A stretch of DNA of 37,151 nucleotides from a virus. Both the position numbers and the translations under genes were made by a program. Where the stretch lies: the IMG/VR virus record IMGVR_UViG_3300045581_000062, positions 1 through 37,151 of that record. The stretch is one strand, 5' to 3'. Each line of letters opens with the position of its first letter. The first letter of the stretch is position 1. The notes under the pieces are model-generated. The model saw only the letters and a list, made by a program, of their open reading frames with translations. It was not told the DNA's origin and ran no database searches. Of the stretch, positions 1 through 37,151 are shown piece after piece.

Positions 1-363
1 GGTTTGAAGTCCAAAATACAGAACTGCTTGTTTTTGATGAATCCTGACCAATGGATAGATTTCCGTCCGCGTTCAGCGTCATCGCCTGCGTGAACGAGAT
101 CGCGTTGCCTGCGGTGCCGGAGGCTGAGGTGTACCAAGCGTGTGCGCTGTCTACTTGATCGTACTTACCGGCAAAACCGTTGCTGATGTACTTCCAAGCA
201 GAACCATCGTAGAAAGCGTTTGAGTTCAGATATGCGTAGTTTTGAAACCCTGCGACTGAAGCGTTCCCAACCTGTAATCCGCGAAGCGTACTCCACGCAC
301 TCGGCGTCACGCCCAGACCGAGGTTGCCGGAGGTTGAAAGCGTCATTTTCGTATCGCTTACGG
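1..363. repeat. Left terminal repeat with variable core
   Basis: Bases 1-123 are identical to 36774-36896, and bases 293-363 are identical to 37081-37151. The core between them (124-292, 169 bp) differs from the right-hand core (36897-37080, 184 bp). The 15 bp size difference keeps the reading frame. Both copies lie in tail-fibre coding sequence on the minus strand and encode alternative versions of one fibre module. This is either assembly overlap of a circular genome with two module variants in the population, or two tandem copies of a module. Confidence 0.9.
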
Positions 364-1465
364 TCTGAAAGAGAAATGCTCCTTCAGTAGTAGGCGCGTT
401 GAAAACGACAGCAGCATCATTAGTTCCAGAATTTGTCGTCGTACCGATAGTCAATCCACGACCGGCGACGTTTCCAAACCGCGCTTGGACGGAATTTACC
501 GATCCAGTTACGTCTAATTTTTGTGCAGGCGAACTCGTCCCGATGCCGAGGCCCGTGGAGGTGAGGCGCATTTGTTCGGAGCCGCCAGCATCAAACGCAA
601 TCTCGTTTGTCCGAAGCCGATAAGTTCTAAATCCGTCGTTTGCAACTGTCGTTGTCAATAATTGAATTTCACCCGATACTGAATCTGGATCAATTCGCCA
701 ATTACCTTGAGTGCCTTTAGCGTTTAGTTTGCTGAGAGGCGAACTCGTCCCGATGCCCAAGCCCGTCGAGGTGAGGCGCATTTGTTCGGTGTTGTTGACG
801 CCAAACACCAAAGACCCAGCGGTGACGTTGTATGCGTAAAAATTCGTCCCGTCATTAAATAAATTGCCAACTTTCGTGCTGCCGGACAGCATATCAATGT
901 TAGCGCCAGTCGTGCCGCTGATTGCAAGGTTGCGGTAATTCGCGTAGTTAGCAGGCGTCAACCCCAAGCCGAAATTAGTCCCATCAAATACCAGCGCACT
1001 CCCACTCGTCGCCACCTTCGACCCGTTCAAGTACAACACGCCGTTGGCGGTGCCGGCGGAGAGGATCGGATTGGCGGTGATAGAGACAACGCCCGTACTG
1101 TCAGCAATCGTCGCCGCAGCCGTTCCGTCCTTCGCCTTGACGTTCGTGACTTCCACGTTCGTCGCGTCTACCGTCGTCGCGTTGACCGCCGTCGAGGTGA
1201 GCGTATTGATCGTGATGGCGTTGATCGTGCCGCCTTCGACCTTATCGCCGCTGATCTGGTTGTCGGCGAGGGTAAGAGTTCCGGCTGAGACGTTGAGCGT
1301 CTTGCCAGCGCCTACAGTAAGACCGACCGACGTGCCGTTACCGCCAGGGGCGAAGATGCCGTCGATGGTGTCGAGGTTGGTGTTAAGCTTGCCGCCCCAA
1401 GTATCCGCCGAGGCGCCTACCTCTGGCTTAACAAGGGAAAGGTTAGTCGTATTCGTATCAGCCAT
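1..1465 (-). CDS. Tail fibre, N-terminal part (cut by window edge)
   Basis: This is the first 488 codons of a tail fibre or receptor-binding protein that runs off the left edge. I read it without a stop from ATG at 1465, which has a GAGG about nine bases upstream. The N-terminus, [19 protein letters not shown], is of the kind that anchors many phage tail fibres to the tail. A Thr/Ala/Val-rich beta-repeat shaft follows, then two modules with the string [15 protein letters not shown] and a [19 protein letters not shown] module. The C-terminal half is the minus-strand frame at 36097-37151. Joining the two across the terminal repeat stays in frame and gives about 718 residues ending in an S74 chaperone domain. 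The start codon and family are well supported; the receptor is unknown. Confidence 0.85.
527..789 (-). repeat. Two 53-bp direct repeats inside the tail fibre
   Basis: Bases 527-579 and 737-789 match with three mismatches in 53 positions, 210 bp apart, a multiple of three. Each encodes the [15 protein letters not shown] stretch of the fibre, flanked by unlike cores. The layout matches the terminal repeats: conserved short flanks around exchangeable modules. Confidence 0.85.
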
Positions 1466-1476
1466 TTCTCGTTACC

Positions 1477-2142
1477 TCAAGCGGCCTGTAAATAGGCCGG
1501 ATGTGTTTTCTCTGTCCAAGTCTCTGCCGTGTCTGCGACCGGCGTCCATGTCTCTGCTGTGTCTGCCACTGGGCTCCACGACTCTGAGGTGTCGGAGATG
1601 ACCGACCACGCCTTGGCGGTATCGGTCTGCCCCGTCCAGCTCTCTGCCGTGTCGGGGTCGATCTCCCACTTCTTGCGCCCCACGCACGTCAGCGCCGAAG
1701 ACACCGCCATCGCGCAGGAGGCAAACTGTACCTGTCCGCCTATCACGGTCATCGTGGCGGCAGCCTGCAAGGCCGCAGCACCACGCTGAATCCGCTGCGC
1801 ACTTACCGCAAGCGTTGTCGCCGCAGAAAGTGTTGCCGCCCCCCTCTGAATACGCTCCGCCGCAGCGGTTAGCGTTGCCGCAGCAGACAAAGCCGCTGCT
1901 GCGTTTTGCACCCGATTGGCGGTCGCCGTAAGCGTTGCCGCCGCACTCAACGATGCAGCACCCTGCTGCACCCTCACCGCACTCGCCGCGACCGTGGCCG
2001 CAGCGTTGAGCGTTGCCGCTCCCTGCTGTATCCGCACGCCTGCGACGGTGAGCGTCGCGGCGGCGTTTAGCGTGGCTGACCCCTCTTTGGGGTCTATGCC
2101 ATAGTTACCACGCCCATATAAGCCGCTGCCGTATCCGGCCAC
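1477..2142 (-). CDS. Repeat-built tail/virion protein
   Basis: I do not recognise this 221-residue protein. After a Gly/Tyr-rich start (MAGYGSGLYGRGNYG) it has six imperfect 20-residue repeats at residues 21-140. These have the form G-A-A-T-L-x-A-A-A-T-L-T-x-x-x-x-R-[IV]-Q-x, with a seventh decayed unit. Five 10-residue repeats of the type DTAESWTxxx follow at residues 164-213. The alternating small and hydrophobic residues suggest a beta-solenoid or trimeric shaft. It lies between a small tail protein and the tail fibre, which suggests a structural role in the tail. The start ATG is three bases after the upstream stop. Function is inferred from position only. Confidence 0.7.
   Translation of the reverse strand: MAGYGSGLYGRGNYGIDPKEGSATLNAAATLTVAGVRIQQGAATLNAAATVAASAVRVQQGAASLSAAATLTATANRVQNAAAALSAAATLTAAAERIQRGAATLSAATTLAVSAQRIQRGAAALQAAATMTVIGGQVQFASCAMAVSSALTCVGRKKWEIDPDTAESWTGQTDTAKAWSVISDTSESWSPVADTAETWTPVADTAETWTEKTHPAYLQAA
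1504..1653 (-). repeat. Five 30-bp coding repeats (DTAESW units)
   Basis: Five tandem in-frame units of 30 bp encode D-T-[AS]-[EK]-[STA]-W-x4. The Asp, Thr and Trp positions are kept in all five units while the last four residues drift. Confidence 0.85.
1723..2082 (-). repeat. Six 60-bp coding repeats (GAATL units)
   Basis: Six tandem in-frame units of 60 bp, each encoding about 20 residues with a conserved A-x-L-x-A-A-x-T core and a closing R-[IV]-Q in most units. The units diverge at the DNA level, so the array is old rather than a recent expansion. Confidence 0.85.
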
Positions 2143-2145
2143 GTC

Positions 2146-2529
2146 TTAGGCCAACGTGATGTCGAGATCGCCAGCCGGAACGCGGAACACGTCGCCTAAG
2201 GCGATAGTCTTGCTAGCCGTTAGGTTTCCGTAGGCCAGAAGATTACCGCTCGTCAGGTTGTCAAAGATGCCAACCGCAACAATAGTTCCCCACGATCCAG
2301 TCGCGGTCGGGAACTCAATCGCGCTCGTGTTGGAGGCTGTGTCGTTCGTCACGGTAAATGCCGCGACCTGTCGAGCATAAGCATTGCCGCTCACCTCGGT
2401 GCCGCCGCCCGTATCGGTCGGTGCGGTGGTATACAGGCCAAGATATAACGTCGTTGGCGCGGTGTAAGCCGTGCCGCCAAAGACGTGCAGCATGACCTTG
2501 TTCTCAAGATAGTCTGAAAATGCACTCAC
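2146..2529 (-). CDS. Small tail structural protein
   Basis: A 127-residue protein with the pattern LYLGLYTTAPTDTGGGTEVS, NAYARQ and FPTATGSWGTIVAVGIFD. I recognise this pattern from small phage tail or virion proteins found beside tail genes in many short- and long-tailed phages. No transmembrane segment or catalytic motif is visible, and the composition fits a beta-sandwich. The start ATG overlaps the stop of the adaptor gene by four bases (ATGA), so the two are probably translationally coupled. The exact place in the tail is unknown. Confidence 0.7.
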   Translation of the reverse strand: MSAFSDYLENKVMLHVFGGTAYTAPTTLYLGLYTTAPTDTGGGTEVSGNAYARQVAAFTVTNDTASNTSAIEFPTATGSWGTIVAVGIFDNLTSGNLLAYGNLTASKTIALGDVFRVPAGDLDITLA

Positions 2530-3158
2530 GGAATAACCCTCGTCGGTTTGACTGTCATAGCGGCGCGGCCTTGGTTAAACGCTGCGCGCTCATTTTGAAG
2601 GATCATATCGTTGACCGCAGTCTCATATAGCGACGACCAAACTCCAATGCGCTCGTCGTCTCGAAGATACGGCGCCGCCTGCAATAATGATCCATATAGG
2701 TATACGTCAGGGTGGCGCTCGAGTATCCAGTTGGATACGTTGCTGTCTGATAGCTTCGCGAGCGTCGCAACGTAGGTGATCTCTGCGGTGTACCCGGTAT
2801 CTGGAGCCGGTAGCACTTCGATCTGGTTTCCGACCAGAGCGAAATACAGCGGCTTTCCGGTGGTGCGATAGGTGTACTTCTTGGCGTCAAGCTCATCCTC
2901 TGTGAGAAACACGAGAGGCTGAACTGGAGCCGTAGAGGTCAGCACCAATGACTTGCAAGACAAGAAGTCGGACGGCAGAGCAGAGAAGGGCGTGTCAATC
3001 GTGGCATTGGCGCGCTTTACCATCTTCTGGGTCGGCAGCCGTCGCTCCATCTGCGCCTCTGCGAGCGTGATGAAGTCGGGTATAACCGACGTCAGATCGT
3101 CTCGGTTCAGCCAGTCGGCGATGCTGCTTTTAAGCGCGCTGTATGATGTTAGTGCCAC
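2526..3158 (-). CDS. Head-tail adaptor protein
   Basis: This 210-residue protein begins MALTSYSALKSSIADWLNRDD and continues with IPDFITLAEAQMERRLPT, LPSDFL and a late helical part (WILERHPDVYLYGSLLQAAPYL). These are typical of adaptor proteins of P22-like and SU10-like podoviruses, which bind below the portal ring and join it to the tail nozzle. The length fits. Its place downstream of the capsid gene agrees. The gene starts inside the last 29 bases of the glycosyltransferase gene. Confidence 0.75.
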   Translation of the reverse strand: MALTSYSALKSSIADWLNRDDLTSVIPDFITLAEAQMERRLPTQKMVKRANATIDTPFSALPSDFLSCKSLVLTSTAPVQPLVFLTEDELDAKKYTYRTTGKPLYFALVGNQIEVLPAPDTGYTAEITYVATLAKLSDSNVSNWILERHPDVYLYGSLLQAAPYLRDDERIGVWSSLYETAVNDMILQNERAAFNQGRAAMTVKPTRVIP

Positions 3159-3798
3159 CGTCCACCTGTTCCTTCATCGCCCACGCACCTTCGTGCGAGT
3201 ATTCAAACGTACCGATGTGCTTAACCTGGTGCGAGAGATCGTGGTCGATCAGTACCTCGTAACCAGCCTCACGCGCCTTGCGGCAGAAGAACACATCTTC
3301 GCCGATGTAGTGATTTCCGATCGTCGAGTACGGGATCGCAAACCACGGCGCGTCAAGTTTTTCAAACACTTCACGCTTGACCATCATCACGCCCATGCCG
3401 ATGTAATCGACCGGCTGCAGACCTTCTGAGTCTGGGGCGGTATACACGCGACCTATCTTGCCGTCGTCGTCCATCATCGCCACAGGCTTGACGGGCATAC
3501 GACGTGTCGCATAGTTCGCGGCCACGATGGGCTTGTCACGCAGAATCAAGTGCCCGATGGTTTCCTTCGGGAACCTCATATCTGAATCAAGCCAGAGGAG
3601 ATAGTCTGCCTTCTCCTCGAGTGCTTGACGCGCAAGCTCCATACGCTGAGAGGCGATCAGAGTTCCGTGCGATGTATAAAGCATCACGCGGTCGTCCGTT
3701 GTCGCGGTGTGGAATGACATCGCTCGCGCTAGGTCGTAGGCAAACGAGGTCATCACCGTGTCCCTTGCGGGGACTAATATCGCGACCGTGCGGCTCAT
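3130..3798 (-). CDS. GT-A-type glycosyltransferase
   Basis: This 222-residue protein has a GT-A nucleotide-sugar transferase layout. It begins with a Rossmann-like strand (TVAILVPARDT). The segment ADYLLWLDSDMRFP contains an Asp-x-Asp type metal-binding site (LDSDM, about residues 71-75). Later come an acceptor-side loop (IGMGVMMVKREVFEKL) and a GEDVFFCRKAREAG helix. Cellular enzymes of this fold build polysaccharide or glycosylate proteins. Here the gene lies inside the capsid/tail block, between a 106-residue virion-cluster protein and the adaptor. Virion decoration or host surface alteration are both possible. Sugar and acceptor cannot be read from sequence. Confidence 0.75.
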   Translation of the reverse strand: MSRTVAILVPARDTVMTSFAYDLARAMSFHTATTDDRVMLYTSHGTLIASQRMELARQALEEKADYLLWLDSDMRFPKETIGHLILRDKPIVAANYATRRMPVKPVAMMDDDGKIGRVYTAPDSEGLQPVDYIGMGVMMVKREVFEKLDAPWFAIPYSTIGNHYIGEDVFFCRKAREAGYEVLIDHDLSHQVKHIGTFEYSHEGAWAMKEQVDGGTNIIQRA

Positions 3799-4115
3799 AC
3801 GCGCCCCGGTCGTGTTCTAAAAAACTTGTTGTTGGGATCATTGAGCCAGCGTTTCATGGCCGCCGGGTCGTCAATAATTCCATCCTTCTTCAGCCTGTAG
3901 AACAACGGCATCGGAATAGACGCCACCTTGTTCCACTCGCCCCACCGCGTCCTCTCGTCGGTCGCGGCATACTGCTTCTTGTTCTGTTCAATCAGATCGC
4001 CGACCTCAAAGGCCGTCTCAATCGTGGCCTCATCTTTGTCGGCATCGTAGTGCCACCACTTCGTGGTGCCAGTAGTCGGGTCGTAATCAAATAGACGTTT
4101 GCCCGATGAATTCAT
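3795..4115 (-). CDS. Conserved protein downstream of capsid
   Basis: A 106-residue soluble protein with a Trp/Tyr-rich first half (FDYDPTTGTTKWWHYDADKD) and a strongly basic end (RWLNDPNNKFFRTRPGRV). I have seen this end in small proteins coded just after the capsid gene in related podoviruses, but I know of no assigned function. It follows the capsid gene after 62 bases that contain a strong hairpin. It overlaps the next gene by four bases. A head-associated role is inferred from position. Confidence 0.65.
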   Translation of the reverse strand: MNSSGKRLFDYDPTTGTTKWWHYDADKDEATIETAFEVGDLIEQNKKQYAATDERTRWGEWNKVASIPMPLFYRLKKDGIIDDPAAMKRWLNDPNNKFFRTRPGRV

Positions 4116-4130
4116 GTGATCCTCAACTAA

Positions 4131-4158
4131 GGGGCGACGGCACGATTGCCGCCGCCCC
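4131..4158 (-). terminator. Strong hairpin after the capsid gene
   Basis: On the minus strand, 20 bases after the capsid stop codon, a 12-bp stem (4147-4158 pairing with 4131-4142, with one G-U pair) closes a four-base loop. The stem is almost all G and C. Only TTAG follows, not a run of T, so it may be a weak terminator or a 3'-end stabiliser of the capsid message. Such an element would let capsid mRNA accumulate over the downstream genes. Confidence 0.6.
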
Positions 4159-4177
4159 CGAGTTTACATCACTACGA

Positions 4178-5158
4178 TCAAGTCGTGGTGAGGTCAGCGG
4201 CGAGACCGTGCGCGGCCTCGGTGTTGACCTTCAAGCCCCACTCCACGAGGATCATGCGCTTCTCGGCGTCGCCGGTCTTCGCAAGTTCCACGGTGTTGAA
4301 GGGACGCAGGAAGGAGACGGCAGCGTACTCGGGGTCGAGCACGAAGGCGTCACGCTCACGCTGGAAGCGGTTGGGGACAACCGACACCGCGCCGAAGTCG
4401 CTAACATACACGTCCGCAGCGCCGATGATGACGCCCGGCTTGTTGCCAGCCACATCGCGACGCAGTTCCGCGATACCCGCGAAGCCCGAAACGCGCTGCT
4501 TGTTGACGGGGCCGACCATCAGAATCTTCGGCGTACCGCCAGAGGCCCACACCTTCTGAATCACACTCTTGAGAATCGTCTCAGTGAACGTGCGCAGGTT
4601 GGCGTCGGTCGCGTCCGTGCGGGTCGCGTTCGGCTGCGTGGTGTACGACGGATCAGCGCCGCCCGTGCCCTTGTCGGTGTTCGTCTTGATGAACGCCAAC
4701 AGCGAGCCCGTCTTGCGGAGAGCCGTGCTCACACCAGAGGAGCCGCCATCGGCCTTCTGGTTGCAGAGCATGATCGACTCCATGTCGCGCTTCAGTTCGG
4801 CAGAACGCTTGGCAAGCTGGTAGGCCAGCTCCGAGCGACGGCCAGCCTTGTCCACCGACTCGAGCGTGCCCGAGAGGATGAGCGTCTTGCGGCTGACCTG
4901 CGTGTAGTTGCCGATACGAACCGTCGCGCTGGTCGAGTCGTAGGACGACACGTCGTCGCCTTCGATCTGCGCGTTGGTCGTAGAAGCGGCGGCGAGCGAG
5001 TCCGTCTGCCACTCAAAGTAGGTGTTCTTGACGTTCTCGCGACCGATGTTCGACATGAACGGGGTCTCTTCGGGCGAGATGTTGTAGATCACGTTCGAGA
5101 GAGACTCACGGATACCCTTCGCGCTGAAGGTATCAAAAGTATTAGCTGTCTGTGACAT
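4178..5158 (-). CDS. Major capsid protein
   Basis: This 326-residue protein begins MSQTANTFDTFSAKGIRESL and continues with NVIYNISPEETPFMSNIGR, a start typical of SU10-like major capsid proteins with the HK97 fold. The middle has the E-loop/spine region (KNTYFEWQTDSLA, TQVSRKTLILSGTLESVDKAGR) and the end has the P-domain segment (DFGAVSVVPNRF, VLDPEYAAVSFLRPF). A GAGGA about ten bases upstream of the ATG gives a good ribosome binding site. It lies directly downstream of the scaffold gene, the usual order. It should form the icosahedral head shell. Confidence 0.9.
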   Translation of the reverse strand: MSQTANTFDTFSAKGIRESLSNVIYNISPEETPFMSNIGRENVKNTYFEWQTDSLAAASTTNAQIEGDDVSSYDSTSATVRIGNYTQVSRKTLILSGTLESVDKAGRRSELAYQLAKRSAELKRDMESIMLCNQKADGGSSGVSTALRKTGSLLAFIKTNTDKGTGGADPSYTTQPNATRTDATDANLRTFTETILKSVIQKVWASGGTPKILMVGPVNKQRVSGFAGIAELRRDVAGNKPGVIIGAADVYVSDFGAVSVVPNRFQRERDAFVLDPEYAAVSFLRPFNTVELAKTGDAEKRMILVEWGLKVNTEAAHGLAADLTTT

Positions 5159-5171
5159 TAGTGAAAATTCC

Positions 5172-6140
5172 TCAATCTAAAAACTGTTCAAACACAGCAG
5201 CCGCATCTTTGTGGCTGCCACTATTTGCGAGTCTAGAAAGAGCCGCCTTGGATGCTACGACCTTGGATGATTGCGGCGTGGACGCGGCGCCAGCCTTCAT
5301 CGGCTTCGCCTTTTGCATGATCTTCGGACGCATCTGATCGCGTTTGCTCATCAGCTCGTCGAACATCATCGCCTTACGCAGCGCCAGCACGGCTCGGGCG
5401 TCGTATATGTCCGAAATCTCCTCGACACTAAAGCCAAGTCTTTCGGTGGCATAAGAGACGATCTTCGCCTTCTCGGTGCGAGCCTTATCGGCGTCGCGCC
5501 ATTCTGGCAGGGCTTCCAAGAGCTTGCCGCGTTCGGCTTCGAGGGTCTTTTCAGCCTCGACTCTCTCTTCAACCTGCTGCTTCTCCACGAGAGCCTGCTT
5601 CTGGGCCTGCACCCAAGCCGCCTGCTCCTGCCTTGATCGCACCAGCTCGCGCTGTCTCACCCACTCAACCGGGTTCTCTTGGTAGAGTCTGTCCCAGTCG
5701 ATCTCGGGTGGTTGCAGCGACTTGAGCGTGCCATCAAGGGCCGCCAAAGTCTGCGCATACCGTTGCCGCTCTTCCCGCGCCAGCGCTGCCTCTGCTTCGG
5801 CCTGTTTACGGGCCTCCGCAATGGCTTGCGTCTTGCGCGTGTAATCCGCGGTGCGTGAGTAGCCTTTTAGAAGCTCATCCAGCGGCACCTCGACTTCTTC
5901 CCCGTCAACCTTGACGCGGAATGTCTGGGCCTGCTGGGGCGCCTCTTCGGCCTCCTCATCGCCTTCGGTTTGCTCATCGCTCTCGTCAGCCGACTCGCTG
6001 TCCGCTAACTCAAGCCCCTCATCCACACCTTCCGTCTCTTGCTGCTCGTTTTCGCCTTCATCGGCGGCGAGCATCTGCTCGAAAACATCTTGCGTGGTTT
6101 GTACGTTTCCCGGGGGTACACCCGTGCCGGTTTCGCTCAT
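5172..6140 (-). CDS. Capsid scaffold protein
   Basis: About 322 residues counted from ATG at 6140; an in-frame TTG at 6155 would add five. The N-terminal 75 residues are extremely acidic (runs of Glu, Asp, Gln). They are followed by FRVKVDGEEVEVPLDELLKGY, a motif seen in many phage scaffold-like proteins, and then a long Ala/Glu/Gln/Arg coiled coil. The C-terminus is basic (MRPKIMQKAKPMKAG) and ends with a short helix, as expected for a capsid-binding tail. It lies immediately upstream of the capsid gene. It would guide procapsid assembly and then leave. Confidence 0.8.
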   Translation of the reverse strand: MSETGTGVPPGNVQTTQDVFEQMLAADEGENEQQETEGVDEGLELADSESADESDEQTEGDEEAEEAPQQAQTFRVKVDGEEVEVPLDELLKGYSRTADYTRKTQAIAEARKQAEAEAALAREERQRYAQTLAALDGTLKSLQPPEIDWDRLYQENPVEWVRQRELVRSRQEQAAWVQAQKQALVEKQQVEERVEAEKTLEAERGKLLEALPEWRDADKARTEKAKIVSYATERLGFSVEEISDIYDARAVLALRKAMMFDELMSKRDQMRPKIMQKAKPMKAGAASTPQSSKVVASKAALSRLANSGSHKDAAAVFEQFLD

Positions 6141-6166
6141 ATCTCTATTGTGCAAGATTCAAGGGA

Positions 6167-6436
6167 TTATTTGCGCCCAGAAATCTTGTCGATGTCTCTT
6201 TTTGCCATTACGCCATTCTCAACTGCAATCCGCAGGTGGCGCTGGATCTCCTCAAGAATCCCTACGGCGAGCCATAACCGCTCGCGCTCCTCTTGGTCGG
6301 CGGGCTTGCTCTGCCGCCACGCCTTGAGGTACTCAGACTCCAGAACGGCAAAAGCCTCCACAAGCATCGGGTGCTCGAGGAGGTCTTTGGCTTCCTGGCC
6401 CTTGCGGGCGTCGATGTAGGGATTGCGTTCGCTCAA
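6167..6436 (-). CDS. Small helical head-cluster protein
   Basis: An 89-residue, mostly helical protein (MSERNPYIDARKGQEAKDLL, then AFAVLESEYLKAWRQSK). No catalytic motif, signal peptide or membrane segment is visible. It lies directly upstream of the scaffold gene and overlaps the preceding small basic gene by four bases. I recognise the start as that of short proteins next to scaffold or capsid genes in similar phages, without a known job. An assembly-related role is only inferred. Confidence 0.6.
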   Translation of the reverse strand: MSERNPYIDARKGQEAKDLLEHPMLVEAFAVLESEYLKAWRQSKPADQEERERLWLAVGILEEIQRHLRIAVENGVMAKRDIDKISGRK

Positions 6437-6636
6437 GCGAGAAGGCCGCCTTTCGGCTTGCCCTTCGCATAGCGCATGGACTTCTTGCCCATCGCCTTCT
6501 TGAGCATTCCGCTCTTTTGATCGGCCTTGACGAAATCCTTGGCAACCTTCATCGGCACCTTGGCTTCTTTCGCCATCTTCGGGTTGTTGGCAAGCATCGC
6601 CATGAAGCGAGCTTGCTTGGTTGATTTGCTAGGCAT
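6433..6636 (-). CDS. Small basic MPSKS protein
   Basis: A 67-residue, Lys/Met-rich protein starting at ATG 6636 (MPSKSTKQARFMAMLANNP) and ending KGKPKGGLLA. An upstream in-frame start is possible, but this ATG sits one base after the previous stop. The first dozen residues match the start of the neighbouring 139-residue protein (MPSKSPKQARLMAAAAHS), so the two genes share an N-terminal segment. The basic charge suggests contact with nucleic acid or with the acidic scaffold. The C-terminal GLL motif recurs in other proteins of this phage. Confidence 0.65.
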   Translation of the reverse strand: MPSKSTKQARFMAMLANNPKMAKEAKVPMKVAKDFVKADQKSGMLKKAMGKKSMRYAKGKPKGGLLA

Positions 6637-6637
6637 T

Positions 6638-7057
6638 TTATTTACCTTTCCTACCAATGCTATTTTGAATAAAAATATCAGCTTGTTCTTTTGTTTTTAT
6701 GCCGAGCTTGTCTGGATTGAGGCCAGTGTCTCGCATAAAATACTCTTTCCAAGCCGTTGGATGGCTTTCTGACTTTAGCATTTCACCAGTCGGCAAGGAA
6801 GATGGCCAGTGATACCTATTGTCATCGTACTCGTATCGCTCTGGCTTTATGCCGGCTTTCCATGCCGCTCTATAGTCATAGTCGGCATTTTTTGACAAGT
6901 CCGGCTCTTCGCCGTATTGCTTGACAAACTCATTAAACCACTCGGTTGACCTAATCCACTTTTGAAAAGCCTTTTCTTCTGCGTCTTCATTTTTTGGTAA
7001 ATTAGAGTGCGCGGCTGCGGCCATGAGGCGGGCTTGTTTTGGGGATTTGCTGGGCAT
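6638..7057 (-). CDS. MPSKS protein with acidic C-terminal domain
   Basis: A 139-residue protein. The first 18 residues (MPSKSPKQARLMAAAAHS) match the next gene downstream. The rest is a charged, aromatic-rich region (TEWFNEFVKQYGEEPDLSK, YDYRAAWKAGIKPERYEYDD, HPTAWKEYFMRDTGL). That part looks like a globular domain I cannot name. Its DNA is visibly richer in A and T than the capsid genes on the left. It lies in the small-protein block between the portal region and the scaffold. Confidence 0.6.
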   Translation of the reverse strand: MPSKSPKQARLMAAAAHSNLPKNEDAEEKAFQKWIRSTEWFNEFVKQYGEEPDLSKNADYDYRAAWKAGIKPERYEYDDNRYHWPSSLPTGEMLKSESHPTAWKEYFMRDTGLNPDKLGIKTKEQADIFIQNSIGRKGK

Positions 7058-7059
7058 GA

Positions 7060-8688
7060 TTAGTCCTCTAAAAGTCCGGCTTTGCCGCGCTGCTTTTTCG
7101 GCGTTGCGGCAGTTACGTCAAGCCTTTTGTTTACTATATTAGTTAGTCTTTTTTCCAGCGACTCACTTCTACGAATGTTGCCTGGGTTGAATGAAGGTGG
7201 GTTAGCCTCAAGAGCTGCCAATCTTGACCCATATCCAGCTTGCTCAAGCAAAGACCTGTATTTTGGATCTTTTGTCAGCAATGTAGCAAAGTCTGCCACC
7301 CCTTTAATTTTATCTTCGTTAATAACACCACTTGCGACTAAATCGCTAATGGTAACGTCTTGTCCACTTTTAAGTAGTCGCTGCCGCTCTTCAACTGCCG
7401 GTTTCACATAAGACCAAACCGTTTCTTGAACCTCTGCCGGAGTCCACTTCCTGCCTGTAGCTTCTTCTAAAACTTTTGCGGCTTGACGCGCGGTGACATT
7501 CGCAGCGTAATAACCAGGCCCTTTCATGCCAAGCTTTTCTCCACTTGCGGCTTTTCTTGCTGCGCCAGCGAATAGATCTTGCATGATTCCGTATGCGTTA
7601 GCCATCCATGTGTCGTTTGTTACTTCCGCCATGTCTCCTAATAGGTTTCTCATAAATGAGTCAACCTTCGGCCCTGATAGAATCAATGATTCTGGGTCTG
7701 GCGTGGCCAAAGATCTAACGCTGTTATTTGTCCATGCGTCAAGAACAGATGCGCGTCTAACCAAGTCTGCATTCTCTGGAGATGAATCAGAAAATGCTTG
7801 AATTCTTTTTAGTAGTGCAGACTTTGATTTTGATTTAATTCCAAGTCTGTTTCCTAAAGACTCAAGTTGAGATGCGCTTCTTTCCGCCAGCGGCGATTGC
7901 TGTACGCTATCGCCCATGATCTTAATGATTGAATCTCTATCGGTCGGGCGCCCAGATGCATTCCAGTTTTTCCAAACGCTCAGCGCGTTTTGCAAGTTTG
8001 ATTCAACACTGGTTTGCGGGGAAAGAGAAGAAAGTAGCGCGGTAAATCTCGGCGCATCATCTCCGAATACAGTTTTAATTGCATCTCCACTTGTCGAATA
8101 CCATCCCAACTTGGCGCGGCCAGCGTAAGCCATCGCAGCCGTATCCTCTGGGTTCATGGTCTTGTGTGTCTCAAGCAATCCGCCAGTCTTTTGCGCGCTT
8201 TTTGGTGTAATTTCTTGAAATTCTTTTTCAGTTAAAAATTCACGCAATGTTCCGTATAACTGCGGATTTGATTGACGCAATGCCTCTGCTTCTTGCTCAG
8301 TCAGTCTTAATGTCTGCCCACTTGGCGCGCGAAACATGCGCATCGGATTTAAGAATGAAGGCAGGTATTCTCCAGCGGCTTGAGGGCTTTGTAATGCTTG
8401 TGATGCGCGCTGCATTTCTGCCTGCGCCATCTGCGTCATCATTTCTCTAGGATTTTGTGCAAACGCTTTTCCTATTTCGTATGCGCCAAGTATTCCTCCT
8501 CGTACAGTCCCGGCAGGATCTTGAACGAAACGAGAACCAAGGTCAGCCGCGCTTGTCGCAAGATTGCGCCCAAAATTGTAAACACCTTGACCAAATTGGG
8601 AGACGGCAGGCGACCCGGCAATCGCCTCTTCAATCGCTTGCGATTCTGGGTCTAAAAGCCCAGCAGGCATTCTTTTTTTACTTGCCAT
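7060..8688 (-). CDS. Large virion-cluster protein of unknown function
   Basis: 542 residues counted from ATG 8688, which has GGAAG about seven bases upstream; the open frame extends to 8772. It begins MASKKRMPAGLLDPESQAI. A Gln/Ala/Arg-rich region and LNPMRMFRAPSGQTLRL follow. A conserved-looking centre contains KLGWYSTSGDAIKTVFGDD and RFTALLSSLSPQTSVESNLQ, which resembles a domain seen in large multi-domain phage proteins (DUF7178-like; from memory, not checked). It ends KKQRGKAGLLED. An internal head protein or an enzyme carried in the virion are both possible. AT content is higher than in the neighbouring structural genes. Confidence 0.65.
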   Translation of the reverse strand: MASKKRMPAGLLDPESQAIEEAIAGSPAVSQFGQGVYNFGRNLATSAADLGSRFVQDPAGTVRGGILGAYEIGKAFAQNPREMMTQMAQAEMQRASQALQSPQAAGEYLPSFLNPMRMFRAPSGQTLRLTEQEAEALRQSNPQLYGTLREFLTEKEFQEITPKSAQKTGGLLETHKTMNPEDTAAMAYAGRAKLGWYSTSGDAIKTVFGDDAPRFTALLSSLSPQTSVESNLQNALSVWKNWNASGRPTDRDSIIKIMGDSVQQSPLAERSASQLESLGNRLGIKSKSKSALLKRIQAFSDSSPENADLVRRASVLDAWTNNSVRSLATPDPESLILSGPKVDSFMRNLLGDMAEVTNDTWMANAYGIMQDLFAGAARKAASGEKLGMKGPGYYAANVTARQAAKVLEEATGRKWTPAEVQETVWSYVKPAVEERQRLLKSGQDVTISDLVASGVINEDKIKGVADFATLLTKDPKYRSLLEQAGYGSRLAALEANPPSFNPGNIRRSESLEKRLTNIVNKRLDVTAATPKKQRGKAGLLED

Positions 8689-9007
8689 CCTTTTGCTTCC
8701 TATATCTCTCGAGTAAGCGCCGCCCTTTTGCGACCGCGCTGTCTTTCCCACCGTAGTGCCCCCACGCCTCAAGGCTTAACTTGAGGCGCGTCTTGTCTCC
8801 CTGCTCGTCAAAGAGCAGCCCCGGCATTGACCCCATGCGCGTCAAGAACGATCCTTTTCTCCGCATTTCTTGCGGAGATTCTGGCGCGCCCTTCACTGGC
8901 GGCTTCAACGTGCCGCCGGTCTGCGCCTTGTACGACGCACGTCCTTTGGCGTTGAGACCGCCCTTTTTGGACTTGCCTTCAGCGCGCTGCCATGCCGGAG
9001 TCTTCAC
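8678..9007 (-). CDS. DUF6321-like basic protein
   Basis: A 109-residue basic protein with the start (V)KTPAWQRAEGKSKKGGLNAKG that I recognise as DUF6321-like, and a second half with MPGLLFDEQGDKTRLKLSLE and AWGHYGGKDSAVAKGRR. It starts at GTG 9007, overlapping the upstream stop (GTGA). Related small proteins are common in phages near portal or capsid genes. The function is unknown. Confidence 0.65.
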   Translation of the reverse strand: MKTPAWQRAEGKSKKGGLNAKGRASYKAQTGGTLKPPVKGAPESPQEMRRKGSFLTRMGSMPGLLFDEQGDKTRLKLSLEAWGHYGGKDSAVAKGRRLLERYRKQKDGK

Positions 9008-9153
9008 TTGCGCTTCTTCGCCGTCTTCGCCGCAGCCTTGAACGCTGATGCGGTCGGCGCACCCTTCGCGCCAGGCTTGCGCATCTTCTCGCCGCTACCG
9101 GCTGCAATGCGTGCTCGTTTTGCCCAGATGTTTGAATAGAGTCCTTGTTTCAT
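9004..9153 (-). CDS. Small Lys/Ala-rich protein
   Basis: A 49-residue gene beginning with ATG at 9153, which overlaps the stop of the 505-residue gene upstream (ATGA). It begins MKQGLYSNIWAKRARIAAGS, continues with GEKMRKPGAKGAP, and ends in an Ala/Lys-rich tail (AAAKTAKKRK). About a third of the residues are basic. It is linked to the next gene by a GTGA overlap, so three genes form a translationally coupled chain. It may bind nucleic acid; no known function. Confidence 0.7.
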   Translation of the reverse strand: MKQGLYSNIWAKRARIAAGSGEKMRKPGAKGAPTASAFKAAAKTAKKRK

Positions 9154-10667
9154 ACTAAATACTCGTCAAATAACTGCGGTTCTGAAAAATATATCGGCTC
9201 AGGATAGTAAGTCTGAGCCGGAGGCGGCGCATAAAATACTGGCTCTGGCACCGGCTCAGGGATATACATTGGCTGCTGATAAATCGGCAGAGGTGGAGGA
9301 GAATATACCGGCTCAGGAGCAGGCGGCGGTATATAAACCGGGGCCGGAGGTGGCGGAGGCGGTATATAAACCGGCGCTGGCGGTGGCGGTGGAGGCGGAG
9401 GTATGTAAACCGGCGCTGGGGGAGGCGGAACATAAACCGGGGCCGGAGGTGGAGGCGCGATATAAACAGGCTCAGGCTCTTGATACGCAGGAGGCGGAAT
9501 ATAAGACGGTTCCGGTGCGTAATCAAAAACTGGGCTGCTATAAACAGGCTCAAGCTGTTGATACGTCGGCATCGGCTCCTGATAAACCGGAGGCTCATAA
9601 ATAGGCTCCTGCTCTTGATACGCAGGGGGCGTATAAGCAGGCTCTTGAAAAACCGGGAACGGCTCTTGGTATACAGGAGGCTGATATACCGGCTCTTGAG
9701 GCTGATAAAACGGAGCCGGCGGCGGAGAGTATTGCGGCTGCTGCGGCTCAATGTACACAGGCTCCTCAACCATTGGTCGAGACGGCACATATTCTCTTCC
9801 ACGCGAGTCAATATCAGCCACGCGCTGCTCCAGCTCTAACGCTGCCGGAGATCTAATTTCAGAAACGCCCTGCTGCGGCGGCTGAACGACCGGAGCCTGA
9901 ACTTCAGGCTGCACCGGAACGTTCTGCTCAACCGGCAGGGCTTGGTCAAAAGGGAGGCGGAAGTCTCCGTAGCCAAATGACGGCATTTGCGGGCCCATCA
10001 TCGGCGGCTCAAATATAGGCGCAGGGGGCGCAGCCAGGGCCGGGGCCGGCATCGGCGTCGAAGGCGAAGCCGCTGGCTGCTGCGTGGGGACCGAAGCAGG
10101 TACAACTGGCGCAGGAGTCGGCGTCGCAGTGGGCGGCGCGGGAGGCTGTTCTGGCGCGAAGAAATCTTCAAACATTTGACGCCGACGACGCATTCTGCGT
10201 CCCACGTCTCCGCCCATTCCGCCGCTTACTCCGCCGCCAAAAATTGATGTTGCAGCGAACGGATTGAAGGCTGGGCCGCCGTAATATTGCTGCGAAAAAT
10301 ACTGCGAAAATAGATCATTTATGGTCGGCTGATACTGCGGCACAAGTGACTGCTGGCCGTAGCCGAATCCGCCGCCATAGCCGCCCATACCCATGCCGCC
10401 GAAGGTCGTGCCGTAACCGCCTAGACTGCTTGAGAATGGGCTGCCGTATCCTCTTCCGTAGCCGCCCATGCCTCCGCCAAGTTGGGCATAACTATTGCCC
10501 CCCAAGCCGCCGACGCCATAGCCGCCCGAAAACGGGCTGCCATAGACTTGGCTGTATCCGCCGCCATAGCCTTGGTTGGTAATATACGGGTCGCCGCCAA
10601 AGCCGACGCCTCCGTATCCCATGGGAGACTGCATATACTGCGTCTGCCCCCTAAATGCGTTGCTCAT
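9150..10667 (-). CDS. Gly/Tyr- and Pro/Tyr-rich disordered protein
   Basis: A 505-residue protein of extreme composition. Residues 1 to about 106 are Gly/Tyr/Ser-rich (MGYGGVGFGGDPY, GGMGMGGYGGGFGYGQQ). A short folded-looking part follows (TINDLFSQYFSQQYYGG) with a basic cluster (GRRMRRRRQMFEDFF). From about residue 170 to the end it is Pro-rich, and the last 200 residues are dominated by PVYxPP and EPVY units with runs of up to eight prolines. No family is recognised. The Gly/Tyr half resembles phase-separating domains and the Pro/Tyr half resembles extensins. It lies between a structural protein and small basic proteins in the head block, so it is probably virion-associated. The frame is uninterrupted with ATGA overlap downstream, so it is a real gene. 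Confidence 0.75.
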   Translation of the reverse strand: MSNAFRGQTQYMQSPMGYGGVGFGGDPYITNQGYGGGYSQVYGSPFSGGYGVGGLGGNSYAQLGGGMGGYGRGYGSPFSSSLGGYGTTFGGMGMGGYGGGFGYGQQSLVPQYQPTINDLFSQYFSQQYYGGPAFNPFAATSIFGGGVSGGMGGDVGRRMRRRRQMFEDFFAPEQPPAPPTATPTPAPVVPASVPTQQPAASPSTPMPAPALAAPPAPIFEPPMMGPQMPSFGYGDFRLPFDQALPVEQNVPVQPEVQAPVVQPPQQGVSEIRSPAALELEQRVADIDSRGREYVPSRPMVEEPVYIEPQQPQYSPPPAPFYQPQEPVYQPPVYQEPFPVFQEPAYTPPAYQEQEPIYEPPVYQEPMPTYQQLEPVYSSPVFDYAPEPSYIPPPAYQEPEPVYIAPPPPAPVYVPPPPAPVYIPPPPPPPPAPVYIPPPPPPAPVYIPPPAPEPVYSPPPLPIYQQPMYIPEPVPEPVFYAPPPAQTYYPEPIYFSEPQLFDEYLV

Positions 10668-10675
10668 ACGTCACC

Positions 10676-12037
10676 CTATGCCGTCAAATCGTAGAAAGCC
10701 AATGAACCAATCGCAGAGCCGGTGCCGCTCAGAATTCTAACGGCCACGGTGTACACGTCACTCGTCCCGGCGATTGTCGATCCGAGTTGCATATCGAAGT
10801 TATAAACCAAGTCATTCTGTGACTGTGCGCCAGATTGGTTGCTGGCCGTTGCGTACTCGTTTAGCACGACATCACCGCCAGTCATGGCGGTCGCAGAAAC
10901 ATCAAAGTCTACGTTTGCAAAAGTTGTCGTGTCGTAAGATGCGGAGGTCAGCGTTGCGTTTTTAATCAGCGCAATCTCATACTCTCCATTAGCAATTGGC
11001 AGCACTCTAATTTGCTTGGGGATGATTACAGAACCAAGAGCATCGGAAGCAAGACGAATGGAGACAAGCGGCACAAAAGAAGTTCCGATGCCTGTTAATG
11101 TCGTCGTTCGTCTTGCCACCTGCTCAACGGACATCTGCTCATATCCGCCCTCTGACATCACAGAGGAGCAAATCTGCTTCATGCTTGAGGCTGATGCCGT
11201 AAGCGCCGTGTTCTCAATCTCTAAACGAATCGGCAGAGTCGCGGTCTGCATATAGACGGACGTGACCTCGTTGGCATTGTCGAATGTGTGGGCCGTGATG
11301 TACTCACCATCAACGACAAACCCGACTCTAACGGAACCAACGCCAAGCCACTCAAAATCCATGAACATGATCTGAGCCTTGGTCGTGTCTAGCGTTACCC
11401 CGCTCGCCCCGCTTCCATCCAGCTTGTCGCCATTCCATGACGACTGCACGACCTTTCTGGTGTCGCTCGGAGATCCGCTCGTGTACGTTCTGATAATGAA
11501 CGACAGCTCTGCGTTTTCGCGCTGCAGGAAAACGCCGTTGTTGGTGTCGAAATATCCAACCCTTTGGCGCAGCCCTGTCTTGGCTGCCGCCATGACAAAT
11601 GTTGAGATGACGAGCAAGCTTTTTCCAGGCTGGTACGGAAAATATCGCTTTGTCTGACGGATCACCTTATCGCCTGATGCCGTCGTGACATCCATCCTTA
11701 CGGCAGCCTCGTTAGACAAAAACGTAGTCGTGCCAGATCCGGTCAGCGACGTATCAAACGCCGGGTCTGACGCGTAGCGGTTCTGGCTATCAAAGAGCGT
11801 GAACGGCTGCGAGACTCGCAGCCGTCCAAACGCATCAAAGTTGTTTTTATCTAGTAAGTTCAAGTTTTCAAGACTATTGATGAATTTAACGATCTCAAGC
11901 TGATTCCCGGCCAATAGGCTGAGGTACAGTTTGAGCTGGTTGTTGATCTGGTTTTGGTACTGCGCAGAGTAAGCCTGTGGCGCCACGTTTGGGTTTGGCG
12001 GCTGCGGTACGAAAACCCCCTCTAATGGCGCTGACAT
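10676..12037 (-). CDS. Virion structural protein
   Basis: A 453-residue protein. The first 60 residues are flexible and helical (PPNPNVAPQAYSAQYQNQIN). Then comes the segment NFDAFGRLRVSQPFTLFDSQ, which I recognise from large structural proteins of environmental phages. The rest is beta-rich, with Thr/Ser/Val strands such as YTSGSPSDTRKVVQSSWNGD and DVYTVAVRILSGTGSAIGS. It is probably a head decoration or tail-associated protein. It follows the portal gene after four bases. No enzyme motif is visible. Confidence 0.65.
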   Translation of the reverse strand: MSAPLEGVFVPQPPNPNVAPQAYSAQYQNQINNQLKLYLSLLAGNQLEIVKFINSLENLNLLDKNNFDAFGRLRVSQPFTLFDSQNRYASDPAFDTSLTGSGTTTFLSNEAAVRMDVTTASGDKVIRQTKRYFPYQPGKSLLVISTFVMAAAKTGLRQRVGYFDTNNGVFLQRENAELSFIIRTYTSGSPSDTRKVVQSSWNGDKLDGSGASGVTLDTTKAQIMFMDFEWLGVGSVRVGFVVDGEYITAHTFDNANEVTSVYMQTATLPIRLEIENTALTASASSMKQICSSVMSEGGYEQMSVEQVARRTTTLTGIGTSFVPLVSIRLASDALGSVIIPKQIRVLPIANGEYEIALIKNATLTSASYDTTTFANVDFDVSATAMTGGDVVLNEYATASNQSGAQSQNDLVYNFDMQLGSTIAGTSDVYTVAVRILSGTGSAIGSLAFYDLTA

Positions 12038-12041
12038 AGCA

Positions 12042-14276
12042 TCACATTACCTGCGGCGGAACCGGAGGCTGTGGCGCCATCTCTTGCGGCATCTGCGGTG
12101 CAATCGGCGGCAGCGGCTCAAAGGGAACAATCTCTGGGATCACCGGGCGCTGCACAGAGGGCGACGCGATGCGCGGACGCTCAACCATCGCCTTGATCTC
12201 TGCCATGTCCAACTGCGCGCCGTACTTGAGCTGCACCTCGTAAGCGCGAAGCATGAGGTCGGCCTCTTGCTTGTCGCGCTCACGGTCGTCAGCGAGAAGC
12301 GTCTGCTGGCGCTTGAGCTCAAGCTCTGCCTGCGTGTTCTGGATGTTCGCTTGAATCTTCTGCTGCTCAACCTGCGCCAAGATCATCGCCGGGTCTGGCG
12401 GCGGCGGAGGCTGCGGAGGCGGAGGCGGCATCATTGCCGGGTTCAAGAAGAACTCGTCGGCATTCTTGTAGCCAGACGCCTCAACCAATCGCACGAGCGT
12501 GTTGCGGTACTGCTGCGGGGTGACGATAGGATTCTGCGGCCCCATCGTCTGCATGATCTGCTCTTGCTTCTGCGCAATCGACGTGAGCACCGCAATCTTC
12601 TGCTCCTCAGTGCCGCCACCCAGCGCGACATCAATCTCAACGTCCATGTTCGCGTCCCACGACCGTGGGTCAATCGGCACCCACTGGTTGCGGAGGCGCA
12701 CCACCCGCGCTCGGTCTTGGTTTTCTACGACCAACTTGAGAATACCCTTGAACAGGGCGCGCATCCCGGTTTCAGCGAAAATCCGGGCGATCAGCTCAAG
12801 ATGTTGCTGTGCAGCGCTAACGGTCGCAGCGACCGCTGCGCGGGTGGTGCTCTGTAGCGCGCCAGCGTCAAGGCCCATCGCGGCCTTGCTCATGCCGGTG
12901 CGCGTCTCGCGTACCTCATCAAGATACCCGAGCATCGGGAATGCGGCCTGCCCCACGAAGGGGACGGAGAACGGCTGCACGGCGCCGGTCTGGCGCATAC
13001 GGATGACGCCACCGACCTCGGTGTTGAGCACGTCGTCCATGTTGACCTGGCCCTCGACGACGCCGACGCGAGGATGAATCGCGAGCGATAGCGAGTCGAG
13101 CATATTGCGCATGATCGCCGACTTGATCTTTTGCAGGTCGGCGGTCATGTCAAACATGGACAGCCCGATCAGTGCGTGCGGCTCTGGGTCTGGACAGAAA
13201 AGCGCGAACGGTGCTTGCGAGCACGGCTCATTCGACACCATCTTGTACGACGGGCCGATGGTGCAAATCTTACGCAGCTCTGAGATGCCATCCTTGTCGT
13301 AATCGACGCGGATGTACGCCTCGCAGTAGAGCACGCGCTTGTCGTCTTGCGTGCCGCCGGGGCCGTAAGACTGTGCGTACGGGTTACGCGCCAGATACTC
13401 ATCATTTGTATCTAGCTCGTATACACCCATCTGCTCCTGCACCTCCTCCTCGTTGTAGCCCAAGGCCACAAGGTCAGAGACGCGCATCATGCGACGGTGG
13501 GCGACAAGCGTCGCGTCCTCAACCGAGCGAGCGCGACGGTCGATCAAAAACTCTTCCGGCGGGATCGCCTCAACACGCACCCGACCGTCGCGGATTTCGC
13601 GCTTCAACTCCACAGAATAAATCTGCGGCACCGGAAGCGGCATACCCGTCATCGGGTCGACCATCGGCTGCCCGGTCATCGGGTCAACGGGCGGCTGGTA
13701 AGACGGGTCGTCCATTGAGGTGATGGCGCTACCGACAACACCCGGCTCGGACAGCAGCACCGTCAGCGCCGACTCGTCGAGGCCGGTGAAATACTCAGTC
13801 TTGATCTCGACCTTTTCTTCCCAAACATACTTGGCGATGCCTAATGCACCGCGCAAAGCGTCTTTGAACACCGAATGACAGACCAAAAATCCGTTGTTGT
13901 CATTCGTGAAGATGTAGTTGACGTAATCGGTCGCCTGCTCGGATACCGCGATGTCCTCTGGATTACGCGGCGCAAACTGGACGATCTTCTTTGAACCAAA
14001 AAAGACCTTCATCAGCGACGGCATGATGCCGGCGATGGTGTCGCGGACATCGGTCGAGACGACCTGCGAGCGACCCTCTTCCTCGTTACCAAACGGCTCG
14101 CCGCGATAGTACTGAATGGCGCGGGCACGGACGGGTGACAACTCCGCGTCGATAAACGACGTGGCGTCGGTCAGTTCCATCCCGACCAAAGCCTCTAGGT
14201 CGGAGTCCGCCATCGGCTCCTCAATACCTAAAGCGCCCTGAGTCTGCTCAATTAACGAACCGTCTTGGTTATACAT
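12042..14276 (-). CDS. Portal protein
   Basis: A 744-residue portal subunit of the large podovirus type. The ring of twelve subunits is the DNA entry and exit channel of the head. Typical segments are DLEALVGMELTDATSFIDAE, ARAIQYYRGEPFG, SQVVSTDVRDTIAGIMPSLM and VNYIFTNDNNGFLVCHSVFK in the N-terminal half, and a long helical, Gln-rich C-terminal part (AQVEQQKIQANIQNTQAEL) with a Pro-rich stretch (MMPPPPPQPPPPPDPAM). The last part probably forms the barrel. A short hairpin lies just before its ATG. Identity is secure from size, motifs and terminase context. Confidence 0.88.
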   Translation of the reverse strand: MYNQDGSLIEQTQGALGIEEPMADSDLEALVGMELTDATSFIDAELSPVRARAIQYYRGEPFGNEEEGRSQVVSTDVRDTIAGIMPSLMKVFFGSKKIVQFAPRNPEDIAVSEQATDYVNYIFTNDNNGFLVCHSVFKDALRGALGIAKYVWEEKVEIKTEYFTGLDESALTVLLSEPGVVGSAITSMDDPSYQPPVDPMTGQPMVDPMTGMPLPVPQIYSVELKREIRDGRVRVEAIPPEEFLIDRRARSVEDATLVAHRRMMRVSDLVALGYNEEEVQEQMGVYELDTNDEYLARNPYAQSYGPGGTQDDKRVLYCEAYIRVDYDKDGISELRKICTIGPSYKMVSNEPCSQAPFALFCPDPEPHALIGLSMFDMTADLQKIKSAIMRNMLDSLSLAIHPRVGVVEGQVNMDDVLNTEVGGVIRMRQTGAVQPFSVPFVGQAAFPMLGYLDEVRETRTGMSKAAMGLDAGALQSTTRAAVAATVSAAQQHLELIARIFAETGMRALFKGILKLVVENQDRARVVRLRNQWVPIDPRSWDANMDVEIDVALGGGTEEQKIAVLTSIAQKQEQIMQTMGPQNPIVTPQQYRNTLVRLVEASGYKNADEFFLNPAMMPPPPPQPPPPPDPAMILAQVEQQKIQANIQNTQAELELKRQQTLLADDRERDKQEADLMLRAYEVQLKYGAQLDMAEIKAMVERPRIASPSVQRPVIPEIVPFEPLPPIAPQMPQEMAPQPPVPPQVM

Positions 14277-14281
14277 AAAAC

Positions 14282-14295
14282 CGGCACCCGTGCCG
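14282..14295 (-). terminator. Short GC hairpin before portal start
   Basis: On the minus strand, CGGCA and TGCCG form a five- to six-base stem, followed by GG, TTTT and then the portal ATG at 14276. This resembles a weak intrinsic terminator or attenuator between the carbohydrate genes and the portal gene. It could also affect access to the portal ribosome binding site. The stem is short, so the call is tentative. Confidence 0.35.
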
Positions 14296-14315
14296 AAAGT
14301 GTGTCTCTCCTATTG

Positions 14316-15329
14316 TCAAACGAAAAGCGAGGCAATCTGGGTCGGCGTTAGCTTAACCAGCCACGCCTCGCGATCCTTGACACCGAAGGAGAGGATGAAG
14401 TACCCGTCGTGCTCGACGATGCCGGCACAGAACTCAATCTGCTCGCCCTTAAAGTAAAACTCGCGCCCCGCCCGTACCGGCTCAAGGTTGGCGTTATAGG
14501 CAACCAGCCGGTGAGCGTAATAGACTCGGTTCTTGTGCTTGCGGCGCTGGTGGACGACGCCGAGCCACTCGCCACCGTAGGGGATGATCTGCGAGCCGCC
14601 CGACCAGCCTTGCAAGATAGGGAAGGCGCCGAGCCAGATTCGTGTCCTAGCCGGGTAAATCTCAAACGACTCAGCCGGGTGGTGCGAGTACACGAACGCC
14701 AAGCGTGCGCCATTAGCGCATGGCATCCAGTTCTTCTCCATCTCGCGGGTGTGCGGGCTGTGGAGGAACTCAAATCGGTCAATGTGGGTCTTATTTAGCT
14801 TGGCCCACGCCATCGTGGTGCGCACACGGGGGCCGTGATGCAGGGCCGAGCAGGTAAACTGCCACGCACCGTCAAACCAAAAAAGCCGCGCATCCTCAAG
14901 GCCATCGCGGGCAGGCAGCCGGTTCTGGCGTACCTGTAGATCGTCCACCCATTCGACCGACTTTTGCTGCGCCTTAGAGTCAAGCGTCACGAAATAGTTG
15001 CGCGTATTCGGCGCAGGGTCGCCACGGAACCAGATGCCGTCTTCCTCGCCGAGCTCATAGTTCACCGTGCGCACGAGACACGCCAAGTTCCCGTCAGCAT
15101 CCTTGGCAATGGATGGGTTACACGGAAAAAACTTTTCCGACTCCGGCACCGTGAGGCGCACGAAGGCGTCAGCCGGCAGATAGTCGCCTAAGATTACGCC
15201 GCCTTCGGCGGGGAGGGCGGCTTCGGGTCTTTCGGGTCTGGGGCTTTCTTCGACTCCGGCTTCGGCGGCGCTTTCTTGTCGAGGCGCTTTTGGAAGAGCA
15301 GCACGTCGCTTGGCTTTAACATTCATCAT
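14316..15329 (-). CDS. GH130-like beta-propeller glycan enzyme
   Basis: The open frame is 337 codons, but the real start is uncertain. From about residue 57 it looks like a five-bladed beta-propeller of the GH130/GH43 type. Repeating blade motifs are NPSIAKDADGNLACLVRTVN, GLEDARLFWFDGAWQFTCSA, NWMPCANGARLAFVYSHHP, GGSQIIPYGGEWLGVVHQRR and EFCAGIVEHDGYFILSFGV. Known members cleave or phosphorolyse mannosides. The first 45 residues are low-complexity with poor codon usage and lie over another small frame with a better ribosome site. Translation may start later (GTG at residue 57) or by coupling. It sits between a GT25 gene and the portal gene, so a role in glycan trimming or binding is likely. 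Substrate unknown. Confidence 0.7.
   Translation of the reverse strand: MMNVKAKRRAALPKAPRQESAAEAGVEESPRPERPEAALPAEGGVILGDYLPADAFVRLTVPESEKFFPCNPSIAKDADGNLACLVRTVNYELGEEDGIWFRGDPAPNTRNYFVTLDSKAQQKSVEWVDDLQVRQNRLPARDGLEDARLFWFDGAWQFTCSALHHGPRVRTTMAWAKLNKTHIDRFEFLHSPHTREMEKNWMPCANGARLAFVYSHHPAESFEIYPARTRIWLGAFPILQGWSGGSQIIPYGGEWLGVVHQRRKHKNRVYYAHRLVAYNANLEPVRAGREFYFKGEQIEFCAGIVEHDGYFILSFGVKDREAWLVKLTPTQIASLFV
15194..15322 (-). CDS. Small overlapping Lys/Pro-rich ORF
   Basis: A 42-residue frame that overlaps the 5' end of the GH130-like gene. ATG at 15322 has an ideal site (GAGGAG, seven bases upstream), 12 bases after the GT25 stop. The product begins MLKPSDVLLFQKRLDKK and continues Pro/Lys-rich (PPKPESKKAPDPKDPKPPSP). 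Its codons mostly end in G or C, as in the rest of the genome, whereas the competing frame uses many A- and T-ending codons here. I think this frame is translated and the long frame is not, at least over this stretch. Function unknown. Confidence 0.6.
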   Translation of the reverse strand: MLKPSDVLLFQKRLDKKAPPKPESKKAPDPKDPKPPSPPKAA

Positions 15330-15333
15330 CTCC

Positions 15334-15942
15334 TCACATATGGATTGTGGAAGGCATCGGCACGGCCAAGTCTTGCGTGGCCTGCGATACCAGTGGCGGG
15401 ACGGCGGTCAAAACTCGCAGATGCGGCAGGGCGTGCCACTCGAGCAGTATATCGACCGGAGTATTGGCGGGCTTCGTGTACTGCTGCAGCGTCGGGATCG
15501 CACGGCGGCGGTGCCAGATCGCGGCGGTACAGAGCGGGTACTTGATCTCCCACAGGTTCGTGGACTCCTTCTTGCCCGGCTTGTCGGTCGTGCAGCAGGA
15601 GTTCAAGTACACGAGGTCGCACCAGTGCGGTATCTCCTCGCGAATCTGTGCGAAGCGTTCGTTGAAGTTATCGGGCAGGATGAAATCATCCTCAAAGATC
15701 ACGAACTCCTCGTGACCGTCGCGCCATGCGATCTGCCACGCGATGTGCCATGACAGAACAAGACAAGTCGCGCCACGGGTGACGTAATAATCCGTGTGCA
15801 TCGGAATCTCTGACTTGACCTGCATGGTCTTGCCAAAGATGCCTTGGATAAAGTCGAGCTCTATGCCGGCCTTGGCAGCCTGCGCTCGAGCGTGTTCGGT
15901 GCGCTCGGGAGTTTCGGCGAGGGTGATGCAGTAGTATTTCAT
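15334..15942 (-). CDS. GT25 family glycosyltransferase
   Basis: A 202-residue enzyme of glycosyltransferase family 25 (LPS galactosyltransferase type). It begins MKYYCITLAETPERTEHARA, the usual start of the family. It continues with ELDFIQGIFGK and LSWHIAWQIAWRDGHEEFVI, and the metal/nucleotide site FEDD is at residues 83-86. PVDILLEWH near residue 165 fits the acceptor part. The family adds sugars to lipooligosaccharide or collagen-type substrates. Gene overlaps: it starts within the stop of the methyltransferase gene (ATGA). With its neighbours it forms a carbohydrate block between terL and the portal gene. Confidence 0.8.
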   Translation of the reverse strand: MKYYCITLAETPERTEHARAQAAKAGIELDFIQGIFGKTMQVKSEIPMHTDYYVTRGATCLVLSWHIAWQIAWRDGHEEFVIFEDDFILPDNFNERFAQIREEIPHWCDLVYLNSCCTTDKPGKKESTNLWEIKYPLCTAAIWHRRRAIPTLQQYTKPANTPVDILLEWHALPHLRVLTAVPPLVSQATQDLAVPMPSTIHM

Positions 15943-16499
15943 CGTTCGCGAATAAAGAATAACAAAGTGGGACGCCCCCAGCCGGAGCCTTGGCGATTAT
16001 TCGTATCACGAAATTTGCACGACGTGATCCAGTCGCACTTAAAGCCGTTCTCAGCGAAGCGGTCGATCCAATACTCGGTCAGTTGCTCGTTGACGTGATG
16101 ATGCCCACCCTGCCCGGGAATGGCGTGGCACATGAGGACGTACTTGCACTTGTGCATCGTCGCGAACCAGTTCGGCTCGCAGCGTTGCTCAACGTGCTCG
16201 ACGAACTCGGTGCAGATCGCAAGGTCGTACTCGCGCTCGGGCACATACGGGCCGCGCTCATAGTCGTGCGAGATGAGAATTTCTTTGCACGGGCTTTCTT
16301 GAAGCGCGACCGGGTGCCCCTCAACGCCGCGAGCGTCAAACCCAAGGTCGTGCCACCACTTGATGTTATGGCCGTACCCGGCGCCGATGTCGATGACCGA
16401 CTTGATGTTATAGGTCAGCGCGAGATACCCCCAGATGTCGGGCATCCACGTCGCACGGTCGCCCTCTGGGATAAATCCACCTAAATGGTCAATGCTCAT
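15939..16499 (-). CDS. SAM-dependent methyltransferase
   Basis: A 186-residue class I methyltransferase. The SAM-binding motif I is VIDIGAGYGHNIKWW (residues about 35-49), followed by motif II (ARGVEGHPVALQ) and the post-I segment YDLAICTEFVEHVEQ. The C-terminus has the strand-pair RPTLLFFIRER. There is no DPPY or similar amino-methylation motif, so DNA methylation is unlikely. A sugar or small-molecule target fits better given the adjacent GT25 gene. It overlaps the terL stop by four bases and the GT25 start by four bases. The substrate is unknown. Confidence 0.75.
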   Translation of the reverse strand: MSIDHLGGFIPEGDRATWMPDIWGYLALTYNIKSVIDIGAGYGHNIKWWHDLGFDARGVEGHPVALQESPCKEILISHDYERGPYVPEREYDLAICTEFVEHVEQRCEPNWFATMHKCKYVLMCHAIPGQGGHHHVNEQLTEYWIDRFAENGFKCDWITSCKFRDTNNRQGSGWGRPTLLFFIRER

Positions 16500-17893
16500 A
16501 CCACCCCTCGAATTTGTCTCTTGACCGGCTTCGCCCAGGTCGGCGAGTAGACGCCGATGCCGGTCGCGGCCTCACTCGCGAACGTCAGCACGAAGGCGTC
16601 GGCCACGTCGGGTGACGCCAGTCCTCGGCGCTTCATGTCGTCCTTGCTCTCGAGCTTGAGTTTGCCGTTGCTCATAAACGAATAACGCGGCGAGGATAAT
16701 TCATTCACAAGGCGCTCGTCACGCGGCAGCTTGCAGTCTTTGGCCTCGAGCCACGACTTGGCCTTGCTCCATAACTCGGCGCGAAGGTTCGCAAACTGCC
16801 CCTTGAAGGCAGGCGACTCGCCGACGTTGATGCCACGGGCGGGGAGCTTGAGCTCGCGTAGCCTATCGACTACACCTGCGCCCAAGCCGATGCTGTCGAC
16901 CAGGATCTCGGCGGGGTGGTCTTTGGGGTCGGTCGACTCCCACTCGTGCATGATCGCGCCGGTCAGCGACATAAGGTCAAGATTCTTCCACGTCTTGACC
17001 GGGCCGAGCACCACGTTCGACTGGCGCTTGCAGAGCGCCGAGGAGTCGGTGCCGTAGCGGGCCACGTCCAGTCCCCAGAGGATGGGTGAGGATGGGTTCT
17101 GCACCACGTCACGGTCGATGGCGCTCTGGGCGAGCTCAAGACCGATCAGCGTGTCGTCGTCGGCGACCGGAAACTCGCCGAGTACGCGTACCCGGTAGGC
17201 GTTGCTGCCTTCGCCGTAGCGGCTTGCCATTTCCGAGACGTAATCCTCCGAGACGCGGGGCGAGTCGAGGCAACTAACGTGCAGGTTTTTCCATTCGGAC
17301 GACAGGCGGTGGAAGGTGTCGTAGAAGTACCCGCTGGTACGGGTGGGGTTGCCGAGGAGGAGCGTGGTCGCGTTGTGGCCGGACATACTGCCGCCGGCAG
17401 ATTCAAACACGGCCTCGGATACGCCGGGGGCTTCGTCCACGACCAGCAGCACGAACTCGGCGTGGATACCTTGCAGGGCGTCGGGTTGCTCGGCGCGGCT
17501 GGTACGGGCGGAGATGAACGCCTCTTCGGGGCTGGCTTTTAGTTCAATACGGTCGGACTTGATTTCGAGCAGGTCGGCCACGGCGGGGGGTAGGAGCTTG
17601 GCCCAGCGGCGGCATTCGCCGAAGAGGGCGTCGAATAACTGGCTGGCCGTGGGGGCCGTGACCACGACCTTGACCGGGACGCGGGTGAGCATGAACCAGA
17701 GCATGGCCCACGAGGCGACGGTGGACTTGCCAGTTCCGTGGCCAGAGCGGACGCTGATCTTGCGCTCATTCGCAGCCAGAAGCTCTAGGAGGCGACGCTG
17801 CCATGGGTCCGGTGTCACCCCTAGCACTTCCTCCACGAAGGCCACAGGAGCCTTGTGGTAGCGTTTTACGAAGTCGAAGTATGGATTCTGCAT
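16496..17893 (-). CDS. terL: Terminase large subunit
   Basis: A 465-residue packaging motor and nuclease. The ATPase domain has Walker A SGHGTGKS (residues 50-57), Walker B LLVVDE (149-154) and the coupling motif GNPTR (181-185). The RNase-H-like nuclease domain has acidic residues in GLDVARYGTD (Asp276), ILVDSIGLG (Asp333) and SPDVADAF (Asp429/432). The start MQNPYFDFVKRYHKAPVAFV is typical of the family, yet no clear Shine-Dalgarno sequence precedes the ATG. An unusual 273-base gap with repeats separates it from the small subunit gene. It translocates DNA into the head through the portal. Confidence 0.93.
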   Translation of the reverse strand: MQNPYFDFVKRYHKAPVAFVEEVLGVTPDPWQRRLLELLAANERKISVRSGHGTGKSTVASWAMLWFMLTRVPVKVVVTAPTASQLFDALFGECRRWAKLLPPAVADLLEIKSDRIELKASPEEAFISARTSRAEQPDALQGIHAEFVLLVVDEAPGVSEAVFESAGGSMSGHNATTLLLGNPTRTSGYFYDTFHRLSSEWKNLHVSCLDSPRVSEDYVSEMASRYGEGSNAYRVRVLGEFPVADDDTLIGLELAQSAIDRDVVQNPSSPILWGLDVARYGTDSSALCKRQSNVVLGPVKTWKNLDLMSLTGAIMHEWESTDPKDHPAEILVDSIGLGAGVVDRLRELKLPARGINVGESPAFKGQFANLRAELWSKAKSWLEAKDCKLPRDERLVNELSSPRYSFMSNGKLKLESKDDMKRRGLASPDVADAFVLTFASEAATGIGVYSPTWAKPVKRQIRGVV

Positions 17894-18050
17894 TTTTTCA
17901 AATTGGTAGGTGTGGGGTTACGCCAGCGCCCGCCCCCGCCGGGGGTACCAGCCGGGGGGGGTCAGAATCGGCCCGGAAATCGGGAATGCTAGGGGAATCA
18001 ACAAGTTACCTACGCGCTATCCGCAGAGTGGACAACTTTACATAATGGGT

Positions 18051-18056
18051 ATTATA
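18051..18056 (-). promoter_or_regulatory. Possible -10 element for terL
   Basis: The minus strand reads TATAAT here, a perfect sigma70 -10 box. No hexamer resembling TTGACA lies 15 to 19 bases upstream, so a partner activator or another explanation is needed. It would drive terL and the late genes. Confidence 0.3.
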
Positions 18057-18116
18057 CGCACTGACTCCGACAATCCCTTGCGAATCAATGACTTGCGTGT
18101 TGTGTAATTTTACTCG

Positions 18117-18147
18117 GTGCATAAAATCTGCGGGATCGTGCATAAAA
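18117..18147. repeat. GTGCATAAAA direct repeats, 21 bp apart
   Basis: Two identical 10-mers start 21 bp apart, two turns of the helix, so a protein could bind both on the same face. They lie next to an ATGTTATAACAT palindrome. A regulator or the small terminase could bind here. Confidence 0.6.
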
Positions 18148-18155
18148 CGAGTGTT

Positions 18156-18167
18156 ATGTTATAACAT
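18156..18167. promoter_or_regulatory. 12-bp palindrome at end of terS
   Basis: ATGTTATAACAT is a perfect 12-bp palindrome that ends at the last base of the terS stop codon. It is AT-rich in a GC-rich genome and is a candidate operator. Confidence 0.45.
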
Positions 18168-18682
18168 TACGTCGGTTCTGATGACTCGCGCACGACCGAA
18201 TCAGCGTCCGTTGCTGTGTCGCGAGTAAGCTTTTCGGGCTCCACCGAGGCCACCGTTTTCATCAAGTTTCGGACAGCCTCAAGGTGAAGCGCGGTCGTAT
18301 CCGTCACCTCCACCTTCGCCTGCATCTTGTCGCCGTACGTTTGCATATCCAGACGCGACGCGACCCACTTGCGAATGTCAGCCGCAGCCCTCGCAGCGTG
18401 AGGATCAATCTGCGACTCTTCGACGCTATTAGCCAGCTTCTCCATTCGCTCGACGTGCCACTGCGCTCGAGCATGACGAGCCGCCAGGACTGCAGACTTG
18501 CGCTCCTCGTTGTCGAACAGGAACCGATGCAGCCGGCCATAAGGAATTTGGTTAGCGACCGCAAACTCTGCAAGGCTTCCGCCAGTCGAAACGTACTCGC
18601 AGATTTCGCGCATGAAGTTTGGGTTATTAAGGATCGCGATTGCTCGGTCGCGCTTCTCTCGTTTCTGTGGTGATCCTGCCAT
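18167..18682 (-). CDS. terS: Terminase small subunit
   Basis: A 171-residue protein upstream of terL. It has an N-terminal helix-turn-helix-like region (REICEYVSTGGSLAEFAVAN, then QIPYGRLHRFLFDNEERKSA) and a central coiled coil (ARHARAQWHVERMEKLANS). A C-terminal part ends in an acidic tail and contains DIRKWVASRLDMQTYGDKM, which I recognise from terminase small subunits. It should bind the packaging site and load the large subunit. The ATG overlaps the stop of the zinc-finger gene. Confidence is high because of order and motifs. Confidence 0.83.
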   Translation of the reverse strand: MAGSPQKREKRDRAIAILNNPNFMREICEYVSTGGSLAEFAVANQIPYGRLHRFLFDNEERKSAVLAARHARAQWHVERMEKLANSVEESQIDPHAARAAADIRKWVASRLDMQTYGDKMQAKVEVTDTTALHLEAVRNLMKTVASVEPEKLTRDTATDADSVVRESSEPT

Positions 18683-18987
18683 CAGTCGTCGCTAACGTGA
18701 ACGTAAGTCGTCACGTCCTCCCAGTCTTGTTCGTATCCTTCCAATGGAACCACGTCGAAGTTACTCCACGTTCTTTTCGGTCGCTGCTGGTTGTCCTCCA
18801 GATGCGACTTCTTCACGCCCTTGATCGGCCTGTTCTTGATCTCGTCTGCATAGACTCGCTTCCAGACGCGTTCGCTCGTGGAGAAGCGCAGCCCGCAGGT
18901 CATACACTCTCTGCGTCGTCTCGCCTCGGTCGGGAACTGATAGACCTTCACGACCTCGCTCGGTTTCGAGCACTTTGGACATTTCAT
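18682..18987 (-). CDS. NrdR-like zinc-ribbon protein
   Basis: 101 residues from ATG 18987, which overlaps the nuclease stop (ATGA). The first part, MKCPKCSKPSEVVKVYQF, then RRRRECMTCGLRFSTSER, reproduces the zinc ribbon of the NrdR repressor with four Cys in CxxC pairs. The ATP-cone that completes NrdR (about 100 more residues) is absent; instead there is a short charged tail ending YVHVSDD. NrdR binds DNA upstream of ribonucleotide reductase genes. This protein may therefore bind DNA without nucleotide sensing, near the terminase genes. Confidence 0.7.
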   Translation of the reverse strand: MKCPKCSKPSEVVKVYQFPTEARRRRECMTCGLRFSTSERVWKRVYADEIKNRPIKGVKKSHLEDNQQRPKRTWSNFDVVPLEGYEQDWEDVTTYVHVSDD

Positions 18988-19307
18988 CTCTCGGGCAGCT
19001 CTTTCTTTGCGATCTTCAGCCAATCCTCAAGCGGCTGGATAACGAGGAACTCACGCTTATCGCCACGGCAGATGACGACCGGCACGTCATAGCCAGCGCA
19101 CGCTGCTTTCACTTGGTCGATCCATTCGTACACCGCAATCGACTTGCGGCGCTTCACCTCGATAACAAACTGGGCCAGTCGAATATCGGCACCGCCATCT
19201 CTGGCCTGCCCTAGCTCACGCTTGACCACCCAGCCCGTTTGCTCCGCTATCTTGTCGCAGACCTCGCGTTCGGTTTCTGCGCCTCTTTGTCGTTGTCGCT
19301 TTCCCAC
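18984..19307 (-). CDS. PD-(D/E)XK Holliday-junction-type nuclease
   Basis: 107 residues from GTG 19307. The N-terminus, MGKRQRQRGAETEREVCDKI, carries the early Glu. RDGGADIRLAQFVIEVKRRK carries the catalytic Asp41, Glu50 and Lys52 (pattern D-x8-E-x-K). Length and layout match small archaeal-type or phage Holliday-junction resolvases and VRR-type nucleases. A GGTGAGAC stretch precedes the start. The gene lies 5' of the terminase genes, where many phages keep a resolvase to debranch DNA before packaging. Its 5' end overlaps the zinc-protein gene by 92 bases. Confidence 0.7.
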   Translation of the reverse strand: MGKRQRQRGAETEREVCDKIAEQTGWVVKRELGQARDGGADIRLAQFVIEVKRRKSIAVYEWIDQVKAACAGYDVPVVICRGDKREFLVIQPLEDWLKIAKKELPER

Positions 19308-19509
19308 GTCTCACCCAATAGTCCGGTTGACGTGCGATATCTACCGCATAACACACCATTTGCACAAGTGCGTTGAACTCTCTCGCCTTCTCTGACATCT
19401 CGGCAATCTGCTCGACCGTGTATTTCTTTTTTCGGTGAGCGGTCTTGTGCCAGGTATGAATCTGGCCGCCGGTATTCTCCACGCCGCAGATCGGACAGTT
19501 CTTTCTCAT
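19216..19509 (-). CDS. Small zinc-finger protein
   Basis: 97 residues starting at ATG 19509, overlapping the previous stop (ATGA). MRKNCPICGVENTGGQIHTW followed by HKTAH gives a CxxC-x(n)-HxxxxxxH pattern likely to bind zinc. A helix (VEQIAEMSEKAREFNALVQM) and a very basic tail (TTKRRRNRTRGLRQ) follow. The tail is coded over the start of the nuclease gene. Nucleic acid binding is likely; the role is unknown. Confidence 0.6.
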   Translation of the reverse strand: MRKNCPICGVENTGGQIHTWHKTAHRKKKYTVEQIAEMSEKAREFNALVQMVCYAVDIARQPDYWVRRGKATTTKRRRNRTRGLRQDSGANGLGGQA

Positions 19510-19799
19510 CGCCAATCGTCCGCGTCAGATTTCCAGCCGATCATCTTGCTGGCTTTGGGTAGTTCTTCGTACTTGGCTTCCTCAGCCCTCGCTGCCGCCT
19601 TCTCAAACGTGTCGAAGACGCCAAGGTTCTTTGGGATCGTCTTGCCATCAGGGCCGCGCCTCCAAACGACGAACTCCTGTTTACCCCCGATAGTCTGCCC
19701 TCGGATACTGAACCGACGACACGCCGAGGTCTTGCCCCAGAAGTCGGAGTCCTCCCACGACAACGGCCCGGTTAGGTTCAGACTGGTCTGTCTAGTCAT
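19506..19799 (-). CDS. Small protein of unknown function
   Basis: 97 residues from ATG 19799, with AGGA eight bases upstream, which decides this start over one ten codons further up. The sequence is MTRQTSLNLTGPLSWEDSDF, then FVVWRRGPDGKTIPKNLGVF, DTFEKAAARAEEAKYEELP. It has a small beta-strand region and a helix, like short double-stranded nucleic acid or integrase arm-binding folds (AP2-like), but I cannot assign a family. It belongs to the chain of overlapping genes between the helicase and terminase genes. Confidence 0.6.
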   Translation of the reverse strand: MTRQTSLNLTGPLSWEDSDFWGKTSACRRFSIRGQTIGGKQEFVVWRRGPDGKTIPKNLGVFDTFEKAAARAEEAKYEELPKASKMIGWKSDADDWR

Positions 19800-20019
19800 G
19801 CGTCCAGTCCTGCCGCTTACCCACCTCACCGGCTTGGTCAGCGTAGTGAACTAACTTTGCACCAAACTGCTGTTGAAAGGTTTTGATGACCGAGAAGTCA
19901 TCCGGCCCCAGCACGTCGAGCATTCGCCGTGCTAGTGGCGTGGACGCAACAGGTGTGGATAACTCCATTCGCTTCTCTGCACCAAACTTGTGCTGCTGCA
20001 ATAATTTCTTCTTTCTCAC
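19792..20019 (-). CDS. Small protein next to putative origin
   Basis: 75 residues from GTG 20019. An excellent site (GGAG, six bases upstream) supports this start; the open frame also allows TTG 20037. The N-terminus is basic (VRKKKLLQQHKFGAEKRMEL), followed by ARRMLDVLGPDDFSVIKTFQ. It contains a perfect DnaA-box sequence within its coding region (19954-19962). Position beside the iteron region suggests a replication or control role, but no motif proves this. Confidence 0.6.
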   Translation of the reverse strand: MRKKKLLQQHKFGAEKRMELSTPVASTPLARRMLDVLGPDDFSVIKTFQQQFGAKLVHYADQAGEVGKRQDWTHD

Positions 20020-20160
20020 ATTCGTCTCCCATGTCAAAATCCTATGCTCGGGTCATGTCCGAATGTCCGAGACCATAGGTCTCTCGGACTTTCGGACATA
20101 CTTGACCGTCCGAAAGTGTCCGAATTTGACGCTTTCGGACATTCGGACATTTAATCCACA
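19954..20160. other. Candidate replication origin
   Basis: Between the primase-polymerase stop (20151) and the next gene (20019), eight hexamers GTCCGA/TCGGAC are arranged as two nested inverted pairs. These are GTCCGA at 20057 and 20065, TCGGAC at 20084 and 20092, then GTCCGA at 20108 and 20118, TCGGAC at 20135 and 20143. Spacing within pairs is 8 bp, except one of 10. TGTGGATAA, a perfect match to the DnaA box of E. coli, lies at 19954-19962. An 8-of-9 match in the other orientation is at 20152-20160. The AT/pyrimidine-rich segment 19999-20016 could be the unwinding element. An operator is the alternative reading. Confidence 0.6.
20055..20150. repeat. Iteron-like nested inverted repeats
   Basis: Two adjacent palindromic blocks, each with two GTCCGA copies on one strand and two on the other. 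The first has the arms ATGTCCGAATGTCCGAGA and its near-perfect complement around ATA. The second has GTCCGAAAGTGTCCGAA and its near-complement. Each block could form a long hairpin in single strands or bind a protein dimer pair. Confidence 0.85.
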
Positions 20161-22208
20161 GCCAGCTTCGATCCGCCGACCGTCGCGACCATGAACGGCG
20201 ACATCATCAGCTTCTCGACCGCATCGTGGACAGACTGCCGGCTCAGGCCGCACTCCCTGCCCACCTGCCGCATCTCTTCCATGGTCCAGACCAGTTCCGA
20301 CTCGGCGCGCTTCTGACGCTCCCGAAGCGCCAGCAGGATCGTCTTCTGAGCCTTGCCCTGCGGAACCTGCGCCGCGACCGGCTTATCCCCATGAGCGACC
20401 GTCTCGCGCATGACTAGACTGGTCAGACGCTCCCCGTACCGATCCGCCGCGCCGAGGTCGACCACCTCCGCCTCATAGGCGAGGTTCGGTAGTTCCCCGG
20501 TATCCTTGAACCGCTGCCGCGTGACCTCGACGTGGGTGTTGGGCTGCGCCGCGCGCTTCACAATGTACTCCGCGTCTGGGTTTGCCATGAGCGCGCTGGC
20601 GCCTCTCGGTCGGTCAGAGTCGCCGTGCCCACTGTGCGCCACGATCAGCACGCTCGCCTCGTACCGCTCGCGGATGAACCGACTTAATTGGGACAGGTAC
20701 GCCGCGACCTCCTGGTTAGAGTTCTCGTCCATGCCGGCGCTGAACTTGGAGAGCGTGTCGACCACGACGAGCTTGGGTCTGACGCCCGCGGTGTCGACCG
20801 CCTGCACCAGAAGCGCCATCTCCTCCTCGCGGTTGAGGTTGAGCGGCCGCTCGAGCGCCAAGATCGGCAGGTCGCGCAGCTTCTGACCGCCGCCAAAGGT
20901 TTGCATCCATGCCTTAACACGACGCCCCAATCCGCCACCCTCACCCGAGAGCAGCGCGACAGCCTCGCCTGCCATCGCGACCCGCATCGCCCAGTCGAGC
21001 GCGATAAACGACTTGAAGCTCGCCCGCGGCCCCGCGAGCACCGCGACGACCTTCGCCTCGATGACGCGATGAAGCAGCCACTCCGGCTCACGGTTCTCGT
21101 CCACGATATCCGCGACGTGCCGCAGCTCGACCTTGAAGCCAAGACTGGCCTCAGTCTGCGCCGCGACTGATTTCTGTGTCTCGGGTTCTGTGACGCGGAT
21201 CATCCCTTGAGCCTCCGGTACGTCCGCATATTCGTTGGCCTCAAACGTCGGCAAATCAACCGGCGGCCCAATGCGCACCGCCTCCGGCATCGACACCCAA
21301 CCGCCCGCCTTGGCCGCGTTAAATAGACTGCCGAGCGTGACCCTGCCGCCACGGTCAAGATGGAACGACTGCCACCGATACTCAATATCGGCACGGCCTG
21401 CGTAAGATGCCGGAAGTTCTCCCGTAATGCCGCCACTTGACCACGAGTCCCAGAGCTCGAGCCCGTCGTCGGCACCGCCGGAGGCATAGTGCAAGGCCAT
21501 GCCTACCATGAGCCATGCGTCGTAACCAGCCGGGTCAACGTAGGCAAGCGCCTCGGTGATCCTCGGCAGGTCGCGCTGGAAGTCTTGACTGGTACCAGGC
21601 TTCGGCGGCAGTTTCTTGGCAAGTTCTGCGGGTAGCTCCAAGTCCATGCGCCGCTCGTCAATAAGCCCCGCGGGTAGCGGCTGAATGTCGTTATTGAGCC
21701 CGTGCTGCCCGTAGTGCAGAGGCCACCAGATGATGTACCCGCCCTCGGCGCGGATGTCGATACCGTCGCGCTTGACCTTGCCGAGCGTGACGCTGACGCC
21801 GCCACGGATTTTGACCCCGTGCGGCAGGCTGAATAGGTAGTGCCGCCCGCCGCTACCGCCGCCGGTCTGGTGGACTCGAGTGCCGGTCAGTGCTTGCTGA
21901 TTTTCGACCAGCCATTCTTGAGCCGCGTGAGCAGCCGCTCGATGATCGTAGTCGAGGACGGCGAGCCCTGTTCGTGATCCGGTGGGTACGCCCACGAGTG
22001 CGTCCGGGCGATCTGCCCACCAGCGTCGGATTTGCGCCTCGTCTTGCGTGGCGTCTTTGAATCCGTTTTTGGTGAGCGGGCTTTTGGCTCGGAGCGTGCG
22101 CCCTTCTGAATCTTTCTCATCGTTCCTCCTGCAAGGAAATACTGGGTACTTCTTCGCCAGATCGAGCACGCGCTCGACCGGCACGATTGCCGTCAGCTCT
22201 GGTTTCAT
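20151..22208 (-). CDS. Primase-polymerase with RecA-like helicase domain
   Basis: 685 residues from ATG 22208, which overlaps the repressor stop (ATGA); the open frame runs further up but over the repressor gene. Residues 10-190 form a primase-polymerase (AEP) domain with the metal pair in VLDYDH (Asp86, Asp88), GRHYLF (His123) and GIDIRAEGGYIIWW. Residues 213-300 look like a PriCT linker domain (ITEALAYVDPAGYDAWLMVG). Residues 380-600 are a RepA-like hexameric ATPase with Walker A GPRASFKS (393-400) and Walker B LVVVDT (480-485). A winged-helix-like end (CGLSRQSVHDAVEKLM) follows. It should prime and unwind; synthesis then needs host polymerase. Confidence 0.88.
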   Translation of the reverse strand: MKPELTAIVPVERVLDLAKKYPVFPCRRNDEKDSEGRTLRAKSPLTKNGFKDATQDEAQIRRWWADRPDALVGVPTGSRTGLAVLDYDHRAAAHAAQEWLVENQQALTGTRVHQTGGGSGGRHYLFSLPHGVKIRGGVSVTLGKVKRDGIDIRAEGGYIIWWPLHYGQHGLNNDIQPLPAGLIDERRMDLELPAELAKKLPPKPGTSQDFQRDLPRITEALAYVDPAGYDAWLMVGMALHYASGGADDGLELWDSWSSGGITGELPASYAGRADIEYRWQSFHLDRGGRVTLGSLFNAAKAGGWVSMPEAVRIGPPVDLPTFEANEYADVPEAQGMIRVTEPETQKSVAAQTEASLGFKVELRHVADIVDENREPEWLLHRVIEAKVVAVLAGPRASFKSFIALDWAMRVAMAGEAVALLSGEGGGLGRRVKAWMQTFGGGQKLRDLPILALERPLNLNREEEMALLVQAVDTAGVRPKLVVVDTLSKFSAGMDENSNQEVAAYLSQLSRFIRERYEASVLIVAHSGHGDSDRPRGASALMANPDAEYIVKRAAQPNTHVEVTRQRFKDTGELPNLAYEAEVVDLGAADRYGERLTSLVMRETVAHGDKPVAAQVPQGKAQKTILLALRERQKRAESELVWTMEEMRQVGRECGLSRQSVHDAVEKLMMSPFMVATVGGSKLAVD

Positions 22209-22420
22209 GGGTAGATATCCGGTCGTAGAGCCTTGCGTGATACACCAGTTGCGGCCTCTACGGCAAGCACCCGCAGCACGGGTACCTTGCCAGCGGTAAG
22301 CCACTGGTGGACGGCCTGTGGCTTGACCTTGAGTTTACGGGCCAGAGCAGCCTGCCCACCGGCCTGGGCGACTGCGTGGAGTAGGGCCGCTGTGGGCGGC
22401 TGAATGTTGTTTTTACGCAT
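22205..22420 (-). CDS. YdaS/Cro-like HTH repressor
   Basis: A 71-residue protein (MRKNNIQPPTAALLHAVAQA, GGQAALARKLKVKPQAVHQW) with the short helix-turn-helix core of the YdaS/Cro-like family: Ala-Leu-Ala-Arg-Lys-Leu as helix 2 and QAVHQWLTAGKVP as the recognition helix and wing. It ends ATGVSRKALRPDIYP, as usual in this family. It is transcribed divergently from the early genes, and a promoter and palindrome lie in the shared gap. I see no good Shine-Dalgarno sequence. It probably controls the early switch; no integrase is present. Confidence 0.8.
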   Translation of the reverse strand: MRKNNIQPPTAALLHAVAQAGGQAALARKLKVKPQAVHQWLTAGKVPVLRVLAVEAATGVSRKALRPDIYP

Positions 22421-22458
22421 ATCAGCGGAAGGGTATCAAGGCGCCCTTTGCGGTGCAA

Positions 22459-22471
22459 GAAAATAATTTTC
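22459..22471. promoter_or_regulatory. Candidate operator palindrome
   Basis: GAAAAT A ATTTTC is a perfect 13-bp inverted repeat in the divergent control region, 10 bp upstream of the early -35 box. An HTH dimer of the adjacent YdaS-like repressor is the natural candidate ligand. It could also act as an AT-rich upstream promoter element. Confidence 0.5.
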
Positions 22472-22480
22472 AAGAAGTGC

Positions 22481-22508
22481 TTGACGACGGTTTTCCGGTA
22501 TGGATAAT
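22481..22508 (+). promoter_or_regulatory. Early rightward promoter
   Basis: TTGACG at 22481-22486 and GATAAT at 22503-22508, 16 bases apart, each match the sigma70 consensus in five of six positions. Transcription would begin near 22515 and reach the first early gene at 22564. It also shows that the open frame beginning at 22453 cannot be the true gene start. Confidence 0.7.
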
Positions 22509-22563
22509 GGGCTCCATGGACGGCGCGGTGCCGAATCCAGAAGCGATAAAAGAGGCAAGCAAA

Positions 22564-22782
22564 ATGAGCAAAAAATTCAAAGACTACGCGCTAATCCTAA
22601 AAGATAGCACCAGCAAGACATACGAGCTGTGCATCAACGGCGATTGCATCAACGAGCAAATCCTAACGGGAGCGAGCGAAGAGGAAGCAGTCGAAATGGT
22701 GGAAAGCAATGCTTTCTATAATGCTATCGACAGCGGCGACATTGGCGCTGACGCTTGGATCGACAACGAGGCGGCGGCCTAA
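22564..22782 (+). CDS. First early gene, small acidic protein
   Basis: 72 residues from ATG 22564, with GAGG eight bases upstream and the promoter 50 to 80 bases upstream. The open frame extends 5' to 22453 but crosses the promoter. It begins MSKKFKDYALILKDSTSKTY, continues with ELCINGDCINEQILTG, then an acidic helix (ASEEEAVEMVESNAFYN). The first product of the early unit is often a host take-over protein, but no family is recognised. A GGCGGC-CTAA-GCCGCC hairpin covers its stop codon. Confidence 0.65.
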   Translation: MSKKFKDYALILKDSTSKTYELCINGDCINEQILTGASEEEAVEMVESNAFYNAIDSGDIGADAWIDNEAAA

Positions 22783-22806
22783 GCCGCCCCTCTCTGGAGA
22801 AGCATC

Positions 22807-22923
22807 ATGCTCGAACTCATCTCCGGCTACGCCACCCCCGCCGACTGGATGATGGCCGCCTACGGCCTCGCCATCTTCGCCGCCGCCTGCTTCGTCACGG
22901 CGGTTATCACGGGTGAGTGGTAA
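22807..22923 (+). CDS. Small membrane peptide
   Basis: 38 residues (MLELISGYATPADWMMAAYG, then LAIFAAACFVTAVITGEW) with one hydrophobic span at residues 15-35. GGAG lies seven bases before the ATG. Its stop overlaps the next ATG (TAATG). Likely an inner-membrane peptide; role unknown. Confidence 0.65.
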   Translation: MLELISGYATPADWMMAAYGLAIFAAACFVTAVITGEW

Positions 22924-23483
22924 TGAGCCTCTACACCCACAGCGGCCCACTGCCGCAACACAAGTACGTCTGGCTCAAGCCCAACTCCTGCGGCCGCCAC
23001 GACTGGCTAAAGTGCGTTTGGTTTGGCATCACGTCCTTCCCCGGCAGAGCACTCGGCTGCCACGTCATGCTCGAGAGCGGTGCCGTGTACCGCAATGTCG
23101 GCCTCCACCAACTGGCCTCTAATCAAGACGTGGAAGGTAGCTGGATGCCCGCCGACGCACAGACGTGGGACTGCTACGGCTACCAATTCAGCGTGCTCGA
23201 GTACCCGTTCCTATCTAGCATGAACGCACGGGTGCGACTGCAGAACCGCGATGAACATCGTGGGATGTACCTCTTCACAATCGTGCCGGTCGCTGACGCT
23301 TTTAGCGCAGAGCCCGAGCAGAGCAAGGAGTTCTATGTATTCCAGCTTGAGAACGGGCGTTTTACCGCGCAGCCGACCAACCATGTGCTGATTGAGGATC
23401 GCTCATTCTGCAACAAGAATCCCGAGTGGCCGACCTTCCTACGCCGGCAGTCTGACTGGTTTTCAGCAGAGGACAACGTATGA
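22923..23483 (+). CDS. Early protein of unknown function
   Basis: 186 residues from ATG 22923 (the frame opens with GTG 22917, but the TAATG overlap favours the ATG). It is rich in aromatic and Cys/His residues (HKYVWLKPNSCGRHDWLKCV, GSWMPADAQTWDCYGYQFSV) and looks globular, without membrane spans or known catalytic motifs. It is coupled to the genes on both sides. I do not recognise the family. Confidence 0.6.
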   Translation: MSLYTHSGPLPQHKYVWLKPNSCGRHDWLKCVWFGITSFPGRALGCHVMLESGAVYRNVGLHQLASNQDVEGSWMPADAQTWDCYGYQFSVLEYPFLSSMNARVRLQNRDEHRGMYLFTIVPVADAFSAEPEQSKEFYVFQLENGRFTAQPTNHVLIEDRSFCNKNPEWPTFLRRQSDWFSAEDNV

Positions 23484-23680
23484 AAGAAACCCATTTATTC
23501 GACCTCGCCATCGACGCCGGCTTCCCGCTCTTCGGCGAGAACTACGACCGCCTGCCGCGCTTGATCGAGATGGCACTGCAAGCCGAGCGCGAGTCCATCG
23601 CGCAAGACTGTGAGCGTATGCTCGACAACCGACTCGGGCATCTGATACCGGATCGCATCCGGCTGCGAGGTGAGCCGTGA
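23480..23680 (+). CDS. Small helical early protein
   Basis: 66 residues (MKETHLFDLAIDAGFPLFGE, then LIEMALQAERESIAQDCERM). It starts in an ATGA overlap with the previous gene and ends in a GTGA overlap with the next. It is acidic and helical with no known motif. Coupled expression is the only safe statement. Confidence 0.6.
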   Translation: MKETHLFDLAIDAGFPLFGENYDRLPRLIEMALQAERESIAQDCERMLDNRLGHLIPDRIRLRGEP

Positions 23681-23856
23681 TTGCTTTTATCATCTTCGTC
23701 TCATGCTTCTTCATCGGCTGGTTCGTGCACGGGCTCATTGAGCTCTACCGCGACCACAAGTTTAGAAGCGCGACACGAAACTCGTTACACGAAAATTGGC
23801 GGCAGGTTCCCCCGCCAAACTGGCGCAGCAGTCGCGGCGGCAGAGAATACTGGTGA
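23677..23856 (+). CDS. Small single-span membrane protein
   Basis: 59 residues from GTG 23677, with GAGG six bases upstream and overlapping the previous stop (GTGA). The N-terminal half is a strong membrane span (VIAFIIFVSCFFIGWFVHGL). The C-terminal half is Arg/Trp-rich and would lie in the cytoplasm (NWRQVPPPNWRSSRGG). A role at the host membrane early in infection is possible, such as superinfection exclusion, but nothing in the sequence proves it. Confidence 0.65.
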   Translation: MIAFIIFVSCFFIGWFVHGLIELYRDHKFRSATRNSLHENWRQVPPPNWRSSRGGREYW

Positions 23857-23881
23857 ACCGTAGCAAATAGGAGTTAACAAT

Positions 23882-24520
23882 ATGAGTCTGTTTATTAGTG
23901 CATCTGGTGGCGGTAACTTCCCCGAGCGCAAGCCTCTCGAGGCCGGCGCCTACGCGGCAGTCTGCGATATGGTCGTTGACCTTGGCGTGCAAGCGTCCCC
24001 TGGTGGGCAGTTCGCGCCCAAGCGCACGGTCGTGCTGCGCTTCCAAATCCCAGAGATTCGTGTCGAGATCACGAAGGATGGCGAGACCAAGAGTTTGCCA
24101 GCGGTCATCAGCCGCACGGTTGGCCTGAGCCTGAACGAAAAGTCCACGCTCTACGGGCTGCTCACCTCTTGGCGCGGCAAGGCGTTCACGGCTGACGAAC
24201 TCAAGAAGTTCGACCTCGGCAAAGTCGCCGGCAAGCCTGCGTTCATCAATGTAACGCACAGCGTTAAGGGCGACCGCACCTATGCGAACTTGACCAGCAT
24301 CATGCCGCTGCCGAAGTCGATGCCAGCCCCGGCGCTGGAGGGTGAGGCGCTCGTGTACTCGACCGACACGCCGGACTCGACGATCTTCGACAAGCTCCCG
24401 GCGTGGATACAGGACAAGATCGCCAACCGCATCATCGACCCACCGAAGGCTGCACCGAAGGCCGCTGCCAAGCCGGCGGCGACCGAGGAAGCCTTTGCTG
24501 ACGACTCGTTGGCGTTTTAA
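23882..24520 (+). CDS. SSB-like DNA-binding protein
   Basis: 212 residues. The start MSLFISASGGGNFPERKPLE and the beta-rich body (YAAVCDMVVDLGVQASPGGQ, AFINVTHSVKGDRTYANL) match a phage protein family usually coded next to a RecB-like nuclease. A disordered Ala/Lys/Pro linker (PPKAAPKAAAKPAA) leads to an acidic end (EEAFADDSLAF), like the C-terminal tip of SSB that recruits partners. It likely binds single-stranded DNA in replication or recombination. The OB-fold is inferred. The nuclease gene begins three bases after its stop. Confidence 0.7.
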   Translation: MSLFISASGGGNFPERKPLEAGAYAAVCDMVVDLGVQASPGGQFAPKRTVVLRFQIPEIRVEITKDGETKSLPAVISRTVGLSLNEKSTLYGLLTSWRGKAFTADELKKFDLGKVAGKPAFINVTHSVKGDRTYANLTSIMPLPKSMPAPALEGEALVYSTDTPDSTIFDKLPAWIQDKIANRIIDPPKAAPKAAAKPAATEEAFADDSLAF

Positions 24521-24522
24521 TC

Positions 24523-25230
24523 ATGCCGACACCACGTCAAGGGTATAAGGCGGCGGACGGGAAAAAGATTCCTAGCGTCACCACGATCCTCAAAATCAAA
24601 GACCCCGGCGCGCTCATCAATTGGGCGTATAAAACAGGCCGGGAACATGGCGTGCTGGAGGGGCAGGGTCAACCTGCCCCCTCTGGCCTCTACGAAGGCA
24701 GCGACATCCTCGCCATCGGAACCTGCGTCCACGCGATGTGCGAGGCATGGGTGAAGGGCGATGACCCGCTGCTGGTACTCGAGAAGGCGCTAGATGAGGA
24801 GACGGTCAACGATAAGGCGACGTTCCGCGCACAGGCTGCATCGGCTTACTCCGCCTTTGAGTTCTGGTGCAAGGGCACGCAGCTCGAGATCGTTGACTGT
24901 GAGGTGGCCGTAATAAGCGAGACGCACCGCTACGGCGGTACGCTCGACTTCATCGGCAAACTCAACGGGAAGCTCGTGCTTGGCGACTTCAAGACCAGTA
25001 ACGGCGTGTGGCCCGAGTATCTGTGCCAATTGGCGGCGTATGCGAAAGCCTACGAAGAGACGACCGGCAACAAGATCGACGGTGGTTATCACCTACTGAG
25101 ATTCTCAAAGGAGAATGGTGACTTCGGCCACCACTTCTACCCATCGCTCGACGACGACGCCTGGCCGGCCTTCCTGCACCTTCGCGCACTCTACGATCTT
25201 AACGAAAAACTCAAGAAGAGGGCAGCATGA
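24523..25230 (+). CDS. RecB/Cas4-like PD-(D/E)XK nuclease
   Basis: 235 residues. The nuclease core is visible: GTCVHAMCEAWVKG (His70), YGGTLDFIGKLNGK (Asp142), LVLGDFKTSNG (Asp155, Lys157) and YLCQLAAYAKAY (Gln169), the H-D-D-x-K-Q layout of RecB and Cas4 type exonucleases. No cysteine cluster for iron-sulphur binding is evident, unlike Cas4. Together with the SSB-like gene just upstream it forms a recombination or end-processing pair. No annealing protein (Erf/RecT/Beta) was seen next to it. Confidence 0.8.
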   Translation: MPTPRQGYKAADGKKIPSVTTILKIKDPGALINWAYKTGREHGVLEGQGQPAPSGLYEGSDILAIGTCVHAMCEAWVKGDDPLLVLEKALDEETVNDKATFRAQAASAYSAFEFWCKGTQLEIVDCEVAVISETHRYGGTLDFIGKLNGKLVLGDFKTSNGVWPEYLCQLAAYAKAYEETTGNKIDGGYHLLRFSKENGDFGHHFYPSLDDDAWPAFLHLRALYDLNEKLKKRAA

Positions 25231-25355
25231 AAAAGGATACCGACTCGCTGATTGTTTACATCCTTGTGTGGACGTCGTTTGCCATTGCAATCGCCGTCGC
25301 AGGGGGATTGTTCTTCGGGGTTATGATGCGCGTAGCAAATTGGGTGGCAGCATGA
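25227..25355 (+). CDS. Small membrane peptide
   Basis: 42 residues with one long hydrophobic span (LIVYILVWTSFAIAIAVAGG, then LFFGVMMRVANWVAA). It overlaps the nuclease stop (ATGA) and the next start (ATGA). Function unknown; the coupled stops and starts support it as a gene. Confidence 0.6.
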   Translation: MKKDTDSLIVYILVWTSFAIAIAVAGGLFFGVMMRVANWVAA

Positions 25356-25675
25356 AAACCAGACTCCAAGAAGCCGTGCAGATCACGCAAGAAGAAATCG
25401 ACGACCTCCTGCGCGGCGATGACGACGACCCGGTAAACAGCCCGCAGCATTACCATCTGACACTTCCAGACGGCAGCGAGATTGAGGCGATTGACTACAT
25501 CCAGGCCGTACTCGGCGATGATGGGATGGTCGCCTACTGTCGCGGGTCGGCCATCAAGTACCTGTCACGCGCTGGCCGTAAGGATGACTACGCGCAGGAC
25601 TTGCGGAAGGCCGCATGGTTCTGCACGAAGGCGGCGCATGTTTTAGAGGATATAAAAAATGACGCCGAATTCTGA
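25352..25675 (+). CDS. DUF3310 protein
   Basis: 107 residues from ATG 25352; the frame opens further 5' inside the nuclease gene, but that part is a shadow. The DUF3310 signature is clear: VNSPQHYHLTLPDGSEIEAI, DYIQAVL, YCRGSAIKYLSRAGRKDD and DLRKAAWF. Members occur in many phages, sometimes described as nucleotide-kinase-like, with no proven activity. It lies in the early unit beside replication and recombination genes. The acidic segment DDLLRGDDDDP is at the start. Confidence 0.85.
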   Translation: MKTRLQEAVQITQEEIDDLLRGDDDDPVNSPQHYHLTLPDGSEIEAIDYIQAVLGDDGMVAYCRGSAIKYLSRAGRKDDYAQDLRKAAWFCTKAAHVLEDIKNDAEF

Positions 25676-25808
25676 CAGCGCAAAATTAACCGACGAGCAG
25701 GTTTTACTAATCTGGTCGCAGGACAGCGTTGAAGAGGCGCTACGCATTGCGCGCGCGATTGCCGAAGGGCGATGGCAGCAAGTGCGAGAGGAGCTGATAG
25801 AGGTTTAA
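25659..25808 (+). CDS. Small helical early protein
   Basis: 49 residues (MTPNSDSAKLTDEQVLLIWS, then EEALRIARAIAEGRWQQVRE). ATG 25659 has AGAGGA eight bases upstream and overlaps the end of the DUF3310 gene by 17 bases. Helical, no known motif. It may be a small regulator, but this is a guess. Confidence 0.55.
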   Translation: MTPNSDSAKLTDEQVLLIWSQDSVEEALRIARAIAEGRWQQVREELIEV

Positions 25809-25871
25809 CCCCCACGGAGTCGCGCCATACCACTTCGGAGCACCGGCCCCGTCGCGACAGCCGGAACTTAT

Positions 25872-26183
25872 ATGGTAACAATCGACACAGAAAGCCCGCC
25901 CCGAGCCTGGCTGAATGAGTGGGTTGAGAATGCCCACAATAAGCAGCAGCTCAAGCAAGTCATCTACGAGCAGCAGGATCGGCTTGAGACCTACGTCAAG
26001 GCGATTGAGAAGCTCGAGGCCGAGCGCAACGAGATCATTCGCTGGCAGGTCGAGACGACGTACATGGACATGATGCAGAAGGCGATCATCCAGCGGTACA
26101 AGACGGCGCTTGAGACGATTGCCAAGATGGATCACTCTGCTGAGGCTGCGGTCGTCGCTGAGACGGCGCTGCGCCCAAATTGA
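25872..26183 (+). CDS. Coiled-coil early protein
   Basis: 103 residues, nearly all predicted helix (WVENAHNKQQLKQVIYEQQD, then IEKLEAERNEIIRWQVETTY). A 63-base gap precedes it, with only a weak GGAA before the ATG. No catalytic motif. Multimer formation is likely; function unknown. Confidence 0.55.
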   Translation: MVTIDTESPPRAWLNEWVENAHNKQQLKQVIYEQQDRLETYVKAIEKLEAERNEIIRWQVETTYMDMMQKAIIQRYKTALETIAKMDHSAEAAVVAETALRPN

Positions 26184-26281
26184 GCGAGCTTTATCTGTCG
26201 TTCGGGCTCGGCATCGCGCTCGGCGTCGCGTTCACGGTGATCGTGCTCTGGCCCGTGATCCGATGGAAGGATGACGACTAA
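26180..26281 (+). CDS. Possible 33-residue membrane peptide
   Basis: A TTG-started frame overlapping the previous stop (TTGA). Product LSELYLSFGLGIALGVAFTV, then IVLWPVIRWKDDD, has one clear membrane span with a charged end. The ribosome site is weak. Its stop overlaps the stop of the convergent phosphoesterase gene, with no visible terminator between them. It resembles the other small membrane peptides of this unit. Confidence 0.45.
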   Translation: MSELYLSFGLGIALGVAFTVIVLWPVIRWKDDD

Positions 26282-27021
26282 CTGTACTTGCGCTTGAGGT
26301 AGTCCATGCGCAGCGGCATGAGGTCGTAGTCGCCCTTGCGCACGCCGTTCAGCACGACGATCCCAGACCACTCGGTGGCCTGCACGTCGTTGGGGCGGTA
26401 GCCTTCATAGTCCAGATAGAAGCGCCCAGCGACAAGGCCGTGCTTCACATGGTCGGGGTATTGTTTGCTGGCGTATAGGAAGCCCTGCTGATGGCCCTGT
26501 ACGAATGACGCGCCAATGTTGTTAAGGCGGCTCACGATAGTTCCGCCGATAGGCTTCCCGCTAAACGGGTTCGGGAAGTAATGGCAATACTTGATGCCAT
26601 CAATCTCCACGATCTTGAGAAACTTGTGCCGCTCCCAGTCGAGCGTCTGACAGTTCTGGGAACCGATAATCCCCTTCCACTTTGGGTCGTTGTTCGCGAT
26701 ACGGTTCGCACGGTTCTCGTGGTTGCCCTCGAGAAACACCCTGCGAGGGTTCCACGTCTTGCTGCGCGACTTGCGAAAGCATGAGTCCAGTATCCTAAAG
26801 GATACATTTCCGGCGTCGATGTCTTCCTGGTAGCGAGCACCTTCCAGCTCTGCGCTACCCTTCTCTGCGTGGCTGTTAAGACTAGGCAAGTCCCAGAAAT
26901 CACCGAGACAGATCACGACATCGGGTCGGTAGTCTAGGATCGCCTCGGCGGCCCACTTGAGATGTTCTGTCTTTGACCCCGGCTTGATCTGAACGTCGGG
27001 GATAATGAGGTGGCGTTTCAT
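26278..27021 (-). CDS. Calcineurin-like metallophosphoesterase
   Basis: 247 residues. The metal-site motifs are PDVQIKPG (Asp9; Gln11 where most relatives have His), CLGDFWD (Asp41), EGNHENR (Asn100, His101) and VQGHQQG (His177). Phage members of this family usually carry the DVQ variant, as far as I recall. It may act on nucleotides, DNA ends or phosphoproteins; the sequence does not tell. It is the last gene of the leftward unit and overlaps the HExxH gene by four bases. Confidence 0.75.
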   Translation of the reverse strand: MKRHLIIPDVQIKPGSKTEHLKWAAEAILDYRPDVVICLGDFWDLPSLNSHAEKGSAELEGARYQEDIDAGNVSFRILDSCFRKSRSKTWNPRRVFLEGNHENRANRIANNDPKWKGIIGSQNCQTLDWERHKFLKIVEIDGIKYCHYFPNPFSGKPIGGTIVSRLNNIGASFVQGHQQGFLYASKQYPDHVKHGLVAGRFYLDYEGYRPNDVQATEWSGIVVLNGVRKGDYDLMPLRMDYLKRKYS

Positions 27022-27383
27022 TCCATCGTGGTCAACATCTGCTGAAGCAAGTGCCCCAGCCTGTCAACAAATTGCTCGTCTCGGGATAAGTCTTCGGTCT
27101 TCGGGATAGGGCCATACCCGGCCACGTCTAGGATGGCGTGGATTGCCTCATGCGCCCACACCTGCTGCCGTGCGCTGCCCTTGACCGTGCTGATGATTTC
27201 AATACGGTTCTTTTCGGGCAGCCAGATGCCAATGCAGTCCTTCCCGTGCCGCCACTTACCGCGCGGCACGGTGCGCACCTCAATGGTGTGACCGGCTAGT
27301 TGGAATTTTTTGGGGATGCCGTCTGAGCGGACGGGGAGACCCACTTCTGCAACGCCCTCAACCGTGCGCTTACTGCGTCGCAT
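27018..27383 (-). CDS. Small HExxH zinc-peptidase-like protein
   Basis: Up to 121 residues (ATG 27383). A GTG at codon 14, with GAGGG about ten bases upstream, is an alternative start. The motif WAHEAIHAILDVAGY contains HEAIH, a zinc-binding HExxH site. The preceding strand GKDCIGIWLPEKNRIEIIST and a late acidic helix (RDEQFVDRLGHLLQQML) fit a minimal metallopeptidase fold like that of ImmA/SprT-type proteins. Cellular relatives cleave repressors or DNA-crosslinked proteins; here the target is unknown. It overlaps the 3' end of the Rz gene and sits past the lysis genes. Confidence 0.6.
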   Translation of the reverse strand: MRRSKRTVEGVAEVGLPVRSDGIPKKFQLAGHTIEVRTVPRGKWRHGKDCIGIWLPEKNRIEIISTVKGSARQQVWAHEAIHAILDVAGYGPIPKTEDLSRDEQFVDRLGHLLQQMLTTME

Positions 27384-27790
27384 TGGTACGCAAGCTCTCG
27401 GAGGGCTTCAAGATCGCCTCGAGCCGTTCCTGGAAGTCCCCAGGCGAGGGCGGCGGTTCCATCAGTATTACCGGCGGCTGTGCCGGGGGCGGGCACTGGA
27501 GCGGTTTCGTCGAAACACACGCGGACAGGCTCACCGCGAGGGCGGCGCCGCAAAGTTGCCAGTTCTTTGGAATATGCACTGATCGCCTCCTCGGTTTTCT
27601 TCCGCTCGGCCCGTTCATTTTCCAACTGGGACGCGAGGTTATCACGCTCACTTAATGCCTTGTCAAGCATGGGCCGCACTTCGTTGCGCCCACGTTCAAT
27701 GAGCGAATTGCCGACCCATAAGCCTGCGCCGATAATCGTCAAGGAAATGACGATCAACGGAGCCTGCTTCAGCAGCCACGCTTGGATCAT
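27296..27790 (-). CDS. i-spanin (Rz-like)
   Basis: 164 residues. The N-terminus has a membrane anchor (APLIVISLTIIGAGLWVG, residues 11-28) and is followed by a long coiled coil (LDKALSERDNLASQLENERA, ERKKTEEAISAYSKEL). Rz proteins sit in the inner membrane and reach across the periplasm to the lipoprotein Rz1, fusing the membranes at lysis. It overlaps the holin stop by four bases. A second frame coding for Rz1 lies wholly inside it. Confidence 0.8.
   Translation of the reverse strand: MIQAWLLKQAPLIVISLTIIGAGLWVGNSLIERGRNEVRPMLDKALSERDNLASQLENERAERKKTEEAISAYSKELATLRRRPRGEPVRVCFDETAPVPAPGTAAGNTDGTAALAWGLPGTARGDLEALRELAYQCDAVSARLRALQKWVSPSAQTASPKNSN
27370..27579 (-). CDS. o-spanin lipoprotein (Rz1-like), embedded in Rz
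   Basis: 69 residues from GTG 27579, with AGGAGG six bases upstream, inside the Rz gene in another frame. An in-frame ATG at 27651 lacks this site. The signal peptide (NWQLCGAALAVSLSAC) ends in the lipobox L-S-A-C (Cys21), so the mature protein is a lipoprotein in the outer membrane. It is Pro-rich (PPPAQPPVILMEPPPSP), as Rz1 usually is. The nested gene architecture is that of lambda Rz/Rz1 and implies a Gram-negative host. Confidence 0.85.
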   Translation of the reverse strand: MHIPKNWQLCGAALAVSLSACVSTKPLQCPPPAQPPVILMEPPPSPGDFQERLEAILKPSESLRTNATQ

Positions 27791-27981
27791 TTCTCAGAGA
27801 GCGGCTGCGTCGTGATGGCACGCAGGGCGATGTTCGCCATCGCACCAGCGGCAAGAATGCCAGCGGCCACCTGCGGCCCGAGGAGCGTGGTCAGATGCGC
27901 GCCGATGAGCTCAAGCCCACCGAGCACGGCGAGCAGGACGTTCCACCAGACGGTCTTGGATTTCAGTGCACCTTTCAACAT
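27787..27981 (-). CDS. Holin
   Basis: 64 residues. Two hydrophobic spans are visible (VWWNVLLAVLGGLELIGAHL and AAGILAAGAMANIALRAITT), between a basic start (MLKGALKSK) and a short tail. It lies between the endolysin and spanin genes, three bases after the endolysin stop. It should form the lesions that release the endolysin. Confidence 0.8.
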   Translation of the reverse strand: MLKGALKSKTVWWNVLLAVLGGLELIGAHLTTLLGPQVAAGILAAGAMANIALRAITTQPLSEK

Positions 27982-27984
27982 AAC

Positions 27985-28473
27985 TTATGCCTCGTTGTTG
28001 CTCGACTTGATATGCGCCGCCGCGATAACGGGCAGCGTGTGATGCGGTGGAGGAGCCCCCGGCGGCCAACGGAACCCAATCACCCGCGACGGGTCAAAGG
28101 GCACCACGCTGACGCGGTTGCCTTGGTTGCCGCCGAGCGTGTAGATCCGGCCATTGACATCGACCGCCGTGACAAACCCAACATGGCCGCCACCCTTGCG
28201 GTCATAGACCACGATAGCGCCCACCTCTGGCCCTACGAGCTGGCTACCGTACTCACCCCACGCCTTGGCCCTATACCAGTGCTTGGGCCGCTCATAACCC
28301 GCCTCCTGCATTACGGCAGCCACGAACACGCCACACCACGGCGTCTCGTCATCCGACCACCACGCCTTGAGGCTACGCAGCCAGCGCGAGATCGTCGGCG
28401 CCGTCGCCTTCCCGGGTATCTCCGCGACGCCACGGTAGCGGCGTGCGAGCGTGAGCCAGGAGGGTTCGCTCAT
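27985..28473 (-). CDS. CHAP/NlpC-P60-type endolysin
   Basis: 162 residues with the Cys-His layout of TIGR02594-like peptidoglycan amidases or endopeptidases: ETPWCGVFVAAVMQ (Cys47), GGGHVGFVTAV (His97) and YTLGGNQGNRVSV (Asn116). The N-terminal part (ARRYRGVAEIPGKATAP) is also typical. No signal peptide is seen, so release by the holin next door is expected. It overlaps the 502-residue protein gene by four bases. Confidence 0.85.
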   Translation of the reverse strand: MSEPSWLTLARRYRGVAEIPGKATAPTISRWLRSLKAWWSDDETPWCGVFVAAVMQEAGYERPKHWYRAKAWGEYGSQLVGPEVGAIVVYDRKGGGHVGFVTAVDVNGRIYTLGGNQGNRVSVVPFDPSRVIGFRWPPGAPPPHHTLPVIAAAHIKSSNNEA

Positions 28474-29978
28474 CGTTGCCGTTCTCTACGGCGACGCTGC
28501 TCTTCTTCCGTTTCTCCAGCCAGTAATCCGCCGGCGGCACCAAAAGTACGCCCCGGGATATTCGGAGACGGGCGACTCAAAACATCTTGGACAGGCTGGC
28601 TTAACAGTCCTTGAGTATATCCACGCCGTAAAAATGGCGCGGCAACACCAAGAGCGGCTAGAGCAGGGTCTTGCGTTAAATATCCTCCAGCAAGGCCACC
28701 GCCCAGTATACCTATATCGAGCGCGGTTACTCCTGTGCTATCGCGCCTGGGTGTCATCGCTCTAGGGAACGACGCGCCCATTCTACCGATTAGGTCTAAC
28801 TCTCCAGTCAGAGGCTCTCCGGCTGCGCGCAACCTTCCAATTACGAGCGGGTTAACGTCACCCGTAGCAAGATTGGTCGCGGCCTCCACGTCGTGAGATT
28901 TAGCGATTGTTGCGCGAGCAACGCTAAACTGATCCGCCAAGTCATCTTTTCCGGTATTTCTTAAATGCCGAAGAATGGCATTCTCAAGAGCGGAAGCCGC
29001 AGACCTTTGGGCAAGCCCAAGATCATTTTTTTCTGGTTCTACAGCAGAAAGATTTTTTGTGGCGTAATTTCTTAATGACTTGAGAAGAGTGACCGCAGCA
29101 TCAGCAGAAAACCTATTCTGCAATAGCCCCTCAACCATCTCGTTAATTTCTTTTCTTGAGCCTACGTTAAGGCCTCCAAAATCTGCTGCGATTTTTTCAA
29201 CATCACTAGCAATTTTTACGATGTCGTCAACATACTGCTTATCAGCAGCAATATCCCCACTGTCGCGAATTTGAGCGTAAACATTCCCAGCATTAGCGCG
29301 AACAGCCTTGAGTGACTCTGGGGTGATGGGCTGGTTTTCGCTTAACCCCAAGGCACGAGCCGCCAGTCTGTTCGTAATATCCTGGTTCTTTTCGGAAGCT
29401 ACTTCTGCGGTCAGTCTTTTCCCGCTTAGGCTTTCAGCCACTTGCGGCAACACGCCCTCTCGAGCGGTCGCCGGCGGAAGCACATACCCCTCTTGCCTCG
29501 CCTCATAAAATGTATCTTGACGTGGAGTAGGAGGCGTTACTTGAGACGGCAAAGATAGCGGCCCTGCCGCTCTTTCAGAAGACGCAACAGGCGTCCTCAT
29601 CGCGCGCAATGTAGAGACTGCCGCAAGTGGGTCAATTCTTGATCCTGCCATACCAGATTGCACGATCCCAAGGCCGCGCTCAAGAGTCGTTTGAGCCTCT
29701 GGAAAACCAGATTGCGTCAGTAAGTTCTGGAAAGCCTCGCTTGGCATCGCTTGACGTAAGTTTTCTGGAAGCATCATGTTGATGCCAGACATCGTTACGT
29801 CAGCAGCAATGCCTGGTATTGCTGTTGCTCCAGTTATTACATTTCTTGCGGTAAGGCCGGCCTGTCGCGGTAATTCCCTTACGACATCCATGCCCTGCCT
29901 AATTAGTCCGCTAGTCCCCGTTTCTTGTTTCTCCTCTTTTGAGGCGCCGACAGGGACAGACCTTTCTCTCCAGCTCAT
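28470..29978 (-). CDS. Candidate ejection/internal virion protein
   Basis: 502 residues. A basic, Gly/Ala/Met-rich amphipathic start (TARNVITGATAIPGIAADVT, MSGINMMLPENLRQAMPSEA) precedes a long helical body (RLAARALGLSENQPITPESL, DDIVKIASDVEKIAADFGGL). A hydrophobic Gly-rich part (LDIGILGGGLAGGYLTQD) and the end GGLLAGETEEEQRRRRERQR follow. The mix of helices and membrane-active segments fits DNA-ejection proteins of podoviruses. Its DNA is more A/T-rich than the neighbouring tail genes. No enzyme motif was recognised. Confidence 0.6.
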   Translation of the reverse strand: MSWRERSVPVGASKEEKQETGTSGLIRQGMDVVRELPRQAGLTARNVITGATAIPGIAADVTMSGINMMLPENLRQAMPSEAFQNLLTQSGFPEAQTTLERGLGIVQSGMAGSRIDPLAAVSTLRAMRTPVASSERAAGPLSLPSQVTPPTPRQDTFYEARQEGYVLPPATAREGVLPQVAESLSGKRLTAEVASEKNQDITNRLAARALGLSENQPITPESLKAVRANAGNVYAQIRDSGDIAADKQYVDDIVKIASDVEKIAADFGGLNVGSRKEINEMVEGLLQNRFSADAAVTLLKSLRNYATKNLSAVEPEKNDLGLAQRSAASALENAILRHLRNTGKDDLADQFSVARATIAKSHDVEAATNLATGDVNPLVIGRLRAAGEPLTGELDLIGRMGASFPRAMTPRRDSTGVTALDIGILGGGLAGGYLTQDPALAALGVAAPFLRRGYTQGLLSQPVQDVLSRPSPNIPGRTFGAAGGLLAGETEEEQRRRRERQR

Positions 29979-29982
29979 GTTA

Positions 29983-31182
29983 TTACCTCACCTTCCGCTG
30001 GATTGATCCGTCCGGCGCTTCAAACAGTCCGCCAACGGGTATCCTTTCAAAGTTAGGGTCATTGTCTCCCGTGATCTTCGGGAGTAATGCGCCGCTTAAT
30101 GGATCGACGATAACTCGTCTAGGATCAATTTTGCTTCCTCTTGCAATTTCAGTGTATTGATTCTTGAGGCTATCAATCATCGGAACTTGGCTCTTAATTA
30201 CACCGTAAGCAGATCGCAAAAAGTCTTGACGCTGCGCGTCAGTAAGCCTTTGACCGCTATCTAGCATTTGGTTATATAGCGCCCAAATACGGGTCGGTAT
30301 GTTTCCGGCATTTTGTGCCGTCGCAAACTCGCCTTCTCTGACCACACTAGTCGGGTCGAGCATTTTCATGTACCCGAAGATAAGCGCGATATCATTCGCC
30401 GCAGACGGATTTGCGCCGGCGTCTCTAACCTTCGCCCACGCGCTTCCTATTTTTCTGTAGTCCCCGGTAAGGTTGTTCCATTCCTTTCGCAGATCGTCTG
30501 GCTTTTCCCCGCCAGAAGCATCTTTTGGCGCGCCGGGGATTTCTGGTTTATAAAGAATCTTGGGCTCGCCACCAGGTTCTTGATATACAACAGTTCCGAC
30601 CGGCAATCTCATTTGCGCTACTTCTTGCGGAGAAAGCATTTTCCCTGTTCTTGGTTGAGGAGCGGTAAATTCTCCGGTCAGCGGATTCTGAATAGATCCG
30701 CCAACAATACGGCCGGTCAATGATTCTTGGGTCAATCTAAAAAGATCTGGAATTCCAGCGGCAACATCCCTTCCGGCTTGCGTTTCAATCATCATCCTTA
30801 ACGCAGCTTTTGGGTCGCCAGGCATGGGTGTTGTTGCGTAGTTTACTCCACGCAATCCAGGTATATTTTCAATTTGAGATTGCGTATAAGGAGTGCCTCC
30901 GCCAAATAACCTTCCGGTAATTTGCGGAATTAAAGCCTCTGCAGCAGCAGCGCGTGTCTTTTCTTCTTGCGCCTTACGCTCTGCTGCGCGGCCAGCGCGC
31001 ACGGCTTCAATTGGAGCCGTTCCAATATCTGGATTTGACATTGCCCGGCCAATGGCGCCAATAGCAGCCATACGCGCTCGGCGACGCTCTTCTGGGGTCA
31101 TGCTTTCAACGTCTTCGCCAAGCAAGCCGCCAACGTAGCGATTGAATGCGCTGCCGATGTTTTTGAATATACCGTCTGCCAT
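29983..31182 (-). CDS. Candidate ejection/internal virion protein
   Basis: 399 residues (MADGIFKNIGSAFNRYVGGL, then LGEDVESMTPEERRRARMAA). The middle is Pro/Gly-rich and probably extended (GGGTPYTQSQIENIPGLRG). The C-terminal part is helical (DIALIFGYMKMLDPTSVVRE) and includes the pattern FGYMKMLDPTSVVREGEF, seen in large phage internal or soluble lysozyme-linked proteins as far as I recall. It overlaps none of its neighbours. With the 502-residue protein it may be released with the DNA. Confidence 0.6.
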   Translation of the reverse strand: MADGIFKNIGSAFNRYVGGLLGEDVESMTPEERRRARMAAIGAIGRAMSNPDIGTAPIEAVRAGRAAERKAQEEKTRAAAAEALIPQITGRLFGGGTPYTQSQIENIPGLRGVNYATTPMPGDPKAALRMMIETQAGRDVAAGIPDLFRLTQESLTGRIVGGSIQNPLTGEFTAPQPRTGKMLSPQEVAQMRLPVGTVVYQEPGGEPKILYKPEIPGAPKDASGGEKPDDLRKEWNNLTGDYRKIGSAWAKVRDAGANPSAANDIALIFGYMKMLDPTSVVREGEFATAQNAGNIPTRIWALYNQMLDSGQRLTDAQRQDFLRSAYGVIKSQVPMIDSLKNQYTEIARGSKIDPRRVIVDPLSGALLPKITGDNDPNFERIPVGGLFEAPDGSIQRKVR

Positions 31183-31192
31183 GGTCTATACC

Positions 31193-31504
31193 TCAATCAA
31201 ACAGCAGGCCGCGAGTCTTTCGGCCACCGTACATATTGTAAAGGCTTGAGTACGCCTGCATCGGATTCGCCATGCTAGGCGTCCCCGGCTTAATGCTTAA
31301 AAAATTTCCAAGATCTTGCTCGGTGCCGGCAACGTCGGAAGAACCAGATCCTCCCTTAAATGCGCCACTTGCCGCAGCCCGCATTGCGGCCTGCTTCATT
31401 GGGCCAGCCTTGTCGTATGCGTCGCCATACGCTTGGCGAGCCGCCATGACAGAATCATCACTCATGGTTCCAAGCTTGTCGGTTAGGTTTTTGAAAAAGT
31501 CCAT
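31193..31504 (-). CDS. Small internal virion-cluster protein
   Basis: 103 residues (MDFFKNLTDKLGTMSDDSVM, AARQAYGDAYDKAGPMKQAA). Ala/Met/Gly-rich and helical, ending YGGRKTRGLLFD. It stands between the 783-residue fibre and the ejection-type proteins. The C-terminal GLL-acidic end is shared with other proteins of this phage. It is probably part of the virion; no family recognised. Confidence 0.6.
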   Translation of the reverse strand: MDFFKNLTDKLGTMSDDSVMAARQAYGDAYDKAGPMKQAAMRAAASGAFKGGSGSSDVAGTEQDLGNFLSIKPGTPSMANPMQAYSSLYNMYGGRKTRGLLFD

Positions 31505-31505
31505 G

Positions 31506-33857
31506 TCAAGCCTTCCTGCGGCGCTTGCCGCCTTCTACTTTCTTGTCCAGTTCCTTAACGGCTTCTGTCAACAGCCCCACAAGTTGCGGAAGGTCAACCT
31601 GCCGCATACCATCGCTCTCGCGACGGCTTACGGCTTCTGGCATAACCTCTTCAACATCCTGCGCTGATATGCTCATATCAGTCTCGCCGCCCTCGTCATC
31701 GCCTTCCTTGCTGCCGTATCCGTCCGACCACTCAAACTCAATTCCCTTGAGACGATTGACTTTATCTAGCGGGTTCTTGATGCCACGGATATCTACCTTC
31801 ATGTTTTCGTCAGACCCGGCAAATGCGGTAGCGACTCTTCCAGCCATGTCCCAATAACTCGGCCGGCTCGTCACCGTCCCCGTCTGGGTCACGTTGTACG
31901 GGCTCGCCGATACCGCACCCTGCCGAATCGCAAGCTGCTGGAGCGGGAACTGCTGCCGGCGCAAGTCTTCCTCACGCTGCGCGTTGAGGAACTGCTGGTA
32001 GAGGTTTTGCTGCGCGCTGCCGAGGCCCATGAGCGCAGACGCTGCGCCATAACGGTTCTGCATCGCCTGCTGACCAAGGTCAGCAAGTTGACGGCCAGCT
32101 CCGAGTTGGAACTGCGCGCCTTGCAGGCCAGCCGCCTGATTGCGCTGCGCCGCGTCCATCATCGCCTGCACGTTGAACTGCTGCGCCGTGGAGCCCATGC
32201 GCTGCGCCTCGAGCATCGCTTGCTGATTGCGGCTCGCCGCTTCCATCATCGCACGCTGGTTCGCCTCTTCAGCCGAGAGACCCATCTGCATATACTGCTG
32301 GACGGCTTGCTGATTTGCGCGAGCAGCCTCAAGGCCGGCCTGCACATTGGTCGTCTCAGCCGTGAGGCCCATCCTCTGGGCTTCTTGCATGGCCGCCTGA
32401 TTTCGTGCCGCAGCATCCATTTGCGCTCGCTGGTTGGCTTCCTCTGCGGAAAGCCCCATGCGCATATAGTCCTGAGTCGCCTGCTGGTTTGCTCTTGCAG
32501 CCTCAAGACCCGCCTGCAGATTAGTCGTTTCTGCGGTGACCCCAAGGCGTTGCGCCTCTTGTACCGCTGCCTGATTGCGTGCCGCAGCATCCAGCATTGC
32601 GCGCTGATTTGCTTCCTCTGCGGATAGGCCGGCCTGCATATACTGCTGCACGGCCTGCTGGTTAGCGCGCGCCGCCTCAAGTCCAGCCTGCACATTGGCC
32701 TGCTCTGCCGTGAGCCCAAGTCGCTGCGCCTCCTGCATCGCCTGCTGATTCGCAAGCGCGGCACGCATCTGCGCGTCCACGTTCGCCTGCTCGGCGGTGA
32801 GCCCAAGCCGACCAAGCTCAATGTCACGCTGCTGGTTCGTGATCTGACCGCGTTGCGCAAGCTCCATCACATTCTGCGCCGCCGCTTGATTGGCAAGCGC
32901 CGCCTCCTGCTCGCGACCCACGTCAGCCTGTCGCAAGGCAGCCGCCTCGCGGAAGGCCTGTGCGCGCTGCTCGGCAATAAACCGATTACGCTCACGCGCT
33001 GACTCTCCTGCAGCGATCCCGGCCTCAATGGCCTGTCGAGAACCGCCGAAGGCACGCGCTGCAGTAGCGCGACGACCGACCTCTGCCTGTCGTGCACGCT
33101 CTGCGCGGTCAATGTCTCCAAGTCCGGCCTCAATAACGGCCTGCTCGTAGGGGTTCATGTACCGGCCAAGATCTTGCCCCAAGAATGAAGCGCCGCGCAC
33201 TGTCGGAGCAGCTCCCGGTGCCGCAATCTCTCTGGCAGCGAACGTGGTGCCTACGCGGCCAGCGCCGATCCGCTCAGGGCCAAAGGTCGTGCCGACGCGA
33301 CCGGCAGAGATACGCTCTGGCCCGCCGGCAAGAGAAGCGCCGACACGCTCTGCGGCAATGCGCTCCGGCGAGAACTGCGCGCCAATACGGCCAGCAGCAA
33401 TACGCTCAGGGCCACGCGCCAAGGAGGCGCCGATATCACGCGATCCAATACGCTCCGGCGCAAACTGCGCGCCAACGCGACCGGCTTCAATCATCCTCGG
33501 GCCACCGGCAAGCGCGCCACCAATTCGCTCTGCGCTAATCGGCGCGGCACCGAATTCTGTGCCGACTTGTCCAGCCGATACTCGCTCTGGCTGGTATCCC
33601 ATGAGGCCCATCGCGCTACGCGCAGCAGCCTCTACCTCTGGGACGAATCCACCCTCTTGAGCAATACGCCGCGTCGCCGCCTCGCCGGCCATGTAGTCAC
33701 GCGTAAACGGCGCAACCATGAGGCCACGGTACGGCTCATAAGGAATCGCCGCGACCTGCTCCGCAAACTGGAGGTTACTCAGTACGCGGTTATAAACCTG
33801 CGGGTCAATCTCCGTCTTGGAGGTTTCGGTTTTCTTGGACTTAAACAAGTTGCTCAT
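31506..33857 (-). CDS. Long repeat fibre with S74 chaperone end
   Basis: 783 residues. Residues 95-220 hold imperfect 14-16-residue repeats (PERIAAGRIGAQFS type). A helical stretch follows, then eight 29-residue units at residues 352-583 alternating between two forms (GLSAEEANQRAMLDAAARNQ and GLTAETTNVQAGLEAARANQ types), which should form a coiled coil. The C-terminal 115 residues contain SDENMKVDIRGI and ISAQDVEEVMPEAV, the marks of the S74 intramolecular chaperone seen in endosialidases and fibres. It likely trimerises and is a fibre or needle of the tail. Position after the GNAT-like protein gene. Confidence 0.75.
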   Translation of the reverse strand: MSNLFKSKKTETSKTEIDPQVYNRVLSNLQFAEQVAAIPYEPYRGLMVAPFTRDYMAGEAATRRIAQEGGFVPEVEAAARSAMGLMGYQPERVSAGQVGTEFGAAPISAERIGGALAGGPRMIEAGRVGAQFAPERIGSRDIGASLARGPERIAAGRIGAQFSPERIAAERVGASLAGGPERISAGRVGTTFGPERIGAGRVGTTFAAREIAAPGAAPTVRGASFLGQDLGRYMNPYEQAVIEAGLGDIDRAERARQAEVGRRATAARAFGGSRQAIEAGIAAGESARERNRFIAEQRAQAFREAAALRQADVGREQEAALANQAAAQNVMELAQRGQITNQQRDIELGRLGLTAEQANVDAQMRAALANQQAMQEAQRLGLTAEQANVQAGLEAARANQQAVQQYMQAGLSAEEANQRAMLDAAARNQAAVQEAQRLGVTAETTNLQAGLEAARANQQATQDYMRMGLSAEEANQRAQMDAAARNQAAMQEAQRMGLTAETTNVQAGLEAARANQQAVQQYMQMGLSAEEANQRAMMEAASRNQQAMLEAQRMGSTAQQFNVQAMMDAAQRNQAAGLQGAQFQLGAGRQLADLGQQAMQNRYGAASALMGLGSAQQNLYQQFLNAQREEDLRRQQFPLQQLAIRQGAVSASPYNVTQTGTVTSRPSYWDMAGRVATAFAGSDENMKVDIRGIKNPLDKVNRLKGIEFEWSDGYGSKEGDDEGGETDMSISAQDVEEVMPEAVSRRESDGMRQVDLPQLVGLLTEAVKELDKKVEGGKRRRKA
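32109..32804 (-). repeat. Eight 87-bp coding repeats (29 residues)
   Basis: Eight tandem in-frame units of 87 bp, two alternating types (A and B), making a 174-bp super-repeat. Each encodes G-[LVS]-[TS]-A-E-x-x-N-x-Q-A-x-x-x-A-A-x-x-N-Q-x. The units are diverged, so they can be aligned without gaps but are not identical. Confidence 0.9.
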
Positions 33858-34234
33858 AGTCTTTTTTCCAGCACGACCGCCGTGCGTCTGTATCCTTCAA
33901 GCGCCCGCTGCCAGCCGGGGCGTCCCATAATCAGCATCGTGTCGCAGTTGATATGCCGCGCCCACTCCTCAATGACTGGGCGGATGATCTTGTCGATCTC
34001 GCCTAAGTCCCCTGCGCCGATGATGACCGTCAGTTGCTTGAGTCGCGGGAACACGTCCACGGTCGTGATGACGCATGAATTTTCCGACGACCAGAACTGG
34101 TACTCACCGGCCTTGATGCCCTCAATCACGTCAGCGTAATTGAGTTGACCGTAGTTGTGCGCCAGCGCACGTTCAATGAGCTCACGGAACGGGGCGACGT
34201 ACTCCAGCCCTTCAACGTCCTCTGTGCTAATCAT
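33854..34234 (-). CDS. GNAT-like internal virion protein
   Basis: 126 residues (MISTEDVEGLEYVAPFRELI, then SENSCVITTVDVFPRLKQLT, MLIMGRPGWQRALEGYRRTA). It resembles the GNAT-fold proteins, without clear acetyl-CoA motif (Q-x-x-G-x-[GA]), that podoviruses such as T7 encode next to internal virion proteins (gp13-type). It overlaps its two neighbours by four bases each. An assembly or ejection role is inferred. Confidence 0.6.
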   Translation of the reverse strand: MISTEDVEGLEYVAPFRELIERALAHNYGQLNYADVIEGIKAGEYQFWSSENSCVITTVDVFPRLKQLTVIIGAGDLGEIDKIIRPVIEEWARHINCDTMLIMGRPGWQRALEGYRRTAVVLEKRL

Positions 34235-35706
34235 CGCTGCCCACCCGGTACCGCGTCGAGGCGCATTACGCCCACGCGCCAGTCGGTCATAGAGTCGCCC
34301 GTGACCTTCATCTCTACCTGCCTGCCGGTAAAGCGTACCGGCGTATAAATAGAGTCTATGGTATACGTTTTGGTCGTCTCCGACCCGTTCGGCGCAAATT
34401 TCGTGATGAACTGCACGCCGACAGAGCCTTGTGTGTTCTCGTCCGCAATGAGCTGCTTCGCGACCATCAAACGATCACCGTCGCCGAATTCAATCGGCCC
34501 GGTGCGCGCATACGGCACCGCGCCGTCGTAGGTCACTCCGACCTCGTGCTCGTAGACGTAGCCATCGGTTGAGACCATGAGCGGGTAGGTGAACACGCCA
34601 CGGTCGGTGCCGCAGGTGCGGGCCAAAGAGCCAATGGTCCAATGGTTCTCGCGGTAGTTATACGCGATATAGGAGTCTACCTCAGTGCTGGTTGCACTCG
34701 GGTAGAACCACCACACCTCGCCAAATTGGTTGTTAGCGACCGCGTAGACCTTGGATCGTTGCGTCTGCGAAAGGTTGCCGACGACGTAATCGAGCACGTC
34801 ACACTTGAGAGGACGCACGAAGCCGTCGTATGTGAAGAACCCAGAGGGCGACCACCAATATGCGACTGACTCCACGGCGGCGACGGCCTGCGCGCTAATC
34901 ACCCCGCACCCGGTCGCGATACGCTCAAAACCGTACACGAACGGCGCGCCTTGGTACTGAGCGGTATGCACGTCAACGTCAGTAAAAATAAGATTGACGC
35001 CACGAAGGCGCTTTCCGGTTACGATGGAGCCGACCGTCTCAAGCTCAATGTCACCGGCCTGGTTCGTGATCGCCGGCGTCCACATCGTGTTATCTTCTTG
35101 GTCCGACCACGCGACCTTTCGTGCGTTGCCGCCGGCACCCAGAGCGAACACAAAACGCTCTGCCGTAACAAGTACGGCCTTGTTGCCTGTCGGGGCGTTG
35201 GTCAGCGCCACAGCGTCGTTCGCCGTGTTGAGCTGCCACTCGTAAATCTTGCCGTCTGCGTTGGAACAGGCAAGCAGGTACTCGCCCCAGTTGTCGAGCG
35301 TCCAAGTGGTGGCCGGTGTGACCGTGCCGGTATCTGCTCTAGGGGTGCCGTAGGAAAATAGGCCGTATGGGCCACCGCCATAACCGAAGTTCACGACCGC
35401 ATCAGCGTTGCCGGCGGTAAAACCGGATGGTGTGATGTCGGTAATCGTACCGGCCTCGTTCATCGCGTAGAGCTTGCTGTGCGTGCCAATGCCGATCCAG
35501 CGTGCGTTAGCGTTGGTGCGCCACGCAATCAGCCCTCTAGCCTTGCCCGTAAGCTGGCCCGAGGCGCGTTTGCGCCAGCCGCCTACCGGGCGCATGGTGC
35601 CTTCGTACCAGCGCACGAGGCTGGCGTCACGCCAGCGGCCCTTGCTCTGGTAGTCGGTGCCGTTGCGATAGACGCCCGGCTGCAGATTGATGGGAACTAA
35701 CGCCAA
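34231..35706 (-). CDS. Tail nozzle protein
   Basis: 491 residues from TTG 35706, which has an excellent AAAGGAG seven bases upstream. MALVPINLQPGVYRNGTDYQ and RWRDASLVRWYEGTMRPVGG are the usual start of podovirus tail nozzle/stabiliser proteins (P22 gp10 and SU10-like). The body is a beta-propeller-like repeat of Trp-rich blades (VAYWWSPSGFFTYDGFVRPL, EVWWFYPSA). It attaches below the adaptor and closes the channel. The length fits the family. Confidence 0.85.
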   Translation of the reverse strand: MALVPINLQPGVYRNGTDYQSKGRWRDASLVRWYEGTMRPVGGWRKRASGQLTGKARGLIAWRTNANARWIGIGTHSKLYAMNEAGTITDITPSGFTAGNADAVVNFGYGGGPYGLFSYGTPRADTGTVTPATTWTLDNWGEYLLACSNADGKIYEWQLNTANDAVALTNAPTGNKAVLVTAERFVFALGAGGNARKVAWSDQEDNTMWTPAITNQAGDIELETVGSIVTGKRLRGVNLIFTDVDVHTAQYQGAPFVYGFERIATGCGVISAQAVAAVESVAYWWSPSGFFTYDGFVRPLKCDVLDYVVGNLSQTQRSKVYAVANNQFGEVWWFYPSATSTEVDSYIAYNYRENHWTIGSLARTCGTDRGVFTYPLMVSTDGYVYEHEVGVTYDGAVPYARTGPIEFGDGDRLMVAKQLIADENTQGSVGVQFITKFAPNGSETTKTYTIDSIYTPVRFTGRQVEMKVTGDSMTDWRVGVMRLDAVPGGQR

Positions 35707-35710
35707 GGCG

Positions 35711-35932
35711 TTACTCCTTTGGTGAGGGGAAAAACCAGCCCTTTATGAGACCGACAAGTAGCGCAAGAGCGGCGCCGAGACCGGCGAGCCATTTGATAAA
35801 GGCCACCAAATTCTCTGCCGTCTTCCACGCCGTCGCGAGTTGCTTTACGTCTGCTTTGAGTTCAGCCATGTCGGACTGCATCAACTCAATATCTTTTCGC
35901 AACATCGCGAGTTCCACTTCTTGCTCCGACAT
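35711..35932 (-). CDS. XhlA-like coiled-coil membrane protein
   Basis: 73 residues: an N-terminal coiled coil (VELAMLRKDIELMQSDMAEL) then one membrane span (LAGLGAALALLVGLIKGWFF, about residues 49-68). This layout matches XhlA-type haemolysin/holin-accessory proteins. It lies in the tail-fibre block, 7 kb away from the holin gene, so it may be a second lysis factor or a membrane protein of another kind. Confidence 0.6.
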   Translation of the reverse strand: MSEQEVELAMLRKDIELMQSDMAELKADVKQLATAWKTAENLVAFIKWLAGLGAALALLVGLIKGWFFPSPKE

Positions 35933-35935
35933 GGC

Positions 35936-36097
35936 CTACTCCGCAGGCTTCTCGTATTGCTTCGGCATCTGCGCCTCCACCTGCGCCTTCAATTTCTGCC
36001 ACAACGGGAACCCGCCTTGACTCGTCGGGAGGCTACCCAGCAGATTCACGATGGCGACGGCTTCTTCAAGCGTCATTTCTAACTTTGCGTCGGACAT
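35936..36097 (-). CDS. Small protein between fibre and XhlA-like gene
   Basis: 53 residues (MSDAKLEMTLEEAVAIVNLL, then PLWQKLKAQVEAQMPKQYEK). The ATG overlaps the tail-fibre stop by one base (TAATG). Helical; I do not recognise a family. It may be a small assembly factor for the fibre, judged from position only. Confidence 0.6.
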   Translation of the reverse strand: MSDAKLEMTLEEAVAIVNLLGSLPTSQGGFPLWQKLKAQVEAQMPKQYEKPAE

Positions 36098-37151
36098 TAC
36101 TTACTCTCCAATGCGGCGACTTTGGCCTTCAGATCGTTAATCATTGCTTGCTGTTCTTGGATGGCTTTGACCAGAGGAGCAATGAGTCCTGTGTACTCCA
36201 CGCTCAGCATTCCATCCGGCGATACTCCAACCAAGTCTGGGAATATCTCTTGAACCTCTTGAGCAATAAACCCAAAGTTTCTTTTATCTGGGGTGTCAGA
36301 AGTTTCTTGAGATTTCCACAAATAATCTCGTGGACGCAACTGCATAAGTTTGTCAGTAGCATCAAAATCTTTTATGTCTGTTTTTAAACGTTCATCAGAT
36401 GTTGATTGCCACGCAGCGGTATTGGATATGTAAAGACCTGTTGCGCTTCCAGAATTGTTAAAATACGCGCAGTAACCTGTTGCAGAATTGCTTGAATGGA
36501 TGCCTTGAATTGCTGCATACCCTGCTGTTGAGGCCTGTACAAGCGCACCTCCCAAATTTGCAGCAGCAGCATTAGAAAACAAATAATTTGTGTCAGAAGA
36601 TTGGTTAAGTTGGAACAACCCCCCGCTCGTGATGCGTGCGCGTTCGGCGTTGTTGGTGCCAAAGCACAACGGATATGCGGCATTAGTTGCAACTACACCA
36701 GCATAGGCAGCGGTTCCGGTAACAATAGAACCGCCCGATGAATTTTCAGTTCCGACATACAAACGTCCACTTTGGTTTGAAGTCCAAAATACAGAACTGC
36801 TTGTTTTTGATGAATCCTGACCAATGGATAGATTTCCGTCCGCGTTCAGCGTCATCGCCTGCGTGAACGAGATCGCGTTGCCTGCGGTGCCGGAGGGGGC
36901 GGTGAACCACGTATGCTGGCCACTAACCTGCTGATATAGAGCGGCTTGATACGAAGAAACTAAATACTTATAAGTATTTGTTGATGATTCATAAGCATTG
37001 TTTAAAAGCAGTGCGTAACCATCTACAGATTGAGCAACAGCCGTCGCTGATGATAATTGAATAACTTTCGACCCAGATGCCCACGCACTCGGCGTCACGC
37101 CCAGACCGAGGTTGCCGGAGGTTGAAAGCGTCATTTTCGTATCGCTTACGG
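36097..37151 (-). CDS. Tail fibre, C-terminal part with S74 chaperone
   Basis: 350 codons entering from the right edge and ending at TAA 36097-36099. It continues the frame that leaves the left edge. It starts in the terminal repeat ([18 protein letters not shown]), holds a beta-rich receptor-binding body (GGSIVTGTAAYAGVVATN), and ends in an S74 domain: STSDERLKTDIKDFD with the Ser-Asp and Lys residues of the self-cleaving site, then NFGFIAQEVQEIFPDLVG and a final coiled coil (AIQEQQAMINDLKAKVAALE). S74 domains help fibres trimerise and then cut themselves off. Confidence 0.88.
   Translation of the reverse strand, partial: VSDTKMTLSTSGNLGLGVTPSAWASGSKVIQLSSATAVAQSVDGYALLLNNAYESSTNTYKYLVSSYQAALYQQVSGQHTWFTAPSGTAGNAISFTQAMTLNADGNLSIGQDSSKTSSSVFWTSNQSGRLYVGTENSSGGSIVTGTAAYAGVVATNAAYPLCFGTNNAERARITSGGLFQLNQSSDTNYLFSNAAAANLGGALVQASTAGYAAIQGIHSSNSATGYCAYFNNSGSATGLYISNTAAWQSTSDERLKTDIKDFDATDKLMQLRPRDYLWKSQETSDTPDKRNFGFIAQEVQEIFPDLVGVSPDGMLSVEYTGLIAPLVKAIQEQQAMINDLKAKVAALESK
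36774..37151. repeat. Right terminal repeat with variable core
   Basis: Right-hand counterpart of the repeat at 1-363. Flanks 36774-36896 (123 bp) and 37081-37151 (71 bp) are identical to the left copy. The core at 36897-37080 (184 bp) encodes a different version of the fibre module (KVIQLSSATAVAQSVDGYAL type) from the left core ([20 protein letters not shown] type). Confidence 0.9.

Follow-up and report, generated by a model that had tools for sequence, protein, structure and literature searches.

In phage lambda, the initiator O and its adjacent iteron array (ori) are type-specific as a pair. In PICI elements, iterons are found 3' of rep, and a cloned pri-rep-ori segment replicates (PMC6092414); the iterons of SaPIs are also 3' of rep, in the account of Ubeda 2007 cited in PMC7581432. 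The C-terminal domain of SCCmec Cch2 binds direct repeats immediately 3' of its gene (PMC7581432). A 100-bp stem-loop just 3' of the ORF904 gene is required for replication of the Sulfolobus plasmid pRN1, and the authors of that work suggested that Bordetella phage BIP-1 is organized in the same way (PMC4234260). As described in the same paper, the primase-helicase alpha of phage P4 binds origin repeats through a winged helix.

Here we analyze a repeat array in a 37,151-nucleotide stretch of viral DNA (IMG/VR record IMGVR_UViG_3300045581_000062, positions 1 to 37,151; hereafter the window). As in PICIs and SaPIs, iteron sets lie immediately 3' of a primase/rep gene; in those elements a C-terminal domain recognizes the origin, a role predicted here for the C-terminal winged helix. 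PICIs and SaPIs, however, are helper-dependent phage satellites, whereas the loci studied here belong to complete phages, the window encoding a portal and both terminase subunits; SaPI Reps carry other helicase domains (DUF927 or Primase_Cterm/D5_N) rather than Prim-Pol/PriCT_2/AAA_25; and their two iteron sets flank an AT-rich region, whereas the two sets in the window form two hairpins ca. 10 bp apart, with no marked AT-rich melting region between them. pRN1 ORF904 likewise combines Prim-Pol, helicase and C-terminal winged helix (the last predicted in the phage protein), and its stem-loop 3' of the gene has a counterpart in hairpins that are kept despite low sequence conservation. The domains of ORF904, though, are an SF3 helicase and pRN1_helical rather than AAA_25 and PriCT_2, and pRN1 has one large stem-loop and no iterons, whereas here the iterons build the hairpins. 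P4 alpha is also a winged-helix primase-helicase, but with a TOPRIM-type primase instead of Prim-Pol. The SCCmec system has a separate primase-polymerase (CCPol-MP), three iterons and a different helicase family, and lambda differs in that the iterons lie inside the O gene, the binding domain is N-terminal and the helicase is the host's. Because of the pRN1, PICI/SaPI and SCCmec Cch2 precedents, the layout is of a known kind, and its novelty is limited. A first-pass annotation of the window, made from the sequence alone, had stated that no described phage family with this exact design is known; this was too strong, since both PICIs/SaPIs and plasmid pRN1 have iterons or a stem-loop directly 3' of their primase/helicase initiator. 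In the open-licence literature, we found no report of the layout in the phage family studied here or of repeated exchange of matched winged-helix-plus-array cassettes between near-identical phages, and a description elsewhere is possible.

A hexamer array follows a primase-helicase gene

The window contains 21 copies of the hexamer TCGGAC/GTCCGA, eight of them within 92 bp (20057-20148). This array occupies a 131-bp gap (20020-20150) that is bounded on one side by the primase-helicase stop codon (20151-20153) and on the other by the likely start of a 75-codon ORF, both encoded on the minus strand. Its copies form two palindromic clusters (Table 1). Across the window the hexamer is not enriched (21 observed versus 22.4 expected); locally, however, it reaches eight per 100 bp, compared with three or fewer in 300 order-1 Markov sequences, and it is the most clustered 6-mer of the window. 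The eight hexamers reported by the first-pass annotation are all present as placed, directly after the replication gene, and the density check that it proposed finds the hexamers dense at the array only. The GC skew does not reverse at the array; it is dominated by the bias in gene orientation.

Table 1. Positions of the array, the flanking genes and the DnaA-box sequences in the window
Feature	Position	Strand	Basis or remark
Hairpin/iteron cluster I	20108-20148		TCGGAC on - strand at 20108, 20118 and on + strand at 20135, 20143; palindromic cluster spans 20108-20150
Hairpin/iteron cluster II	20055-20099		TCGGAC on - strand at 20057, 20065 and on + strand at 20084, 20092; tip GACC-TAT-GGTC
Primase-helicase gene (domains Prim-Pol, PriCT_2 and AAA_25; predicted winged helix at C-terminus)	20151-22208	-	Pfam matches, alignment of relatives
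Codons 601-684, winged-helix region switching with array word	20154-20405	-	Segment identity, trees, AlphaFold2 model
Codons 656-667, predicted recognition helix	20205-20240	-	Model, class table; class-specific residues 656, 657, 658, 661
75-codon ORF past array	19792-20019	-	Likely GTG start at 20019; contains exact DnaA-box sequence
TTATCCACA, exact DnaA box	19954-19962	-	Inside 75-codon ORF; not conserved; not thought functional
TAATCCACA, one-mismatch DnaA box	20152-20160	+	Overlaps stop and last codons of primase-helicase gene; not conserved

The primase-helicase, in which we count as residue 1 the K that follows the likely start codon (ATG, 22206-22208), matches the Prim-Pol family PF09250 (E 7e-26) and, for the helicase part, AAA_25 rather than an SF3 domain. 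In an AlphaFold2 model, its last 90 residues form a winged helix that consists of three helices and a beta-hairpin as the wing (core pLDDT about 90); the full-length model is poor (pLDDT 49). Profile searches with the C-terminal stretch gave weak matches only, and in many cases the matched family was of the winged-helix or helix-turn-helix type; fold searches returned generic winged helices, none at E below 0.001. Searching PDB sequences with the whole protein yielded no relative. Nor do published phages contain the protein at full length, coverage being below 80% in every INPHARED record.

Several other genes of the window were recorded. A small protein encoded at 18682-19023 (minus strand) has an NrdR-type zinc ribbon (PF22811, E 4e-7), the rest of NrdR being unmatched, and is a phage-borne NrdR-like fragment. 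Divergent genes at 23882-25230 (plus strand) encode phrog_862, a conserved phage protein of unknown function, and then a PD-(D/E)XK exonuclease (phrog_298). A cluster at 14316-16499 (minus strand), between the terminase and portal genes, resembles sugar-modification genes (glycosyltransferase-like and methyltransferase-like), as judged by eye only.

The array keeps its place among relatives while its word varies

A tblastn-confirmed scan with the primase-helicase protein yielded 80 viral loci that were kept. In every relative with enough downstream sequence, which amounts to dozens of IMG/VR records, the stop codon is followed by an array built in the same way. Its repeated word varies by lineage (GTCCGA, GTCCGG, GTTGGA, GGTCAA or GTACGA), and within one phage most copies are of the same version. 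The element thus stands at the same place in relatives, which bears out the synteny comparison suggested at first pass, though with a different word. A scan with a 16-base piece of the array returned mostly the same family; exact-pattern matches outside it (L082, L100, L105 and others) have two hexamers each and look like chance, and the L141 protein used as a query found no viral relatives. In one locus of the GGTCAA class (L051, 2070-2160), the primase-helicase frame lacks the usual stop and reads into the array. Five others (L110, L116, L124, L096 and L106) keep the C-terminus and the GTCCGA array, but up to about residue 300 they are not part of the best alignment with the window protein; the Prim-Pol half may have been exchanged there too.

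The 75-residue protein, which the first-pass annotation had named as a candidate binder of the array, has no family match and is replaced in some relatives (e.g., L043 and L072) in which the array remains. We rejected it as the binder and do not think that its ORF is part of the element.

The same annotation had pointed to DnaA boxes on both sides of the array and proposed an origin dependent on host DnaA plus a phage protein. Both sequences are there, an exact one ca. 100 bp from the array and a near match beside it, but each lies in coding sequence outside the gap. Among 57 relatives, an exact box occurs near the array in three, and an exact or near-exact box in five; within the window, TTATCCACA with at most one mismatch is found five times versus 3.8 expected, which is chance level. 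Given these counts in the relatives, dependence on DnaA is not supported and a composite origin of this kind is highly improbable, whereas recognition by a phage protein, the other part of the proposal, belongs to the best explanation of the array.

The word switches with the C-terminus of the primase-helicase

We compared 65 distinct full-length proteins. Pairs with different words share up to 96-99% identity over residues 1-560 and ca. 50% in the last 85, and pairs with the same word that are ca. 70% identical elsewhere show ca. 75% in the last 45 residues. A maximum-likelihood tree of residues 1-540 requires 12 changes of word, versus four, which is the minimum, for a tree of residues 601-684. 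By codon window, the count falls from 21-24 (1-300) through 17 (301-360), 11-13 (361-540) and 6 (541-600) to 4 (605-684); for the 260 bp upstream of the gene it is 24. Linkage to the gene downstream of the array is weaker, with five changes versus two for the C-terminus in the same 25 loci.

Individual pairs show where the switch occurs. The L140 and L046 proteins (GTCCGA and GGTCAA, respectively) are 98.4% identical over residues 1-560 and ca. 50% identical over 601-684; DNA identity between these loci is reduced in a region that extends from about -450 to about +150 relative to the stop codon, and is back to 86-98% just past the array. In this pair and in L084/L045, the C-terminus and array make up a low-identity block of ca. 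0.6 kb with high identity on both sides. The closest pair, L139 and L023, have the words GTCCGA and GTCCGG and show 19 differences over 684 residues. Of these, 14 fall within 619-682, including Q657S and D661E in the predicted recognition helix. At residue 657, every GTCCGA protein has Q, while the other classes have S (GTCCGG), H (GTTGGA), Q (GGTCAA) and T (GTACGA).

As far as these alignments and trees indicate, the winged-helix segment and array behave as one specificity cassette of roughly 0.4-0.6 kb, apparently swapped by recombination between phages, and the protein that binds the array is most likely the primase-helicase itself, via its predicted C-terminal winged helix. Because adjacency alone would also make neighbors travel together, the co-switching is strong circumstantial evidence of recognition rather than proof.

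An array in an intergenic gap, ahead of a same-strand ORF that begins 36 bp past the last hairpin, could also be an operator, at which the primase-helicase C-terminal domain or another phage regulator controls downstream transcription without any origin role. Many repressors contain winged helices, and among PDB folds the C-terminal domain is matched best, though weakly, by the DNA-binding domain of the AraR repressor. Nevertheless, a scan found no sigma-70-like promoter at the array, which is inherited with the helicase C-terminus rather than with the downstream gene and stays beside the primase-helicase in L043 and L072, where that gene is replaced; moreover, the experimental precedents with such a gene order are origins. 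An operator without an origin role is therefore unlikely, and the two roles do not exclude each other.

Arrays in other phages, a second lineage and plasmids

Arrays after the same kind of gene were also found in Roseobacter phage CRP-406, Salicola phage CGphi29, Idiomarinaceae phage 1N2-2, Alteromonas phage XX1924 and Rhizobium phage RHph_X2_25. The paper on CRP-406 makes no mention of repeats or iterons. In that phage, a single-stranded DNA-binding protein and a PD-(D/E)XK nuclease are annotated alongside the primase-helicase, which recalls the phrog_862 and PD-(D/E)XK exonuclease genes of the window. The XX1924 protein has a TOPRIM primase instead of Prim-Pol, and a scan with it revealed a second, independent TOPRIM-RepA lineage with arrays in 46 of 72 entries, sorted into about 14 words. 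Near-identical proteins with differing words diverge at the C-terminus only: L249 and L256 share 98% identity over residues 1-500 and then 73/48%, and L258 and L265 share 90% and then 53/48%. The remaining 26 entries have no array after the gene and have different C-termini, a group that comprises most of L246-L264 and L286-L299.

A RepA-type helicase gene followed by an array is present in four plasmid records, from Klebsiella, Caenibius, Methylomagnum and Xanthobacter. The Caenibius plasmid p1 is a phage-plasmid. Methylomagnum plasmid pRS11DPr4 encodes ParA as well as restriction systems; neither a phage structural gene nor another replication initiator is named in its annotation as listed, a listing that is deliberately incomplete. 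About 1 kb past the helicase-gene array, pRS11DPr4 has another block of repeats, denser than the first and with a similar word, TCCGCGA/ACCTCGC (L325, 5500-5850). No array follows the gene in the Prim-Pol plasmids of Ochrobactrum and Shewanella, in Caulobacter GB2A, or in Bordetella phage BPP-1 and other relatives of the gene; BPP-1, a near-identical relative of the BIP-1 discussed in the pRN1 paper, has no iterons there.

These neighborhoods also bear on packaging, since the gene for the terminase small subunit (18167-18682) is ca. 1.4 kb from the array in the window and the array could be a pac/cos site bound by terminase. However, the constant neighbor of the array is the primase-helicase gene, the adjoining genes are not terminase genes in some phages and plasmid records, and the word tracks the primase-helicase C-terminus. 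Of the explanations weighed here, a packaging site is the least probable.

Both clusters fold as hairpins across word classes

Hairpin folding of both clusters is seen across the word classes, with z-scores of -4.2 to -9.4 in 17 representative arrays (-7.7 in the window), except for L025 at -1.1. Among GGTCAA-class arrays, the tip of hairpin II, which is not made up of word copies, differs by paired changes (e.g., AAAA..CCC/GGG..TTTT versus CACT..CCC/GGG..AGTG), as judged by eye from the alignment; thus, base pairing as such seems to be preserved. It may act as symmetry of the duplex, in single-stranded DNA or in RNA. Hairpins this strong, found in almost every class and with paired changes beyond the words, would suit a terminator or structured RNA near the end of the primase-helicase mRNA (3' side), acting in attenuation, mRNA stability or translational autoregulation. 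Against this, scans of the window gave no terminator-like site and no Rfam match at the array, and no tRNA was found. Furthermore, a hairpin needs complementary arms only, yet the same word occurs in direct as well as inverted copies; Caenibius p1, in which 11 of 12 word copies are direct, and RHph_X2_25, with 12 copies over about 240 bp, suit protein sites on duplex DNA. We regard an RNA element as very unlikely.

Discussion

The array is probably a phage replication origin of the iteron-hairpin type, which the C-terminal winged helix of the primase-helicase would bind and with which it would be swapped as a cassette. We infer a course of events in which this domain would bind the iterons and two hairpins, the helicase part would be loaded at the array and open the DNA there, the Prim-Pol part would prime, and the host replisome would probably take over. 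Exchange of the cassette by recombination between phages would then leave protein and origin matched.

More tentatively, origin specificity may be a diversifying, exchangeable "replication type". Near-identical phages would repeatedly swap the winged-helix-plus-iteron cassette, possibly escaping replication interference by co-infecting relatives or satellites with the same word, and the hairpins would serve as priming sites for Prim-Pol. We offer this as a speculation.

A related layout is seen here both in two lineages of complete phages and among plasmid records. For many unannotated phage genomes, it suggests a simple way of proposing an origin, namely to seek repeats directly behind the gene for the primase-helicase. 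Since the main differences between near-identical proteins can be those of the winged helix and its matching word, the set also amounts to a natural experiment on how winged helices read DNA, in which the five words of the first lineage and about fourteen of the second make the rules of recognition directly testable.
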